Assembly: GCF_900142915.1 (NCBI RefSeq)
Contig: NZ_FRCM01000007.1
Span: 62,001-126,000, forward strand
Length of the DNA: 64,000 nucleotides
Reading direction: 5' to 3'
Origin: Mucilaginibacter sp. OK098
GTDB lineage: Bacteria; Bacteroidota; Bacteroidia; Sphingobacteriales; Sphingobacteriaceae
Positions within the stretch are counted from its first letter, which is position 1. Each line of letters begins with the position of its first letter. The position numbers were made by a program, and so were the translations under genes. Of this stretch, positions 1 through 64,000 are shown one piece after another. The notes under the pieces were generated by a model that searched no databases, was not told where the DNA came from, and saw only the letters and a list, made by a program, of their open reading frames with translations.

Positions 1-2
1 GG

Positions 3-1199
3 TTTAATAATGTAAGCAACTTTAATGTGTACGCTCTTCAACTGGAAGAAGAAAGCCGGGAAAGTACCGAATGCCAGCCGCTGGAAGTGGAGAATTGCAG
101 CAACATGGTTTTTGCAAACCTGTATACTTTCCGGGTTATCCGTGTAAATAAACCTGCGCCTTACGCCATACGGGAATGGGGCGGCAAAAACATTGAGTTT
201 TTGAACGTGCACAATTACAGCCAGATAAAATATACTACTACGAATCCATTGTATGATATTAACAGCGATACAGAGGTAAGGCCATGGGAGTTTGCACGGT
301 TATTAATTGATGACAATAACCCCAAGATATCAGCTAATAAAATAACCAGGCTGGCAACGGGATTTGAATTTGCAAACGGGGTTTGTGCCGATAGCAAAGG
401 CAATATTTATTTCAGCGAGCAGCGGATGAAAAGGATCTATAAATGGTCGGCAGATACACGCACAATAAGCCTTTTGGCTGATTATCCCTGGGAGCCACTA
501 TCATTGGCTTGTGATAAGAATGACAACCTGCTGGTAGTTTTTAAATACGTACCAAAATCAGGCTACCTGGTAAACGGCAAGCCCGAAGAGTTTAAAAATC
601 CACCCGATGCATCGGGTACATCATTCAGTGGCTGGGGAAATTCGGGTTTTGGCACTTTGGTTTATACTATCGATCCAAACGATCCGGACGAAACCATCCA
701 AATGTTAAAAAAAGCACCGATGGGGAGTGTGAACCCGGTTTATAAAGCACTTTACCCGGCACACAGGTGGAGGGATTACCATGATTTTAATACCATATCG
801 GTAGCTAAAGCCACTGAATGTTTTGTGGCGCCTGACGGAGTGACCATTATCCCCGTAGTGTATGACCTTGCCCGTTCAACTGCTTTAGCGGCAGCCATAC
901 CCGGCAAACCGCTTTATACTACTGACGAATATGATAAAAGGACCGTAAGCTTAAATGTAAGTGCAGATGGCTTTGTGTCCGATCTGAAATACTTTGCCGA
1001 ACGCGGTGAGTTTGACACGGCAACAGACGACCAGGGAAATGTATACATAGCCGACGGACAGATCTACGTTTATAATCCTGCCGGCAAACAAATAAAAGTA
1101 ATAAAAGTGCCGGAAAGGCCTACATCACTAACATTTGGCGCTAATAAAATGCTTTATGTTACCAGCCATAATTCAGTGTTTGAGGTGAAGGTGGATTAG
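3..1199 (+). CDS. Beta-helix plus SMP-30-like beta-propeller protein (5' truncated)
   Basis: Partial gene: the reading frame is open to the left window edge, so the GTG at 27 is probably internal and the true start lies outside. Roughly the first 100 visible residues read like the last coils of a right-handed beta-helix (short N/S/V/F-rich strands such as NCSNMVFANLYTFRVIRV). From about residue 105 a six-bladed-propeller pattern follows, with FEFANGVCADSKGNIYFSEQ and DDQGNVYIADGQIYVYNPAG, as in SMP-30/gluconolactonase/LRE-like proteins. Such proteins act on sugars or lactones outside the cytoplasm; the substrate cannot be told. The next gene on the strand is a GH18 enzyme, which fits a polysaccharide-use context. 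The domain call is by eye and the beta-helix part is the less certain half. Confidence 0.7.
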   Translation, partial: FNNVSNFNVYALQLEEESRESTECQPLEVENCSNMVFANLYTFRVIRVNKPAPYAIREWGGKNIEFLNVHNYSQIKYTTTNPLYDINSDTEVRPWEFARLLIDDNNPKISANKITRLATGFEFANGVCADSKGNIYFSEQRMKRIYKWSADTRTISLLADYPWEPLSLACDKNDNLLVVFKYVPKSGYLVNGKPEEFKNPPDASGTSFSGWGNSGFGTLVYTIDPNDPDETIQMLKKAPMGSVNPVYKALYPAHRWRDYHDFNTISVAKATECFVAPDGVTIIPVVYDLARSTALAAAIPGKPLYTTDEYDKRTVSLNVSADGFVSDLKYFAERGEFDTATDDQGNVYIADGQIYVYNPAGKQIKVIKVPERPTSLTFGANKMLYVTSHNSVFEVKVD

Positions 1200-1232
1200 T
1201 TAATTGATTAACTAATTAAAAAGAACAAAAGA

Positions 1233-1340
1233 GGGTGTCATGCTGAGCCCCGTCGAAGCGTGCGGGCAAATGCCTCTGCGCATGCTTAGCACACGGACAG
1301 GCCTTTGCGCTCATCCTTCGAGTGCCTCATGATGATACCC
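1233..1340. repeat. REP-like inverted repeat, family A
   Basis: Outer arms GGGTGTCATGCTGAGCCCCG and, on the other side, a matching CTTCGAG...TCATGATGATACC give a long imperfect hairpin. The same arm sequence recurs at 15252-15333 and, inverted, inside 3927-4056, so it is a dispersed family. It occupies most of the gap before the GH18 gene. Confidence 0.7.
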
Positions 1341-1397
1341 TGCGTGCGTTCGATTTATTTATATTGACATGAATTTCTAATTATTAGATATCAAAAT

Positions 1398-2525
1398 ATG
1401 AAACAATTAAAATTAGTAACAGCTTTATCGTTATGCTTAACCATAAGCCTCTCCGCTATCGCCCAACCCAAGAGACACGTTATCATCGGCTATGTAGGCG
1501 GCTACCGGGGATTAATTGATACCAGTATGGTAAACGCCAAAAAGCTTACTCATCTTAATTATGCGTTTGTGAACGTGAAAGATAACCGCGCCTGGCTCAC
1601 CAATATTAAAACGGATACCACCAACTTTAAAAACCTGCTGAAGCTAAAAAAAGTCAATCCCGATCTTAAAATTTTGATCTCGATAGGCGGATGGGCATGG
1701 AGCAAGAATTTTTCGGATGCCGTGCTTACAGATACCTCACGCAGTGCTTTTGCAGCAAGCGCGGTTGAGATTACCCGAAAATACAATTTAGATGGTGTTG
1801 ATATTGATTGGGAATACCCGGACAATATTGGCGATGGCAATGTTTTCAGGCCTGCTGACAAGCAGAATTTCACACTAATGTTTAAAGCGCTAAGAAAAGA
1901 GCTTGATAAACTGGAGAAAGAAACACATAAAAAGCTATTCCTAACCGCAGCAGTAGGCGGCTTTAAACGCTTTACCGAGCATACCGAAATGGATAAAGTA
2001 GCCAAATACCTGAACTATGTAAACCTGATGACCTATGATTATTTCCAGGATAGTTTGGGCATAGCAGTACACCACACCAACCTGTATGCCTCAAAAAAAT
2101 ACAATCCGAATTTTGACAGCGGCGATAAAGCCGTAAATGATTTTATTGCCGCCGGTGTTCCCGCTAAAAAACTGGTGTTGGGCGTTGCCTTTTACGGACA
2201 TTCCTCGCGGGTTACAGATACCACCGCAAACGGCCTTGGCATAAAAACCGATGGTAAAATGCGAGCTGGCGGTTTTACCTTTATAAAGGATAGCCTGGTT
2301 AATGACGCAACTAAGGGCTTTAAATACTACCGGGATAATGACGCTGCCGCCCCATACCTGTTTAACTCGGTAACCAGGCAATTTATTACTTACGACGATG
2401 AATGGTCGATTAAGAATAAATGTGATTATGTGAGCAAAAAAGGGATGGCAGGGGTTATGTTTTGGGAATACAGCAGTGATAGAAAAGAATATTTGCTGAA
2501 TGAGATAAATGCGGATTTGAAGTGA
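1398..2525 (+). CDS. Secreted GH18 chitinase-like glycosidase
   Basis: Hydrolyses beta-1,4-linked N-acetylglucosamine polymers by substrate-assisted catalysis. A signal peptide (residues 1-22, ending AIAQ) marks export. The two GH18 signatures are present: SIGGW at 95-99 and DGVDIDWE at 132-139, with Glu139 as the catalytic acid. Downstream MTYDYF (about 212) and the terminal GVMFWEYSSD strand-8 Trp motif complete the TIM barrel. At 375 residues it is a single catalytic domain with no carbohydrate-binding module or sorting tail. It sits just downstream of a propeller protein and is convergent with the PTS/NagB operon, consistent with chitin breakdown feeding amino-sugar uptake, though that link is inferred. 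Endo-beta-N-acetylglucosaminidase is an alternative activity within GH18. Confidence 0.92.
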   Translation: MKQLKLVTALSLCLTISLSAIAQPKRHVIIGYVGGYRGLIDTSMVNAKKLTHLNYAFVNVKDNRAWLTNIKTDTTNFKNLLKLKKVNPDLKILISIGGWAWSKNFSDAVLTDTSRSAFAASAVEITRKYNLDGVDIDWEYPDNIGDGNVFRPADKQNFTLMFKALRKELDKLEKETHKKLFLTAAVGGFKRFTEHTEMDKVAKYLNYVNLMTYDYFQDSLGIAVHHTNLYASKKYNPNFDSGDKAVNDFIAAGVPAKKLVLGVAFYGHSSRVTDTTANGLGIKTDGKMRAGGFTFIKDSLVNDATKGFKYYRDNDAAAPYLFNSVTRQFITYDDEWSIKNKCDYVSKKGMAGVMFWEYSSDRKEYLLNEINADLK

Positions 2526-2562
2526 AGTCCGAAAGTCGGGAAAGTCCGGAAGACCGAAAAAA
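2524..2562. repeat. Word-repeat element (GAAAGTCGGG type)
   Basis: Short words AAGTCCG, GAAAGTCGGG and AAAGTCCGG follow each other directly after the GH18 stop codon. The same words recur at 36971-37005 and 49530-49648. Confidence 0.55.
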
Positions 2563-2578
2563 GAAAAATATAAAACTT

Positions 2579-2701
2579 TGTCATTGCGAGCGATAGCGCG
2601 GCAATCTCATAGCTATACAGGGCGAATAACTAAGTGTAAAACTTGCTTAGCGGATATACATTGCGACGAGGTTGCTTCGTCGTACCTCCTCGCAATGACA
2701 T
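2579..2701. repeat. REP-like inverted repeat with TGTCATTGCGAG arms
   Basis: Outer arms TGTCATTGCGAG (2579-2590) and CTCGCAATGACA (2689-2700) are exact reverse complements. An inner hairpin ACGAGGTTGCTTCGTCGT lies near the right arm. It fills the gap between the convergent GH18 and nagB genes and may help end transcription. Confidence 0.75.
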
Positions 2702-2718
2702 GTTTTTTATTTTGAGGG

Positions 2719-2751
2719 AAACTTACTAAGTTTTAAAAACTTCGTAAGTTT
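2719..2751. terminator. 33-bp near-perfect palindrome, probable bidirectional terminator
   Basis: Arms AAACTTACTAAGTTTT (2719-2734) and AAAACTTCGTAAGTTT (2736-2751) pair with one mismatch around a single A. It lies 21 bp past the nagB stop codon, between convergent genes, with a T-rich tract beyond it on the minus strand. Confidence 0.5.
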
Positions 2752-2772
2752 TTGGAAATCTGTTCTGATATT

Positions 2773-3531
2773 TTACCAGTTAAAATTCCTCTCCTTAGCA
2801 TACTCCGCAATCCTGGCGCCTGCATCTGCATCCAGCAGGATCTCGCAGTTGGGGTGCAATTGTACTACCGATGCCGGGATATCTGTACTTATCGGGCCGA
2901 GAATAGCCTGCTCAATAATATCAGCTTTGTGAGCTCCTTTTGCAATCAGGATCAATTTGCGGGTATGCATAATGTTTTTTACACCGCGGGTTAGTCCGCC
3001 TAGCACGATCTCGGGTGGCACCTGCGTTTCGCGGCGTACACGGGCTTCAAAGTCAGGGTCCATTGGCGATACCCATGTTTCGCTTTCAAATGGCGTACCG
3101 GGCTGGTTAATCCCTATGTGGCCATTGCTGCCTATTCCCAGCATCTGCAGGTCGGCGCCGCCACGTTCGGCAAGGCGCTTTTCAAATAAAATACTTTCTG
3201 CCTCAAAATCATCCGAAAGGGTTGGCGGCATTATGAAATTCTCATCCGGAATACCCAGCGGACCGGCAATTTGGTTCAGGATCATAGTATAGCAACTGCC
3301 GGCATATTCTCTCTGCAGGTTGGTTAGCTCATCCACATTAAACAATGTTATATCAGAAACATCAAACGGGTATTGTTTAAAAATTTCAGACACAACACGG
3401 TGCATGCCAATAGTAGTTTGCCCGGTTGAAAGGCCGATCACCGAGTTTCGTTTCTCCAGCATCTGCGCAATAATTCTCCAGGCTGCGGTTATATCAAATT
3501 CCTGTTCGGTTTTTGTAATGGTAATTTTCAT
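2773..3531 (-). CDS. nagB: Glucosamine-6-phosphate deaminase family protein
   Basis: NagB-type enzymes turn glucosamine-6-phosphate into fructose-6-phosphate and ammonia in the cytoplasm. Family motifs are visible: LSTGQT (34-39, phosphate loop), FNVDEL (64-69) and GIGSNGHIGINQPG (132-145), with His138 as the expected ring-opening base. Length (252) is normal. One oddity is Gln143 where most members have Glu (FNEPG type), so substrate or rate may differ; galactosamine-6-phosphate deaminase is an alternative. The ATG follows the HPr stop codon with no gap, so the two are surely co-transcribed. As last gene of a PTS operon it should receive the phosphorylated sugar directly. Confidence 0.88.
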   Translation of the reverse strand: MKITITKTEQEFDITAAWRIIAQMLEKRNSVIGLSTGQTTIGMHRVVSEIFKQYPFDVSDITLFNVDELTNLQREYAGSCYTMILNQIAGPLGIPDENFIMPPTLSDDFEAESILFEKRLAERGGADLQMLGIGSNGHIGINQPGTPFESETWVSPMDPDFEARVRRETQVPPEIVLGGLTRGVKNIMHTRKLILIAKGAHKADIIEQAILGPISTDIPASVVQLHPNCEILLDADAGARIAEYAKERNFNW

Positions 3532-3798
3532 TTATAAGTCTTTTAACTGTTCTGTGAAAAATTGGTTAATGGCTGCTGCTGCTATAGCCTCGTCCTCGCC
3601 GTCAATAATAACGGTAATGGTTTCACCGCCTTTTATGGTTAAAGAGAGGATGTTAAGCATGCTGTTCAGTTTTACGGTTTTCCCAGCCTTTTGAAGACTG
3701 GTAATTGATTTAAAACCTTTGGCAAGTCTTATCAGCGTAGTTGCCGGCCGGGCATGTAAACCCTGCGGGGCTAGAATTATATAGTCTTTTGTTATCAT
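3532..3798 (-). CDS. ptsH: PTS phosphocarrier protein HPr
   Basis: HPr passes phosphate from EI to the EIIA domain. The 88-residue protein has the active-site loop GLHARPA at 13-19 with phospho-accepting His15. The Ser46 region (LNSMLNILSLTI) is also kept, the residue that HPr kinase modifies in Gram-positive bacteria; whether that happens here is unknown. Its stop codon abuts the NagB start. Upstream, 384 bp of repeat DNA separates it from ptsI, so translation coupling with EI is unlikely although the operon direction is kept. Confidence 0.95.
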   Translation of the reverse strand: MITKDYIILAPQGLHARPATTLIRLAKGFKSITSLQKAGKTVKLNSMLNILSLTIKGGETITVIIDGEDEAIAAAAINQFFTEQLKDL

Positions 3799-3812
3799 TT
3801 GTTGTTTCGTCT

Positions 3813-3926
3813 TCGCAGGGTCTCCTGAAAGGGACCCTGCGCCGTGTGCTAAGTATTAACCATGCATTTTCCTCCCATCAAACATCATCCAGCGCAGGCT
3901 CCTCTGCGAGAGACCCTGCGGGGACG
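3813..3926. repeat. REP-like element, family B, copy 1
   Basis: About 114 bp starting TCGCAGGGTCTCCTGAAAGG and ending AGAGACCCTGCGGGGACG; each end is itself a CGCAGGG...CCCTGCG hairpin. Nearly identical to 4057-4171 (a handful of differences) in direct orientation. It lies in the gap between ptsI and ptsH. Confidence 0.85.
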
Positions 3927-4056
3927 TGTGTTTTGTCGAAGGGCGACGTGCGCAGTGGCCTGTCCGCGTGCCAAGCATGGTGCTGAGGCCTTTGCCCGCG
4001 TCGTGGTTCGACAAGCTCACCATGACATTCCATCCTTGTCATCCCCTCTTTCGTTC
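3927..4056. repeat. Family A REP-like element nested between two family B copies
   Basis: Contains GTCGAAGGGCGACGTGCGCA and, on the other side, GTTCGACAAGCTCACCATGAC, the same arms as the elements at 1233 and 15252. With the flanking copies it makes a B-A-B composite of about 360 bp inside the PTS operon. No coding sequence is convincing here. Confidence 0.7.
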
Positions 4057-4171
4057 TCGCAGGGTCTCCTGAAAGGGACCCTGCGCCGCGTGCTAAGTAT
4101 TCAACCTTGCATTTTCCTCCCATCAAACATCATCCAGCGCAGGCTCCTCTGCGAGAGACCCTGCGGGGACG
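4057..4171. repeat. REP-like element, family B, copy 2
   Basis: Near-identical direct copy of 3813-3926, sharing the internal word CCTCCCATCAAACATCATCC. It ends 11 bp short of the ptsI stop codon. Confidence 0.85.
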
Positions 4172-4182
4172 GGGCAGGGATT

Positions 4183-5886
4183 TTATTTTGTTATTCCTTC
4201 CAAATAAGCTATAATATCTTCCGAACTCTCCATCTCCATTACATTTTTGTACACCTGCCTGGCTTTTAGTTCGTTGTTATTTATAATGATGCTTTTTATG
4301 GCAGGGATCGAAGCCGCGCTCATAGAAAACTCCTTTAACCCCATGCCCAGCAGTAATAAAGTTGCCAATGGATCAGATGCCATTTCGCCGCACATGCCAA
4401 CGTGAATGTTGTGCTTTTGGCCTTGTTCAATCACATTGCTGATCAGCCTCAAAACACCCGGATTAAAAGGATCATACAGGTGGCTTATCTTTTCGTTCAT
4501 CCTGTCAACCGCCAGTGTATACTGGCAAAGATCGTTTGTGCCGATGCTGAAAAAATCCACTTCTTTGGCCAACAAGTCAGCGGTTATTGCCGCAGATGGC
4601 ACCTCTATCATGACCCCTGTTTTGATAGCCACATTAAAGGCAATATTATCCCGCAATAATTCCGCTTTTGCTTCTTTCAAAATACTTTGCGCCGACCTGA
4701 TCTCCCGGATATTGGAGATCATCGGAAACATGATTTTTAAATCGCCAAATACTGATGCCCTTAAAATTGCTTTAAGCTGAGTAATGAAAAGATCCTTACA
4801 ATCTAAACAGATCCTTATTGCGCGGTAACCCAAAAAAGGGTTAAGCTCGGCAGGCAGGTTAAAATAGGCAAGGTTTTTATCACCCCCAATATCAATGGTA
4901 CGTACAATTACCGGTTTGCCTTTGGCTTGCAGCGCAGCCTGTTTATAAAATTCAAATTGCTCATCTTCCGTTGGGAAGGTATCGCGATTCATGAACAACA
5001 GTTCGGTACGTAACAGCCCCACCCCTTCGCCGCCATTATCAAAAACATCGGCTAGGTCTTCGGCTCCTGAAATATTGCCCGATAACATTACCTGTAAACC
5101 ATCAGTTGTAATGGCTGGCAGATCTCTTAACGTTTTCAGGCCATCAGCATGCTGACGGTAAGCATCTTTTTTTATTTTATACTCTTTAATCAATTCCTGG
5201 TCAGGGTTTATATGCACCTCACCTTTTAGTCCATCTAAAATAATAACATCATTATTTTTTATGCTGACCAGTTCCTCACTACAACCAACAACTGCCGGGA
5301 TGCCTTTTGCTTTCGCAATAATAGCAGCGTGTGATGTTTTACTGCCCATCTGCGTGGCAAAACCAATAACGCGGCTCACATCCATGGTAATGGTATCAGA
5401 AGGGGAAAGATCTTCGGCTATGATGATCGTATCCGGCTCAAATTCGTAATTTCCTGAACCCTGGCCATTAAGGTTTTTTGAAATTCGGGCACCTATATCC
5501 TGTATATCAGCAGCGCGGGCACGCATGTATTCATCCTCCATGCTTTCAAATACCTGCACAAAATCGGCAATAACTTCTAACAGGGCATCATTTGGGTTTT
5601 TATGTTCGGTCTCAATCTTTTCAACTACACCGTCCCTTATCTCCGGATCGCTTAACAACTCAATTTGGGTCTCAAGGATGGCTATGTCATTATCAGAAAT
5701 TGACGGATTATTTTTGATTATTTCAACTTCAATAATGGCATTGCTTATGGCCAGATCAAACCGTTCAACCGCTGCTTGTATTTCTGCCGAATCATTTAAA
5801 AGGATTCCGGTTAACACAGCCTCCTTCTTTTGAATTAGGAAGGCTTTGCCTATTGCTATACCCGGTGAAACGCCAATTCCTTTCAT
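4183..5886 (-). CDS. ptsI: PTS enzyme I (phosphoenolpyruvate-protein phosphotransferase)
   Basis: Takes phosphate from phosphoenolpyruvate and hands it to HPr. The 567-residue length is standard. It begins with the typical MKGIGVSPGIAIGKA. The swivelling-domain motif GSKTSHAAIIAKAKGIP carries phospho-His186. The C-terminal barrel has FSIGTNDLCQYTLAVDR and the active-site GMCGEMASDP cysteine loop. It is 12 bp downstream of the EIICD gene and therefore in the same operon. EI and HPr encoded with a single sugar-specific EII complex suggest a self-contained system rather than a general PTS. Confidence 0.96.
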   Translation of the reverse strand: MKGIGVSPGIAIGKAFLIQKKEAVLTGILLNDSAEIQAAVERFDLAISNAIIEVEIIKNNPSISDNDIAILETQIELLSDPEIRDGVVEKIETEHKNPNDALLEVIADFVQVFESMEDEYMRARAADIQDIGARISKNLNGQGSGNYEFEPDTIIIAEDLSPSDTITMDVSRVIGFATQMGSKTSHAAIIAKAKGIPAVVGCSEELVSIKNNDVIILDGLKGEVHINPDQELIKEYKIKKDAYRQHADGLKTLRDLPAITTDGLQVMLSGNISGAEDLADVFDNGGEGVGLLRTELLFMNRDTFPTEDEQFEFYKQAALQAKGKPVIVRTIDIGGDKNLAYFNLPAELNPFLGYRAIRICLDCKDLFITQLKAILRASVFGDLKIMFPMISNIREIRSAQSILKEAKAELLRDNIAFNVAIKTGVMIEVPSAAITADLLAKEVDFFSIGTNDLCQYTLAVDRMNEKISHLYDPFNPGVLRLISNVIEQGQKHNIHVGMCGEMASDPLATLLLLGMGLKEFSMSAASIPAIKSIIINNNELKARQVYKNVMEMESSEDIIAYLEGITK

Positions 5887-5898
5887 CTTCTCATCAAA

Positions 5899-7476
5899 TT
5901 AAGCAAACAAATGGATCATGCTGCCAATAAAGCCCAGCGCCAGCAAACCGAGTAACAAATGAGTCGTTTTAGCGCCGTTCTTTACAAAATAGTAAACCAA
6001 AAAAGTTAACCCTAAGGGTATAATTGCAGGCACTACCTGGTCTAAAACGCTTTGGATCGTGATCTCTGATTTATCTGAACCTATGCTAATGGGTGTTCTG
6101 ATTGACATTAGAGTAGCCGGCATCGCCCCAACTACCATTAAACCCAATATAGATGCGCCCTTGGTTAACCGGTCCATCACGTTGTTTTTGGCCAGGTTTT
6201 GCAGAAATTTAGTACCTGCCCTATAGCCAATAAAAGTGAGGTTATACCTGAGCACAAGGTGCGGCACATTAAATATCAGCAGAAAAAGAACAGGCCCCAT
6301 TATGTTGCCCTTTATGGCCAGCGATGTACCAACCCCGGCAGCAATAACCTTAAAAGTGCCCCAAAATAACGAGTCGAATACACCTGCCAGCGGCCCCATT
6401 AAACCCAACTTTACCGTACTGATCGATTCTGCATCAAAATCAGGATCGTTGCTGTTCTGTTCTTCCATAGCAGCTGTTATCCCTAAAATAAGGGTTGAAC
6501 CATAAGGACTGGTATTAAATAACTGTAAATGCCTTTTCAGTGCGGCCGCCATTGCTTCTTTGGTGGTATAAAGTCGTTTTAAAACCGGGATAATTGAAAA
6601 AGCGTAGCCCGTATTTTGCCAGGTTTCAAAATTGAAATTGGCTTCTAAAGCCATGGAACGTAAAAACACATTCCGGATGTCTTTATTATTTAGTTTTTTT
6701 ACTGGCTTAGCTTCTTCCTTGATTTCATTAAAATCATCATCGTCTTCACCATCTGTTTTTGGCGTAACCTGGGTTACTATCAGGGCTATTATAATTCCCA
6801 GTCCGCCAATAGCAATTACCGGCAATTTTAAATAAGCCGCCAGCATGAAGCCCAGGAAAAAATATGGAGCAACTGTTTTGTTGAACATCAGGTTCATTAA
6901 AAGTGCGAAACCTAAGGCCGGCAGCATATTCCCGGCAACCTGCAAACCTGTTTGTACCCAGGCAGGGATCAGGTCCAGGAAGTCCTTCATTACTGTAGCA
7001 CCCAATTGCAGGGCCAGCAGGATGATGATGCCCATTAATATAGGCCTGAGGATCCCCGAGAGGATATGCAGCTGCTGAATGCCGTTAAAGTCTCCCTCAT
7101 CAGCATATTGATTAAACTTTTTATTGATCACCGCCCTGAATACAAAAAGACTGCTGATCAGCATTTCGGCCAGGATTGATACTGGCACGGCTATAGCCAG
7201 TGCAATGGCTGGTCCCTTACCGGAGATAATGGCGAAGGCCGTACCCAATACGCCTCCGGTTATAACATCAGGTGGGATAGCCGCCCCTACCTTTATATTA
7301 CCCATAAATATCAGCTCCAAAGTAGCGCCAATAATTATGCCCTGGTTCAAGTCCCCAAGCACAAGGCCTACCAGCGGACCTAAAACCAATGGACGGCTCA
7401 GCAACGTGGTACCCAAAAAGTCTTCGGAGTGACCGAACATGGCTATGAGCGCAATAAGCAGGTATGAAATTGACAT
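5899..7476 (-). CDS. Fused PTS mannose-family EIIC-EIID permease
   Basis: Membrane part of a mannose/fructose/sorbose-family PTS that moves the sugar across the inner membrane. Residues 1-237 are hydrophobic and match EIIC (LVLGPLVGLVLGDLNQGIII, GATLELIFMGNIKVGAAIPP). An acidic-basic linker (about 238-262, TDGEDDDDF) joins residues 263-525, which match EIID: NVFLRSMALEANFNFE, then ITAAMEE and KLGLMGPLAGVFDSLFWG. In most bacteria EIIC and EIID (ManY and ManZ, AgaC and AgaD) are separate proteins, so this single chain is a fusion. The EIIB gene lies 101 bp upstream behind a repeat element, and ptsI 12 bp downstream. Mannose-family members often carry amino sugars; with NagB in the operon glucosamine is a reasonable guess. 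Confidence 0.9.
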   Translation of the reverse strand: MSISYLLIALIAMFGHSEDFLGTTLLSRPLVLGPLVGLVLGDLNQGIIIGATLELIFMGNIKVGAAIPPDVITGGVLGTAFAIISGKGPAIALAIAVPVSILAEMLISSLFVFRAVINKKFNQYADEGDFNGIQQLHILSGILRPILMGIIILLALQLGATVMKDFLDLIPAWVQTGLQVAGNMLPALGFALLMNLMFNKTVAPYFFLGFMLAAYLKLPVIAIGGLGIIIALIVTQVTPKTDGEDDDDFNEIKEEAKPVKKLNNKDIRNVFLRSMALEANFNFETWQNTGYAFSIIPVLKRLYTTKEAMAAALKRHLQLFNTSPYGSTLILGITAAMEEQNSNDPDFDAESISTVKLGLMGPLAGVFDSLFWGTFKVIAAGVGTSLAIKGNIMGPVLFLLIFNVPHLVLRYNLTFIGYRAGTKFLQNLAKNNVMDRLTKGASILGLMVVGAMPATLMSIRTPISIGSDKSEITIQSVLDQVVPAIIPLGLTFLVYYFVKNGAKTTHLLLGLLALGFIGSMIHLFA

Positions 7477-7496
7477 ATGTTTTAATTAATGTATGT

Positions 7497-7578
7497 AGAG
7501 AGAATCAAGAAGTCAAGAGTCTGGAAACAAGATAAGAAAGAAATATTCTTGACTCTTACTCTCTTGATTCTTGCATCT
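7497..7578. repeat. Word-repeat hairpin between EIIB and EIICD
   Basis: Left arm GAATCAAGAAGTCAAGAGTC pairs with right arm GACTCTTACTCTCTTGATTC with a few mismatches. It fills the whole gap between two genes of one operon and could form a strong mRNA hairpin there. Confidence 0.7.
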
Positions 7579-8048
7579 TATATTAAGCTTCCCACCATTT
7601 GCTTTGTATCAGTAGGCACCTGTCTTAATTCCAGCTCTATTCCTTTATCCAGTAGTTCTCTTACAAGGGTTATATCATCATCATCAATAGCCACGGCTTT
7701 TGAAATAAGCTTGGCACCATCTTTTAACCTGATGCCACCAAAATTTACCGACTTTATTTCCGACACCTCGTTAACCAATGCATAGGCGTCTTTAACGCTG
7801 TTTATGATCAGTAATATCTTCAGGTTCCTGCTTTTTTCATCGTTTAAAAACACTGCGGCGTCTTTTAATGATTTAATTAAAAGCTTGGTTCCCGCTGGTT
7901 TGGCAAGGCCCAGGGCCATCTTTAAAAATTCGTCTTTAGCAACTTTATCATTTGCTATTAAAAGGCAATTAACACCCAACGCGGGTGTCCAGGTAAATGC
8001 AACCTGACCATGCACTAATCTGTCATCAATCCGGGTCAGTTTAATCAT
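7578..8048 (-). CDS. PTS mannose-family EIIB
   Basis: Cytoplasmic carrier that takes phosphate from EIIA and passes it to the incoming sugar. The N-terminus TRIDDRLVHGQVAFTW is the family signature, with His13 as phosphorylation site. Length 156 is normal for a stand-alone EIIB domain. Its start overlaps the end of the EIIA gene by 8 bp, which indicates translational coupling. Sugar specificity cannot be read from this domain by eye. Confidence 0.93.
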   Translation of the reverse strand: MIKLTRIDDRLVHGQVAFTWTPALGVNCLLIANDKVAKDEFLKMALGLAKPAGTKLLIKSLKDAAVFLNDEKSRNLKILLIINSVKDAYALVNEVSEIKSVNFGGIRLKDGAKLISKAVAIDDDDITLVRELLDKGIELELRQVPTDTKQMVGSLI

Positions 8049-8475
8049 CCTGGTCTTCTTTTTGCTGGGTTAAAAGTCTGTTTACGTATGTCATTTGCTC
8101 TTTAGCATTATCAATTGCCGAAGTAATTACTTCTTCAACAGGTGTTTCGGCATCCGCCATTAAAATCTCCATCAGCAAGGGTAAATTAAACCCCGATACT
8201 ACATAGACGTTTGATCTTAATGCATGTTGCAGCACCTGGTTAGTAATACTCCCACCCATTATATCGCAAAATACTATCAGCTCATCGTTATCGCTAACCT
8301 GGTCCATCACCTCTTTTATTTGTGTTTCAACCGAAACAGCATCATCTATATAGGCCTGGATTAAAAACACATGCTCAACAGCGCCAATAATTATATCTAA
8401 CGATGATTTTACTCCAGCGGCAAACGTGCCGTGGGTAGCTATCAGGAATTTCCTTGTTCTATCACTTTTCTCCAT
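8041..8475 (-). CDS. PTS mannose-family EIIA
   Basis: First gene of the PTS operon; its product accepts phosphate from HPr. ATHGTFAAG at 13-21 holds phospho-His15, as in the EIIA-Man fold. The central VFCDIMGGSITNQVL is the second family motif. At 144 residues it is a single domain, not fused to EIIB as in E. coli ManX. The operon promoter should lie in the 508-bp gap upstream. Confidence 0.93.
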   Translation of the reverse strand: MEKSDRTRKFLIATHGTFAAGVKSSLDIIIGAVEHVFLIQAYIDDAVSVETQIKEVMDQVSDNDELIVFCDIMGGSITNQVLQHALRSNVYVVSGFNLPLLMEILMADAETPVEEVITSAIDNAKEQMTYVNRLLTQQKEDQDD

Positions 8476-8576
8476 CCGGTATTATAGGTGTTTGTTTAAT
8501 AAATCAGCAATACAATATATGCATTTTTATGTTCTGCAATAATCAACCAAACTTTAGTTAAATACTATTTTTAAGG

Positions 8577-8609
8577 CCCTACAATACCACTACTGTGGTT
8601 TTTATAGGG
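8577..8609. promoter_or_regulatory. Imperfect inverted repeat upstream of the PTS operon
   Basis: CCCTACAATACCAC and GTGGTTTTTATAGGG flank a TACT centre. It lies about 100 bp upstream of the EIIA start codon, a fitting place for a regulator site. No regulator gene is nearby to name. Confidence 0.4.
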
Positions 8610-8724
8610 TTTTATGCATTAATCCGTTAGAATTAAACACGATTATCCATAGCGATGGGTTTGAAATCTTCCGGGTTCGAAACGTATCCTAATGATCAAT
8701 TATTTCCCCGAATCCCTCCTGTTT

Positions 8725-8836
8725 AACGCAGGCCTTCGACCTGCGCTGACATGTTAGACCCTTTCAGGGCCAGAAAAATAAAAACACTAAAGCCCTGTAA
8801 GGGCGACATCCATCAGCGCAGGTCGAAGGCCTGCGT
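8725..8836. repeat. REP-like double hairpin (ACGCAGGCCTTCGACCTGCG)
   Basis: Outer arms ACGCAGGCCTTCGACCTGCG and its reverse complement at 8817-8836 are each partly palindromic; an inner pair CCCTTTCAGGGC / GCCCTGTAAGGG is nested inside. It lies between the divergent PTS and GH9 genes. Confidence 0.75.
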
Positions 8837-8916
8837 AATTGATAATGTTTTCAAATTTTATCAAACCGTAGTGCTAATGTAGGGGTATGAAAATCCCTGC
8901 GTGAAATGTAATATAT

Positions 8917-8924
8917 TAGCTTTG
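8917..8924 (+). promoter_or_regulatory. Bacteroidota -7 box for the GH9 gene
   Basis: TAGCTTTG matches the TAnnTTTG consensus exactly, 75 bp before the ATG at 8999. No clear TTTG -33 box is seen at the usual spacing. Confidence 0.4.
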
Positions 8925-8998
8925 GACTTCCGGGATGCTTACCAACATCCATTAATAATATAAACCTTAATATAAATAACACAATGGTTTTATCACAC

Positions 8999-10819
8999 AT
9001 GAAAAGATCTATAATATATGTACTGCTGCTTACTCCTTTTTTACTGCGTGCGCAGTCGGTAAAAATAGTTACCAATCATGTTGGGTATGAAGACAACCGC
9101 GCCAAGCACGCCATTATAGTTGCAGACAGCAAGCTGAACATAAATACATTTAACCTGGTTGATGCCGGTACAGGTGTAAGCGTATTTACAGGTAAACCTG
9201 TATTTAGCGGCCCGGTTAACAAATGGAAGAACTTTCAATTTTGGACGATTGACTTTAGCACAATTACAACTCCCGGTACTTATAAGCTGCAGATCCAGTC
9301 TGCAAAAGGCCCTGTATCTTCCTATCCGTTTATCATCGGGAAAAACGTACTGGAAAAAGCTACTGTATCTGATGTGGTATATTATTTCAAAGGCCAGCGC
9401 AGTTCTGGCTTGCTGGATAAGGCCGATCATCATACCTTATTATCAGGTAAAACAACTGATACCATTGATGCGCATGGTGGCTGGTACGATGCTACGGGCG
9501 ATTATGGCAAGCACCTTTCACATCTTTCATTCTCCAATTATTTCAATCCGCAGCAAATTTCACTAACAGCGTGGAGCTTGTTTAAAACCTACGAGCTTTT
9601 AAATGCAAGGCCGGGAACAGATTTCAGGCAGTTTAACCGCAGAATTTTGGACGAGGCTATGTATGGCGCTGATTATTTGGTGCGGATGCAGGCCAAAGGC
9701 GGATCATTTTACCGTTCAGTTGGTGCTCCCGGTCCCGGGAAATTGCCAAAGGACAGGATGATCCCTGCCGAAGAAGGCAGCTACCGGATAAAGAAAACCA
9801 AAGACCAGGCGTTTAATAAAGCCTCCACTGAAAAAAGCTGGCGGCTTTACCAGTCCAGCTACCGCTCAGGTGCGGGGATGGCCATAGCCGCGCTGGCAAT
9901 GGCGTCAGCTTATCCGGTAAGCGGGGAATTTAGCAATGCAGATTATTTAAAAGCCGCCGAAAACGCCTTTGCTTTTTTAGAGAAAGATAACGAGCAAATG
10001 GATTATGATCACAAAGAAAATATGCTGGATGATTATTGTGCTCTGAATGCGGCTACAGAGCTTTATAAAGTAACAAAAAAGGACGTTTACAAAGCCGCGG
10101 CTGCAAAAAGGGCCGCTAATATTATGGGCCGCCTGGTTACCTGGAAAAATTATAAAAATTATTTCAGGGCCGATGACAAGGATCGTCCGTTCTTTCATCC
10201 ATCTGATGCCGGGCTACCGGTAGTAAGCTTGTTATACTATTACCCATATGCTACTGCAGACGAACAGGCACGGATCAAAAAAACCACAAAAGAATCAATG
10301 GAGTTTGAGTTGGCTATTACACACGAGGTAAACAACCCGTTTGATTACAGCCGCCAACTGGTGCAGGATACTTTGGGAAACAGGCGAAGTTCTTTCTTCT
10401 TCCCGCATGGCAGCGACGCTTCCCCATGGTGGCAGGGCGAAAATGCAAGGCTTGGCTCGGTTGCCGCAGCAGCAAGAATGGTAGCCGCGTTGTTTAAAGA
10501 TGATAAACCGTTTCACGATCAGCTGGACGGCTTTGCGCTTGACCAATTAAACTGGATTCTCGGGTTAAACCCGTTTGATAGCTGCATGCTGCAGGGGACA
10601 GGGCACAACAACCCTGCCTATGGTTTTTTCGGAACGTTTGAATACACCAATGCCCCGGGTGGTATCGTGAATGGTATAACCTCGGGTTTTGATAACGAGG
10701 ACGATATAGATTATAATATCCCCTATGCCGTATCGGGCAAAGATTCAGACTGGCGCTGGGCCGAGCAATGGCTGCCACATACGGCGTGGTATTTACTGGC
10801 GGTTTCCTTAAATGATTAA
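8999..10819 (+). CDS. Secreted glycoside hydrolase family 9 protein
   Basis: I place the start at ATG 8999 rather than 8984 because it gives a clean signal peptide (MKRSIIYVLLLTPFLLRAQ). Residues about 20-115 form the Ig-like N-terminal domain of CelD-type GH9 enzymes (TNHVGYEDNRAKHAII). The (alpha/alpha)6 catalytic domain follows with GGWYDATGDYGKHLSHLS; the two Asp (about 164 and 168) match the catalytic base region. The C-terminus has LNWILGLNPFDSCMLQGTG and WAEQWLPHTAWYLLA, whose Glu (about 589) is the likely acid. GH9 covers endoglucanases and also exo-beta-glucosaminidases; next to an amino-sugar PTS the latter is worth testing. The downstream thioredoxin-fold gene is 11 bp away, so they form an operon. 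Confidence 0.88.
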   Translation: MKRSIIYVLLLTPFLLRAQSVKIVTNHVGYEDNRAKHAIIVADSKLNINTFNLVDAGTGVSVFTGKPVFSGPVNKWKNFQFWTIDFSTITTPGTYKLQIQSAKGPVSSYPFIIGKNVLEKATVSDVVYYFKGQRSSGLLDKADHHTLLSGKTTDTIDAHGGWYDATGDYGKHLSHLSFSNYFNPQQISLTAWSLFKTYELLNARPGTDFRQFNRRILDEAMYGADYLVRMQAKGGSFYRSVGAPGPGKLPKDRMIPAEEGSYRIKKTKDQAFNKASTEKSWRLYQSSYRSGAGMAIAALAMASAYPVSGEFSNADYLKAAENAFAFLEKDNEQMDYDHKENMLDDYCALNAATELYKVTKKDVYKAAAAKRAANIMGRLVTWKNYKNYFRADDKDRPFFHPSDAGLPVVSLLYYYPYATADEQARIKKTTKESMEFELAITHEVNNPFDYSRQLVQDTLGNRRSSFFFPHGSDASPWWQGENARLGSVAAAARMVAALFKDDKPFHDQLDGFALDQLNWILGLNPFDSCMLQGTGHNNPAYGFFGTFEYTNAPGGIVNGITSGFDNEDDIDYNIPYAVSGKDSDWRWAEQWLPHTAWYLLAVSLND

Positions 10820-10830
10820 GTTTAAAAAAA

Positions 10831-11970
10831 ATGAAAAAATATATAACAAGTTTAGTTTTCCTTTTAACGCTTTGCAGCTTTGCATTTGCTAATGTTGATC
10901 ATAAAACCCTGGCAATAGGTGAAAGTGCACCTGATTTCAGTCTGCCCGGTATTGACGGTAAAACCTATACGCTGCAATCGTTTAAAAATGCAAAGGTGCT
11001 GGTTATTGTTTTTATGTGTAACCATTGCCCAACCTCGCAGGCCTATGAAGACAGGATGGTTAAGCTTACCAGTGACTATGCCGCTAAGGGTGTAAGCTTG
11101 GTAGCCATTAACCCAAATAACCCGGCGGGACTTCGTTTGGATGAATTAGGTTACAGCGACCTTGGCGATTCATTCGAAGAGATGAAGATCCGCGCCAAAA
11201 ACATGAAGTTTAACTTCCCGTACCTGTATGATGGCGAGACCGAAGTAACCGCAAACAAATATGGTCCTGTTGCAACACCTCATATTTTTATTTTTGATAA
11301 AGACAGGAAACTGCGCTACAATGGCCGCATTGATGATATGGAAAATCCGGCAAAAACGCCGCACTCCCTTGATGCACGAAATGCTATTGATGCCATATTA
11401 GCAGGTAAGGAAATAGCCGTGCCGGTTACTAAAACCTTTGGCTGCTCTATAAAGTGGGCCGAGAAAAGTGTTTGGATTGACAAGGCGCAAATTCAATGGG
11501 CCAAAGAGCCTGTGAAGTTAGATACCCTGAGTGCGGATGGCATAAAAGAAGTACTGAAAAATCATACCGATAAATTGCGATTGGTTAATTTATGGGCTAC
11601 TTGGTGCGGCCCCTGCGTTGCTGAATTTAGCGACCTGGTTACCTTAAACCATACCTACCGCGACCGCGGCCTTGAGTTTGTAAGCATCAGCGCCGATGAT
11701 CCTGCCAAGAAGGATAAGGCCCTGGGGTTTTTGCAGCGTAAACAGGCATCGGGGTTAAACTATATCTACACAGGAGATGATAAATATAAAATGATTGAGG
11801 CGGTAGACCCAAAATGGGATGGCGCTTTACCTTATACGCTTTTAGTTGAGCCCGACGGTAAAATTGTTTACGCCCACCAAGGAGCCATTGATGCCGAAGA
11901 GCTAAGAAAAATAATTTTTGATGACCCGATGATGGGCAGGATTTATAAAGAACCGGTTGCGAAACCGTAA
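10831..11970 (+). CDS. Secreted tandem thioredoxin-fold protein
   Basis: A signal peptide (1-20) precedes two redox domains. The first (about 25-195) is AhpC/TSA-like, GESAPDFSLPGIDGKTYTL, with CNHC at 63-66. The second (about 225-375) is TlpA/ResA-like with WCGPC at 258-262. Proteins of this kind reduce or make disulfides outside the cytoplasm; the dual form suggests relay between the two CxxC pairs, which is inference. It is 11 bp downstream of the GH9 gene. A thiol-disulfide role in folding secreted enzymes is possible. About 200 bp follow before the next gene and hold a REP-like element. Confidence 0.85.
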   Translation: MKKYITSLVFLLTLCSFAFANVDHKTLAIGESAPDFSLPGIDGKTYTLQSFKNAKVLVIVFMCNHCPTSQAYEDRMVKLTSDYAAKGVSLVAINPNNPAGLRLDELGYSDLGDSFEEMKIRAKNMKFNFPYLYDGETEVTANKYGPVATPHIFIFDKDRKLRYNGRIDDMENPAKTPHSLDARNAIDAILAGKEIAVPVTKTFGCSIKWAEKSVWIDKAQIQWAKEPVKLDTLSADGIKEVLKNHTDKLRLVNLWATWCGPCVAEFSDLVTLNHTYRDRGLEFVSISADDPAKKDKALGFLQRKQASGLNYIYTGDDKYKMIEAVDPKWDGALPYTLLVEPDGKIVYAHQGAIDAEELRKIIFDDPMMGRIYKEPVAKP

Positions 11971-12003
11971 GAAAAGTAATCGTAAGTAGAGTAATAAAAA
12001 GAA

Positions 12004-12125
12004 TGTCATGCTGAATTTATTTCAGCACCCCACATGCCAGGTGTACTCTATGTATTTAAATGCATGATGGTATAGCATTGTGGCTAACTGTCCTGTGAGG
12101 TGCCGAAATAAATTCGGCATGACGG
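12004..12125. repeat. REP-like inverted repeat (TGTCATGCTGAATTTATTTC)
   Basis: Left arm TGTCATGCTGAATTTATTTC (12004 on) pairs with right arm GAAATAAATTCGGCATGACG ending near 12124. It fills the gap between the thioredoxin-fold gene and the first ThuA gene. Confidence 0.75.
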
Positions 12126-12168
12126 CGGGTTTTGCAGAATGCGAATAAAACATAACAAGTCAATATAA

Positions 12169-12945
12169 ATGGACATGAAAAAAATATTATCAAGCAAGAC
12201 TACTCTAATCACCTTGGTCCTGCTTTGTTTTTGCGGATTTCGAATCAATGCCCAATCCGCCAAATTCAAAGTGCTCGTAGTTGCATCCCAGGCAAAAGAC
12301 CACTGGAAAAGTATCTCAGCAGGGAAAGAATTCTTTGAAAAGTTAGGTGCCGAAAATCACTTTAGCGTTGATTTTACAGATGATACCAGCAAGATCAATG
12401 ATGCCAACATGGCCAAATACCAGGTGTTTGTAATGTTTCATTTGGCGCCTTTTGATATGTCGGCAAGCCAGCAGGCGGCTTTGCAAAAGTTTGCGGAGCA
12501 GGGTAAAGGCTGGGTAGGCGTGCATGCTGCCGGACTAACCGGCAAGCAATTTTTAGGACCAAATTCAACTGCAAAATATTGGGATTGGTTTGAAACTTTT
12601 ATGGGTGGCGTAACTTATTCGCCCCACCCGGCTTTCCAGGATGGGATGGTTGTGGTGGAAGATCATAAACACCCGGTCACCAAAAACCTGCCGGCAAAAT
12701 TCTGGCTTGCGGACGAGTGGTATGAATGGGATAAAAGTCCAAGGGGTAATGTGCGGGTTTTGGCTACGGTTGACGAATCAACCTATAAACAAAACAAGCC
12801 AATGGGCGATCATCCTATGGTTTGGACAAATGAAAACTTTCACCGGATGATCTATATCTGTATCGGCCATTCGCCAACATCATTAGTAAATCCAAACTAT
12901 ATACTATTAATGCGCAATGCCATTTTGTGGGCTGCGTCAAAATAA
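12169..12945 (+). CDS. Secreted ThuA-like protein, copy 1
   Basis: ThuA-like proteins have a glutamine-amidotransferase-like flavodoxin fold and are linked to sugar use, but their activity is poorly known. Visible features are a signal peptide (starting at this ATG or at ATG 12175, MKKILSS), the core FKVLVVASQAKDHW, the loop WVGVHAAGL, the motif HPAFQDGMVVVEDHKHPVTK, and the terminal MIYICIGHSP. Three paralogs lie in this cluster (12169, 12967, 14482), so duplication seems likely. The next paralog follows after 21 bp, so both share a transcript. Confidence 0.85.
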   Translation: MDMKKILSSKTTLITLVLLCFCGFRINAQSAKFKVLVVASQAKDHWKSISAGKEFFEKLGAENHFSVDFTDDTSKINDANMAKYQVFVMFHLAPFDMSASQQAALQKFAEQGKGWVGVHAAGLTGKQFLGPNSTAKYWDWFETFMGGVTYSPHPAFQDGMVVVEDHKHPVTKNLPAKFWLADEWYEWDKSPRGNVRVLATVDESTYKQNKPMGDHPMVWTNENFHRMIYICIGHSPTSLVNPNYILLMRNAILWAASK

Positions 12946-12966
12946 AAATATCAACCTAAAAATAAC

Positions 12967-13725
12967 ATGAAAAAAATAGCATCAATAATTGGGTTTTGTG
13001 TTCTGGGAATCTGCAGCGCCTGGGGACAAAAAGCGCCAAGGTTTAAAGTGATAGCCCTTTACGAGAATGGCGGTCATCATATTGAATATTCACGTGCCGC
13101 AAAAGTATGGCTGGATAAACTGGCGGCCGACAGCAATTTTACTATTGATTATATCCAGAATACAGATAAAATTGATGATGCATTTTTAGCCAATTACCAG
13201 CTGTTTATCCAATTGGATTACGCACCTTACGGCTGGAAAGAAAAGGCGGTAACCGCTTTTCAAAATTATATTGAGCAGGGCAAAGGCGGCTGGATCGGCT
13301 TTCATCATGCTACTTTGCTGGGCGAGTTTGACGGTTACCCGATGTGGCAATGGTTCAGCAAATTTATGGGTGATACCCGCTACAAAAATTACATAGCAAC
13401 TTTTGTGAAAGCTAAGGTAAATGTTGAAGATAAAGCGCACCCGGTTATGAAAGGCGTGTCCCCTGCATTTATTGTTGAAAAGGAAGAGTTTTACACTTAC
13501 GAAAAAAGCATGCGCCCTAATGTGCATGTATTGGCTTCGGTAGATGAGAGCACCTATGTGCCCAACTCTGATATTAAAATGGGCGACCACCCGGTAATAT
13601 GGACAAATCCTAATTATAAAGCACGCAACATTTACATATTTATGGGGCATTCGCCTGTCCTTTTTGAGAGCAGGGATTACACAACCCTGTTTAGCAATGC
13701 CATTTTTTGGGCAGCGGGAAGGTGA
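12967..13725 (+). CDS. Secreted ThuA-like protein, copy 2
   Basis: Second ThuA-like paralog. A signal peptide of about 20 residues (ending SAWGQ) is followed by FKVIALYENGGHHIEY, the GWIGFHHATLLGEFDGYP loop, EDKAHPVMKGV and the terminal RNIYIFMGHSP. The first-strand loop has GGHH instead of the KDH of copy 1, so the putative active-site region differs. It is 21 bp downstream of copy 1. Function in sugar metabolism is suggested only by family and by the surrounding glycosidases. Confidence 0.85.
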   Translation: MKKIASIIGFCVLGICSAWGQKAPRFKVIALYENGGHHIEYSRAAKVWLDKLAADSNFTIDYIQNTDKIDDAFLANYQLFIQLDYAPYGWKEKAVTAFQNYIEQGKGGWIGFHHATLLGEFDGYPMWQWFSKFMGDTRYKNYIATFVKAKVNVEDKAHPVMKGVSPAFIVEKEEFYTYEKSMRPNVHVLASVDESTYVPNSDIKMGDHPVIWTNPNYKARNIYIFMGHSPVLFESRDYTTLFSNAIFWAAGR

Positions 13726-13728
13726 GTG

Positions 13729-13790
13729 AATTCAGAAGTCGAAATGTCGATTGCGGAAGTTTTTAAAGTCGGGAAAGTTTGAAGGTTTTA
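13729..13790. repeat. Word-repeat element (GAAGTCGAAATGTCG type)
   Basis: Iterated words AGTCGAAATGTCG, GGAAGTTTTTAAAGTCGG and GAAAGTTTGAAGG sit between the ThuA and DUF4468 genes. It is the weakest member of the word-repeat group. Confidence 0.35.
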
Positions 13791-13801
13791 GATAAGAAAC
13801 A

Positions 13802-14332
13802 ATGATAAAAAAAATAATTATAGCCCTAAGCCTGCTGCCGTGTATGTGTATCGCGCAAAGCGATACGCACCCGGTGGCAATGCAGATGCAAAATGGGAAG
13901 ATCTATTTTGATAACGCTTACTCACTTAATGCAGGTCTTAAAAAAGATGAGCTTTTTAACCGTGCCGCTAATTGGTTAAAGGGTGCTTTTCAATACCCGG
14001 ATAAAAGCATTGATGTTGCCGATCCAAAAAAGGGTGAAGTTGCCGGAACAGGCGTATTCAAAATTACAACAAGTGAATCAGGTCATTATTACTGGCTAAA
14101 GTTTACCGCGAATATTGTGGTGCACAACGCCACTTATGAGCTTAAACTGCATGATTTTTATGAAAAGCCGATTGAGCCCGGTATCTCCAATGAGTATTCA
14201 AAAATTGAGTATCGCTGGTGGGATTACCGGCAGGGCAAGCCCTGGGGACCGGAGGATAAACCGCTGTTTGAAGGGATGAATAAGGATTTGAACGAGATGA
14301 TGACTTCCCTGGAAACAACAATGAGCAAATAA
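13802..14332 (+). CDS. Secreted DUF4468 (TBP-like fold) protein
   Basis: A 176-residue protein with a signal peptide (MIKKIIIALSLLPCMCIAQ) and the pattern of DUF4468 domains: the F-(N/D)-RAANWL helix near 50-60, GTGVFKI at about 80 and the strand YWLKFTANIVVHNATYELKL. The family has no known activity and is common in Bacteroidota. It lies between ThuA-like genes, in the same direction, 76 bp from the upstream one; a functional link is not established. Confidence 0.75.
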   Translation: MIKKIIIALSLLPCMCIAQSDTHPVAMQMQNGKIYFDNAYSLNAGLKKDELFNRAANWLKGAFQYPDKSIDVADPKKGEVAGTGVFKITTSESGHYYWLKFTANIVVHNATYELKLHDFYEKPIEPGISNEYSKIEYRWWDYRQGKPWGPEDKPLFEGMNKDLNEMMTSLETTMSK

Positions 14333-14341
14333 TAATCTCAT

Positions 14342-14441
14342 TCGCCTCACCCTGCCCTCTCCAAAGGAGAGGGTTCAAAAAAAAGAATATAAAAGAGCGA
14401 AGCTGAAGTCCTCTCCTTTGGAGAGGATTTAGGTGAGGCGA
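14342..14441. repeat. REP-like hairpin (CCTCTCCAAAGGAGAGG)
   Basis: Outer arms TCGCCTCACC and GGTGAGGCGA flank inner palindromes CCCTCTCCAAAGGAGAGGG and CCTCTCCTTTGGAGAGG. It starts 9 bp after the DUF4468 stop codon. Confidence 0.8.
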
Positions 14442-14481
14442 GTAAAAGCATGTTAAATAAACACCTATTTAATATAGAACT

Positions 14482-15243
14482 ATGAAAAGAAACTTACTAA
14501 AAACGGCACTTAGCCTGTTCATATTACTGATTGGGCAAACCACAACCTTTGCCCAATCGCCAAAGTTCAGGGTGCTGGCGTTATACTCAACCAATGTGGA
14601 AAGTGATCATGTTGATTTTGCTATGCAGGCGATGAAATTTTACAGCAGGTTTGCTGCAGAAAAAGGTTTTGCTTTTGATACCACTTCCCGCTGGGAGGAC
14701 CTGAACAACGAAAAGTTAAAAAATTACCAGGTGGTAGTTTGGCTTAACGAATTTCCGCACAACCAGGCGCAGCGCAGCGCTTTTGAAAAGTTTATGGCGA
14801 ATGGCGGCGCATGGTTGGGTTTTCATGTATCGGGGTACAATGATAAATATACCAAATGGCCGTGGTTTGTAAGCTTTTTGGGCGCTACTTTTTATAACAA
14901 CAACTGGCCGCCATTACCTGCTAAAATGATAGTGGATGATAACACCCACCCGGCAACAAAGCGCCTGCCTAAAACCTACACAGCGCCGATATGTGAGTGG
15001 TATGGATGGAAGCCAAATCCGCGGGATAATAAGGATATCAGGGTATTGATGACTTTATCTCCTGAAAACTACCCGCTGGGTAAAAAAGATATTATAACTG
15101 GGGGCGATATCCCTGTTGTATGGACAAATACCAAATACAAAATGATTTATATGAACATGGGGCATGGTGATAAGAACTTTGACTCAGATGTTCAGAATAT
15201 GATGTTTGAAGATGCCATAATTTGGCTAGGAGATAAGAAATAA
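14482..15243 (+). CDS. Secreted ThuA-like protein, copy 3
   Basis: Third ThuA-like paralog (253 residues). A signal peptide of about 24 residues is followed by FRVLALYSTNVESDHVDFAM, the NGGAWLGFHVSGYND loop, DDNTHPATKRLP and the terminal KMIYMNMGHGDKN. It lacks the GHH pattern of copy 2, and HP of DNTHPATK is shared by all three. Repeats on both sides separate it from its neighbours, so it may have its own promoter. A copper amine oxidase follows on the same strand. Confidence 0.83.
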   Translation: MKRNLLKTALSLFILLIGQTTTFAQSPKFRVLALYSTNVESDHVDFAMQAMKFYSRFAAEKGFAFDTTSRWEDLNNEKLKNYQVVVWLNEFPHNQAQRSAFEKFMANGGAWLGFHVSGYNDKYTKWPWFVSFLGATFYNNNWPPLPAKMIVDDNTHPATKRLPKTYTAPICEWYGWKPNPRDNKDIRVLMTLSPENYPLGKKDIITGGDIPVVWTNTKYKMIYMNMGHGDKNFDSDVQNMMFEDAIIWLGDKK

Positions 15244-15251
15244 AACAAGCC

Positions 15252-15333
15252 GGGTGTCATGCTGAACCCCGTCGAAGCATGTGGGCATAGGCCTCTACGC
15301 GCGTCGCCCTTCGACAAGCTCAGGATGACACCC
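15252..15333. repeat. REP-like inverted repeat, family A
   Basis: Left arm GGGTGTCATGCTGAACCCCG and right arm CTTCGACAAGCTCAGGATGA followed by CACCC form a long hairpin. It belongs with the elements at 1233 and 3927. Confidence 0.8.
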
Positions 15334-15346
15334 ATTTCAATGTTCC

Positions 15347-15446
15347 CGCAGGGTCTCTCATAGAGGACCCTGCGATGTATAATGCTTGCGAGAAGCATTT
15401 TATTACCCACAAACATAACGCAGGGTCCTCTACGAGAGACCCTGCG
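15347..15446. repeat. REP-like double hairpin, family B
   Basis: Two 28-bp palindromes, CGCAGGGTCTCTCATAGAGG...CCCTGCG (15347-15374) and its inverted version at 15419-15446, flank 44 bp. The units match the ends of the family B copies at 3813 and 4057. Families A and B are adjacent here as they are inside the PTS operon. Confidence 0.8.
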
Positions 15447-15538
15447 AAGACGAACTGTTTTTAATGCAATGTTTAAGAGCCGGTTATCCTAAAGTTTGAG
15501 AAGAAACTGTTAAGAATCACTCTTTAAACAAAATAGCA

Positions 15539-17566
15539 ATGGCAAAAACATGTTTACTTTACACTTTTTTAGTGCTGATGTTGTGCGCAGGGCAATCCTG
15601 CAAACAAAAAATGGATGACGATAGCCCCACTTACCCGCTTGACCCGTTAACAGCAACCGAGATGAAAAAAGTTGTCCAGATTTTAAAGGACAGCAAAACA
15701 ACAACGGGTAAGGACATCTTTAATATCATCAACCTGAAGGAGCCGCCTAAAGCTGAAGTATTGGCTTATAAACCGGGCACACCTTTCAGGCGCGAGGCCT
15801 TTACCAGCTTTTATGACTATGCTAAAAATGGCGTTACCGAAGCGGTTGTAGATCTAAATGCAGGCAAAGTGATCTCCGTTAAAAGCATCCCCAACGTAAT
15901 TGGCATGGGCCTGGAAGCCGACTCGGTAGCCAATGCTATTGTAAAAAAGGATGCCGGCTGGGTAGCGGCTTTAAAAAAGCGCGGGATCTCCATCGACTCT
16001 GTAACCCACCGAAGTATTTTTACAGGCGACATAGGTATTGCACCCATTGGACACCGTGAGCAACTGGTAATTGCACGGCGCAAAAAGAACAATGTTGATA
16101 TTGAAGGCCTGATGGCCTACACCGATTTCACCACTGGGAAGATCCTAAAGATAGTTGATGAGGGTAATAGCTTTAGCGCCGCGGTTGATCTGAATTATTT
16201 TAATAAAGATTCAATCAAGGAGCTTAATAAAAGCATTATGCCGCTCATTATTACTCAGCCTGAAGGCCACACCTTTGATATTAAAGGGCATGAAATTACC
16301 TGGCAAAACTGGAAGCTGCGTTATGGCGTAGATAACCGCGAAGGCCTGGTTATTTACGATGTAAAATATATAAATAAAGGAAAAGAGCGTTCCATTATGT
16401 ACCGTGGGTCGATGCCTGAAATGGTGGTGCCTTATGGCTCGCCTGATCTGTTCCAGGCATCGTACAACTTTTTTGATGCGGGAGAATACCGGTTGGGGCA
16501 GGGTATTGCACAATCAATGAGCCCGGGGGCTGACGCACCAGAGAATGCTGAATACATGCCAGCAGTTTTGCACCGGGAGAACGGCACTCCGTTCCAGATT
16601 GACAGGGCTGTTGCCATATTTGAAGAATATGGCGGAACACTGTGGCGCCACAGCACGGTATCGCGCAGGGCAACTAACCTGGCCATAAAGTATTATACCA
16701 TGATTGAAAATTACGACTATGCCTTTACCTGGCGATTTAAGGAAGACGGCACTATTGATGTGGACGTGGAACTAACCGGGATAGTTGAAGTAAAAGGCGT
16801 GCACCGGGTTAATGAAATGGATAAGCCTGATAAGGACGACCTGTCATACAACGGGCATTCGTTCGGCACATTGGTTCATAAGCATGTGGAAGCGATAAAC
16901 CACCAGCACTTTTTTGTTTTCAGGATGGATTTGGATATTGATGGCGCTAAAAATAACAGCGTAATGGAAATGAACTCCAAATTAGTGCCGCCGGGTAAGG
17001 ATAACCCGTTTGGCAATGCATTTTATGTAGATGGTATGATGTTTAATACCGAGCTGCAGGCACAACGCGATGTTGATTATTTAAGCGCGCGTAACTGGCA
17101 TATCTACAATAATAAAGAAATGAGTGATTACGGACAGCATGTAGGCTATATGCTGATGCCCGGCGCACAGGCCAAAACATTTGTACCTGAAGGCTCCTTA
17201 TTGCGCAAGAAGGCCGGGTTTTTAAATCACCAGTTTTGGGTTACGCAATATAACGAGGGCGAGGAATATCCTGCAGGCAGATATCCTGCAAGTAATAAAG
17301 TATACGACGGGCTGCCCGAATGGACAACAAAAAACCGCGCCATTAATAATAATGACCTGGTGGTATGGTATGTAGCCGGCATAACTCACATTGTAAGGCC
17401 CGAAGAATGGCCTATAATGTCGGTACATCATATGGGTTTTTCATTGATGCCTTTTGGATTCTTTTCAAGTAATCCAACCACAAATAACAGCAATCCTGAT
17501 TTTATAAAGCAGAAGTTTAAGGATGTGCCTGTTAAACAGGAAGGTTCTGATATCGAACATCAGTAA
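15539..17566 (+). CDS. Lipoprotein copper-containing primary-amine oxidase
   Basis: Oxidises primary amines to aldehydes with release of ammonia and hydrogen peroxide, using copper and topaquinone. The 675-residue length fits. Key residues are visible: base Asp313 in FFDAGEYRLGQG, cofactor Tyr392 in ENYDYAFTWRF, copper ligands His455 and His457 in NHQHFFVFRMDLDIDG, and His617 in GITHIVRPEEWP. The N-terminus LCAGQSC is a lipobox with Cys21, so the enzyme is probably lipid-anchored outside the cytoplasm; this is less usual than a soluble periplasmic form. A 295-bp repeat-filled gap separates it from the ThuA gene. Amine substrate is unknown. Confidence 0.92.
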   Translation: MAKTCLLYTFLVLMLCAGQSCKQKMDDDSPTYPLDPLTATEMKKVVQILKDSKTTTGKDIFNIINLKEPPKAEVLAYKPGTPFRREAFTSFYDYAKNGVTEAVVDLNAGKVISVKSIPNVIGMGLEADSVANAIVKKDAGWVAALKKRGISIDSVTHRSIFTGDIGIAPIGHREQLVIARRKKNNVDIEGLMAYTDFTTGKILKIVDEGNSFSAAVDLNYFNKDSIKELNKSIMPLIITQPEGHTFDIKGHEITWQNWKLRYGVDNREGLVIYDVKYINKGKERSIMYRGSMPEMVVPYGSPDLFQASYNFFDAGEYRLGQGIAQSMSPGADAPENAEYMPAVLHRENGTPFQIDRAVAIFEEYGGTLWRHSTVSRRATNLAIKYYTMIENYDYAFTWRFKEDGTIDVDVELTGIVEVKGVHRVNEMDKPDKDDLSYNGHSFGTLVHKHVEAINHQHFFVFRMDLDIDGAKNNSVMEMNSKLVPPGKDNPFGNAFYVDGMMFNTELQAQRDVDYLSARNWHIYNNKEMSDYGQHVGYMLMPGAQAKTFVPEGSLLRKKAGFLNHQFWVTQYNEGEEYPAGRYPASNKVYDGLPEWTTKNRAINNNDLVVWYVAGITHIVRPEEWPIMSVHHMGFSLMPFGFFSSNPTTNNSNPDFIKQKFKDVPVKQEGSDIEHQ

Positions 17567-17635
17567 AACACATTTGCTCCGGCAGGATTAAGTTAAAAGA
17601 ACGCAGGTGATAACAAACCACATAGCAATGTCCAG

Positions 17636-17788
17636 TAGCCCCACCTAAACGGCATAGCCCTCATGAACGCCTATTAAAAATAAACAACTGTGAATAATCC
17701 TCCCCGGTTGGGAGGACTTGAAAAAAACAAACACTGGCGAAGCTAAAGTCTCTCCGCTAACCAGCGGAGGAGATTTAGAGGGGGCTAC
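17636..17788. repeat. REP-like inverted repeat (TAGCCCCACC / GGGGGCTA)
   Basis: Outer arms TAGCCCCACCTAAA and GATTTAGAGGGGGCTA flank inner hairpins CCTCCCCGGTTGGGAGG and TCTCCGCTAACCAGCGGAGG. It is distinct in sequence from families A and B. Confidence 0.6.
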
Positions 17789-17847
17789 CAGGCTTTTGGG
17801 GAGAATCACGTTTCTGTTATCCCTTAACTTAATGATATTGACAGAGT

Positions 17848-17886
17848 TGCCCCGGCAGGATTTCCCGTAAAGATCCTGCCGGGGCA
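17848..17886. repeat. Perfect 14-bp-stem hairpin
   Basis: TGCCCCGGCAGGAT and ATCCTGCCGGGGCA are exact reverse complements around an 11-nt loop. There is no T-run after it, so a simple intrinsic terminator is unlikely. A partial copy (GCTCCGGCAGGATT) lies at about 17577-17590. Confidence 0.75.
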
Positions 17887-17945
17887 TTAAGGCTTACAGC
17901 TATTTTTCTTAACCTACATCAAGCGTTTTCCTTCCATTTGTCAGG

Positions 17946-17970
17946 TATCTTTGTATATAAATTTAAGGAG
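17946..17970 (+). promoter_or_regulatory. -7 box and Shine-Dalgarno of the pirin gene
   Basis: TATCTTTG (17946-17953) matches TAnnTTTG. AAGGAG (17965-17970) lies 5 bp before the ATG, an unusually clear Shine-Dalgarno for this genome, and fixes the start codon. If the box is used, the leader is only about 15-20 nt. Confidence 0.5.
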
Positions 17971-17975
17971 ACCAA

Positions 17976-18845
17976 ATGGAAAAATTAATTGAAAAAATAT
18001 ATAGCCGCCCAGCCCGTCCGGGTATGGTAGGCGATGGCTTTAGGGTATTTAACTACTTCCCTAATGCTGAGCTAACCCAAAAACGGGTAAGCCCCTTTTT
18101 GATGCTTGATTTTAATGCCGAATATGATTTTGGCCCGTCTGACCATATCCGGGGAGTTGATGTGCACCCGCATAAAGGTTTTGAAACCGTTACTATTGCA
18201 TACAAAGGCAGTGTAGCCCACCATGACAGCACCGGTAACAGCGGTGTAATAAATCCGGGAGATGTACAATGGATGACAGCCGGTGCAGGGATCTTACATA
18301 AAGAATATCATGAAGAAAGCTTTTCAAAAAAAGGAGGGCCGTTCGAGATGGTACAGCTTTGGGTAAACCTTCCGGCAAAAGATAAATTAACCACACCAAA
18401 ATATCAGCCTTTAACTGCTGACCAGATGGCCAAGGTTACATTGCCTGGTAATGGAGGAGTGGTAAACATAATAGCCGGTAACCTGAACGAAAATAAAGGC
18501 CCTGCAACAACTTTTACACCCGTTAACCTGTTTGATATCCGTTTAAATAAAGGCGGAAAACTAAGCACTAATATCCCGGTAACCCATAACTCAATATTAT
18601 TGGTGATTGAAGGAAAAGTAACTGTTAACGGTGAACAGGTTGATCAGCATGATTTTGTGCTGTTTAAAAATGAAGGCGAAGCAATAAATATCATTGCGGA
18701 TGAAGACAGTGTAGCCTTATTGCTAAGCGGCGAACCCATTAATGAACCGATAGCGCAATACGGCCCATTTGTAATGAATACCCAGCAGGAATTGCAGGTT
18801 GCTTTCCAGGAATTTCAAGCAGGAAAATTCGGGGTGCTTGAATAA
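17976..18845 (+). CDS. Pirin family protein (cupin, putative quercetinase-like)
   Basis: Bicupin iron-binding protein. The N-terminal cupin carries the pirin metal ligands: His64 and His66 in HPHKGFETVTI, His108 and Glu110 in GAGILHKEYHEES. PFLMLDFNAEYDFGPSDH precedes them as usual. Length (289) is normal and there is no signal peptide, so it is cytosolic. Some bacterial pirins show quercetin 2,3-dioxygenase activity, others bind enzymes; which applies cannot be told. It is a single-gene unit with its own RBS and a strong terminator downstream. Confidence 0.93.
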   Translation: MEKLIEKIYSRPARPGMVGDGFRVFNYFPNAELTQKRVSPFLMLDFNAEYDFGPSDHIRGVDVHPHKGFETVTIAYKGSVAHHDSTGNSGVINPGDVQWMTAGAGILHKEYHEESFSKKGGPFEMVQLWVNLPAKDKLTTPKYQPLTADQMAKVTLPGNGGVVNIIAGNLNENKGPATTFTPVNLFDIRLNKGGKLSTNIPVTHNSILLVIEGKVTVNGEQVDQHDFVLFKNEGEAINIIADEDSVALLLSGEPINEPIAQYGPFVMNTQQELQVAFQEFQAGKFGVLE

Positions 18846-18866
18846 ATAACACTGATAATTTATTTT

Positions 18867-18903
18867 AAACAGAAAAAGCGGCTAATGGCCGCTTTTTCTG
18901 TTT
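18867..18903. terminator. Bidirectional intrinsic terminator
   Basis: AAACAGAAAAAGCGGC and GCCGCTTTTTCTGTTT form a 16-bp perfect stem around TAATG, between the convergent pirin and Spy-like genes. A/T-tracts within the stem serve both directions. Confidence 0.85.
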
Positions 18904-18920
18904 AATGCTTTTGTAACTTA

Positions 18921-19304
18921 TTAGTTTGATGCAGAGCTCCAACCGTCGCTCCAGCCACCGTTCAGGCTTGAGTTTTTCGACTCTTTTACCAACTTATCAT
19001 ACTTAACAACCTGGGCAGGAGTTAATACGCCTTTAATTTTTTTAATAGTTGCTACGCGTAAAGGAGCAACATCTGCTAACATTTTATTGGTGTTGCCATG
19101 CTCCTTAACTTTAATTTTATCAAATTTTTCTACAGATTCTTTATAGATGGCACTAACTTTTTCGGTTTGCTTATCAGAAAGATTTAGCTGTTTTTGTAGT
19201 CCTTTAGCCTTTTCTACAGGGTCAGCTCCAACTTTAGTAGCTTGTGCACGGCTTGCAGTTGTTATTCCAATAAACAAACAGCATATCAACAGAATTTTTT
19301 TCAT
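18921..19304 (-). CDS. Small exported helical protein, Spy/LTXXQ-like
   Basis: 127 residues with a signal peptide (MKKILLICCLFIGITTASRA). The mature part is charged and helical, with LNLSDKQTEKVSAIYKE near 41-57 and GVLTPAQVVKYDKLVKES near 88-105. LT-x-x-Q type motifs of this sort occur in periplasmic Spy/CpxP-like chaperones and in many uncharacterised Bacteroidota proteins. The C-terminus is Ser/Trp/Gly-rich (NGGWSDGWSSASN). Function is only suggested by this weak similarity. Confidence 0.7.
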   Translation of the reverse strand: MKKILLICCLFIGITTASRAQATKVGADPVEKAKGLQKQLNLSDKQTEKVSAIYKESVEKFDKIKVKEHGNTNKMLADVAPLRVATIKKIKGVLTPAQVVKYDKLVKESKNSSLNGGWSDGWSSASN

Positions 19305-19445
19305 CGTTTAAAATTTAATGCTTTATATAATATTATAAATATAGTATTCTTTTACAAAATAAAAGAGGTTCGGTTTTCATTATCATCTTTCCTTATAATA
19401 AGAATATTATCGTTCTAATATTTTTTAAGTATAATAAGTCCGCAC

Positions 19446-21695
19446 CTAATTTAATTTGCTAACCATAGGCATGCACACAGGCGTTTTAAGCAATTTTTTA
19501 AATGTCAACTTTTTTAAATGAATCACTTCAGCGGTGTTATTATATTCCGTTAAATGCAGAAACTGGTTTGGGGCAATATTTTTAAATCGCTGAATGGTAT
19601 GGCTGCCTGCCCAATCTATCTCAATCTCATCAATTGATTTTGCCTGCCCTATTCCAATTTCCTGTTGTAAAGGAGATGATCCAAAGCTTCCGCCTGAATT
19701 AACATCTTTATAAACACTTCTTTTAACACCATTTTCGGTAAAGCTGATCTTGATATGGCTGCCTATCGCCGCTTTATTTGCCTTTACGCCTTCCAGCCTT
19801 AAGTTTATCCAGTTATTATTGTTCTGACCCGGATTAACATATAATGAGCTTGTATATGAATCGCCTTTGTATGCCCCCCCAATTTCTGCATAAATATCCT
19901 GGATCCCTGTGTTCCTGATATCTGCAAAGGCAACTCCGTGCCCCTTTTGAAGGTTGCCCGTACGGGATGAAACTGTAACATCTGCAAATCTTTTCCCGCC
20001 CATATTTTTAAACATTTTATTTGGTATCAATGATTTAAAATCAGGATTGCCGGTACCAAAATACATGTCCAGGTAGCCGTCATTATCTATATCACCAAAA
20101 TTAGCGCCCATGCTATACACAACTTTATCAAGCCCGGTCTCTTTAGTTACGTTGGTAAAAGTACCATCATGGTTATTGCGGTACAGATAGATATTCCCTA
20201 CATGTGGTATGGGTTTACCCAAAGCTTCAGCAGCCGAATAATAACCCAGGCTTTTGCCCCTGGCGCCATAATCGCCAATCAATATGTCGCTCCACCCATC
20301 ATTATTATAATCATAAAACCAGGTGGTAAAGGTGCTTGCAGTATTTTCACTTATTCCTGATTTTGCAGTAACATCTTCAAAGTCGACCCCGCCGCCCTTT
20401 ATGCCTTTATTTCTTAATAAATACTTTTGACCATCCATGGTGGATATAAATACATCCGCCCAGCCATCATGATTAAAATCGGCAGAGGTTACGCCTTTTA
20501 CATACGACATTACATCGCAGTGTGCTTTTTCGGCTATATCTGTAAAAGTGCCGTCGTGGTTATTAATGTAAAGCATGCATTTATGTGTTCCGCCCTGGTC
20601 AAACTCAAAAGGGTTCTCGGCGCCTATAAAAACGTCAAGCCATCCATCGTTATTAAAATCAGCCCATACCGCAGCCTGGGTAGGGTGTAAAAAGAACAAG
20701 CCGCTTTGAACAGTAACATCCGTAAATGTTCCGTCGCCATTATTACGCAGTAATGAGCTGGGCTGATTGCCAAAGCCCTGGGTATTCCAGGCGCCCCTCA
20801 AAACAAAAATATCTTTATAGCCATCGTTGTTATAATCTGTTTGCTGAATGTTTAATCCACCGGTTATTCCCTTTAAACCACTTTGTTCCGTAATATCGCT
20901 GAAGGTGCCATTTTTATTATTTTGAAAATAATGCATCGGGTCATCCAGGTCCCATCCTGATGTTATTATATCAAGGTAGCCGTCATTATTGAAATCATCA
21001 ACTATAACGCCACCCGCGCGGCTGTTTACATTCAGCCCCAGGTCTGCGGCCATATCGGTAAATGGTTTTACTTTAAAAGCCGTATCAGCATCTAAACCGG
21101 GGATCAAAAATTCTTTGGGTACATCTTTAGGGTAACCACCCAACGTCATAAAGGCAATATTTAGCAGCCATTTTGATTCCAGGTCATCAGGCGTGCTTCT
21201 CAATATCGTTTCATATACTTTAATAGCATTTGTTGATCCGGTTTTAATTGTATGAACGCCACCATCCTTTATAGGGAAAATGCACGACGAGCCATTATGA
21301 TTAAGCATGCAATTAGTTCTTTCCCCCAGCCGCATGTAAGCAATGCCAATATCAGGCATCAGGGGGCCCATATTCATGAAATCCATTTTATTGATCAGGT
21401 CCTCGTATGTTTGTACAGCCTGGGTTTCTTTACCCACTTTAACACTAAGCGAGGCTTTCAATGCCAGCAGGTTAGGATTGTTTTCGTTGTTTGGTTTACT
21501 AAGCAGTGAATCTACGTGGGCCAATTTCACCTCCGGACTGAAAGGATTGGCAAAGGTGTAATTTCTATTCCTTAGCTCTCTGAGCAGCCCTACCATTTTC
21601 CCCGCTGACGATGAGCGGTGATAGGCAGCGGCGGTGACTATGATGATCAAAAGCAGTAAAATAACTGCCCCGCCAATTTTTCTTTTAGTTGTCAT
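19446..21695 (-). CDS. FG-GAP/VCBS repeat protein with ASPIC/UnbV domain
   Basis: 749 residues beginning with one N-terminal membrane segment (about 8-26), then a helical region resembling tetratricopeptide repeats (60-200). From about 215 onward there are repeated Ca-binding blades of the type DFNNDGYLDI, DYNNDGYKDIF, DFNNDGWLDVF and DIDNDGYLDMYFG, giving an integrin-like beta-propeller. The C-terminal ASPIC/UnbV domain (about 635-725) includes GSHIKISF, GGSFGSSPLQQEIGIG and EIEIDWAG. This architecture is common in Bacteroidota (CRTAC1-like), anchored and facing outward. No partner genes are adjacent; binding or adhesion is likely but unproven. Confidence 0.9.
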   Translation of the reverse strand: MTTKRKIGGAVILLLLIIIVTAAAYHRSSSAGKMVGLLRELRNRNYTFANPFSPEVKLAHVDSLLSKPNNENNPNLLALKASLSVKVGKETQAVQTYEDLINKMDFMNMGPLMPDIGIAYMRLGERTNCMLNHNGSSCIFPIKDGGVHTIKTGSTNAIKVYETILRSTPDDLESKWLLNIAFMTLGGYPKDVPKEFLIPGLDADTAFKVKPFTDMAADLGLNVNSRAGGVIVDDFNNDGYLDIITSGWDLDDPMHYFQNNKNGTFSDITEQSGLKGITGGLNIQQTDYNNDGYKDIFVLRGAWNTQGFGNQPSSLLRNNGDGTFTDVTVQSGLFFLHPTQAAVWADFNNDGWLDVFIGAENPFEFDQGGTHKCMLYINNHDGTFTDIAEKAHCDVMSYVKGVTSADFNHDGWADVFISTMDGQKYLLRNKGIKGGGVDFEDVTAKSGISENTASTFTTWFYDYNNDGWSDILIGDYGARGKSLGYYSAAEALGKPIPHVGNIYLYRNNHDGTFTNVTKETGLDKVVYSMGANFGDIDNDGYLDMYFGTGNPDFKSLIPNKMFKNMGGKRFADVTVSSRTGNLQKGHGVAFADIRNTGIQDIYAEIGGAYKGDSYTSSLYVNPGQNNNNWINLRLEGVKANKAAIGSHIKISFTENGVKRSVYKDVNSGGSFGSSPLQQEIGIGQAKSIDEIEIDWAGSHTIQRFKNIAPNQFLHLTEYNNTAEVIHLKKLTFKKLLKTPVCMPMVSKLN

Positions 21696-21981
21696 ATACA
21701 GACGTAATAAGTTTTTTCAATTTTTCAATAATATTTTTATAACCAGGTTGGCTATTAGGTTGAAAGTACTTCGGCAACACCCTTGTATGCTGCTTAAACC
21801 TACATGGGAATGGCACCAGGTGCATAACCGAAATCTCATTATCAATTGCGAAAAAGAAAGACAGCCGGTAACATTTATCTGTAATGTTCTGTTATTGAAT
21901 TGTAACTGTATAGTAAAACACAATTAAATAACATGATTACAGGCATTGATTGCCTTAATTCAGTTGATTAATAAATGAGGG

Positions 21982-22527
21982 CTAACAGATAGATTTAGGC
22001 GGTTGTTCGGGGATATCAAGGCTATGACAGATTATTTGCGATACGGGTTGTACCAGCCTTTTTACAGAACTTTTAAAGGGAGAATTAAATTCAAACTTTA
22101 TGAAAGTAAAGCTCAAATTATAGGTTAAGGTAGTTTTTCCGTAAGGAACATGCTCTTTTTTAGGGATTTTGAGGTCAATATTTTCAGCATGAATTACGTT
22201 TTGGTCTGATAGACGCGTAGTTTCATAATTAGGCAGGCATTTTAAATATATAGCGGTCCTGGTAACCCGAATCGCCACATAGTTATACGCTTCATTCGCA
22301 AACTGAATGCTGCCGCTAACTTTTTCATAAGCAGTCCAGTCGTTTACGCCTGGCATATTTGCAGGGATCTTTACTTCGGTAAGGTCTTTAACATTATAAA
22401 GTCCATCTTTTATTTGCGCATTAAAAAAAGCCTCGGTCCGGTAGCTTAAATATTGATGCACCATCAATTGTCCGCAGATACTTACCAGGTAAACACTTAA
22501 AAATAATATGGCAATCAGTTTTTTCAG
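21982..22527 (-). CDS. Small exported protein of unknown function, probable CTG start
   Basis: I do not recognise the family. The first ordinary start codon is TTG at 22467, but the frame stays open upstream and reads LKKLIAILFLSVYLVSICGQ from a CTG at 22527, a textbook signal peptide if that codon is read as Met. Upstream of it lies only PRKT and a stop, with no ATG, GTG or TTG. I therefore annotate the CTG start (181 residues); an ATG-to-CTG change or sequence error is an alternative. The mature protein is beta-rich and ends HSLDIPEQPPKSIC. It is divergent from the YeiH-type gene, sharing a 308-bp upstream region with two palindromes. Confidence 0.6.
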   Translation of the reverse strand: MKKLIAILFLSVYLVSICGQLMVHQYLSYRTEAFFNAQIKDGLYNVKDLTEVKIPANMPGVNDWTAYEKVSGSIQFANEAYNYVAIRVTRTAIYLKCLPNYETTRLSDQNVIHAENIDLKIPKKEHVPYGKTTLTYNLSFTFIKFEFNSPFKSSVKRLVQPVSQIICHSLDIPEQPPKSIC

Positions 22528-22835
22528 AGGTCTTTTGGTTTAGTTTGAGTCCTTAAATATCATATTTATAAACAAACATTCAAAATTTATTTTCTTAAAT
22601 GTTAATATCTATTAGTAATAGATATTATTTCATCCCATATCAGAAATCATCAAAAAGCTATTTATGATATATTTCATATTAAGTGCTGTAATGGATTTTT
22701 GGCTGATAATAAGTTTTAAGAAGGCAAGCATCTTATAAACAAACTCCATAACTTTAAGTTATCGGGTATTCTGTTTTATGATATAAATACATTTTAACAA
22801 GTATAGACATTTGCATAACTAAATAATATATAGTT
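22528..22835. promoter_or_regulatory. AT-rich divergent regulatory region
   Basis: 308 bp, very AT-rich, between divergent genes. It holds a perfect palindrome at 22604-22626 and a second inverted repeat at 22810-22842 that runs into the YeiH start codon. No gene is seen. Confidence 0.55.
22604..22626. promoter_or_regulatory. 23-bp perfect palindrome, candidate operator
   Basis: AATATCTATTA and TAATAGATATT are exact reverse complements around one G. It lies about 77 bp upstream of the CTG start on the minus strand and 210 bp upstream of the YeiH gene. Confidence 0.5.
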
Positions 22836-22842
22836 ATGCAAA
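22810..22842. promoter_or_regulatory. 12-bp inverted repeat overlapping the YeiH start codon
   Basis: TTTGCATAACTA (22810-22821) and TAGTTATGCAAA (22831-22842) are exact reverse complements with a 9-bp AT centre. The ATG at 22836 is inside the right arm, so a bound protein or an mRNA hairpin would block expression. Confidence 0.6.
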
Positions 22843-23807
22843 CCCCGCACCATATAACAAACAGCACATCATTAATTAATATTGATGACAATACAAAAAA
22901 GATCATATTCATTATCTGCGTCGCCTTTTGTCTTACACCTTTTGCAAGCCCGGCAATTGCCTTATTGTTAGGTTTAGTTGTTGCGCAAATAATCGGCCAT
23001 CCTTATTTGCATTTAAATCATAAAGCCACTCATTTATTGCTGCAGGTATCGGTAGTAGGGCTTGGCTTTGGCATGAATGTGCATAGCGCCCTGCAGGCAG
23101 GTAAAGAAGGTGTTTTATTTACCATTGCATCCATAACCGGTACTTTGGTGTTCGGTTATTTTATGGGCAAATGGTTAAACATTGAAAAGAAAACTTCGTT
23201 CCTTATTTCATCAGGAACAGCTATTTGCGGCGGTAGCGCTATTGCGGCAATATCCCCCGTTATAAAGGCGGAAGAAAAGCAGATCTCTGTTGCGTTAGCC
23301 TGTGTATTTGTATTGAATTCTATCGCCCTGTTTATCTTTCCTGCAATCGGGCATTATCTTAATTTATCACAAACTCAATTTGGCTTATGGTGCGCCATTG
23401 CCATACATGATACCAGCTCGGTTGTAGGGGCGGCAAGTAAATATGGCGCTCATGCTTTGGAAGTTGCCACAACTGTAAAGCTGGCCCGGGCCCTGTGGAT
23501 AATCCCGGTTACTTTTATGGCTACCTTCCTGTTCAAAAATCAATCGAAAAAAGTGAGCATCCCTTATTTTATCGGTTTGTTTATTTTAGCAATGATAGCC
23601 AATACTTATGTCCCGGTAGTATCAATTGTTAGCCCTTATTTAATAATTATTGCTAAGGCAGGTTTAACGCTCACCTTATTTTTGATAGGCGCAGGCCTGT
23701 CACGCAAAGTACTGGCATCTGTAGGTTTTAAGCCACTGTTGCAGGGTGTTGCGCTGTGGATAGCAATATCAGCAACGGCTCTGTATGCGGTTATGCATTT
23801 GGCGTGA
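22836..23807 (+). CDS. YeiH/UPF0324 family membrane transporter
   Basis: 323 residues with about ten hydrophobic segments, cytoplasmic-membrane located. Family landmarks are GLVVAQIIGHPYLH near 50, VSVVGLGFGMNVHSALQAGK near 72-91, SSGTAICGGSAIAAISPVIK near 125-144 and AIHDTSSVVGAASKYGAHA near 189-207. Members are often named putative sulfate exporters, on limited evidence; in many bacteria they adjoin a LysR regulator, which is missing here. The start codon lies within a palindrome, suggesting tight control. Confidence 0.9.
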   Translation: MQTPHHITNSTSLINIDDNTKKIIFIICVAFCLTPFASPAIALLLGLVVAQIIGHPYLHLNHKATHLLLQVSVVGLGFGMNVHSALQAGKEGVLFTIASITGTLVFGYFMGKWLNIEKKTSFLISSGTAICGGSAIAAISPVIKAEEKQISVALACVFVLNSIALFIFPAIGHYLNLSQTQFGLWCAIAIHDTSSVVGAASKYGAHALEVATTVKLARALWIIPVTFMATFLFKNQSKKVSIPYFIGLFILAMIANTYVPVVSIVSPYLIIIAKAGLTLTLFLIGAGLSRKVLASVGFKPLLQGVALWIAISATALYAVMHLA

Positions 23808-23874
23808 TAACCGGAAATCATTCTATTTAGGTTTTAATAAAGAATCCTGCATTTCAGAGCGTCTTGAGTAAAGA

Positions 23875-23912
23875 TAAAAAAACAGCCCCCGCAATATTTG
23901 CAAAGGGCTGTT
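23875..23912 (-). terminator. Intrinsic terminator of the 23933 gene
   Basis: On the minus strand AACAGCCC and GGGCTGTT pair and are followed by a run of T residues. It lies 20 bp past the stop codon of the exported protein gene. Confidence 0.85.
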
Positions 23913-23932
23913 TCAGGATTATAGTTGGTTAT

Positions 23933-24721
23933 TTATTTTGCGAACCGGGGCAGCATGTCAGTAGCTGCATTCATCATTTTTAATTTATACCTGTAGCCAC
24001 CGCCAAAGGCATCTTCTTCTTTTAAAAATTCATGATCTTTTTTGCTGATCCAAAAGGTTTGCGAAAAATGGCCGCCACTATAATCGCCTTCAGTAACCAG
24101 TTTCCAGCAGTCCACTTTTTCGTTGCTTAAGGTGGGGATTACTTCGCTGCCGGTTACCTTATATAATATATATTTTGGCGGATCTAATCCGGCATCGTAA
24201 AAATTAATAGCAAAGGTTTTACCCGATGCCAGCGGCAACATTTCAAAGGTTTCTATATCCAGGTTCCAGTTAAAGTTTGGAGCAGTAAAAGCCAGCGAAA
24301 AATCTTTTTTTGAATTATCGGCTACACTATCGGCACCTGTAATTTTATCATTGTTCCAGTTATAAGCGCTAGTTTTATTTTGTACGGTTTCTGAATGGTA
24401 AACCGGTGCAAAATCAACAGCCTTGTTTATAGAATACACTTTGCGGTAGCTATTAGTATCACTGCCATACCAGTGTTGTGCTATTGTAAATACTTTTTCC
24501 CCGTTCCTGTTTTCAGTTTTAATATCCCTTAGCCAATACCAAAACCGCAACGTTTTTTGAGCTTTAGCCGTTTGAAAATATACCAGGTATTGCTTAAGTC
24601 CGGGTTTAAGCATTGAGGTGAGCAGGCGTTTATCTTTTAGGCGAATGGTGTCTGCCTGTCCATAGGCTAAGCTCAGCGAAAAGAACACAGAAATAATAAG
24701 GATGTAATTGAACTTTTTCAT
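23933..24721 (-). CDS. Exported DUF3108-like protein of unknown function
   Basis: The ATG at 24721 (MKKFNYILIISVFFSLSLAY) is preferred to the one at 24739 because it starts a clean signal peptide; the upstream ATG directly follows the stop of the preceding gene. The mature part is beta-rich (LVYFQTAKAQKTLRFWYWLR, YKVTGSEVIPTLSNEKVDCW, QTFWISKKDHEFLKEEDAFG), a pattern seen in DUF3108-like lipid-binding-type folds of Bacteroidota. No catalytic motif is visible. It forms a two-gene operon with the propeller protein at 24740. Confidence 0.6.
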   Translation of the reverse strand: MKKFNYILIISVFFSLSLAYGQADTIRLKDKRLLTSMLKPGLKQYLVYFQTAKAQKTLRFWYWLRDIKTENRNGEKVFTIAQHWYGSDTNSYRKVYSINKAVDFAPVYHSETVQNKTSAYNWNNDKITGADSVADNSKKDFSLAFTAPNFNWNLDIETFEMLPLASGKTFAINFYDAGLDPPKYILYKVTGSEVIPTLSNEKVDCWKLVTEGDYSGGHFSQTFWISKKDHEFLKEEDAFGGGYRYKLKMMNAATDMLPRFAK

Positions 24722-24739
24722 TGATGTATTAAAAAACAT

Positions 24740-25708
24740 TTAGTGTGACGCTTTAGGAATGTTAACCGGGATCACCAATATATTTCCCTGGCTGTTGAAA
24801 ATACTTTGATTTTCGGCTTCCAGCCCATCATAATTCAATGGTTTAGCCTTTATATTTCGTTTGTAAAAGCCTTGGATCCGGCTTGAGGAATAATACAGCA
24901 TCTTACCATCGCGGGACACATACGGAGATGAATTAGAATCGCCGTTATTTACCTGTGGCCCTAATTTTTGCGCAGTGCTCCATGCATTTCCATTTTTAGG
25001 GCAGTAATAAATATCGTTACCGCTTAAAAACACCACGTAGCTTTCGTCAGGTGCAGTAAATGGGTCCTGTACATCTTCTTTGCCAAGCAAGATCAGCTGC
25101 TGGGGTTTATCATAATGATCGCCCAGCCATTTTGCTGAATAGCCAGCCATCCCGGCATTCCCTTCCCTGCCGCGCGAGCAAAAGAAAAGAGTGCCCGAAC
25201 CGCTTACCGATGGCGCATAGTTACTGCTGCCATCCAAATTTATCGGGGCGTCTATGTGTTTTGGCGCCGACCATTCATCGCCCGAAATATGATCAACATA
25301 CCAGATGTGGTAGCTTTTTTGCGGTTTTTCCTGGTTGGCCTCAAAAGGGCGGTTTGATATAAAGAACATTCTTTTACCATCAGGGCTCACAAAGGGATCG
25401 GTATCGTTATACTTTCCCGAAAAAGCCGCCACTGCCGGCCGGCCCCATTTACCGTTAACCAATTTTGAATAACAAATTGTCCAGTAAATAGCGCCGCGCG
25501 AAAAGTAGACCGTGTTACCATCTGGTGCAAAAGAAGTGGCCCATTCAGTATAAGGAGATGACACTGCGCCTTCGGCAAATACTTTTGGCCTTGAAGCGGT
25601 ATCAACAATGTTTGGTTGTGAATTTTGGCTGAATACTGAGTAAATTGAGCACAAAGTAATGATTATGCCAATTGCAACTTCACGTGATAGCCAATATAAA
25701 AACTGCAT
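24740..25708 (-). CDS. Exported PD40/WD40-like beta-propeller protein
   Basis: 322 residues, with an N-terminal export signal (about 8-28, GIIITLCSIYSVFSQ). The rest shows TolB-like PD40 repeats: FAPDGNTVYFSRGAIYW, VSPDGKRMFFISNRP, VSGSGTLFFCSRG, APDESYVVFLSGND and VSRDGKMLYYSSSR. Such propellers usually bind partners and have no activity of their own. Its stop codon is followed at once by the next start, so both are co-translated. Confidence 0.85.
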   Translation of the reverse strand: MQFLYWLSREVAIGIIITLCSIYSVFSQNSQPNIVDTASRPKVFAEGAVSSPYTEWATSFAPDGNTVYFSRGAIYWTICYSKLVNGKWGRPAVAAFSGKYNDTDPFVSPDGKRMFFISNRPFEANQEKPQKSYHIWYVDHISGDEWSAPKHIDAPINLDGSSNYAPSVSGSGTLFFCSRGREGNAGMAGYSAKWLGDHYDKPQQLILLGKEDVQDPFTAPDESYVVFLSGNDIYYCPKNGNAWSTAQKLGPQVNNGDSNSSPYVSRDGKMLYYSSSRIQGFYKRNIKAKPLNYDGLEAENQSIFNSQGNILVIPVNIPKASH

Positions 25709-25833
25709 AGTAAGATCCTTAAATTATAGTTTTAAATTTTATTTGCAAAGCGGATCAGAGTTTGAGACCGGTTTAATCACCCTAAGAGATCGTATGCTAT
25801 AAACACTAACCTCCGGTCTCTAGCCTCTAATCA

Positions 25834-26952
25834 CTAATTGATATCCTTCCCATCCTGCAATTTTTTTGCAAGCCTGTCCATAGCATCTTTGTTTGGTTTA
25901 TTTGGCGCCTGTACCTGTGCTTTTTGAATATAGGTTAATGCCTTTTTGTAATCACCAAGGCCTGAATATCCCCTGCCCATACCTACATTGGTAATAAATT
26001 CATCAGGATGCTTATCGTAATTCATTTTAAAAATGGCGAACGCTTCTTTGGCTTTTTTAGCGGATGTTAAAGTCCTTCCATAGCCATATATTTCATAATC
26101 ACTGCCAAATGGCAATCCTTTCTTCATTGTCTCCGCTGCTTCAGTACCCCGGCCAAGGCTGTCCAATACCGCAGCCTTTGTGCTCCAGGCCTGGAAGCTT
26201 TGACTGCCACCAAAAATTCTGCTTGTTGCGGTATCAGCCCACATTAAGGCTTCATCTAAATTGGTTTTATTTTGTGCGCAGTACAGTGCCGCCTGGCTCC
26301 AGCTTTCCCAGTTAAAACTCTTTTCGCCGCGCAGTTCCTGCTTGAAAAATGCAACCTGGTTTTTCACTGCATCGGCTTCTATCTTAAAGGGAATAACCAG
26401 TTTTTCCCATTGCAGCTGTATGATGGCGCTATTTGGCGTTTGGTCTGTAAACTCATACTTCAGCCTTTCAACACTTTTATCGGCAGGTATGGGCTTTACC
26501 TTTACCCGTAACACATCTTCATCCGGCTTATAATAGAATGAGCCCCACGAAGTTGAATTTTTTGAAAAGATGAGCGTACACTCGTCAGCACTATAAGCTA
26601 TAAAGAAACCGTATTTACCGGCGGCTAAGGGTTGGCCTTCAACTTTTATATCGGTTGAAAATTCAATAGTGGTATTCTCGTTAGCCCCGGCCCGCCATGG
26701 TGCTGATTTTGAAGGACCAAAGCCCTGGTCAACGTAACCCGGCGGAACGAGTTCGCCCCAAATATGGCCGTCGCGTTTTTTAACGCCAGGCCGGCTGTAA
26801 TGAATACTTACATCGGTAAGGCCAATTTGTTCGCTAACTGAAGCTCTTTTATTATCCCCGTCTGGCAGGGATGTAAGTTGTGCCTTAACAACATGGGCTA
26901 AGCCAAATTGAAGACATGCCATAATAATACAGGCGTTAAAAAGTTTTTTCAT
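25834..26952 (-). CDS. Exported DUF2911 protein with C-terminal TPR
   Basis: 372 residues with a signal peptide (1-24, ending VKAQ). Residues about 30-175 match DUF2911, a common Bacteroidota domain: VSIHYSRPGVKKRDGHIWGE, GYVDQGFGPSKSAPWRAGAN and LAAGKYGFFIAY. Residues about 230-365 carry tetratricopeptide-like helices (KKALTYIQKAQVQAPNKPNK). DUF2911 has no established activity. It stands alone behind a gap with a short word-repeat; start chosen at the only ATG giving a signal peptide. Confidence 0.85.
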   Translation of the reverse strand: MKKLFNACIIMACLQFGLAHVVKAQLTSLPDGDNKRASVSEQIGLTDVSIHYSRPGVKKRDGHIWGELVPPGYVDQGFGPSKSAPWRAGANENTTIEFSTDIKVEGQPLAAGKYGFFIAYSADECTLIFSKNSTSWGSFYYKPDEDVLRVKVKPIPADKSVERLKYEFTDQTPNSAIIQLQWEKLVIPFKIEADAVKNQVAFFKQELRGEKSFNWESWSQAALYCAQNKTNLDEALMWADTATSRIFGGSQSFQAWSTKAAVLDSLGRGTEAAETMKKGLPFGSDYEIYGYGRTLTSAKKAKEAFAIFKMNYDKHPDEFITNVGMGRGYSGLGDYKKALTYIQKAQVQAPNKPNKDAMDRLAKKLQDGKDIN

Positions 26953-27166
26953 ATTAAGGTTTATTAAGATCTGAAACGTAATATTTATTAAAGCTGGTTT
27001 TTATTACATATCCGGGCAAATCATTTAAACCTTATACCATTTATTTTAAATGATTTACCTGATAATATCAACAGCTGGTATTTACTGTAGGGCAGCATTT
27101 ATTGAATAAAAAAGGCTAATTATTGAAAACCGGCGGTGGGAATGAAAAAGCTTTGTAAATTTAAAA

Positions 27167-28186
27167 ATGAAATTTATCGGCAGTCAGGCAACTCTTAAAC
27201 AGCTTCAATGGCTGATTTGGGTTGCGGTTTTTTTAATTATATTTTTTTCATACCTGCCCGAAGATGGCTTTTACCAGGCCGGAACATTCTCGCTATTAAA
27301 TGTTTCTTTTTATGCTGTTGTTATATACGGGAACATTAAATTTCTTTTTCCTAAGTTTTATGAAACCGGTAAAAAAGTTCAGTATGCAATTTTCGCATTT
27401 ATATTTGTTGTATCAGCCGGCCTGTCAAGAGGATATCTGCTCACTTATATTTATAATAAATACTTTGCGCTCAAGCCCGAGCTTATAACAAAAAGCAGCA
27501 TTCTTAATTTTATGATAGCGGGCTTTTTAACATACCTGCTCAGCTTTATTTTTCGCATCGCCATTGCATATTTCACATTAAAGCAGCAGTCGGAAAAAAT
27601 ACTGGCACAAAAAAGCCAGGCTGAACTTAACCTGCTAAAATCGCAGGTGCAGCCGCATTTTTTATTTAATACCTTGAATAACATTTATTACGAAGCCTAC
27701 CGCGAGGCCCCCCGAACAGCAAAGCTAATTGAGCGGTTGTCAGATATTATGCGCTATTTTGTTGATGAAAGCCCAAAGGAAGAGGTCTCACTGGCAACAG
27801 AGGTGCAGTTTTTGGAGAACTATATAGCGCTGGAGAAGATCCGGATCCGGCATGAAATAGAGTTAAATTTCATTAAAGATTGTAATGCCGAATTGCGAAT
27901 TGCGCCAATGCTGCTGATGACCTTTGTTGAGAATATTTTCAAACACGGCATTGATAAGTCGAGTGATAAAAATAAGATCGATATTTCACTGGTTCAACAA
28001 GATGGCTACCTGTTGTTTGAAACCCGGAACATGGTTCATGATAAACCCGGGACAAACGGGCCCAGCGGATTTGGCATTGAGAACCTGCGAAAGCGCCTTA
28101 CCTTGTTATATGGCTTAAATTTTGAGCTAAGTATTAATAATCCGGGCAATTATTTTACCGCATTTTTAAAAGTACCGATAGCATGA
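27167..28186 (+). CDS. LytS-type sensor histidine kinase
   Basis: Membrane histidine kinase of the His_kinase/LytS class. Four hydrophobic segments span residues about 15-135. The phospho-acceptor motif QVQPHFLFNTLNNIYYE has His164. A HATPase domain follows, with FVENIFKHGID (N box) and GFGIENLRKRL (G box). It passes phosphate to the LytTR regulator that follows; the two genes overlap by 4 bp (ATGA). The signal is unknown. The gene is divergent from the DUF2911 gene. Confidence 0.93.
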   Translation: MKFIGSQATLKQLQWLIWVAVFLIIFFSYLPEDGFYQAGTFSLLNVSFYAVVIYGNIKFLFPKFYETGKKVQYAIFAFIFVVSAGLSRGYLLTYIYNKYFALKPELITKSSILNFMIAGFLTYLLSFIFRIAIAYFTLKQQSEKILAQKSQAELNLLKSQVQPHFLFNTLNNIYYEAYREAPRTAKLIERLSDIMRYFVDESPKEEVSLATEVQFLENYIALEKIRIRHEIELNFIKDCNAELRIAPMLLMTFVENIFKHGIDKSSDKNKIDISLVQQDGYLLFETRNMVHDKPGTNGPSGFGIENLRKRLTLLYGLNFELSINNPGNYFTAFLKVPIA

Positions 28187-28893
28187 ATTTAAGCTGCATA
28201 ATTATTGACGATGAACCCAATGCAGTAAACCTGCTGGAGATCTTGATAGGCCAGAATACCAAATGGCAGCTTTTAGCCAAATGTTATGACGCTTTGGAAG
28301 CCATTGCATTTTTAAAGGAGAACAAACCCGATTTTATTTTTTTAGACATAAACATGCCCCAGCTAAGCGGGATGGAGTTGGCGGGTCTTCTATCAAAGGA
28401 TACCAAAATTGTTTTTACCACCGCTTACTCTGAGTATGCTGCGGAAAGCTATGCCTTTCAAACCATTGATTACCTGTTAAAGCCTATTACCCTTAAACGT
28501 TTTTTGGAAGCAATGCAAAAGATTGAAACCTATTTCACTTTCCATGTTGCCAATCATAACACATTGCCGCCAGCTGGGAATGAGTACTTTTTTGTAAAGT
28601 CGGGCAAGGTGCTCAGGAAAATACTGATGGAGGAGATCCAATATTTTGAGGGTGAAAAAGAATATGTGCGCCTGGTAACTCCTGCCGAGCAGCTACTTAT
28701 TTACAGGCGCTTAAAAGATATTGAAGAGCAATTAAATCCGCCATTTGTAAGGGTGCATAACTCCTACATTGTTAACACAAAGCAAATAGTTAAGATCCAG
28801 GACAATCATATTTACATTGCCAGCAAACAAATCCCCATCAGCGAAAAATTCAAGGATGGCTTCATGGCGGTGATCAATCAGCGGATCTTCTGA
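28183..28893 (+). CDS. LytTR family response regulator
   Basis: Partner of the LytS kinase. The receiver domain (1-120) has the acidic pair IIIDDEPN, phospho-acceptor Asp55 in FIFLDINMP, and IDYLLKPI with the conserved Lys. The LytTR DNA-binding domain (about 135-232) contains EYFFVKSGKVLRKI, IQYFEGEKEYVRL and FVRVHNSYIVN. This subclass binds direct repeats. Start overlaps the kinase stop (ATGA). Targets are not identified in the window. Confidence 0.95.
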   Translation: MNLSCIIIDDEPNAVNLLEILIGQNTKWQLLAKCYDALEAIAFLKENKPDFIFLDINMPQLSGMELAGLLSKDTKIVFTTAYSEYAAESYAFQTIDYLLKPITLKRFLEAMQKIETYFTFHVANHNTLPPAGNEYFFVKSGKVLRKILMEEIQYFEGEKEYVRLVTPAEQLLIYRRLKDIEEQLNPPFVRVHNSYIVNTKQIVKIQDNHIYIASKQIPISEKFKDGFMAVINQRIF

Positions 28894-28929
28894 TGGTTTT
28901 GAATCAATAAATCAAGTTTCAAACAAAAA

Positions 28930-28960
28930 ATCCGAAATCGAAAATCCGAAATCCGAAATA
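28930..28960. repeat. Word-repeat element (TCCGAAATCG type)
   Basis: ATCCGAAATCG, ATCCGAA and ATCCGAAATA follow one another. The same words recur at 33609-33756, so these belong to one family flanking the efflux region. Confidence 0.5.
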
Positions 28961-28989
28961 AATTATAATTTACCCATCTTTGCTTCCCT

Positions 28990-29673
28990 ATGGCCAATAT
29001 CTGTTTAGTTGAAGACGAACAAAAAGTTGCTGCATTTATCAGCAAAGGGCTTGAGGAGCAGGGCTATAAGATCCACATTGCCAATGACGGCATTACAGCA
29101 AAGGCGCTGTTGCAGAATAATGATTTTGATTTGCTGATACTGGATGTAATGCTGCCTGACATTAATGGCATTGAACTTTGCCGGCAAATCCGTTTTACCA
29201 ATACAAAAACCCCCATTTTAATGCTTACTGCGCTGGATCAGATCCAGAACAAGGTATCGGGTTTAAAGGCCGGGGCAGATGATTACCTGGTAAAGCCATT
29301 TCATTTTATTGAGCTATTGGCCCGCATCGAGGCCTTATTGCGCCGTCAAAAAGTTGTTGAAGTTGCTGATCATATCCTGGCATTTGATGACCTTAAACTG
29401 GATACCTGGAGCAATGTTGCAGAAAGGGCCGGGCAGCAGATAGCATTAACAGCCAAAGAATATACACTGCTCGAGCTATTTATGAGCCATCCAAACAAGG
29501 TATTATCACGGGAGTATATTGCAGAGCAGGTATGGAAAATTGACTTTGATACCGGAACCAATTTTATTGACGTATATGTAAACTATCTGCGTAAAAAAAT
29601 TGAAAAAGGATTTAAAAACAAACTGATCCATACCGTAATTGGTATGGGATATATTTTAAAAAGCGATAAATAA
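28990..29673 (+). CDS. OmpR/PhoB family response regulator
   Basis: Receiver domain with VEDEQ, phospho-acceptor Asp52 in LLILDVMLPD and DYLVKPFHF, followed by a winged-helix DNA-binding domain (about 130-225) with LTAKEYTLLELFMSHPNKVL and the terminal VYVNYLRKKI...VIGMGYIL. The kinase at 29778 is its likely partner, 104 bp downstream on the same strand. By position the pair should control the efflux operon that follows, as CusR/CzcR-type systems do; four 11-bp direct repeats at 31137-31180 are a plausible binding site. Confidence 0.95.
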   Translation: MANICLVEDEQKVAAFISKGLEEQGYKIHIANDGITAKALLQNNDFDLLILDVMLPDINGIELCRQIRFTNTKTPILMLTALDQIQNKVSGLKAGADDYLVKPFHFIELLARIEALLRRQKVVEVADHILAFDDLKLDTWSNVAERAGQQIALTAKEYTLLELFMSHPNKVLSREYIAEQVWKIDFDTGTNFIDVYVNYLRKKIEKGFKNKLIHTVIGMGYILKSDK

Positions 29674-29777
29674 ACCGCTGGCATCTCCATGTATTCTTGG
29701 CGTCTTGGCGGTTATTTTACCGCGAAGGTCACAAAGAAACCCGCAAAGCAACACAGAGATTTAAGTGCAAATAACCA

Positions 29778-31136
29778 ATGAAAATAAAGAACCGTCTTTC
29801 GCTTTATTTTACTGCAATTAGCGCAATTGTGCTGCTGATTGTGCAGGTTGTTATTTGCATTGCTTTTAACTCGCTTATCCGGTCAAACTTTTACGATCAA
29901 TTAATGGACAGGGCCAATGTTGCCGCTAAATTATATTTAGAGGCTGATGAAATTTCGCCCGACTCCCTAAGCCATGTAAAAGAACATTATCTCCACAGCT
30001 TGCGCAACGAGGTAATTCGCCTTTATGATGAAAAAAATGCCGCCTCGTTTATAAAAGATAAAAACCAGTTTTGGGCAAGCCCGATAATTAACGAGGTACG
30101 TAAAAGAAAACAACTGGAATTTACCGAGGGGCAAAGACAAACGGTAGGCATTTACTATAACGACAACCAGGGAAACTTTGTAATATTGGTTTCGGCTATT
30201 GATATGCAGGGCACCAAAAGGATGCAGGATCTGATCAAATCAATGGCGATACTGCTGGTATGTGTTACTGCCGGGCTTTTTTTAATAAGCAGGTGGTTTG
30301 CCCAAAAAACGCTGGAACCCATAGATAAAGTAATTAAGCAAATGCGCCTGGTACGTGCCGGCGACCTGAGCTTAAGGGTTGATGAAGGGAACGGAAAAGA
30401 CGAGATCAGCGCGCTGGCCTATAATTTCAACCGGCTTTTGGCACATTTACAAAACACGTTTGAACTGCAACAAACATTTGTTGTAAATGCATCGCATGAA
30501 TTACGTACGCCTATAACAACTATAATAGGCGAAATTGAAATTGCCCTGAATAAGCTGCGTACCCAATCTGAATATGAAGAGGTGTTAAAATCTGTATTAA
30601 ACGATGCTGAGCGGCTTAATGAAACTATTACCAGCCTGCTCGAACTGGCAAATGCTGATATGGACTACACGCATCCTGCCTATAAATACGTGGCCATTGA
30701 CGAGCTTATATGGGAGCTTAATGATTATTGGACTGAGAAAACAGGCAAAGGAATGTTTGTTGTAAATATTTTGCAACTGCCTGATGAACAGGAAAAATTA
30801 CAACTATTTGCAAATAAATCCTTATTAACAATAGCATTCAATAACATTATAAGTAACGCCTATAAATTCTCACAAAACAAACGTGTACAATGTGATCTGT
30901 ATGCCGACGAAGAAAACATTATTGTAAAGATAATTGACCAGGGTATTGGCATATTGCCCGGTGAACTGGATAAAGTTTTTGAATCATTTTATCGCGGTAC
31001 TAATGTAAAAAGCTTCCAGGGCAGCGGGATTGGCCTTTATGTAACAGGTAAAATCATCCACCTTTTTAATGGAACCATTTCAATTGATTCCATCCCCGGC
31101 GAAACCACCACCTTTACCATTAAATTCAGCAGGTAA
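29778..31136 (+). CDS. HAMP-domain sensor histidine kinase
   Basis: 452 residues. An N-terminal membrane segment (about 12-34), an extracytoplasmic sensor of about 120 residues, and a second segment (about 153-172) lead into a HAMP domain (about 172-228, FAQKTLEPIDKVIKQMRLV). HisKA has FVVNASHELRTPI with His240. HATPase boxes are FNNIISNAYKFSQ, IIDQGIGILPGELDKVF and GSGIGLYVTGKII. It is the probable partner of the OmpR regulator, sensing metal or envelope stress outside the membrane by analogy with CusS/CzcS; no metal motif was seen. Confidence 0.94.
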   Translation: MKIKNRLSLYFTAISAIVLLIVQVVICIAFNSLIRSNFYDQLMDRANVAAKLYLEADEISPDSLSHVKEHYLHSLRNEVIRLYDEKNAASFIKDKNQFWASPIINEVRKRKQLEFTEGQRQTVGIYYNDNQGNFVILVSAIDMQGTKRMQDLIKSMAILLVCVTAGLFLISRWFAQKTLEPIDKVIKQMRLVRAGDLSLRVDEGNGKDEISALAYNFNRLLAHLQNTFELQQTFVVNASHELRTPITTIIGEIEIALNKLRTQSEYEEVLKSVLNDAERLNETITSLLELANADMDYTHPAYKYVAIDELIWELNDYWTEKTGKGMFVVNILQLPDEQEKLQLFANKSLLTIAFNNIISNAYKFSQNKRVQCDLYADEENIIVKIIDQGIGILPGELDKVFESFYRGTNVKSFQGSGIGLYVTGKIIHLFNGTISIDSIPGETTTFTIKFSR

Positions 31137-31180
31137 ATTCTAATGCAATTCTAATCTCGCTTTAATTTAACTCTAATATG
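31137..31180 (+). promoter_or_regulatory. Four 11-bp direct repeats upstream of the efflux operon
   Basis: ATTCTAATGCA, ATTCTAATCTC, GCTTTAATTTA and ACTCTAATATG follow without gaps, sharing a T(C/T)TAAT core. An 11-bp period is that of PhoB/OmpR-family half-sites on one DNA face. The block begins right after the kinase stop codon and ends 7 bp before the -7 box. Confidence 0.7.
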
Positions 31181-31187
31181 CGAAGTA

Positions 31188-31195
31188 TAATTTTG
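31188..31195 (+). promoter_or_regulatory. -7 box of the efflux operon
   Basis: TAATTTTG fits TAnnTTTG. Transcription would begin near 31202, which rules out the GTG at 31195 as start and supports the ATG at 31213. Confidence 0.55.
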
Positions 31196-31212
31196 TGGCA
31201 TCAAAATATACT

Positions 31213-32496
31213 ATGCTCAAAAGATTTGTTCTTGTTATTTTATTACTGCAAACTGCGTTAACAATTCTTGTATCAAAAGTACACGCGCAAGGCCGGGTAA
31301 GCGATACGCTTAAGTTAACCATTAAACAGGCGGAAGACTTGTTTTTGAAAAACAACCTGCAGCTCATTATCCAGCGTTATAATATTGATAATGCCAATGC
31401 CCAGGTAATTACCGCACGTTTATTCCCTAACCCCGATTTCAATTTTTCAAACGGTATTCACACTAACGATGCTTCCCAGGGGCCTGCCTATAAAGATCAT
31501 TCAGCCGGCATTTCACAGCTTTTTACAACGGCAGGCAAACGGAATAAAAGCATCCAGCTGGCAAAGCTAAGTGTCGACCAGGCAAAATACCAGTTCTTTG
31601 ATTTGCTCCGTACATTAAAGTTCACGCTGAGAAATGATTTTTACACCATCTATTTCCAGGAACAATCTGCCAAAGTTTATAACCAGGAGATCAATTCTTT
31701 AGCTAAAGCGCTAACTGTTTTTAAGGCACAATATGCAAAGGGCAACATTGCCGAAAAGGAAGTGTTGCGCATACAATCACAGCTATACACCTTACAAGCA
31801 GAATATAATAACCTGCAAACAGGGATTGATACTGTACAAAGCGAATTTAAATTATTAACCAAAACACCTGCAAATACCGTTATTCAACCCCTGTCTGATT
31901 ACACATTTGACGGAAAAGCTATTGTAGCCGGTGTGCCATATCAAACATTACTTGATTCTGCCAGTGTAAACCGTTATGATCTAAAGTTGGCTAAATCAAC
32001 TGTTGATTATAATAACCTCAACCTGCAGCTGCAAAAAGCAACTGCTGTGCCTGATGTTTCACTCTCGCTTAATTATGATAAACTGGGCGGTTACGGCACT
32101 AACTTTTTAGGTGCGGGTATTGGGTTTAGCTTGCCTTTTTTTAACAGGAACCAGGGGGGCATTAAACAAGCCAGGATAGCTATTGATCAAAGCAAGGTGC
32201 AGTTGCAAAGTCAGCAGGATCAAATTGAAAGCGATGTGGCAACCAATTATAAAACCGCCTTAAGGCTTGAGAACCTGTATAACAGTTTTGACCCTGCTTT
32301 TAAAAATGATTTTAATCACCTGATCCAGGAGGTTTTTAAGAATTACGAAAAAAGGAATATCAGTCTGCTGGAGTTCCTTGATTTTTACGACTCCTATAAA
32401 ACCAATACTCTGCAATTGAATGCACTGCAGCTTAACAGGGTAACCTCAATGGAGCAACTTAACTATGTTACCGGAACACCATTTTTCAATCAATGA
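31213..32496 (+). CDS. TolC-family outer-membrane efflux protein (CzcC/CusC-like)
   Basis: Outer-membrane channel of a tripartite RND pump. From ATG 31213 the protein starts MLKRFVLVILLLQTALTILV with signal cleavage near VHAQ. Two repeats of long amphipathic helices (residues about 40-225 and 245-425) match the OEP fold, with RLFPNPDFNFS and FLGAGIGFSLPFFNRNQG as typical strand-edge motifs. It is first in an operon with the adaptor and pump genes and overlaps the adaptor start by 4 bp. No N-terminal Cys is seen. Confidence 0.9.
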   Translation: MLKRFVLVILLLQTALTILVSKVHAQGRVSDTLKLTIKQAEDLFLKNNLQLIIQRYNIDNANAQVITARLFPNPDFNFSNGIHTNDASQGPAYKDHSAGISQLFTTAGKRNKSIQLAKLSVDQAKYQFFDLLRTLKFTLRNDFYTIYFQEQSAKVYNQEINSLAKALTVFKAQYAKGNIAEKEVLRIQSQLYTLQAEYNNLQTGIDTVQSEFKLLTKTPANTVIQPLSDYTFDGKAIVAGVPYQTLLDSASVNRYDLKLAKSTVDYNNLNLQLQKATAVPDVSLSLNYDKLGGYGTNFLGAGIGFSLPFFNRNQGGIKQARIAIDQSKVQLQSQQDQIESDVATNYKTALRLENLYNSFDPAFKNDFNHLIQEVFKNYEKRNISLLEFLDFYDSYKTNTLQLNALQLNRVTSMEQLNYVTGTPFFNQ

Positions 32497-33608
32497 TCAC
32501 AACTACAAACATGTATACCAAATATAAAATACTTACTACTGCTATCGCTCTTGCTGTTTCGGGCATGGCTTTGCAAAGCTGCCACCATGCTGATGAGAGC
32601 CAGGAAAAAGATACCCGTTTCCAGGTTACTGATAGCCTGATCAACAGCCTGCTTATTGACACGGTTAAAGAAGCCAGCGCCCTGTCGCAAATTACTTTAA
32701 CCGGCAGCATTGCGCCTGATGAAAATAAAATGGTAAAGGTGTTCCCATTGGTCAGCGGGGTAGCCCAGGATGTACACGTTCAGCTTGGCGATGTGGTACA
32801 TAAGGGCCAAACACTGGCAATTATGAAAAGCGCCGAAATGGCTGGTTTTACCCGCGATTATGTATCATCAGAGGCCGATGTAAGAAATACTAAAAGGGTA
32901 TTTGAATCAACCCAGGACTTGTATAAAAGCGGACTTGCATCGCAAAAAGAGCTGGAGCAGGCACAGTCTGATTATCAGAAAGCCCAGGCCGAAGGTAAAC
33001 GCGCCGGCGCTGTGATCTCTATCAATAAAAGCAATGCCAATGGTTATGAAGTTAAAACGCCATTATCAGGTTATGTGGTTGAAAAAAACTTGACCAATAA
33101 TACCCAGGTAAGGGCAGATAACAGCCAAAACCTGTTCACCATAGCCGACCTTTCAACCGTTTACGTGCTTGTAAATGTTTATGAGTCTGATATCTCAAAG
33201 ATCCAAACCGGCGATGCGGTAAAGATCACTACGTTATCATATCCCGATAAAGTATTTACCGGAAAAATAGACCGGATTGATAATATGCTTGACCCGGATA
33301 ACAAGGTAATGCACGCCCGGATCAAGATAGAAAATCCTGGCAATTTGCTAAAGCCGGGAATGTTTGCCAATGTGCTGATAAAAGCAAAATCAGGTGAAAC
33401 CCTGCCTGAAGTTAGCGCTCATGCTTTGGTTTTTGATAACGATAAAAACTATGTGATAGTAGTTGATGGTAAAGCGAAGGTACACATTCAGCCTGTTGAC
33501 GTTGCCAAAACGGTTGAAGACAGGGCATATATCAACAAAGGGTTAAAACCAGGCGACAGGGTGATCACTTCAAGGCAAGTGTATCTGTATGAATCGTTGA
33601 AAGACTGA
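32493..33608 (+). CDS. RND efflux periplasmic adaptor lipoprotein
   Basis: Membrane-fusion protein that links pump and channel. The ATG at 32493 overlaps the upstream stop; ATG 32511 is an alternative that gives a tighter signal, MYTKYKILTTAIALAVSG. The lipobox LQSC predicts lipid attachment. The barrel-sandwich part (VAQDVHVQLGDVVHKGQTLA and KTPLSGYVVEKNLTNNTQV) brackets a helical hairpin (about 120-175). The beta-barrel region carries LLKPGMFANVLI. Few His/Met clusters are present (only CHHADES near the N-terminus). Confidence 0.93.
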   Translation: MITTTNMYTKYKILTTAIALAVSGMALQSCHHADESQEKDTRFQVTDSLINSLLIDTVKEASALSQITLTGSIAPDENKMVKVFPLVSGVAQDVHVQLGDVVHKGQTLAIMKSAEMAGFTRDYVSSEADVRNTKRVFESTQDLYKSGLASQKELEQAQSDYQKAQAEGKRAGAVISINKSNANGYEVKTPLSGYVVEKNLTNNTQVRADNSQNLFTIADLSTVYVLVNVYESDISKIQTGDAVKITTLSYPDKVFTGKIDRIDNMLDPDNKVMHARIKIENPGNLLKPGMFANVLIKAKSGETLPEVSAHALVFDNDKNYVIVVDGKAKVHIQPVDVAKTVEDRAYINKGLKPGDRVITSRQVYLYESLKD

Positions 33609-33756
33609 GTTTGAGAAATTTCAGAATTCGGATGTTCGATTTCGGAATCAGAATTCAGAAAAAATAAAAGATCAAAGCAAAAAATAAAGAATCGAACATT
33701 CGACATTCAAAATAAACAAATCCGAAATCGAACATTCGAAATCCGAAATACTAACA
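33609..33756. repeat. Word-repeat hairpin element (ATGTTCGATTTCGGA type)
   Basis: CGGATGTTCGATTTCGGA on the left pairs with TCCGAAATCGAACATTCG on the right; further words ATCGAACATTCG and GAAATCCGAAATA follow. It fills the whole gap between adaptor and pump genes of one operon. Confidence 0.7.
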
Positions 33757-33757
33757 C

Positions 33758-36700
33758 ATGAATAAGTTCATAAAAAATATTCTTTCTTTCGCCCTCAAGA
33801 ACAGGTTCTTCATATTTTTTGTGACAGCACTGCTTGCAGTTGCCGGCTATATCAGCTTTAAAACAATAAGTATTGATGCTTTTCCTGATGTTACCAATAC
33901 GTCTGTTACCATAATTACCCAATGGCCCGGCAGAAGCGCCGAAGAAGTAGAAAAATTTGTTACCCGCCCAATTGAGATCGCCATGAATCCGGCGGAGAAA
34001 AAGACCAGTATCCGGTCGTCTTCGTTATTCGGTCTTTCCGTAGTAAAAATTACTTTTGATGATGAGGTTGATTATAATTCTGCGCGTTTACAGATTAACA
34101 ACCACATAAGCGATGCAAGTTTGCCGGATAATGTGAATCCTTCCATTGAGCCTCCTTATGGCCCTACCGGAGAGATCTACCGCTTTACCTTAACCAGTAA
34201 CCGCAGATCGGTAAGGGAGTTAAAAACTATTGAAGACTGGGTAGTTGACCGCGAGATCCGTGCCGTACCTGGCGTGGCTGATGTTAACAGCTTTGGCGGA
34301 GAAGTAAAAACTTACCAGATAACTATCAATCCGGCAAAAGCTGTTCAGTATAATGTTACACCATTACAGCTGTATGAGGCAGTGTCTAAAAGCAATGTAA
34401 ACGTGGGTGGTGATGTTATTGATCAAAACGGTCAGGCATATGTAGTGCGCGGCATTGGTTTGCTTAATAACATTGACGAAATAAAAAATATAGTTATAAA
34501 CAATATTAAAGGCACCCCAATATATGTAAAAACTATATCTGAAGTTACCGAGTCGGCCTTGCCGCGTTTGGGGCAGGTTGGCCGTGATAAAGATCCGGAT
34601 GTTGTTGAAGGCATTGTCGTAATGCGCAAAGGCGAAAATCCAAGCGAGGTTATCAAAAACCTAAAACTAAAGATCAATGAGCTTAACAATAAGATCTTAC
34701 CTGACGATGTTAAGCTAAAAACATTCTATGACCGTGAAACCCTGGTAAACTTTGCCACCGACACCGTTTTACATAACATGGCCGAAGGGATAATATTTGT
34801 TACAGTTATCGTATTCCTGTTTATGGCCGATTGGCGTACTACCTTAATTGTCTCGCTTATTATTCCGCTTGCCTTGCTTTTCGCCTTTATTTGTTTAAAG
34901 CTGAAGGGTATGTCGGCCAACCTTTTGTCGATGGGGGCGATAGACTTCGGGATCATCATTGACGGGGCCGTGGTGATGGTTGAGGGGATTTTTGTTGTAC
35001 TGGATCATAAAGCCAAAGAAGTTGGCATGGACAATTATAACAAAATGAGCAAGCTTGGTTTGATTAAAAAGGCTTGCCAGGTTAACGGTAAAGGGATCTT
35101 TTTTGCCAAGCTTATCATCATAACCGGCTTGTTGCCAATCTTTAGCTTTCAAAAAGTTGAAGGTAAAATGTTCTCACCATTAGCCTGGACCTTAAGTTTT
35201 GCTCTTTTAGGCGCTGTTATACTAACCTTTACATTTGTACCCGCCTTAGCCAGCGTATTACTGCGTAAGGATGTTAAGGAAAAACATAATGTGTTTGTAG
35301 AAGCCTTGACCAAAGGCGCCATGCGCTTTTATTCGGTATGCTTTAAAAGCAGGAGGCTAGTATTTCCAATTGCCATAATTGCCCTGGTAATTAGTTTAGG
35401 CTGCTTTAAATTTTTAGGAACTGAGTTTTTGCCTGAATTAAATGAGGGCGCCATATATGTGCGTGCAACCGGCCCGCTTAGCATTTCTTTAAAGGAATCA
35501 GTTAAAATGGCTAACGAGATGCGTAACATCTTCCTGAGCTTTGACGAGGTAAAACAGGTGATGTCACAAACCGGCAGGCCAAATGACGGCACCGATGCCA
35601 CCGGCTTTTATAATATTGAGTTCCATGTTGACATTTATCCTGAGGATCAGTGGAAGAGAAAGGAAACTAAAGAAGAGCTGATCCAACGGATGCAGGAAAA
35701 GTTAAAATTCTTCCCCGGTGTGGATATCAATTTCTCCCAGCCCATTTCTGATAACGTTGAGGAAGCGGTATCAGGAGTTAAAGGATCCATTGTAGTAAAA
35801 ATGTTTGGAGATGATTATCCTTATATTGAAAAACAGGAAGTTGGGATCTATAATATATTAAAAAGGGTAAATGGCATTACTGACCTTGGGATACTTCATA
35901 ATGTTGGTCAGCCCGAGTTACAGATAGACCTTAACCAGGAAGAAATGGCCCAATACGGTGTTACCGCCGCCGATGCCAATGCTGTAATTGAAACCGCTAT
36001 AGGTGGCAAAGCGGCGACACAAATTTATGAAGGTGAGCGCAAGTTCGATCTCCGGATCCGTTATCCTGAGGACTTCAGGGGCAACGAACTGTCTATCGGT
36101 GACCTCCGCGTACCAACGCTTAATAACAATACCGTACCGCTGCGTGAAATAGCGAGTATCAGAAAAACTACCGGCGTTAGTATGATCTATCGTGATGATC
36201 ATCATCGTTACGGGGCCATCAAATTTTCCATCCGTGGCCGCGATATGGGTAGCACCATTGAGGAAGCGCAGGATAAGGTAAATTCACAAATTAAACTACC
36301 TAAAGGATATAACCTGGAATGGGCCGGCGATTTTGAGAATCAGCAGCGCGCAACCAAAAGGTTAAGCCAGGCCGTGCCTATCAGCTTATTGATCATCTTT
36401 TTTATCCTGTTCATCCTGTTTGGAAATTTCAGAGATTCCCTGTTAGTGTTAAACAACGTACCATTTGCAATAATGGGTGGCATATTGGCACTGCTGATAA
36501 CCGGGGTTAACTTTAACATATCTGCAGGAATTGGGTTTATTGCCTTATTTGGGATCTGTGTGCAAAATGGGGTAATACTCATCACCAAGTTTAAAAGCAA
36601 CATTACCGAGCTAAAACATCATACCACCTGGACATCATTTGCAATAGCCCTAAAAGCAGGCGTTACAGATCGTTTACGCCCGGTGGTAATGACGGCCATG

Positions 36701-36895
36701 ATGGCAGCCATAGGCTTGTTACCGGCGGCTATGTCGCACGGAATAGGTTCTGAAGCATCCAAGCCATTGGCTATTGTGGTTATTGGCGGTTTGATAACCA
36801 ATACCATATTTAACCTGTTCGTCTTTCCTATTGTGTTCTTCTGGTCGTACCGCAAAAGAGTTGAAAGCGGCGTAGTGATCAGGAATAAAAATTGA
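33758..36895 (+). CDS. Heavy-metal efflux RND transporter, CzcA-like
   Basis: 1045-residue inner-membrane proton-driven pump of the HME-RND group. Twelve membrane segments lie in two halves, split by two large periplasmic loops. Landmarks are SIDAFPDVTNTSV (39-51), QWPGRSAEEVEKFVTRPIE and PYGPTGEIYRFTL. Segment 4 reads DFGIIIDGAVVMVEG (396-410). That DFG-x3-DG form is typical of the divalent-cation (Zn, Co, Cd, Ni) pumps, rather than the Cu/Ag type with GAMVDA. Metal choice is inferred from this motif alone. Third gene of the operon, controlled presumably by the two-component pair upstream. Confidence 0.94.
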   Translation: MNKFIKNILSFALKNRFFIFFVTALLAVAGYISFKTISIDAFPDVTNTSVTIITQWPGRSAEEVEKFVTRPIEIAMNPAEKKTSIRSSSLFGLSVVKITFDDEVDYNSARLQINNHISDASLPDNVNPSIEPPYGPTGEIYRFTLTSNRRSVRELKTIEDWVVDREIRAVPGVADVNSFGGEVKTYQITINPAKAVQYNVTPLQLYEAVSKSNVNVGGDVIDQNGQAYVVRGIGLLNNIDEIKNIVINNIKGTPIYVKTISEVTESALPRLGQVGRDKDPDVVEGIVVMRKGENPSEVIKNLKLKINELNNKILPDDVKLKTFYDRETLVNFATDTVLHNMAEGIIFVTVIVFLFMADWRTTLIVSLIIPLALLFAFICLKLKGMSANLLSMGAIDFGIIIDGAVVMVEGIFVVLDHKAKEVGMDNYNKMSKLGLIKKACQVNGKGIFFAKLIIITGLLPIFSFQKVEGKMFSPLAWTLSFALLGAVILTFTFVPALASVLLRKDVKEKHNVFVEALTKGAMRFYSVCFKSRRLVFPIAIIALVISLGCFKFLGTEFLPELNEGAIYVRATGPLSISLKESVKMANEMRNIFLSFDEVKQVMSQTGRPNDGTDATGFYNIEFHVDIYPEDQWKRKETKEELIQRMQEKLKFFPGVDINFSQPISDNVEEAVSGVKGSIVVKMFGDDYPYIEKQEVGIYNILKRVNGITDLGILHNVGQPELQIDLNQEEMAQYGVTAADANAVIETAIGGKAATQIYEGERKFDLRIRYPEDFRGNELSIGDLRVPTLNNNTVPLREIASIRKTTGVSMIYRDDHHRYGAIKFSIRGRDMGSTIEEAQDKVNSQIKLPKGYNLEWAGDFENQQRATKRLSQAVPISLLIIFFILFILFGNFRDSLLVLNNVPFAIMGGILALLITGVNFNISAGIGFIALFGICVQNGVILITKFKSNITELKHHTTWTSFAIALKAGVTDRLRPVVMTAMMAAIGLLPAAMSHGIGSEASKPLAIVVIGGLITNTIFNLFVFPIVFFWSYRKRVESGVVIRNKN

Positions 36896-36970
36896 CATTA
36901 ATACCCCTAGTTTATATTGATGTGTCTAAGGTGGTGCAGCGAAAGCTGCACTATCCGGAGACAGATTTTT

Positions 36971-37005
36971 GGAAAAGTCCGAAAGTCGGGAAAGTCAGTA
37001 AGAAG
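36971..37005. repeat. Word-repeat element (GAAAGTCGGG type)
   Basis: AAAGTCCGAAAGTCGGGAAA shares its words with 2524-2562 and 49530-49648. A second short run, CAATGACTAATGGCACAATG followed by ACCAATGAC, follows at 37030-37059. Confidence 0.5.
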
Positions 37006-37057
37006 CTGCAGTAGAATTCACCATTTTACCAATGACTAATGGCACAATGACCAATGA

Positions 37058-37339
37058 CTACTCTACACTAACCGTTAATCCTTCCTGCTGAAGGATCTTG
37101 CGGTAAACTTCCACTTCGGTAAATGAGCCCTCAAGTATGGCGCATTTTCCTTCGTTATGCACCTTCCATGCAATCTTTTCAGCTTGCGATTCAGAATAAT
37201 CCAGGTACTTCATCATGCAAAAAATAACATGGTCAAAGGTATTATGGTCGTCATTCCATAAAATAAGGCGGTGCATTTCTTTAAGTCCCGCTAATATCTC
37301 CTCAAGGGTGAGGGTTTCTTCCTGTATTTCAGTTGGCAT
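37058..37339 (-). CDS. clpS: ATP-dependent Clp protease adaptor ClpS
   Basis: Delivers N-degron substrates to ClpAP-type proteases in the cytoplasm. The ATG at 37339 (MPTEIQEETL) is chosen over a TTG at 37351, giving 93 residues. Signature stretches are LILWNDDHNTFDHVI (NDD binding-pocket motif) and AEKIAWKVHNEGKCAILEG. It stands alone, convergent with the efflux operon and divergent from the Gly-rich protein gene. Confidence 0.93.
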   Translation of the reverse strand: MPTEIQEETLTLEEILAGLKEMHRLILWNDDHNTFDHVIFCMMKYLDYSESQAEKIAWKVHNEGKCAILEGSFTEVEVYRKILQQEGLTVSVE

Positions 37340-37423
37340 ACGTAACCACAAAATTACTCAAAAACTATAATAAACTAGCTAAAATAATGTTCTATTGGCG
37401 TTTAAAGCAGTAATTTTATTTTC

Positions 37424-38266
37424 ATGAAAGCATACCTCCCCTACTTTGCCTTTGTTGCAATTATTCAATTAAGCGCCATAAATTCAAGCTGCGCCCAATC
37501 AATACCTACCGGGACATTGCAGGCCCCTCCCTCTAATATTGTTATTGATGGCTCCATTAAGGAATGGGGCGACAGCCTGCGGTATTATAATACCGAAAAG
37601 CGGATTAATTATGCCCTTGCCAATGATAAAGATAACCTGTACATGGCCATCCGCGTTAATGACAGATCAGAACAGGCCCGGATCTTAAGAGCGGGTATTA
37701 CATTAAGCATCAACACAAAAGGTAAAAAAAAGGAAAGCTACAGCATTACCTTTCCGCTTAACACCAGCGGAAACAGCACCCCGCTTAACCTGCAAAAAGA
37801 CGACAACGGCGACATATCCAAGCAGGACCATGATGCGTTAATGCAAGCCGTGCTTACAGTATTAAGAGGCATAAAAGTTGAAGGTTTTAAAGATATTGAA
37901 GGCGATATGATAACTACCAGCAACACTTACGGCATTAAAACAGCCATTGATTATGATGATAAGGATTATCTTATTTGCGAGGCTGTCATCCCTTTAAAAC
38001 TTTTCCATGCCGATGATGCTTCAAAAACCGAGTGGGCATTCAACTTTAAAATTAATGGCATAACCAGGCCGGCAACACCCGAGGGTGAAGGTCAGGAAGG
38101 CGGTCGCGGTGGAAGAGGTGGCGGGGGTGGTGGTCGCGGAGGCCGTGGCGGTGGTGGTGGCAGAGGCGGCCGGGGTGGCGCTGGTGGTGCCGGAGCAAGT
38201 TCAACAGATCGCAGCGCACTATTTAAATCGGAAGATTTTTGGGAGAAGTTTTATTTGGCAAAGTAA
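37424..38266 (+). CDS. Exported protein with Arg/Gly-repeat C-terminal region
   Basis: 280 residues. A signal peptide (about 1-24) is followed by a domain resembling CBM9/DOMON-type families: NIVIDGSIKEWGDSLRYYNT, DKDNLYMAIRVNDRS and LICEAVIPLKLF. From about 222 to 258 comes a low-complexity run of Gly-Gly-Arg units (GGRGGRGGGGGGRGG type), then a short tail ending DFWEKFYLAK. A secreted RGG-like repeat is unusual in bacteria. The DNA (38097-38200) is a GGTGGC/GGCCGT-rich repeat likely to vary by slippage. Function is unknown; sugar or haem binding by the first domain is only a family-level guess. Confidence 0.75.
   Translation: MKAYLPYFAFVAIIQLSAINSSCAQSIPTGTLQAPPSNIVIDGSIKEWGDSLRYYNTEKRINYALANDKDNLYMAIRVNDRSEQARILRAGITLSINTKGKKKESYSITFPLNTSGNSTPLNLQKDDNGDISKQDHDALMQAVLTVLRGIKVEGFKDIEGDMITTSNTYGIKTAIDYDDKDYLICEAVIPLKLFHADDASKTEWAFNFKINGITRPATPEGEGQEGGRGGRGGGGGGRGGRGGGGGRGGRGGAGGAGASSTDRSALFKSEDFWEKFYLAK
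38097..38200. repeat. In-gene GGTGGC-rich simple repeat
   Basis: Repeated Gly/Arg codons (GGTGGCGGGGGTGGTGGTCG and similar) within the exported protein gene. G-rich on the coding strand, so it could also form G-quadruplex structure. Confidence 0.7.
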
Positions 38267-38294
38267 CCTTCAATCCTGCTAAAGAAGAGAGAAA

Positions 38295-38759
38295 TTAAAC
38301 ATCCATTACATTTAATGTAAACCTGACTTTGTTTTTTGAAACAGCGTTGTTTTTATGATAAAAACGAATGGCGCTTTCATTAAAAATAGGTGTTTGCCAT
38401 TGTATATTTATGCCTTTTTTAGCGATAGCAACTTCACGTAATTTTTCAATAATAACGGTTCCGATACCATTTCCCCTGGTTTCGTTTTTAAGATAAAGGC
38501 AATCCATATACATAAAATCGGCAGCGTCCCATGTTGAAAAGTCAAACGTAAAGGATACAAAACCGTTTAAACAGCCGTCCTGTTCAACCACCCAGCAGTT
38601 TAATTTTACGGGTTCGTTAAACAAAGCTTTTTCAAGTTTTTCTTTCTTATTTGATGGATCAAAAGCTGCTTGCTCATAATCGGCATGTTCCTGCATCAGG
38701 ATCAATAAGCTATCAAGGTCGCCCTTATTAACAGGCCTTATTATATAATTTGCTTTCAC
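38295..38759 (-). CDS. GNAT family N-acetyltransferase
   Basis: 154 residues with the GNAT fold: motif C/D IRPVNKGDLDSLLILMQEHA at the start, VSFTFDFSTWDAADFMYMDC strand region, and the acetyl-CoA loop LKNETRGNGIGTVIIEKLRE (about 90-109, RGNGIG). It resembles diamine or small-molecule acetyltransferases, but the substrate is not clear. Its start overlaps the end of the LysR gene by 4 bp, so the regulator and the acetyltransferase are co-transcribed. Confidence 0.9.
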   Translation of the reverse strand: MKANYIIRPVNKGDLDSLLILMQEHADYEQAAFDPSNKKEKLEKALFNEPVKLNCWVVEQDGCLNGFVSFTFDFSTWDAADFMYMDCLYLKNETRGNGIGTVIIEKLREVAIAKKGINIQWQTPIFNESAIRFYHKNNAVSKNKVRFTLNVMDV

Positions 38760-39643
38760 TTTAAAAGCTCCTCTTTCAAGTTATTAATAAATTCAATGAT
38801 GTATTTTTTTCCGGTATCTTCATGGCGGATAGCGGCATAATGCGTACGGATAAGCCCCTTTTGCCCGATAGGCAATAAAGTTAGTTCAGCCGAAGCCGTA
38901 AAAGGCTTAAGCGCCCATTTAGGCATAGCCATGATCCCCATACCTGCCTTAACCATTTCAAGCGCTACCTCTGTAAGCGGTATTGCCATTATATTTCCAG
39001 GCTCTTTTTGGTGGAGCTTTAAAAAGTGCTGGTAAACGGTAACCGTATCTAATGGGTAGGAATGGATGATAAGTGTTTGACCTGCTATATCTTCTGCACT
39101 TAAATATTTTTTATTTGCCAAAGGGTGGCCCGTTGGCAATACAGCCAATACTTCGTCTTTAAACAGTTCAATATATTTAATGCTTTTATCAGGCCATGGG
39201 TCTGAAGTGATGCCCAGGTCCAATTCATTATCGAGCAGTTTTTGCAAAGGTTTATGGGTAGCCTCCATTACGATTTTTATATCCAGCCGGGGATACAGCA
39301 ATTTCATTTTTACCATAAAAGCCGGCAGCCAATGATAGCTGGTATAACATTCCGTACTGATCCGAATAGCACCTGCGTGGCCGATCCTGAGGTCGCTGAT
39401 CTTTTCATTAGCCAGGTCAATCTCCGCCAGCACTTTGGTAGCTGTCTCATACAGTATTTTGCCTTCCTCCGTAAGGATCCATTGGTTTTTCGTGCGGTAA
39501 AATAGCTTGACACCTAACCGCTCTTCAATATCACGAAGCTGGTGACTAACCGCCGATTGGGTAAGAAACAACTTGTCTAACGATCTTGTGATCCCTTTCT
39601 CATCAGCAATGGTTTTAATCATCCGTAAGTGTCTTATCTCCAT
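38756..39643 (-). CDS. LysR family transcriptional regulator
   Basis: 295 residues. The N-terminal winged helix has LFLTQSAVSHQLRDIEERLG (about 25-44) and LFYRTKNQWILTEEG; from about 90 a periplasmic-binding-like effector domain follows. The helix-turn-helix looks MetR-like, though the ligand is unknown. It is divergent from a rhodanese gene (126 bp apart), the usual place for LysR control, and co-transcribed with a GNAT gene. A sulfur-linked role is a guess from the rhodanese neighbour. Confidence 0.93.
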   Translation of the reverse strand: MEIRHLRMIKTIADEKGITRSLDKLFLTQSAVSHQLRDIEERLGVKLFYRTKNQWILTEEGKILYETATKVLAEIDLANEKISDLRIGHAGAIRISTECYTSYHWLPAFMVKMKLLYPRLDIKIVMEATHKPLQKLLDNELDLGITSDPWPDKSIKYIELFKDEVLAVLPTGHPLANKKYLSAEDIAGQTLIIHSYPLDTVTVYQHFLKLHQKEPGNIMAIPLTEVALEMVKAGMGIMAMPKWALKPFTASAELTLLPIGQKGLIRTHYAAIRHEDTGKKYIIEFINNLKEELLK

Positions 39644-39738
39644 CAGGTAAAAATAGCTTGTTACTTTTAATTAAAACAATGTGTTTTATTCATGTGCAAA
39701 TGCAATACATCTCATATAAAATTAAGCTTAACCGACCC

Positions 39739-39746
39739 TACTTTTG
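39739..39746 (+). promoter_or_regulatory. -7 box of the rhodanese gene
   Basis: TACTTTTG matches TAnnTTTG, 24 bp before the ATG. Confidence 0.45.
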
Positions 39747-39769
39747 GAGAGAATAAAAAATATTAAATC

Positions 39770-40162
39770 ATGAAAACAGCAATTGAACATTACCAAAACA
39801 AATTATCTTTTGAAATGGACCCGTCTGATCTGTTTAGCTCACTTGAAGCCGGCGAACAGGTAGTTGTTATTGATACCCGCAAATCTTTCGGCTTTGAACG
39901 CGAACATATACCCGGAGCCATAAACCTCCCTCACCGCGAAATGAACGGGCAAACTACAGCGGGTTTCGATAAAAATCTCATTTATGTAACTTATTGCGAT
40001 GGCATTGGCTGTAATGCCTCTACCCGCGGGGCACTTAATATGGCCAAACTCGGCTTTAATGTGCGTGAGCTGATTGGAGGCATTGAGTGGTGGAAGTTTG
40101 ACGGTTATGCAACCGAGGGGCAAGAACAAAAAGCAGGGCTTCAAATTCAATGCGCCTGCTAA
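39770..40162 (+). CDS. Rhodanese-like domain protein
   Basis: Single rhodanese domain, 130 residues, cytosolic. VVVIDTRKSFGFEREHIPGA is the CH2A-type entry motif and CNASTR (81-86) the active-site loop with Cys81; a second Cys76 lies before it (YCDGIG). Such proteins carry a persulfide sulfur to an acceptor. The end, GLQIQCAC, adds two more cysteines. Divergent LysR gene suggests regulated expression. Confidence 0.92.
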   Translation: MKTAIEHYQNKLSFEMDPSDLFSSLEAGEQVVVIDTRKSFGFEREHIPGAINLPHREMNGQTTAGFDKNLIYVTYCDGIGCNASTRGALNMAKLGFNVRELIGGIEWWKFDGYATEGQEQKAGLQIQCAC

Positions 40163-40212
40163 TTATAAAAACAACTTTAATTTTTAACCCGGATCAGTTC
40201 TTTAAACTATAA

Positions 40213-40255
40213 GAGGCGGTAATTACAGATATATTTCTACCGTAATTACCGCCTC
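40213..40255. terminator. 14-bp perfect stem-loop between convergent genes
   Basis: GAGGCGGTAATTAC and GTAATTACCGCCTC are exact reverse complements with a 15-nt loop. It lies between the convergent rhodanese and hydrolase genes. No long T-run follows, so terminator activity is likely but not certain. Confidence 0.6.
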
Positions 40256-40344
40256 CCAAAAGTTGAATGTAAGAGTGACCAATAAGAATTTTATAATTCC
40301 ACCAACCTGTTAATCAATTCATCCGCACATCAAAAATCCGCACA

Positions 40345-42219
40345 TCATTCCACAACCCTAACCTTCAAAAAACTTGGATTAGCTTTTGAGGTATAAACAC
40401 GATGTGTAGCAGTTTTAAAAGCGGTGCTGTCGCATTTCATAATATCAACAAAGGTTTGCGGGTTCCGGTCAATAAGCGGGAACCAGGTACTTTGTACCTG
40501 CACCATTATCTTGTGGCCCTTTTTAAAGGTATGCAATACATCCTGCAGCTCCCAGTTTACCGGGGTAACTTTGCCAGGCGTAAAAGGCTCAGGCTTTTCA
40601 ATTGAGTTTCGGTATTTGCCGCGCATGGGCTCGCTACGTACCATTTGCTGATAACCGGCCATTTTTATATCCTTACCGGTAAATTTATTATTTGTAGCTG
40701 TATCAGGGTAAACGTCTAAAACCTTCACTACAAAATCAGCATCGGTACCCGTGGTTGACACTTTCAGGTTTGCCCAGATGTTACCAGCTATGGTTACATC
40801 GCTGGCAAGCACATCTGTAGTATAGCTTAAAACATCCTTACGATCAGCTAAAAACCGCTGATCGGCTGTCATGTATTCGCGGTCCATGTCCATGCTTTTA
40901 TGGTCAAGGAATGGCACCGGGCTGTTTGGATCAGATACATATTCGTCATAGCTATCTTTTCCGGTAGCCGGCGCGCTGAACGACAACTTACCACCGGGTA
41001 ATAAGTACAATTGTTTTTCCAGTGTTTCTTTTGGCGGCCAGGTTTTGTATGTTTTCCATTTATTTCCCCCCGTTTCAAATGTATTAATCGGGGCAATGCT
41101 CAAATCTGTACCTTTCAGGTAATGACTGAAAAATTTAAATTCAATATCATTCCTGTAATATGGGCCTGTAGGTCCGCCAAAGTCAACATCGCCTAAATGG
41201 TCGCCATCTCCGCGAGCCCAGCCACCATGTACCCAAGGGCCCATTGTAAAATATATTGGCGTTTTAGGGTTTTGTTTTACCAGTGTTTTATAAGTATTTA
41301 TAGCGCCATAAAGATCTTCGGCATCATACCATCCACCGGTAACTAATACAGCTGTTTTTATATCGTGCAGGTGATACAACACATTCCGGTCTTTCCAGTG
41401 CTGATCATAATCCGGGTGATCCATCATTTCATTCCACAGGCGGATCGTATCTTTATAATATTTGTCGTTCGTGTTTTTCATCGGCCCCATCTTCATAAAA
41501 AAGTCGTAGCCGTCTTCAGTGCCTGGGTTAAACCTACCGCCCCTGCGCTGGGTTGGTTTATCGTCCTGCCTGTTGGTAAAACCAGGATAAAAACCAAAGT
41601 TAGCCACTAAAAAGAATGCGCCATTATGCCAGCCATCATCACGCCATAAGTCGGCAATAGGAGCCTGCGGCGATGCAGCCACCAATGCCGGATGGCGGCT
41701 CAACAATGCGGTTGTGGTATAAAAGCCAGGATACGAAATACCCCAAACACCCACTTTGCCGTTATTATTCTTTACGTTTTTTAGCAGCCAGTCTATAGTA
41801 TCGTAGGTATCGGTGCCTTCATCAACAACATTCTTATCAGAGTGATCTTCCTTTTCAGGCGTCATCTCTTCATAAATACCCTCGCTCATCCAACGACCGC
41901 GAACATCCTGGTACACAAAAATATAGCCGTCGTGCAAAAACGCTGGCGACGGACCAAGGCTGCCTTTATACTTATCTGCACCGTATGGAGCAACGCTGTA
42001 ACAGGTACGGTCCATCATAAACGGATATTTCTTTGTTGAGTCCTTTGGCACATAAACCGAGGTAAAAAGTTTCTTACCATCCCGCATCGGGATCTCGTAC
42101 TCAAACTTGGTATAGTTTTCTTTTACATAAGCAGCATCGGGATTATTACCACCCGGTTGTGCTACAGAGATTAAAGCTAAAAGCGTAAAGCATAAAGCGG
42201 AGAGTATAAATTTCTTCAT
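40345..42219 (-). CDS. Secreted CocE/NonD family serine hydrolase
   Basis: 624 residues with a signal peptide (1-21). The alpha/beta-hydrolase core (about 38-330) has the nucleophile elbow GVWGISYPGFYT with Ser162, plus MDRTCYSVAPYG and GYIFVYQDVRGRW. The C-terminal PepX_C jelly-roll (about 375-610) is typical of this group (TYKTWPPKETLEKQLYL, VAGNIWANLKVSTTGTDADF type strands). Relatives include cocaine esterase, alpha-amino-acid ester hydrolases (cephalosporin acylases) and X-Pro dipeptidyl peptidases. Substrate is not fixed by sequence. Single gene with its own upstream region. Confidence 0.92.
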   Translation of the reverse strand: MKKFILSALCFTLLALISVAQPGGNNPDAAYVKENYTKFEYEIPMRDGKKLFTSVYVPKDSTKKYPFMMDRTCYSVAPYGADKYKGSLGPSPAFLHDGYIFVYQDVRGRWMSEGIYEEMTPEKEDHSDKNVVDEGTDTYDTIDWLLKNVKNNNGKVGVWGISYPGFYTTTALLSRHPALVAASPQAPIADLWRDDGWHNGAFFLVANFGFYPGFTNRQDDKPTQRRGGRFNPGTEDGYDFFMKMGPMKNTNDKYYKDTIRLWNEMMDHPDYDQHWKDRNVLYHLHDIKTAVLVTGGWYDAEDLYGAINTYKTLVKQNPKTPIYFTMGPWVHGGWARGDGDHLGDVDFGGPTGPYYRNDIEFKFFSHYLKGTDLSIAPINTFETGGNKWKTYKTWPPKETLEKQLYLLPGGKLSFSAPATGKDSYDEYVSDPNSPVPFLDHKSMDMDREYMTADQRFLADRKDVLSYTTDVLASDVTIAGNIWANLKVSTTGTDADFVVKVLDVYPDTATNNKFTGKDIKMAGYQQMVRSEPMRGKYRNSIEKPEPFTPGKVTPVNWELQDVLHTFKKGHKIMVQVQSTWFPLIDRNPQTFVDIMKCDSTAFKTATHRVYTSKANPSFLKVRVVE

Positions 42220-42302
42220 TAGTCAGTTATTACCCTCTAAAAGTACATAATAAAATAAAAAAGATAATTAAAATGAGTTGTCTTTATAAAATCGTTACTG
42301 AA

Positions 42303-42407
42303 GTTGGGTGGGCGGGTAGTTCTGAACCGGGATTTATGGGATTAAAAGATGAGAGGATTTCACCTGGATCCATCCTCAAATCCCAAAATCAAGCGAATCA
42401 TGGTTCA
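42303..42407. repeat. Imperfect inverted repeat (GTTCTGAACCGGGATTTATG)
   Basis: GAACCGGGATTTATGGGATT on the left faces ATCCTCAAATCCCAAAATC and ATGGTTC on the right. Similar elements are frequent in Bacteroidota intergenic DNA. Confidence 0.5.
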
Positions 42408-42416
42408 AAAAAAATT

Positions 42417-42450
42417 AAAAAAAAATCCCCGGCCAAACAGCCAGGGATCT
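42417..42450 (-). terminator. Intrinsic terminator of atpDC
   Basis: On the minus strand ATCCCTGGC and GCCGGGGAT pair around TGTTTG, followed by a run of nine T residues. It lies 26 bp past the atpC stop codon. Confidence 0.85.
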
Positions 42451-42475
42451 CTTAAATATCAATTAGACGAAATAA

Positions 42476-42730
42476 TTATTTTTGCTGAATACCTTCGGCT
42501 AAAATAACAACCTTATTGTTTGATGCTTCAACAACACCGCCTTTTATAAACAATGTTTCTTCTTTGCCTGCGTTGCCGCCACGGATAGTTACCTTGCCAT
42601 CTTCTAAAGTAGAGATGATAGGCGCGTGATGGTTCAGGATCTCAAAAAATCCCAAAGTACCAGGAAGGGTTACCGAGGTAGCCTCGCCTTCGTAAACTGT
42701 TTTATCGGGAGTAAGAATTTCTAATGTCAT
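42476..42730 (-). CDS. atpC: ATP synthase epsilon subunit (short form)
   Basis: Regulatory stalk subunit of F1. ATG at 42730 (MTLEILTPDKTVYEGEATSV) is preferred to a TTG at 42745. The beta-sandwich domain is complete (LPGTLGFFEILNHHAPIIST, FIKGGVVEASNNKVVILAE), but the C-terminal helical hairpin of long forms is missing, as is usual in Bacteroidota. It follows atpD after a 100-bp word-repeat gap. The other ATP synthase genes are not in the window. Confidence 0.93.
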   Translation of the reverse strand: MTLEILTPDKTVYEGEATSVTLPGTLGFFEILNHHAPIISTLEDGKVTIRGGNAGKEETLFIKGGVVEASNNKVVILAEGIQQK

Positions 42731-42732
42731 TT

Positions 42733-42845
42733 TGTTGATGTGCAAATGTGCGTATATGCAAATGTGCGAATTATGTTAATGATTGAATTTGCAAACGTGC
42801 AGATCGCTTTTTATTCGCACATCTGCACATCCCCGCATCCGCACA
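42733..42845. repeat. Word-repeat hairpin between atpD and atpC (GTGCAAATGTGCG type)
   Basis: GATGTGCAAATGTGCG pairs with CGCACATCTGCACATC with one mismatch. Related words CCGCACATC recur at 40322-40345, after the hydrolase gene. Confidence 0.7.
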
Positions 42846-44354
<1,509 letters not shown>

Positions 44355-44423
44355 TTACCTGGTAATTTAAAGTATTTATTATGAAATATTGGGCATAAAA
44401 AAAATACCTTCTATTTCGGTGCG

Positions 44424-44454
44424 CAAAGTTATGATTTATAAACAAATATTAAAA
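44424..44454 (-). promoter_or_regulatory. Promoter of atpDC
   Basis: On the minus strand TAACTTTG (44431-44424) matches the -7 consensus, and a TTTT (44454-44451) lies 19 bp upstream in the -33 place. The leader would be about 65 nt. Confidence 0.55.
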
Positions 44455-44486
44455 TAGCAGAATAAAGATTTTTTAGATGAATATTT

Positions 44487-44596
44487 AGTTGGCAGTTTTC
44501 GGTTGGCAGTTGGCGGTGTATTTGTTTAAAAACGAGCCTTTTTTACTGCAAACTGCCCGCTGGCAACTGCAAACTGCACTACTGCCAACTGATAAC
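44487..44596. repeat. Word-repeat hairpin (CAGTTGGC type) overlapping a gene end
   Basis: TTAGTTGGCAG and GGTTGGCAGTTGGCGG on the left face ACTGCAAACTGC and CTGCCAACTG on the right. The right arm encodes the last residues (ISWQ) of the oxidoreductase at 44579. Confidence 0.65.
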
Positions 44597-45562
44597 TATT
44601 TTCCCAACATGCTCACTGCTTTCCATCAGCTTATGTGCTTTGGCGGCTTCATCTGCCGGGAAAACTTTATTAATAACCGGCCTTATTTTGCCTGATACAA
44701 TTAATGGCCATATTATTTTTTCGAGGTTACGTGCGATAGCTGCCTTAAAAGCTATTTCTCTCGACCTGAGCATAGAGCCCGTTATGGTTAAACGCTTACG
44801 CATTACCACAGAAAGATCAACCTGTGCATCCTTGCCGTTCATGGTGTTTATCAGTACAAGCCTGCCTTCTTCAGCTAATGATTGGAGGTTGCCTGCAGTA
44901 TAATTACCGCCTATCATATCTAAAATAACATCAACACCTTTACCTTCTGTTAACTCTTTAATGATCTCGGCAAAGTTTTCTTTTTTATAGTCGATAGCCT
45001 TTGCAGCGCCCAACTCTTCGCAAAACCTGCATTTATCGTCAGATCCGGCTGTTACATAAACCTTGTGCCCTAAAGCATGGGCCATTTGAATAGCCGCAAC
45101 ACCGATCCCGCTCGATCCGCCATGAACCAGCAGCGTTTCATTGTTTTTTAGTAATCCCCTGTCAAATACATTGCTCCAAACCGTAAAAAAAGTTTCGGGC
45201 AAGGATGCCGCTTCTATAAAAGTGAGATTATCCGGAACAGGTAAACATTGACCTTCGGGCGCATTGCAGAATTCGGCATAGCCACCACCCATTACCAGGG
45301 CGCAAACTTTATCGCCAACCTTCCAGCGGGTAACTTCTGAGCCAACTTCAGCAATAATGCCTGCAATTTCAAGTCCGGGAATATCCTGCGGTGCTCCCTG
45401 TGGCGGGGGGTAGTTACCCTTGCGCTGGTAAACATCGGGCCGGTTAACTCCGGCAGCATGCACCTTTACCAATACTTCGTTAGATTGATAAAACGGAGTT
45501 GGCCGTTCTTCAATTTGTAAAACTTCAGGACCACCTGGCTGGGTTATGATGATGGCTTTCAT
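44579..45562 (-). CDS. NAD(P)H:quinone oxidoreductase, zinc-independent MDR family
   Basis: 327 residues of the medium-chain dehydrogenase superfamily (QOR/PIG3 type). The N-terminal GroES-like part has VLVKVHAAGVNRPDVYQRKG and IPGLEIAGIIAEVG, without the catalytic zinc Cys ligands. The Rossmann motif is LVHGGSSGIGVAAIQMAHAL (about 145-164, GGSSGIG). DVILDMIGGNYTAGNL follows. It reduces quinones or similar electrophiles with NADPH in the cytoplasm. The last codons lie in a word-repeat arm, so the C-terminus may have been altered by that element. Confidence 0.92.
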   Translation of the reverse strand: MKAIIITQPGGPEVLQIEERPTPFYQSNEVLVKVHAAGVNRPDVYQRKGNYPPPQGAPQDIPGLEIAGIIAEVGSEVTRWKVGDKVCALVMGGGYAEFCNAPEGQCLPVPDNLTFIEAASLPETFFTVWSNVFDRGLLKNNETLLVHGGSSGIGVAAIQMAHALGHKVYVTAGSDDKCRFCEELGAAKAIDYKKENFAEIIKELTEGKGVDVILDMIGGNYTAGNLQSLAEEGRLVLINTMNGKDAQVDLSVVMRKRLTITGSMLRSREIAFKAAIARNLEKIIWPLIVSGKIRPVINKVFPADEAAKAHKLMESSEHVGKIVISWQ

Positions 45563-45576
45563 TGGGTAAAGATAGG

Positions 45577-45656
45577 AGTAAAGTCAGTAGTCTTGAGTCT
45601 AAAGTCAATAGTCTTTTGACTTCAGACTCAAGACTTAGAACTTCAGACTCCTCATC
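45577..45656. repeat. Word-repeat hairpin (GTCTTGAGTCTAAAGTC type)
   Basis: GTCTTGAGTCTAAAGTC pairs with GACTTCAGACTCAAGAC, separated by AATAGTCTTTT. It fills the gap between two leftward genes and reaches the stop codon of the permease gene. Confidence 0.75.
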
Positions 45657-48021
45657 ATTCGCTCCTCAAACTCTCAATCGGGTTAACCAGTGCAGCCTTA
45701 ATTGATTGAAAGCTTACCGTACAAAAAGCTATTAAAATTGCACCAAACCCTGTAACTGCTAAAACCCACCATTCAATATTTTGATGGTAGGCAAAGCCCT
45801 GCAGCCATTTTTGCATTATCAGCCAGGCAAGCGGCGCGGCTATTATTATGGCTACCAATACCAGCTTTAAAAAGTCTTTAGAAAGTAAGGCTACTAAACT
45901 GAATACTTCGGCACCCAATACCTTACGAATGCTTATTTCGCGATTGCGCTGCTCAGCAGCATAGGCAGCCAGGCCGAATAAGCCTAAACAGGCAATGATG
46001 ATGGCTAATGTGGTAAAAATGATAAAGATTTTGCCCATGCGCTGTTCATTATTGTATAATGCGTTAAAATCATCATCCATAAATGAATAGTCAATATGCA
46101 GACTTGGTTGTAATGCCTTCCAATTATTTTCTACCTTTTGCATCAGCGCGGGTAAATTATTGGTATTTACCCTGATGCTTAATGATGCCAGCCAGTCATG
46201 ATTCATTACCAGCATTACAGGCGTAATGTTATCGCGTAATGAACTAAAATTAAAGTCCTTTACTACACCTATAATCTTGTAATCCTTATTCATGTCAGTT
46301 ATTTTCTCTGAACCCTCTCCTTTATAGCTTATCATTTTTGCCATGGTCTCGTTAATTATTACCGATGATGAATCGGATAAAAATTGTTCGTTAAAATTTC
46401 GGCCCTGTACCAGCTTCATCCCCATAGTGCCAATGTAGTCGGCATCAACCGGCCAAAACTGTGTTTCAATATTTTTGCTTGATCCAGAGCTAACATAATT
46501 GAGGGCGCTTAAATTAGAGGTTGGCAGGTAGTGGGTTAAGGTGGCGTTTATTACACCTGGTATCTGTTTAAGCTGTTGTTTTAATACTTTCGGATCAACA
46601 GCATTTGCGTTTTTTATGATAAGTACCTGGCTCCGGTTAAAACCGAGGTCCTTATTCCGGATAAAGGTGAGCTGATTATAAATAACCAGTGTGCCAATGA
46701 TCAAAAATATGGAGATAGAAAACTGGAACACCACCAAAAAGCTGCGGAGAAAGCTACCTTTAAAGCCGGTTGCCAGTTTCCCTTTCAAAACCTGGATGGG
46801 CTTAAAGGCAGAAAGAAAGAATGCAGGGTATGAGCCGGCCAGCACGCCAACTACAAGTATAATAATAAGCATAGCGGGTAACAACCAGGTAAATGTATGG
46901 GCAGTTATGACTAACGACTTTCCAGCGGTTTGATTAAACAATGGCAATATCGCCCACGCCGTAAATACAGCTATAACGGTAGCTGCAAGTGTAACCATTA
47001 TAGATTCGGACAGGAATTGGGCTATTAAGCTTTTGCGAGACGAGCCAAGTACTTTACGAACACCAACCTCACGCGCACGGTTTGCCGAACGCGCTGTCGA
47101 TAGGTTCATGAAATTAATACAGGCCAGGATCAATATAAATATGGCTATAGCCGAAAATATGTAGATGTATTGCACATTTCCATTTATCCCAAGTTCTCTT
47201 TGCTTATTAGAGTGAAGGTGAATATCCTTCAACGGAGTTAAATTTAGCTTGATATAATTGCCTTTTGCTTCAAATTTTTTATAATCAAAAGCCGGAGTGG
47301 TTTCATTTCTGCGGATAAGGGCTGCAAACTTCGATTCCAATTTTTTACGATCAGCACCTTGTTTAAGCAGGATATAGGTATTGGTATTAAAGTGCGCCCA
47401 GCTGTTATCATGATTAGGCCCCATAGTTATAAAAAGATCAGCCTTAAAATGTGATTGTGCAGGCATATCTTCAATAACTCCGGTTACTTTATACATGGTA
47501 CTGTCTGTAACCAAAAACAGGGTTTTGCCAACGGCACTGGTGGTATTAAAATATTTCAGGGCAATGGTTTGGGTAATAACCACTGTATGAGGTTCGGCGA
47601 GCGCAGTTTTTGGATCGCCCCGCAGTATGGGCAAGGTAAATATGCCGAATATATCGCCGGAGCAATAAAAAGCATTTTTTTCATCTATAACTTCGTTGCC
47701 TTTTTTAAAGCGGATGTTTACACCCTGCCCTATTCGCATTGATCTTTCAACTTCAGGAAATTCTTTTACCAGCGCATCAGCAACCGGGGGAGCGGTTATA
47801 GCAAATGATGTTTCATTAATGCCTGCTTTAAGATCAGTATTTACCCTGTAAATCCTTTCGTATTTGGTATTAAACCTGTCGTAACTCAACTCATCGATCA
47901 CGTAAAAAACGATGAGCAGGCAGGTTGCCAACCCAAGGGCAAGGCCCAAAACATTTATAAATGTAAAACCTTTGTTTTTTAAAAGGCTGCGGAATGCGGT
48001 TTTGATGTAGTTTCTGATCAT
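45655..48021 (-). CDS. FtsX/MacB-type ABC transporter permease
   Basis: 788 residues, a double-FtsX permease of the type plentiful in Bacteroidota. The N-terminus MIRNYIKTAFRSLLKNKGFT leads into membrane segment 1 and a MacB periplasmic domain (about 50-270). Three segments (about 285-395) include ARSANRAREVGVRKVLGSSR; a second unit repeats the pattern, ending with RNREISIRKVLGAEVFSLVA and VNPIESLRSE. It needs an ATPase subunit, none of which is adjacent. Members export peptides, lipoproteins or antibiotics, or act as mechanotransmitters; the cargo is unknown. Confidence 0.92.
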   Translation of the reverse strand: MIRNYIKTAFRSLLKNKGFTFINVLGLALGLATCLLIVFYVIDELSYDRFNTKYERIYRVNTDLKAGINETSFAITAPPVADALVKEFPEVERSMRIGQGVNIRFKKGNEVIDEKNAFYCSGDIFGIFTLPILRGDPKTALAEPHTVVITQTIALKYFNTTSAVGKTLFLVTDSTMYKVTGVIEDMPAQSHFKADLFITMGPNHDNSWAHFNTNTYILLKQGADRKKLESKFAALIRRNETTPAFDYKKFEAKGNYIKLNLTPLKDIHLHSNKQRELGINGNVQYIYIFSAIAIFILILACINFMNLSTARSANRAREVGVRKVLGSSRKSLIAQFLSESIMVTLAATVIAVFTAWAILPLFNQTAGKSLVITAHTFTWLLPAMLIIILVVGVLAGSYPAFFLSAFKPIQVLKGKLATGFKGSFLRSFLVVFQFSISIFLIIGTLVIYNQLTFIRNKDLGFNRSQVLIIKNANAVDPKVLKQQLKQIPGVINATLTHYLPTSNLSALNYVSSGSSKNIETQFWPVDADYIGTMGMKLVQGRNFNEQFLSDSSSVIINETMAKMISYKGEGSEKITDMNKDYKIIGVVKDFNFSSLRDNITPVMLVMNHDWLASLSIRVNTNNLPALMQKVENNWKALQPSLHIDYSFMDDDFNALYNNEQRMGKIFIIFTTLAIIIACLGLFGLAAYAAEQRNREISIRKVLGAEVFSLVALLSKDFLKLVLVAIIIAAPLAWLIMQKWLQGFAYHQNIEWWVLAVTGFGAILIAFCTVSFQSIKAALVNPIESLRSE

Positions 48022-48119
48022 GGCAATAGGGATTAATTATTACCCTAAAGCTATAACTAAGTATTTAGTTATGCAACTATGATTTATCAGACCCTATTAT
48101 ATGTCATCTGATTTATACT

Positions 48120-48146
48120 CTTGAAGTCGCAAATTGCGACCTCAAG
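48120..48146. repeat. 27-bp near-perfect palindrome (GTCGCAAATTGCGAC core)
   Basis: CTTGAAGTCGCAA and TTGCGACCTCAAG pair with one mismatch around a single A. In one forward frame it reads LKSQIATSSW then stop, like a conserved stretch of ORF6N-domain proteins. It lies in the 254-bp gap between the divergent permease and peroxiredoxin genes. Confidence 0.6.
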
Positions 48147-48293
48147 TTGGTGATTAGTTTAATTATTAACAAGCTTATTAAAGTAAAAAAAGAATTGATC
48201 GGGTTATTACAGATTAACTAAATTGACTTTTTAATTATAGAACCGATAACAAACATTCATTTTATTATTATTTCTTTGCATAAAAAATCAGCT

Positions 48294-48755
48294 ATGCCGT
48301 TACAACCAGGTTCACCCGCTCCGCAATTCACTTTATTTTCATCAGCATTAAAAGAAGTCTCATTGGCTGATTTTAAAGGCAAAAAAGTAGTGCTGCACTT
48401 TTTTCCAATGGCTTTTACAGGCACTTGTACTACCCAATTGTGCACTATGCGCGACAATTTTGGCTATTATGACGGCTTAAATGCAACTATACTGGGCATC
48501 TCTGTCGACTCGCCTTTTACACTTGCTAAATTCAAGGAAGAAAACAACTACCAGTTTGATCTATTGTCTGACTTTAACAAGGAGGTTTCAACTGCTTACG
48601 GCGCTATATATGAGCAGTTTGTATTTGGATTGAAAGGTGTTTCAAAACGCGCTGCATTTGTTATAGATGAAGATCAAAATATCATCTATGCAGAAGTGCT
48701 TGAAGTGGCTACAGACTTACCGGATTTTGCCGCAATTGCAGCAGCTGTAAAGTAA
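48294..48755 (+). CDS. Peroxiredoxin (AhpC/TSA, AhpE-like)
   Basis: Reduces peroxides through a peroxidatic cysteine in the cytoplasm. I choose ATG 48294 (MPLQPGSPAPQFTLF) over a TTG at 48276, which overlaps a likely -7 element (TTTCTTTG). The active site is FTGTCTTQLC, with the peroxidatic Cys in TGTC and a second Cys five residues on that could resolve it. FFPMAF and GVSKRAAFVIDEDQNIIYAE are typical of the family. Length about 153. Single gene followed by a tRNA. Confidence 0.92.
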   Translation: MPLQPGSPAPQFTLFSSALKEVSLADFKGKKVVLHFFPMAFTGTCTTQLCTMRDNFGYYDGLNATILGISVDSPFTLAKFKEENNYQFDLLSDFNKEVSTAYGAIYEQFVFGLKGVSKRAAFVIDEDQNIIYAEVLEVATDLPDFAAIAAAVK

Positions 48756-48827
48756 ATTTGAAAAAATATTATAACGGAATGAAATTTTTCCTATTTTTGC
48801 AGTCCGTTTAAAAAAGCACTTTATACC

Positions 48828-48901
48828 GCACTTGTAGCTCAATTGGATAGAGCACCTGACTACGGATCAGGAGGTTAGGGGTTCGACTCCCTTCAAGTGC
48901 A
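48828..48901 (+). tRNA. tRNA-Arg (anticodon ACG)
   Basis: Acceptor stem GCACTTG pairs exactly with CAAGTGC. The anticodon stem CCTGA/TCAGG holds loop CTACGGA, giving anticodon ACG (read as ICG after deamination, decoding CGU/CGC/CGA). The T loop GGTTCGACTCC is standard. No CCA is encoded. A -7 box TATTTTTG lies at 48792-48799. Confidence 0.97.
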
Positions 48902-48911
48902 CTTAATATTT

Positions 48912-48945
48912 AAGCCTTTCTGTGTTGTACCGAAAGGCTTTTAAT
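48912..48945 (+). terminator. Intrinsic terminator after tRNA-Arg
   Basis: AAGCCTTTC and GAAAGGCTT pair around an 11-nt loop and are followed by TTAATTT. It lies 11 bp past the tRNA. Confidence 0.85.
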
Positions 48946-48956
48946 TTGATAGAAGC

Positions 48957-49529
48957 ATGCTAAACCTGGTATTGTTTGGTCCTCCCGGGGCAGGGAAAGG
49001 GACACAATCACAAAAACTTATTGAAAAACACGGATTGATCCATTTATCAACCGGTGATCTTTTACGGAGCGAAATTTCCCAGGGAACAGAACTTGGATTA
49101 GAAGCTAAGAAGCTGATGGATCACGGCACCCTGGTTCCTGATGCCGTGGTTATAGGCATGATCAGTCATAAGCTTGATGCAAATAAAGACGCAAAGGGTT
49201 TTATTTTTGACGGATTTCCGCGCACAGTGGCTCAGGCAGAAGCACTTGATCAGTTACTAGCCAGCAAAAATGCTCCTATTTCGGGCATGATAGCGCTCGA
49301 AGTTAATGATGATGAACTTGAGCAGCGTTTGTTATTGCGTGGTAAAGAGTCAGGCAGGCCCGATGATGCTAACCCGGAAGTTATCCGTAAGCGGATTAAA
49401 GAATATAATGATAAAACCGCACCTGTTGCCGGTTTCTATAAAGCTCAGAATAAATTTAAAAGCATAAACGGCATCGGGTCAATTAATGAAATATTTGATG
49501 CGATTGCTAACGTAATAGCTTCATATTAA
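48957..49529 (+). CDS. adk: Adenylate kinase (short form)
   Basis: Balances ATP, ADP and AMP. P-loop GPPGAGKGT at 8-16, NMP-binding HLSTGDLLRSEI and FDGFPRTVAQAEAL are intact. The 190-residue length and the LLLRGKESGRPDDANPEVIR stretch show the short LID without zinc cysteines. The ATG is only about 11 bp after the tRNA terminator, so its promoter may overlap that region or read-through may serve it. Obg follows behind a repeat element. Confidence 0.97.
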   Translation: MLNLVLFGPPGAGKGTQSQKLIEKHGLIHLSTGDLLRSEISQGTELGLEAKKLMDHGTLVPDAVVIGMISHKLDANKDAKGFIFDGFPRTVAQAEALDQLLASKNAPISGMIALEVNDDELEQRLLLRGKESGRPDDANPEVIRKRIKEYNDKTAPVAGFYKAQNKFKSINGIGSINEIFDAIANVIASY

Positions 49530-49648
49530 GAAGTCCGAAAGTCGGAGAAAATATAGTTCGAAAGTGAAGGAGGTCGGTAAAGTCCGGAAGATTAGGCAGT
49601 TTGCTTAGCATCTTTCGGACTTTACTGACTTTCGGACTTTCCGACTCA
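49530..49648. repeat. Word-repeat hairpin (AAGTCCGAAAGTCGGA type)
   Basis: AAGTCCGAAAGTCGGAG and AAAGTCCGGAAG on the left face CTTTCGGACTTTACTGAC and TTTCGGACTTTCCGACTC on the right. It fills the adk-obg gap and shares words with 2524 and 36971. Confidence 0.75.
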
Positions 49649-49660
49649 AAACAAATAAAA

Positions 49661-50659
49661 ATGTCTCAAGGTTCAAATTTTGTTGATTATGTAAAGATCT
49701 GTTGCCGCTCAGGCCACGGAGGGGCTGGCTCTGCGCATTTGCACCGCGATATACTAACTTCAAAAGGCGGCCCCGATGGTGGTGATGGCGGTCGCGGCGG
49801 GCATGTTATTGTAAAAGGTAACGCCCAGTTATGGACTATGCTTCACCTTAAATACCGCAAACATGTAATTGCAGGCGATGGAGATTCAGGTGGCAGCTCG
49901 CTACGAAGCGGTAAAACTGGCAGGGACGAGATCCTGGAAGTTCCATTGGGTACTACAGTAAAAAATGCTGAGACCGGCGAAATTATATTTGAGATTACGC
50001 AGGACGGTGAAACAAAAATATTAACCCCGGGAGGCAGAGGCGGACAGGGAAACTGGCATTTTAAAACATCAACACAACAAACCCCACGCTATTCGCAACC
50101 GGGTGAGGACGGCCAGGAAGACTGGAATATTTTGGAGTTGAAGGTTTTAGCCGATGTAGGCTTGGTGGGCTTTCCTAATGCTGGTAAATCAACCCTGCTT
50201 TCAGTAGTATCAGCTGCCAAACCTGAGATTGCCGACTATGCTTTTACTACTATTGTTCCAAACCTGGGAATAGTGGCTTACAGAGGCGGAAAATCATTTG
50301 TTATGGCTGATATCCCTGGGATCATAGAAGGTGCATCAAAGGGAAAAGGACTTGGATTTAGGTTTCTGCGCCATATTGAACGCAACTCTGTGTTGTTATT
50401 CATGGTACCTGCTGATACTAACCGTACTATAAAAGAAGAATACCTGATCCTGTTGCACGAGTTAAAGGAATATAACCCGGAAATGCTTCACAAGCCAAGA
50501 ATACTGGCTGTTACAAAATCCGACCTGCTGGATGATGAATTAATGGAAGAAATGAAAAAGGAACTTCCGGCGGAAATCCCTTCAATTTTTATTTCATCAG
50601 TAGCACAAAAAAATATCGATGGCCTGAAGGATCTTTTGTGGAAAGAAATTAATCAGTAA
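49661..50659 (+). CDS. obg: GTPase Obg
   Basis: Essential ribosome-associated GTPase. I set the start at ATG 49661 ([20 protein letters not shown]); the in-frame sequence before it from 49601 is repeat DNA. The Gly-rich Obg domain (about 5-160) contains [18 protein letters not shown] and [20 protein letters not shown]. The G domain has [19 protein letters not shown] and TKSDLL. The C-terminal OCT domain is lacking, as in many relatives (332 residues). Follows adk on the same strand. Confidence 0.96.
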
Positions 50660-50759
50660 TTTCCCTATTATTAATTAAACTGAACATAGTTAGATCACCA
50701 TATTAAGTAGCATATTTATGTTTAATTGCTAAGCGATCCTAAATACATTATGGTGATAA

Positions 50760-51851
50760 ATGGAGATGAATGAATTAAGCCCAAGAATAAAACTACTGGA
50801 CGGATTCAGAGCCATTGCCATAATATCAGTAATGCTGTTTCATTACTTTAACAGGTGGGCTCCCCCGGTAAATTCAATTTCCCTTTATCCATATAACAAT
50901 AAGTATAATTTTTTTGGATATGGTTCCCTTGGGGTTCAGCTTTTTTTTATGATCAGTGGCTTTGTCATTTTTTTCACGCTCGAAAAAACTGATGGCTTTG
51001 TCACTTTCTGGAAAAAGAGGGCTATCAGGCTACTGCCCTCCATGCTTGTTGCTTCTTTACTAACCTTTATCGCATTCGTGCTTTTTGACGACAAGTTAAT
51101 ATTTCCTGAAAGCCATATGGCTATTAATTTTTTACAGGGTATAACTTTTGTAAACCCTGATTTGATCAATTATATTTTTCGCCCAAAATACAATCTTAAT
51201 TATCTAAGCGGTTCGTATTGGAGCTTATGGCCCGAAATACAATTTTACTTTTTTGCAAGTGTGTTGTTTTATATCAGCAGGAAGCAATTTGTAAGAAATT
51301 TCAGCTTCATTTCAATTTCCATTGTTTGCTTTAACTATCTGATGCAAAACAGTGCCATTAAGGTTCACCTGCCTCAAGGCTTATTAAATTACTATTCTCT
51401 CTTTTTTCAATTCTTCAATTTAATTTACTTTCTGCCATTTTTTTGTACCGGGGTGCTTTTCTATTTATTGTATAAAAATAATGGTGTAACTACATATAAG
51501 ATGAAGCTCTGCCTCGGCTTTTTTATTGTATATATAATTCATATTGGCTTTAGGACAGAAGTACGGTTAATTTATATGGCCTTTTTAGCGCTGTTTACCT
51601 GCTTTATTTATTATCCTAAAAAACTTTCCTTGTTAAATAATCGATTGATCTCAAGGATCGGGATCTCATCATATTTCTTATATCTTATACACGAACATAT
51701 TGGGGTGCTATTGATAAATAAACTTGGCAAATACTTTTTACCTTTAGGAATGGCTTTCCCCCTTTTACTCATCTGTTTTTTAATGTTTTTCAGCATTCTA
51801 TACAGTGAAAAGGTTGAAAAAAGAATAAGCTTTTACCTTAAGAAAAGATAA
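50760..51851 (+). CDS. Acyltransferase 3 family membrane protein
   Basis: 363 residues with about ten membrane segments. It opens with the family signature PRIKLLDGFRAIAIISVMLF and a nearby His, followed by GSLGVQLFFMISGFVIFF and RAIRLLPSML. Such enzymes O-acylate sugars of exported polysaccharides or lipids. It is convergent with the exopolysaccharide operon whose last gene ends 64 bp away, so a role in decorating that product is reasonable but not shown. Confidence 0.9.
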   Translation: MEMNELSPRIKLLDGFRAIAIISVMLFHYFNRWAPPVNSISLYPYNNKYNFFGYGSLGVQLFFMISGFVIFFTLEKTDGFVTFWKKRAIRLLPSMLVASLLTFIAFVLFDDKLIFPESHMAINFLQGITFVNPDLINYIFRPKYNLNYLSGSYWSLWPEIQFYFFASVLFYISRKQFVRNFSFISISIVCFNYLMQNSAIKVHLPQGLLNYYSLFFQFFNLIYFLPFFCTGVLFYLLYKNNGVTTYKMKLCLGFFIVYIIHIGFRTEVRLIYMAFLALFTCFIYYPKKLSLLNNRLISRIGISSYFLYLIHEHIGVLLINKLGKYFLPLGMAFPLLLICFLMFFSILYSEKVEKRISFYLKKR

Positions 51852-51914
51852 AAGCTTATCAATATTTTAAAGGATTAGAGATTGATCATGATCAAATCCC
51901 TCTTTCTAACTCAA

Positions 51915-53498
51915 TCAGCGCCGCTTTATATCAGCTGAATATAACACATATTTATCACTCAGCATTGACAGATTAAAACCTGCGTAACCAGTGAATGATT
52001 TCATAATCATTTTCTCTTTAGGCCCGTTATAGCTTTCGGGCAAGATGATATAAAGCGGGCCTGCAAAACCCTCGTACCGGTAATCATCCATATCGATTTT
52101 CAAATCATCAGCTATTGGTGATAGGTTGATAACCCTGTTATGCAAAACCTCCTGGCCAATATCATTGGCGATAAATACGAAAACTGCATTCTTGTTTTCC
52201 CTATCAAGTTTCATAACCGCGTTTAGTGCCTGCTGATCAATATTGATCTGTGAAATGCCCGAAACCCCTTTTGCACTTATATTTTTATTTATACTGTATC
52301 CCTTTATCACATAGCTAAAGCTAAAAAAGGCGATGCACAGACAACCGGCTGCGAAAAGCAATTGGCATAAACGCTTTGACCCGATTACCAATGAAATCAT
52401 CCCTGGAGTTATCAACAGGCCAATGATCCTAAAGTGGCGTGCTTCATATGATATGTTAAGCTGTTTAAGATAGGCAATCCCAAAAAACAGCAACGCGCCA
52501 AAGTAAAAAACAATTATAAACAGCTTGTAATTATTATTTGGCGCATTCCGGATCAGGCTAAAAACCAATAGCAAACTCAATATCGCCAAAACAATTACAA
52601 TTGTTACAGATACGCCATAACCAAACATAGGCCTGCCAAAATTATACAACAGGCCATGAAAAAAATCATCCAGAGAAAAACCTGAAAGGATAGGTGTGGC
52701 GAGTGGAAAGCTAAAGGTCTCGGCAGTTAGTTTAAATCCCTTTGAAACAGAAGCCGGGCTTTGCCCTTTTGAAAGGAACAATACATAAATAGTTACCAGC
52801 GATAATGCTGCAGGAATACCGATCCACAATCCTTTTTTTATCCATTCAATAATACCTGTCATGCCTGAAGATAAGCGAATCCACAAACAGCAAAGCCCGG
52901 CAACATAGATCCAGATAAAGGATGATTTACAAAAGAAACCTATCCACCCCGATAAAAGAACAAACAGCAATAGCTTCCAATCCGTTTTTTGCAAGGCAAT
53001 ACAGCCGTATAAAAACCATCCCAAAAAGGCAAAAAGCAAAACCTCGCCGCCATTATAAAAAACGTATGGCACAAAAAAGGCCAGCTGGCAAACAATAAAT
53101 ACAAGGCTAAGGGCGGCAATAAAGGGAGTAAAGCCTATTTTTTTAAAGAAACTGTAAAACCCGGCTAAACCGCAAAGCTGGCATAATGCTACTGTTATGG
53201 CCATCGCCTGTCCAGTATTTAAATGCGCTACCAGCTTAAAAAAATAAGGCACAAGATATTGGCCGGGCGTCCACCATGTAAGAAACTCATTATAATTTTG
53301 CGCGATATCACTTTGATCCGGGGCTGTTAAAACGTTAAAATGGCCCCCTAAATTCATACAGCGTAATACGTTGAACCCATTTGCAGGATCAGGGAAAAGT
53401 GCGGGAGGAATAAAAAACAGGATCACGCCCATTATCAATACGGCTATGCCGGTAATTAACAGAATAATTTTATATGCGTTACTTTTTTGTGATGCCAT
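51915..53498 (-). CDS. Polytopic membrane protein, possible GT-C-type glycosyltransferase
   Basis: 527 residues with about eleven hydrophobic segments and a C-terminal extracytoplasmic part of about 110 residues (VSGISQINIDQQALNAVMKL onward). The first loop has acidic and aromatic residues (FPDPANGFNVLRCMNL, APDQSDIAQNYNEFLTWWTP), as in GT-C enzymes that use polyprenyl-linked sugars, but no certain catalytic motif could be fixed. It is the last gene of the leftward polysaccharide operon, 59 bp after the WcaF-type gene. A flippase-like or polymer-modifying role is also possible. Confidence 0.6.
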   Translation of the reverse strand: MASQKSNAYKIILLITGIAVLIMGVILFFIPPALFPDPANGFNVLRCMNLGGHFNVLTAPDQSDIAQNYNEFLTWWTPGQYLVPYFFKLVAHLNTGQAMAITVALCQLCGLAGFYSFFKKIGFTPFIAALSLVFIVCQLAFFVPYVFYNGGEVLLFAFLGWFLYGCIALQKTDWKLLLFVLLSGWIGFFCKSSFIWIYVAGLCCLWIRLSSGMTGIIEWIKKGLWIGIPAALSLVTIYVLFLSKGQSPASVSKGFKLTAETFSFPLATPILSGFSLDDFFHGLLYNFGRPMFGYGVSVTIVIVLAILSLLLVFSLIRNAPNNNYKLFIIVFYFGALLFFGIAYLKQLNISYEARHFRIIGLLITPGMISLVIGSKRLCQLLFAAGCLCIAFFSFSYVIKGYSINKNISAKGVSGISQINIDQQALNAVMKLDRENKNAVFVFIANDIGQEVLHNRVINLSPIADDLKIDMDDYRYEGFAGPLYIILPESYNGPKEKMIMKSFTGYAGFNLSMLSDKYVLYSADIKRR

Positions 53499-53557
53499 TA
53501 ATTAAGTTTAAGGGAAGGTTTTGCAAAACTACTAATTTATATAATTCAGAAAATAAA

Positions 53558-54109
53558 TCAGGTTATAATTCGCTCACGCACTTTTACCGCCGGGTTTCCC
53601 TGGTAAATTGAGTATGCTTCCAGGTTTTTAGTGGCTACCGACCCGCTTGTTAATACAGCATGCGATGCGGCAATTACACCCAGATTAACTATTGCCCCCG
53701 CTCCTATCCAAACACCATCCTCTAATATTACAGGCTGAGTTATCAGGTCGAATGTCTTCTTTTTATAATTATGGCTTCCCGTAAGTAAAACAGCTCCCTG
53801 CGAGATACAAACATTATCGCCCATGGTAATTGCAACAAGGCAATCAATCCAAACATTTTCCCCAATCCATGTATGGTTCCCAATGGTTAAATGCCAGGGG
53901 TATTTTACATTAGCTCCTGGCTTTATAATAACCCCCTTACCAATTTTAGCACCAAATAAACGCAGTAAAAATATATTGAAACTGCTTGACGGAAGCAGGC
54001 CCCCTTTTAAAAATACTAAATTTACATAATACCACAACAGCCTTTTTATAGCATTGCCTCCCGGTTTAAAAGGCGAATTATTATATAATGAAAGGTCAGT
54101 TTTTAGCAT
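53558..54109 (-). CDS. WcaF-type hexapeptide-repeat acetyltransferase
   Basis: 183 residues of left-handed beta-helix repeats: GAKIGKGVIIKPGANV, LTIGNHTWIGENVWID, ITMGDNVCISQGAVLLTGSH, VILEDGVWIGAGAIVNLGV and GNPAVKVRERI. The catalytic His of this group is in TGSHNY. It probably O-acetylates a sugar of the lipid-linked repeat unit, as WcaF does in colanic acid synthesis. Its start overlaps the end of the fused glycosyltransferase gene by 14 bp. Confidence 0.9.
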   Translation of the reverse strand: MLKTDLSLYNNSPFKPGGNAIKRLLWYYVNLVFLKGGLLPSSSFNIFLLRLFGAKIGKGVIIKPGANVKYPWHLTIGNHTWIGENVWIDCLVAITMGDNVCISQGAVLLTGSHNYKKKTFDLITQPVILEDGVWIGAGAIVNLGVIAASHAVLTSGSVATKNLEAYSIYQGNPAVKVRERIIT

Positions 54110-55550
54110 CGTTGTTAATCAATATATCATTACGCTTTACCCAAAAGTAAAGCACAATGGCAATAATTATGTATACAATTATGTTAAAAATGGCATGATG
54201 ATCAATTATCTGGCTCTCCCTCCTGTTCCAGAATAAAGAGAGCAGTACAAATCGGATAACGTTTAAAACCTCGATCCCCAAAATGCCACCAATAAGAAAG
54301 GCGATCTTTGATTTGAATTTTACAGGGTAAGCTAAAACAAATGCAGCAAAAAAGCTAATAACTCCTAAACCAAGGCATGAGTAAACCAGTTTAATAACGC
54401 CACGACCTGCAACCAAAAGCTCATACTGATTTTCAATAACCGCAAACCCAAGCCATGTAAGAATTTGAGCACTGCTTTTTATTAATATCCACCTCAATCC
54501 ACTTATATAATTAAGGTTATTAGCCATAAACGAACTGTAATGACTACCGGTTGAAGTAATGCCAAAATAAAATATGTTGAAATAATAAAAGGCAGGAAAA
54601 AGCACGGCAAATATTATTATGAATCTTAAAGAGACATTACTTTTAGCGGAGTTTGTCTTCAGCGCGCTTTCTTGCTTTAGAATTTCATCAATTTTAATAT
54701 CAACAATAAGGCGGAACCAAAATGCTTGCAAAAAATGAAAAATAACACCGGTGCGGCCGTCAAGAATACCGAGCTGAAAAAATATGCGATAAATAAAATA
54801 AAGCATCGGCCTTACATACCGTGGTAGCTTCCACCATAGCTGTTTTAACCATGCTGTGCGTTCATCAGGCGAACCCCAAAAATGCGGCCCAACCGTTTGG
54901 CTACGCATCTGCTGCATCCGTTCAACCTCTTCCTGGGCAACCAGGTCACTGTACCGATTATGTTTGGCAATCCAAAAGCTAATATTGTTTTCCTTTAAGT
55001 TTTCCTCTAAAATATAACCGTCTTTCCAGATAACTGTATTCCCGGGGACTATCAAACGGTGATCCATCATTTCATTAAGATCAGAATAGCCAACGCCAAA
55101 CCTGATCATTTTAAGCAGGTAAAACGGCGAATAACCCCCATGTTTTATCCACCGGCCTTTAAAAAAGTTTTTACGGTTAAAATAAATGCCGTCAAGATCC
55201 TTATTATCTTCATCCTTGAAATTACTCAGGCGCTCTTTAAGCCCGGGAGTTACTATTTGGTCGGCATCCAGGCAAATTACCCATGGGGTTTGAATGTTAA
55301 AATTTTTTAATGCATAGTCCCATTGTTTGGGGTGATTTTCGAAAGCATGCTGTAAAACCGTTGCTCCATAATTTTCTGCTATCGCGATGGTATTATCCGT
55401 ACTTCCCGAATCTAAAACAAAAACCGGTGCATCAAGACTTTGGATAGATGCAAGCAAACGGGGCAAATGAATTTCTTCATTATAGGTTATTATAATAAAT
55501 GAAAATTGATTGTTCACGATAGCTTCGCTTTTATGATCATGGATTTCCAA
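54096..55550 (-). CDS. Glycosyltransferase family 2 fused to an exosortase-like domain
   Basis: 484 residues. The first half (about 16-250) is a GT-A transferase of the WaaE/KdtX type: FSFIIITYNEEIHLPRLLAS, FVLDSGSTDNT and the metal-binding CLDADQ. The second half (about 308-473) has six or so membrane segments and exosortase/archaeosortase landmarks: Cys392 in VYSCLGLG, Asn430-Arg433 in VLNVIRFVLLS, and His451/His452 in IDHHAIFNIIVY. Exosortases cut and transfer C-terminal sorting tails of exported proteins, often in exopolysaccharide loci. A fusion to a sugar transferase is remarkable. GTG at 55517 is an alternative start that would overlap the upstream stop as GTGA. The exosortase call rests on motifs seen by eye. 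Confidence 0.82.
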   Translation of the reverse strand: MEIHDHKSEAIVNNQFSFIIITYNEEIHLPRLLASIQSLDAPVFVLDSGSTDNTIAIAENYGATVLQHAFENHPKQWDYALKNFNIQTPWVICLDADQIVTPGLKERLSNFKDEDNKDLDGIYFNRKNFFKGRWIKHGGYSPFYLLKMIRFGVGYSDLNEMMDHRLIVPGNTVIWKDGYILEENLKENNISFWIAKHNRYSDLVAQEEVERMQQMRSQTVGPHFWGSPDERTAWLKQLWWKLPRYVRPMLYFIYRIFFQLGILDGRTGVIFHFLQAFWFRLIVDIKIDEILKQESALKTNSAKSNVSLRFIIIFAVLFPAFYYFNIFYFGITSTGSHYSSFMANNLNYISGLRWILIKSSAQILTWLGFAVIENQYELLVAGRGVIKLVYSCLGLGVISFFAAFVLAYPVKFKSKIAFLIGGILGIEVLNVIRFVLLSLFWNRRESQIIDHHAIFNIIVYIIIAIVLYFWVKRNDILINNDAKN

Positions 55551-56134
55551 AAATACGGAAACCTTCCACAGCCTCTGAATGCTGTAACCGTAAAACCGGC
55601 ATTGGTTAATACCCTGGTCAGCGTATTTTTAGACCATAGCTTAATATGTCCGCCCAACCAAAGCGGATCCATATGGCTGTCCCACCTGTTAAAAATACTT
55701 AGCGTTAGGTTTTTTAAATAGCCATGATAAGGGGTGGTTATTATCAGCTCACCACCCGGTTTTAGTTGTTGTTTACAAAAATCAATAAATGCTTCCGGGT
55801 TGTACAAATGTTCTATTACCTCGGTTGATATAATGGTATCAAAAGGGATCCCTTGTAATTGCGGTGGCAAAACATCCGATGACAGGTCCTGTACAAAAAA
55901 ACGGTCCGGGTTTGTTTTTTGTGCAATAGCTATACCTTTTTCAGACGCATCAGTACCATAAGCGTTATAGCCTTGTTCAAGCAGGTAATTTACCAGGTAT
56001 CCATTGCCGCAGCCTAAATCAAGAATGTATTTATTTTTTTCCTTATCAATCAGGCTAACAAGGTCATTCAACTGGTAGCTAAAATTATGAGTAGGGCCTG
56101 CGCTATGAAATCCGTAATCCTGATAATCAGCCAT
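55514..56134 (-). CDS. SAM-dependent class I methyltransferase
   Basis: 206 residues. Motif I YILDLGCGNGYLVNYLLEQG (36-55) binds S-adenosylmethionine; AYGTDASEKGI and FDTIISTEVIEHLYNPEAFI are the next landmarks. No membrane segment, so cytoplasmic. In this operon it most likely methylates a nucleotide sugar or a lipid-linked glycan. The start overlaps the end of the GT4 gene by 8 bp and its end overlaps the fused transferase gene. Confidence 0.9.
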   Translation of the reverse strand: MADYQDYGFHSAGPTHNFSYQLNDLVSLIDKEKNKYILDLGCGNGYLVNYLLEQGYNAYGTDASEKGIAIAQKTNPDRFFVQDLSSDVLPPQLQGIPFDTIISTEVIEHLYNPEAFIDFCKQQLKPGGELIITTPYHGYLKNLTLSIFNRWDSHMDPLWLGGHIKLWSKNTLTRVLTNAGFTVTAFRGCGRFPYFWKSMIIKAKLS

Positions 56135-57260
56135 TTATAACATTATTATACATATCGGTATATTGTTTAGTTAGATGAGCTTCATTAAAATCAGCCCTGA
56201 TAATTTCCGGAGCACTTAAACGGATGCGATTAAGCTCGTCCTTTTTACCGTGAATAAAATTAATCATATTACCCACTGAAATAGCATTTAGCTCACACTC
56301 CCAGCCTAAATTATTTTGGTTAACGTAATCAGCTAAACCTACAAACGGGCTTATCAAAACTGCAGTACCCTGGCTAAGGCTTTCAATAACTACATTGCCA
56401 AAGTTTTCATCGTATGACGGTAAAACAAGCAGATGATGTTGAGCCAATAATTCAAACTTATTATCGCCCTGAAAGCCTATCCAATAAACATCTGCCTCGT
56501 CGCCATTTTTTTTCACCACAGCCTTTAGCTCGTCTACATACATTTTATCCCCACTCCCTGCAATGGTAAGGCTGTATGGAAAATTTAAAAACGGCAGGGC
56601 GTTTATCAAAATATCCAAACCTTTTTTTTCTTCTATTCTTGAAAGAAAAATCAGCTTAAAAATAGCTAAAGATTGAGCGTCCCCCGGCAAATCAGCAGGC
56701 AATTTTACAAAATTAGGCAAGTTACTAATCCGTTTGGGCTTAATGAGCGCATAGATAGCTTCACTTTCTTGATTTGATGTTACATGAATATGGCACCTGT
56801 TAAGTAAAGGCCTACCCAATAAGTGATGTATAAGCCATTTTTTGCCAATATTTTTGTTTTGAAACGAATAAGGGCTTAACGTACCCCTGGGTGATATAAC
56901 AATGGGAACACTGCGCAATAATGCAATTAAACATGAAAATACCGACACCAGGTTCCACCAGGCATGAATATGAATTACATCAAAACCGCGAGCCTCCTTC
57001 CACAATTTTTTTAACAGCGCCGGCGAAAAATGGCTGTGGTCTTTTGTTAACCGTTTAAAATAGGTTACTTTAACACCGTCTACATTTACAGCCTCACCAG
57101 GGTTAACAGGCAACTCTTCTTTCCCGTTGGCAGTTGTTGCATAAGCTTCGATGTAAATACCAGCCTTTGTCAACTGTTCGCTCAACATGGCTACCGACAT
57201 AGTTGGCCCGCCGTATATAAATGCCGGTTTGTAAGCAGCACAGATCTGTAAAATTCTCAA
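56127..57260 (-). CDS. Glycosyltransferase family 4
   Basis: 377 residues with the GT-B fold. The N-terminus MRILQICAAYKPAFIYGGPT and glycine loop mark the acceptor side. The donor domain has LSRIEEKKGLDILINALPFL and the E-x7-E motif ENFGNVVIES, with GTAVLISPFVGLADYV. It is a retaining transferase on the cytoplasmic face, adding a sugar to the lipid-linked unit. It overlaps the Wzy-like gene stop by 4 bp (ATGA type) and the methyltransferase by 8 bp. Confidence 0.92.
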   Translation of the reverse strand: MRILQICAAYKPAFIYGGPTMSVAMLSEQLTKAGIYIEAYATTANGKEELPVNPGEAVNVDGVKVTYFKRLTKDHSHFSPALLKKLWKEARGFDVIHIHAWWNLVSVFSCLIALLRSVPIVISPRGTLSPYSFQNKNIGKKWLIHHLLGRPLLNRCHIHVTSNQESEAIYALIKPKRISNLPNFVKLPADLPGDAQSLAIFKLIFLSRIEEKKGLDILINALPFLNFPYSLTIAGSGDKMYVDELKAVVKKNGDEADVYWIGFQGDNKFELLAQHHLLVLPSYDENFGNVVIESLSQGTAVLISPFVGLADYVNQNNLGWECELNAISVGNMINFIHGKKDELNRIRLSAPEIIRADFNEAHLTKQYTDMYNNVING

Positions 57261-58660
57261 ATTTCTTTTAATATATTTCTTGAACGCAATATTTTAAATA
57301 CAACCAGCATTGTTATGTAACTCCAAAAAACGGAGTTAATAAGAAATTCAAAACTTAAACCCCGCCAAAATATTTGAAACAGCCCGCTGAATATGAGTGC
57401 CGTGCCTAAAATATAGCCCCCAAATAATTTTTCAGCTTTACACGCTATTATTTGAGCCATCGCTCCATATGCAAAAAGAAAAATGAAAACTCCAATTCCG
57501 CCGTATGATAAATAAGCATCAACAATAAAAGCAGGTTTAGCCGAAACATTAGAGTTTCTGTTTACTACCCCTGCACTATAAACACGCTCCATAATCAGGT
57601 CTTCAGTAATTGGCTTAGATGGCCAGAATATCCGTGGAACTATAACTATGGCTGATTGTTTTACCAATTGCGTTCCATAAAAATCCACCTTCGCAGGTGT
57701 TGATTTAACAAACTTGGTAAACATTTCTATTTCACTTAACCTATATACCAAAAATCCCCAATTGGTATTATCGTCAGCATCTTTATTAAGGGTAGCGTTA
57801 AGGGCTATCTGTGTAGCATCATCAGCACTTTCCTCGCCTGACCATACATTCCCCCGAAAATTACTTACATAAGCAGGCAAAAACACAAATAGTAAAATTA
57901 ATAACGGCACAAAAACAATGGTCACAATCTTCTTATAGTTTGGGTATAAAAATACCCCCAGCACCACCACGCTAATAATAATAGGCTCCTTAAATCCGGA
58001 AGTAAGCGCCTGGTAAAAGTTAAAAATATATAGTGCAAGGCAAATTATGGTATTTATTACTTTTTGCAGAGGCAGTGCAAAAGCAAGTGCAAGTGTACCG
58101 GCGATAAAGCTTAAAGCGCTAAGTTGAAAATAGAGCTGAGATAGTCCGGGGATCCGCGCAAAAAATATTGAAACCGGGAAGGCAATTAAAGCTGTCATTA
58201 ACAGCAAATTGGCCAACTTTTCTTTTTCAATATAATACTTTTGCTTTACAGGGTATTTCATAAATATCAATATCCCCGAAACAAATGCCGCATGCCCTAA
58301 ACAATAATACCTTTGGCATTGTGCCGCCAAATCCAACGCATCCTGATCTATCGCTAACGCAGCATTTGTTTTGCTCAAATATTCATATCCCAAAAGACTT
58401 AAAAAATAAAATATTGAGGTGCATGCCATGTAGCCCGCAAAAATTATCTGGATAATAAATATTGGCCGCATTAATTGTTCCGCAACAGTTCTGTCATCCG
58501 GCAGGGGTTTTATTTTACCGGTTAACGTAACAAAGAAAATAAAGAATGAACCCAGCCATGCAATAAAATAGGAAACAGTAGAAAACGATTGAAATAACAA
58601 GGAAATAGCCCATGGCAAAAAGAGTATAAAATGTTTTGCTATATCGTTACCCTTTTTCAT
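57257..58660 (-). CDS. Wzy-like polysaccharide polymerase
   Basis: 467 residues with about twelve membrane segments and a long periplasmic loop (about 275-370) holding FRGNVWSGEES, VPRIFWPSKPITEDLIM and KPAFIVDAYLSYGGIGVF. This layout is that of O-antigen/exopolysaccharide polymerases, which join lipid-linked repeats outside the membrane. Low sequence conservation in the family means the call rests on topology and context. Wzy-like proteins are reported near some Bacteroidota exosortases, which fits the fused gene two positions downstream. Confidence 0.75.
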   Translation of the reverse strand: MKKGNDIAKHFILFLPWAISLLFQSFSTVSYFIAWLGSFFIFFVTLTGKIKPLPDDRTVAEQLMRPIFIIQIIFAGYMACTSIFYFLSLLGYEYLSKTNAALAIDQDALDLAAQCQRYYCLGHAAFVSGILIFMKYPVKQKYYIEKEKLANLLLMTALIAFPVSIFFARIPGLSQLYFQLSALSFIAGTLALAFALPLQKVINTIICLALYIFNFYQALTSGFKEPIIISVVVLGVFLYPNYKKIVTIVFVPLLILLFVFLPAYVSNFRGNVWSGEESADDATQIALNATLNKDADDNTNWGFLVYRLSEIEMFTKFVKSTPAKVDFYGTQLVKQSAIVIVPRIFWPSKPITEDLIMERVYSAGVVNRNSNVSAKPAFIVDAYLSYGGIGVFIFLFAYGAMAQIIACKAEKLFGGYILGTALIFSGLFQIFWRGLSFEFLINSVFWSYITMLVVFKILRSRNILKEI

Positions 58661-58663
58661 GAA

Positions 58664-59509
58664 TTACGCAGGTATGCAAAATATATTACCGCCCTCAACA
58701 TTTTCCGGGCTCTTTAAAAGTTCACAGCCAACCGGTGTTATCTGGTACATTGTGTAGCCAAACGATTGCAAAAGGGACCAGCAATCCTCAATTTTTTGCC
58801 CGTTGTTTAGCCAATAATGGTTATCGTATTCAAAAATTATCCGCGGCTTATGTTTCTGAAGCGTTTTTGCCAGGCCCTGTAATACCTGGTATTCAAAACC
58901 CTCTACATCAATTTTTATCAAATCAAGCGAATCAAGACTTTGGATCTCGGGGAGATTATCAGCAACCTTTATAAATACACGCTGTTTTTCAGATCCTTCT
59001 ATATTACTATTTAAACTAAAAGCACCCTGGTTCCATGAGTTTTTATTTATGGTAAAATCAGCCTCGCTTTCCTTGCTTGATAACGCATAAGGTAACAGCG
59101 TAACATTAGCAACTTTGTTCAACAACATATTACGGGTAAATTTTTCCTGCAAATAAATAAGCGGCTCAAAAGCATAAACTTTACCTGTTTGCCCAACGCA
59201 TTGCGACATCCTGATGCTTTGCAAGCCTATATTTCCACCTATATCTAATGCATTCCCGCCATTTTTAAGTGAGACCCTGATCAGTTTATTTATCTCATCT
59301 TCGTAAGTGCCGGTACTTAAAATGGTCCATTCAATATAGTTATCGGCACTGGTATAAATAGCTATATCCTCGCCGCTTAACCATACTATCCCCTCTTTTA
59401 TACTTGCTTTAAGCTTATCAGATGCCTTCAGCAGGTTTGAAAGCCGTTCCTTCCCGGGAAGTTTCCAGTTACGGGTAAAATCAAGTTTAATACGGTCAAT
59501 ACGCTTCAT
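58664..59509 (-). CDS. FkbM family methyltransferase
   Basis: 281 residues. The SAM-binding core has GNALDIGGNIGLQSIRMSQC (about 87-106) and VYAFEPL; the FkbM signature LDLIKIDVEGFEYQVLQGLA lies near 199-218. Such enzymes O-methylate sugars in glycans and natural products. Its start overlaps the following GT4 gene by 14 bp; a 3-bp gap leads to the polymerase gene, so coupling is tight. Confidence 0.92.
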   Translation of the reverse strand: MKRIDRIKLDFTRNWKLPGKERLSNLLKASDKLKASIKEGIVWLSGEDIAIYTSADNYIEWTILSTGTYEDEINKLIRVSLKNGGNALDIGGNIGLQSIRMSQCVGQTGKVYAFEPLIYLQEKFTRNMLLNKVANVTLLPYALSSKESEADFTINKNSWNQGAFSLNSNIEGSEKQRVFIKVADNLPEIQSLDSLDLIKIDVEGFEYQVLQGLAKTLQKHKPRIIFEYDNHYWLNNGQKIEDCWSLLQSFGYTMYQITPVGCELLKSPENVEGGNIFCIPA

Positions 59510-60656
59510 TCAATAATTTATTTTCAATTGCTTCCGCAATATGTAAAAAGCTCCAGTTTTTGATGATCTGTTTTGATTGCTGTCCTAATTTAGCTAATTG
59601 AGCCTTGTCTTTAGTTAATTGCTGTAATTTTTCCACCAGGCTGCCCGCGTTATCACTTATAAAAACAGCGCCATTTCTTTCCTCTTCTATTAAATCAGCC
59701 GCACAGCCCACTTTATCTGATGCCAATACGGCTTTGCCGCAGGCCATGGCCTCATTTATACTTAAGCCCCATGTCTCGCTTTTACTGGGCAGGCAAAACA
59801 AGTCGGCCGCCTGGTACAAAACAGGCATGTAGGTTTGATTTTTAAACCCGGTAAAATGAACATTGGCAGCACCACTTTTATCAGCCTGCTCTTTTAAATC
59901 ATTTTCATTGGGGCCGTTACCTGCTAAAAGCAAATGCACATTGGGCCGGTTCAAAGTTATAAATGCCGACAATAGTAACTCAACATTTTTAACCGGCTCA
60001 AACTTGCCCGCATACAGGATCAATATATCGTTATTACCGATACTGAATGATGACCGCAGTCCGCCAGCTTCATTGCTCCTGTCGGCTTCAAACCTGTTAC
60101 TATCAATGGCGTGTGGTGCAAAGCTTAGCTGGCTCTCCTTCAGCTCGTAAGCTTTATAATAATTTCTGTTGTTTTTGCCTACATAAAAAGCATGGTTAAT
60201 ATGCTTGTACACCCATTTCAAAAAAACGTACCGAAGCGCTTTTTTTAATCCGCCTAACTCGTTCAGTAAGGTTGAATCACCACGAAAATATACGGGCACT
60301 TTACTGCTAAAGTAGCGGATTATTTTCAGGTGAGCGTTATATGCCCAGCCAAAGATCAATATAGCATCCGGCTGATATTTTTTAATCCTTTCAATTCCAT
60401 CAGGATTAACAATTCCTTTAAAATAGTGCGAGCCGGGCTCAGTCGCCGTATTTTTCATCCACTCAAAGTCATATCCCTCCAGCAACGGAATGTCCCACTC
60501 AACTACTTTATTAAAGCCATGATCGAGCTTGTTAACAGCACCCTCGCCCAAAGTATAAAACACCTTAACATCTATTTTTTTACGCTGATTCAAAAGCTTA
60601 AACACTGGTGCGTAATATTGAATAGGATGGGTTGTTATAACCGCCAGCTTCTTCAT
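59496..60656 (-). CDS. Glycosyltransferase family 4
   Basis: 386 residues, GT-B fold. The start MKKLAVITTHPIQYYAPVFK is typical of a subgroup of GT4. The donor side has LYAGKFEPVKNVELLLSAFI, then SKSETWGLSINEAMACGKAV (E-x7-E) and DLIEEERNGAVF. Cytoplasmic face; sugar not predictable. Its gene overlaps the acyltransferase by 4 bp and the FkbM gene by 14 bp. Confidence 0.93.
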   Translation of the reverse strand: MKKLAVITTHPIQYYAPVFKLLNQRKKIDVKVFYTLGEGAVNKLDHGFNKVVEWDIPLLEGYDFEWMKNTATEPGSHYFKGIVNPDGIERIKKYQPDAILIFGWAYNAHLKIIRYFSSKVPVYFRGDSTLLNELGGLKKALRYVFLKWVYKHINHAFYVGKNNRNYYKAYELKESQLSFAPHAIDSNRFEADRSNEAGGLRSSFSIGNNDILILYAGKFEPVKNVELLLSAFITLNRPNVHLLLAGNGPNENDLKEQADKSGAANVHFTGFKNQTYMPVLYQAADLFCLPSKSETWGLSINEAMACGKAVLASDKVGCAADLIEEERNGAVFISDNAGSLVEKLQQLTKDKAQLAKLGQQSKQIIKNWSFLHIAEAIENKLLNEAY

Positions 60657-61744
60657 TTGGCAGTTAAATTACCTATTGATAAAAATGGTTTTTCCAGCAA
60701 ATTATAGCTAAGTGACGATAGCGGATATAAAATAACCGCGCTTATAACGGTGGTAACAACCGGCGCCGCAATGCCTTTTAATGATGGCATCAGCTGAATT
60801 GTGTAAGTAGCTATTACCGGGTATACCAAAGGATGCAAAAGATAAAAGCTATAAGATATACGCCCCATTTTTTTAAATAACCCATTGCCTAAAATAACAT
60901 TGAGCCACTTTACCGAAACTACCGACAGATATAAGATCCCGGCGAAACCTGTCCCCATAAAGACATAGCCAAATAACTTGAATAAATTGGAATAATTAGC
61001 TGATAAGCTTAAAACTTGTTTAGATATTAAAACCCTGCCAGCGTAGGTAACAGCAATAAATAACATTAGCCATAAAAACCTTTTTTTAAAAAATGCATTG
61101 TTTTTTATCAGTAGCCTTGCAGCAATTGATCCGCATCCAAACTCCAGTCCTCTAAAAAATATTGTATCTGTAATCGGGTCAAAACGACTTTTTAAAATAA
61201 ACACCAATACTATCGCAATTAAAAAAGCGCCTCCAAAAATAATTAAAAACGACTTTTTAAACCCAATCCTGTTTTGATAGATCAACAGCAAGGGTATGGT
61301 AAAATAAAATTGCCATTCAACGGTCAATGTCCAAAAATGTGAAGCGGTATTATATTGTATGAAAAAATAATTCAGATAAAAAACACTATGCAGAAAATTA
61401 CTGAGCCCATCAATATTTTGATGATGAACAAACTTGCCGACAAGGATATAAATTATAGTAGCCACGTAGAAAGCCGGCGAAAGCCTTACCCATCTTTTTA
61501 CCAGGAACCTAAAAAAATCATGATAAGAAAAATCACTTTTCGAAGCGTAAAAATAATACATGCAAAACCCACTGATCACAAAAAAGAGGTCGACACCATT
61601 ACCACCAATAGCCAGCAAATTAGCCAGATCAAATTTACCAATATAACATCTCGGGTTACCATGAATCGTCCAGGTATGGATCCATAGAACGCCTATGGCG
61701 GCTAAAAATCTCAGTCCGTCAAGTGTTTGTATTCTTTGTCTCAT
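60653..61744 (-). CDS. Acyltransferase 3 family membrane protein
   Basis: 363 residues with about ten membrane segments. Signature at the start: RIQTLDGLRFLAAIGVLWIH, with the conserved Arg and His, then GNGVDLFFVISGFCMYYF and KRWVRLSPAFYVA. It should O-acylate the polysaccharide or its lipid-linked unit in the membrane. Similar in family, not in close sequence, to the gene at 50760. It overlaps neighbours on both sides (26 bp with the GT upstream, 4 bp downstream). Confidence 0.92.
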   Translation of the reverse strand: MRQRIQTLDGLRFLAAIGVLWIHTWTIHGNPRCYIGKFDLANLLAIGGNGVDLFFVISGFCMYYFYASKSDFSYHDFFRFLVKRWVRLSPAFYVATIIYILVGKFVHHQNIDGLSNFLHSVFYLNYFFIQYNTASHFWTLTVEWQFYFTIPLLLIYQNRIGFKKSFLIIFGGAFLIAIVLVFILKSRFDPITDTIFFRGLEFGCGSIAARLLIKNNAFFKKRFLWLMLFIAVTYAGRVLISKQVLSLSANYSNLFKLFGYVFMGTGFAGILYLSVVSVKWLNVILGNGLFKKMGRISYSFYLLHPLVYPVIATYTIQLMPSLKGIAAPVVTTVISAVILYPLSSLSYNLLEKPFLSIGNLTAK

Positions 61745-63032
61745 AATGTTTTATGGCCCTGGTAAATAATTCAGCCTGTTTACCTGTAAGGTTTTCTGAA
61801 CTGTATTTTTTGAAATTATTTGAAATAGATAAAGGCTTAAATAAGCCATTACCCCACCCTGTTAATGTTTTAAATAAATCAGCAACCAGGTGAGATGCAT
61901 CTTCATTAAAGGTTAAAACAACGGCATCGCCGGTACATTCCTTTATAGCTTCAACGGCATTACTCTTTTCATTAAAAATTGCGAGTAGTGGTTTTCCGGT
62001 TAACAGGTACGGGTACACTTTTGAAGCTGTATATCTGGGGTCGTCCGAGCCGGGTATAAATAAAGCATCGGCCTGTTGTAAAGTTAATAAGGTATGATAA
62101 TAGCTGATCCTGTCGGTAATTTCAACCACATTCTCATCAAGTCCGTATTTTTTTGCCAGTGGCAAAATTGTAGGCTTACCAGTACCTGCCGGCGCATAGC
62201 TGGTGCCTATAAAATAAAACCTCAGCTTGCCAAACACACCGGGATTTTCAGCAAGTCCTTTTTTTAGGGCTTCAAAAACCGGTGAAATGGCCTTTTGCAT
62301 GTCCACACCACCACGGCCCACATACACAATGTTTTTAAAGCCGTTTTGCAATAATGAATCGAATTTAGTTTGATTATCCAGCGCTATTTTTAAATCCGGC
62401 TCAAAAGCGCCAAATGTAATGGTGGCAGATGGGATGTCATTTATAACAGGATACCTGGCTTTTAAATTGCTGATATAACCGGCAGATACGCTGATCAGTC
62501 CATCTGCCTGCTTCATGGCAATAGGCTCCAGGTATTTATGTAAGCGATAGGAGAACCAATATTTTGACGGCTGCTGATCCTTGGGTTTATCCTGGTAATA
62601 ATCCGAATGCCATGGGTCCTGCATATCTATTACATAAGGAATGCCGAACCGCTTTTTCCAGTAGGCCCCTAAAATACAAAGCGGAAATTGGGTAGTTGAA
62701 AAATAAACAAGATCGTACTTTTCCTTTTTTAAGATCTCACTTACCTTTTTACGGTAATACCAAAGGGAGCGTAAAGCAAGACTGCCTAATCCAACTTTTG
62801 AGGTTAGTGCGCTGCTTAAAGCTTTTACTTTATAAATTTTTGTCGCTGCAGGGATACTTTGAACAAGCAGTTCATCCTGCACTACATCTGAGTATTTTTC
62901 ATCAATTATCACTACAGTGGCATCCCAGCCAAATTGCTTAAAATAAGGCAAGCTCATCCTTACACGATGCATATCTGCCGCGTTTGAGGGTGGGAAATAC
63001 GGCGAGATGATGAGAACTTTAGCGTTTGGCAC
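61719..63032 (-). CDS. GT4-like glycosyltransferase
   Basis: 437 residues, GT-B-like. The start VLIISPYFPPSNAADMHRVR and the helix YFKQFGWDATVVII resemble WbuB-type transferases. The middle has YVIDMQDPWHSDYY; the donor part has NIVYVGRGGVDMQKAISPVF, LFIPGSDDPRYTASKVYPYL and GKPLLAIFNEKSNAVEAI. The usual E-x7-E is not evident, so it belongs to a divergent branch. Named XrtY-associated transferases may be related; I cannot check this. Overlaps both neighbours. Confidence 0.82.
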   Translation of the reverse strand: MPNAKVLIISPYFPPSNAADMHRVRMSLPYFKQFGWDATVVIIDEKYSDVVQDELLVQSIPAATKIYKVKALSSALTSKVGLGSLALRSLWYYRKKVSEILKKEKYDLVYFSTTQFPLCILGAYWKKRFGIPYVIDMQDPWHSDYYQDKPKDQQPSKYWFSYRLHKYLEPIAMKQADGLISVSAGYISNLKARYPVINDIPSATITFGAFEPDLKIALDNQTKFDSLLQNGFKNIVYVGRGGVDMQKAISPVFEALKKGLAENPGVFGKLRFYFIGTSYAPAGTGKPTILPLAKKYGLDENVVEITDRISYYHTLLTLQQADALFIPGSDDPRYTASKVYPYLLTGKPLLAIFNEKSNAVEAIKECTGDAVVLTFNEDASHLVADLFKTLTGWGNGLFKPLSISNNFKKYSSENLTGKQAELFTRAIKHYETKNTNT

Positions 63033-64000
63033 TACTTAATGTTTGATTAACAAGATCTAAAAATCTTTCACTTTCATTTTCCCAGTTCAGGGTATTTTTA
63101 GCCAAAAGCCATGATTCCTCCCGGCTTTTTAAAAGCAGATCCCGGTTTTTATTATATGCCGATAAAACATCAGTCAATGATTGAACGTTTCCCTTTTGAT
63201 AAATGTTCCCAATGGCTGGGTATTGATTCAATAAAGCGCTTTGGGCAGTGGTGTCACTTGCCGCAATAGCCAAACCGGCCTGTATATAAGTGAATATTTT
63301 ATTGCTTAACGCAAAATCATTATTGATGCTAAACCCGGGCTCCGTAGCCAGCCCAATATCAAATTGCGCTGCAAACCCAACCAATGCCGCCGGCATAACC
63401 GGCTGATGGTAAAAGATCTTTGCAACACCATTATTTAGTTGTTCAATGAATGTTATCGTCTGTGTTGAATGATAGCCCAGCAGGTGCAATTCAAAATTCT
63501 CGTCTTTTAAAATATGCAGCGCTTTTACAACATCTTCTATCCCACGGCTAACACCAATAACCTGCGAAAACCAAAAGAGCTTTACAGGTTGACCGGCATT
63601 TAATTGAGGTTGCTTTACATCATTATTAAAAGAGAAAACATTTAGCAGGGTAACAGGCTTTTTATCCGGAAAAAGTTGATGATATGCATTAGCAGTTTGT
63701 GTGCTGCTTGCTGATAAATAGCTTACCTGCGGAATATACTTATCCTCAATAAATGCTTTTAAAACAACTTCGCTATCGTTGTTATCATTTGAGCTTTCAT
63801 ACCGGTGAAAATCCTCTGCATCAAAGCCGCATAGCTTTTTATGTTTTTGCGATGCTTTAACCACCGCAGGTAAAGCACCAAGATTATGCCCGATGTACAG
63901 ATCAGCCTTGTGTTTTTTTGCTTCCCGGATTAAAAAATAGCTGCTCCTGGCAATGGCAAATTGCGCAAAGTACTTAATACCGGTATGTTTTGTAACCCAT
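63019..64000 (-). CDS. GT4-like glycosyltransferase (5' end outside the window)
   Basis: Partial gene: the frame is open to the right window edge. Past the first internal GTG (63864) it still reads FAQFAIARSSYFLIREAKKH and ADLYIGHNLGALPAVVKASQ, a typical GT4 acceptor-domain stretch, so the true start lies beyond 64000. The donor part has LFWFSQVIGVSRGIEDVVKA and KIFTYIQAGLAIAASDTTAQ. It overlaps the next gene by 14 bp and shows that the operon continues upstream. Confidence 0.8.
   Translation of the reverse strand, partial: WVTKHTGIKYFAQFAIARSSYFLIREAKKHKADLYIGHNLGALPAVVKASQKHKKLCGFDAEDFHRYESSNDNNDSEVVLKAFIEDKYIPQVSYLSASSTQTANAYHQLFPDKKPVTLLNVFSFNNDVKQPQLNAGQPVKLFWFSQVIGVSRGIEDVVKALHILKDENFELHLLGYHSTQTITFIEQLNNGVAKIFYHQPVMPAALVGFAAQFDIGLATEPGFSINNDFALSNKIFTYIQAGLAIAASDTTAQSALLNQYPAIGNIYQKGNVQSLTDVLSAYNKNRDLLLKSREESWLLAKNTLNWENESERFLDLVNQTLSSAKR

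Follow-up and report, generated by a model that had tools for sequence, protein, structure and literature searches.

The soil bacterium Mucilaginibacter sp. OK098 encodes a protein whose identity as a GT2 glycosyltransferase fused to the exosortase XrtY is established in this study, and which, judged by its sequence, is a member of a family already named by NCBI. Fusion of the two enzymes is common in the genus and not a singular event, and comparative genomics strongly supports their functional coupling. Beyond the window, which is the whole stretch of 64,000 nucleotides analysed, 87 loci around XrtY (a few duplicated) were read at the DNA level. The two genes are fused in 42 of these loci, and in 40 GT2 lies immediately upstream of XrtY, mostly overlapping it; the remaining five are L082, which carries an insert, L117, a fragment, and the distant, sub-cut-off loci L067-L069. 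Among the whole genomes of 37 congeners, XrtY scores above its cut-off in 26, and GT2 (E below 1e-60) is present in exactly the same 26. The XrtY-associated Wzy occurs in 25 of them, the exception being G006, whose XrtY sits on a contig of 5.5 kb. In the other 11 congeners all three genes were absent. This identical phyletic pattern indicates that GT2 and XrtY form one inherited unit with the polysaccharide pathway, and because sister species carry the pair as two adjacent genes, both very probably act on one and the same surface polysaccharide. Among 395 sampled Bacteroidota, XrtY above cut-off was confined to the same family, with sub-cut-off matches in two genomes of another family. Among the exosortase matches listed for these 395 genomes, only G000, G155 and G165 hold frames longer than 400 residues; G165 was considered as another GT2-exosortase fusion and rejected, the protein being XrtN-like with no GT2 as read.

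The open reading frame proposed by an earlier sequence-only reading of this DNA is present on the minus strand (Table 1). Its true start is probably the GTG at 55517, giving a protein of 473 rather than 484 residues, because the ATG start of most relatives falls at residue 12; the codon there in the window is GTG, part of a GTGA in which the gene overlaps the upstream stop by 4 bases.

Table 1. Features of the GT2-XrtY fusion gene and its operon in the window
Feature	Position	Strand	Remarks
Multi-span membrane protein, 527 aa	51915..53498	-	No Pfam or NCBIfam match; kept beside XrtY in most loci
WcaF-family polysaccharide O-acetyltransferase	53558..54109	-	14-base overlap with end of fusion gene; conserved next gene in most loci
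GT2-XrtY fusion ORF as first called	54096..55550	-	484 aa, TTG start
XrtY exosortase domain	54096..54653	-	Residues 300-484
GT2 glycosyltransferase domain	54654..55550	-	Residues about 12-299
SAM methyltransferase	55514..56134	-	Immediately upstream in most, not all, loci
XrtY-associated glycosyltransferase XYAG1	56127..57260	-	NF046085, 548 bits (cut-off 400)
XrtY-associated Wzy-like polymerase	57257..58660	-	NF046084, 742 bits (cut-off 420)
Rest of operon upstream, in window	58664..63864	-	Five genes, listed singly below
FkbM methyltransferase	58664-59509	-	
GT4	59496-60656	-	
Acyltransferase	60653-61744	-	
GT4-like	61719-63032	-	
Further conserved gene	63019 onward	-	

Residues 306-471 match the NCBIfam model exosort_XrtY (NF046083) with 226.3 bits against a curated cut-off of 160 bits, and the exo_archaeo signature TIGR04178 scores 36.7 bits for the ORF and 42.7 bits in the genome search (cut-off 23). 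PF09721 (EpsH) gave no match to the protein at E <= 0.1 in Pfam. The exosortase identity therefore rests on the NCBIfam models, and on these scores we would not file the protein among the EpsH-type exosortases. The sequence-only reading had described a GT2 transferase joined to an exosortase-like domain and guessed at XrtY, and both proposals are borne out; its expectation of a match to exosortase models held for XrtY and TIGR04178 but not for PF09721.

An alignment of 116 rows, 90 of them with an exosortase domain and including XrtX- and XrtF-like rows, revealed that Cys392, Asn430 and Arg433 are invariant (90/90), and that His451 and His452 are each kept in 89/90 rows. The sequence-only reading had named these residues as an exosortase triad, with correct positions, and the Cys, Arg, His order of the superfamily (TIGR04178) is indeed present as C392, R433 and H451/H452. 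Since each histidine is lost in one row, either is a candidate for the catalytic residue. In L141 and L143 (Mucilaginibacter phenanthrenivorans, about 9100-10620), residues 374-400 are matched twice in different frames in both fused copies, as if a short duplication (about 80 base) over the Cys motif had broken XrtY in each.

Hydropathy places four hydrophobic spans in the exosortase half (306-324, 388-406, 419-437 and 453-471), and the charge averaged over rows is positive in loops 294-305 and 408-416 and in the tail, and not in 333-347 and 367-394. By the positive-inside rule applied to the 90 sequences, this charge pattern leads us to predict that GT2 and the C-terminal tail are cytoplasmic, and that Cys392, Arg433 and His451/452 lie within about five residues of the outer (periplasmic) membrane face, where the earlier reading had expected them. 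The AlphaFold2 two-domain model built from the 116-row alignment, on which our conclusions draw, is confident (pLDDT 92.1, pTM 0.73); a model from 15 sequences was poorer (pLDDT 68). A sequence search up to E = 10 found no solved relative of the exosortase half.

The N-terminal half matches PF00535 (57.6 bits, residues 17-137; Pfam gathering cut-off 23.3), keeps the DxD of GT2 as D95/D97 in 68/68 rows, and is closed by a membrane-hugging helix at 261-299. In the fold search, matches were taken up by this half and have little bearing on the exosortase fold. The model has a GT-A fold, with ThuS/SunS as the best match entry (Z 18.3 and rmsd 3.1 over 203 residues against ThuS) and WrtF and TarS/TarP as other solved GT2 matches. 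Because the acceptors of these proteins differ, no acceptor can be assigned to the GT2 from them.

The fusion gene stands at the end of an approximately 50 kb EPS cluster, in a minus-strand operon. The XrtY-associated Wzy and XYAG1 lie upstream, both above cut-off, so that the locus can be recognized as the XrtY polysaccharide locus already known to NCBI; the closest relative locus is 95% identical. The 527-aa membrane protein may possibly be a periplasmic GT-C type transferase. On its upstream side the cluster extends about 36 kb past the window end with many glycosyltransferases, and its distal genes encode an ABC transporter, an asparagine-synthase-like protein, a NusG-like protein, a Wzz/tyrosine-kinase (Wzc-type) and an SLBB polysaccharide-export protein (Wza-type). 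Downstream of the XrtY cluster are ordinary genes, for adenylate kinase and an Obg-like GTPase (the latter by its sequence). A single locus, L055 (12595-17373, G003), carries the XrtY-associated Wzy in three tandem copies.

The genome holds one exosortase, XrtY; a second candidate proved to be merely a weak stretch with stops. PEP-CTERM and PID-CTERM models yielded nothing beyond chance matches in this genome: the lone PEP-CTERM match lies in the interior of an unrelated protein, and four PID-CTERM matches are under the cut-off with tails that are not credible. A scan for tripartite tails (signal peptide, C-terminal span and basic tail; canonical tails only) picks up, in sister genomes, the PID/PIN-CTERM proteins encoded next to XrtX and thus works. 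No recurrent tripartite tail appeared in 2.1 Mb of XrtY neighbourhoods or in the scanned portion (2.0 Mb, 47%) of G316, a complete genome with XrtY, a scan that a lone non-canonical target would escape; the 100 stretches of G316 gave 15 candidates, scattered and dissimilar, with no family among them. A many-target system of the PEP-CTERM kind is unlikely for XrtY.

Several small proteins were seen on the way. One conserved near two XrtY loci of other genera (L064:5852-6103 and L140:18932-19165) has a signal peptide, a WYxxPWVWAxGxAxFI span and a short Arg/Lys end. In sister genomes, the XrtX-type loci or neighbourhoods L056, L057, L058 and L059 contain one or more examples of a small PID/PIN-CTERM-like protein with a tail of the form ...PINNGLxFLMxAGxxIG..., several of them under the PID_CTERM cut-off.

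On balance, we favour the reading that the protein is a two-domain enzyme of the XrtY system of polysaccharide assembly, in which GT2 would contribute a sugar to the repeat unit and XrtY would ligate an exported protein to one of the pathway's glycans or glycolipids. From family knowledge, GT2 would extend the lipid-linked EPS repeat unit by a sugar on the cytoplasmic side, and the unit would then be flipped across the membrane. At the periplasmic face, near Wzy, XrtY may serve as a Cys transpeptidase, cleaving an exported protein close to the C-terminus and linking it to that glycan or glycolipid; the fusion would then keep the ligase in a single complex with the enzyme that makes its acceptor. 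Here we infer both the transpeptidation and the linked molecule. In favour of this scheme, a single operon holds XrtY, XYAG1 and the XrtY-associated Wzy, each scoring above its cut-off. Also in favour are the invariant catalytic residues, the predicted topology, the confident model, the GT2 fold, the fused or adjacent genes in nearly all loci, the shared phyletic pattern, the interchange of fused and split states on the tree, and experimental work that ties other exosortases to EPS adhesion, biofilm and surface colonization (PMC12188702, PMC10936215). Against it stand the absence of a sorting-tail protein from the searches above, the predicted placement of the two active sites on opposite membrane faces, which would make a direct hand-over of substrate impossible, and the lack of fusion in half of the species, which indicates that fusion is not required. 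The sequence-only reading had suggested that fusion couples sugar transfer with transpeptidation: the functional link is supported, GT2 and XrtY being fused or side by side in every intact XrtY locus and sharing one phyletic pattern, but no protein substrate was found. More tentatively, GT2 and XrtY might be a dedicated ligase pair, the cytoplasmic half making and the periplasmic half using a glycan acceptor, or, in a stronger form, joining glycans without a protein.

It is also possible, if rather doubtful, that the exosortase domain has no protein substrate at all, and that its Cys-Arg-His site instead acts on a lipid or on a lipid-linked glycan built by GT2, for instance in releasing the polymer or anchoring it. 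Neither the family models nor a scan that recovers XrtX targets found a sorting-tail protein, and the genome's one exosortase sits in an EPS operon by Wzy, as this alternative would have it. The scan, however, looked for canonical tails in 47% of one genome and would have overlooked a lone target of a non-canonical kind. To our knowledge, moreover, every studied exosortase or archaeosortase system acts on proteins. Examples are ArtA (PMC4343526) and CrtB (PMC12188702), and XrtG, which glycosyltransferases likewise accompany, is found next to a Firmicu-CTERM protein (PMC12854382).

Less likely again is that fusion brings only equal expression and co-localization, with neighbours joined by single indels and the enzymes acting independently within the operon. 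In 30 of the 40 split loci the reading frame of XrtY is shifted by +1 from that of GT2, and XrtY mostly starts before the GT2 gene has ended, so that one indel suffices for fusion; fused and split forms occur side by side among close relatives, and in L082 a 0.76 kb insert parts GT2 from XrtY with both halves intact, all of which fits such independence. Yet the adjacency survives changes of the GT2 itself, whose type (about 75% or about 36% identical to that of the window) switches about six times on the tree, and fusions are known with both types (L038, L043). The tree of 79 domains requires the arrangement to switch between fused and split about five times, and well-supported branches force three or more of these switches; it counts changes and not their direction, and the Pedobacter outgroup shows the split state. 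The insert of L082 itself includes an 83-aa frame (L082:9370-9621) with a signal peptide, a CPLDSWVVV... span and a basic tail. That a sequencing or assembly error joined unrelated genes is refuted by about 40 fused loci in independent genomes, by a junction with neither stop nor frameshift, and by the confident two-domain model.

Neither the recurrence of the GT2 fusion nor the strict pairing of GT2 with XrtY seems to have been described in the literature searched, where we found no account of XrtY as an exosortase or of an exosortase-glycosyltransferase fusion. A recurrent exosortase fusion with one cytoplasmic glycosyltransferase, co-present and co-absent across the genus, points to a product of the polysaccharide pathway as the partner molecule. 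It thereby bears on the question of the molecule to which exosortases attach cut proteins, which has been described as an unidentified compound, possibly an amino-acid-modified sugar, with asparagine-synthase-like genes in the vicinity (PMC7468200). If the dedicated-ligase reading were true, the fusion would show what exosortases attach their substrates to, and in its stronger form XrtY would join glycans without any protein. Each half of this single protein could be disabled by one mutation. The EPS cluster here begins with genes that include the asparagine-synthase-like one (L063:10949-12736), some 30 kb upstream of where the window ends; it scores 412 bits with TIGR01536 and 356 bits with the XrtA amidotransferase model TIGR03108, under the 817 cut-off of the latter; its presence would weakly fit the idea of an amino-acid-modified sugar as acceptor.

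Compared with known systems, the locus is closest to the NCBIfam XrtY system, all three models of which (NF046083, NF046084 and NF046085) clearly exceed their cut-offs in adjoining genes of a single operon. The model NF046083 comprises only a 168-residue exosortase domain, and the GT2 fusion or constant GT2 partner is outside the family definition as displayed. The next-closest exosortase subfamily by score is that of XrtX and PID-CTERM (67.5 bits), found in sister genomes; XrtX genes stand alone by small PID/PIN-CTERM proteins, whereas XrtY lies in an EPS operon without such a neighbour. XrtN with its VIT-domain target offers a further comparison: the XrtN-like exosortase of L259 (G165) is also long, at 442 aa, but its extra part is not a GT2 as read. 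Within L259:1613-5433 it directly follows a presumed target of 831 aa with a VPEPHEW-type tail (VPEPHEW...).

XrtG of Gram-positive bacteria is likewise an exosortase with associated glycosyltransferases (PMC12854382), but these are separate genes with a Firmicu-CTERM target alongside, and the XrtG model is absent among the matches of the fusion protein. The EpsH/XrtA PEP-CTERM system has many PEP-CTERM targets, none credible in the genome of the XrtY fusion, which PF09721 does not match; like XrtY, however, both this system and cyanoexosortase B are in or tied to an exopolysaccharide locus. When Nostoc loses cyanoexosortase B, its EPS attachment and adhesion, motility and biofilm are disturbed (PMC12188702), and exosortase loss in Flavobacterium disturbs colonization (PMC10936215).
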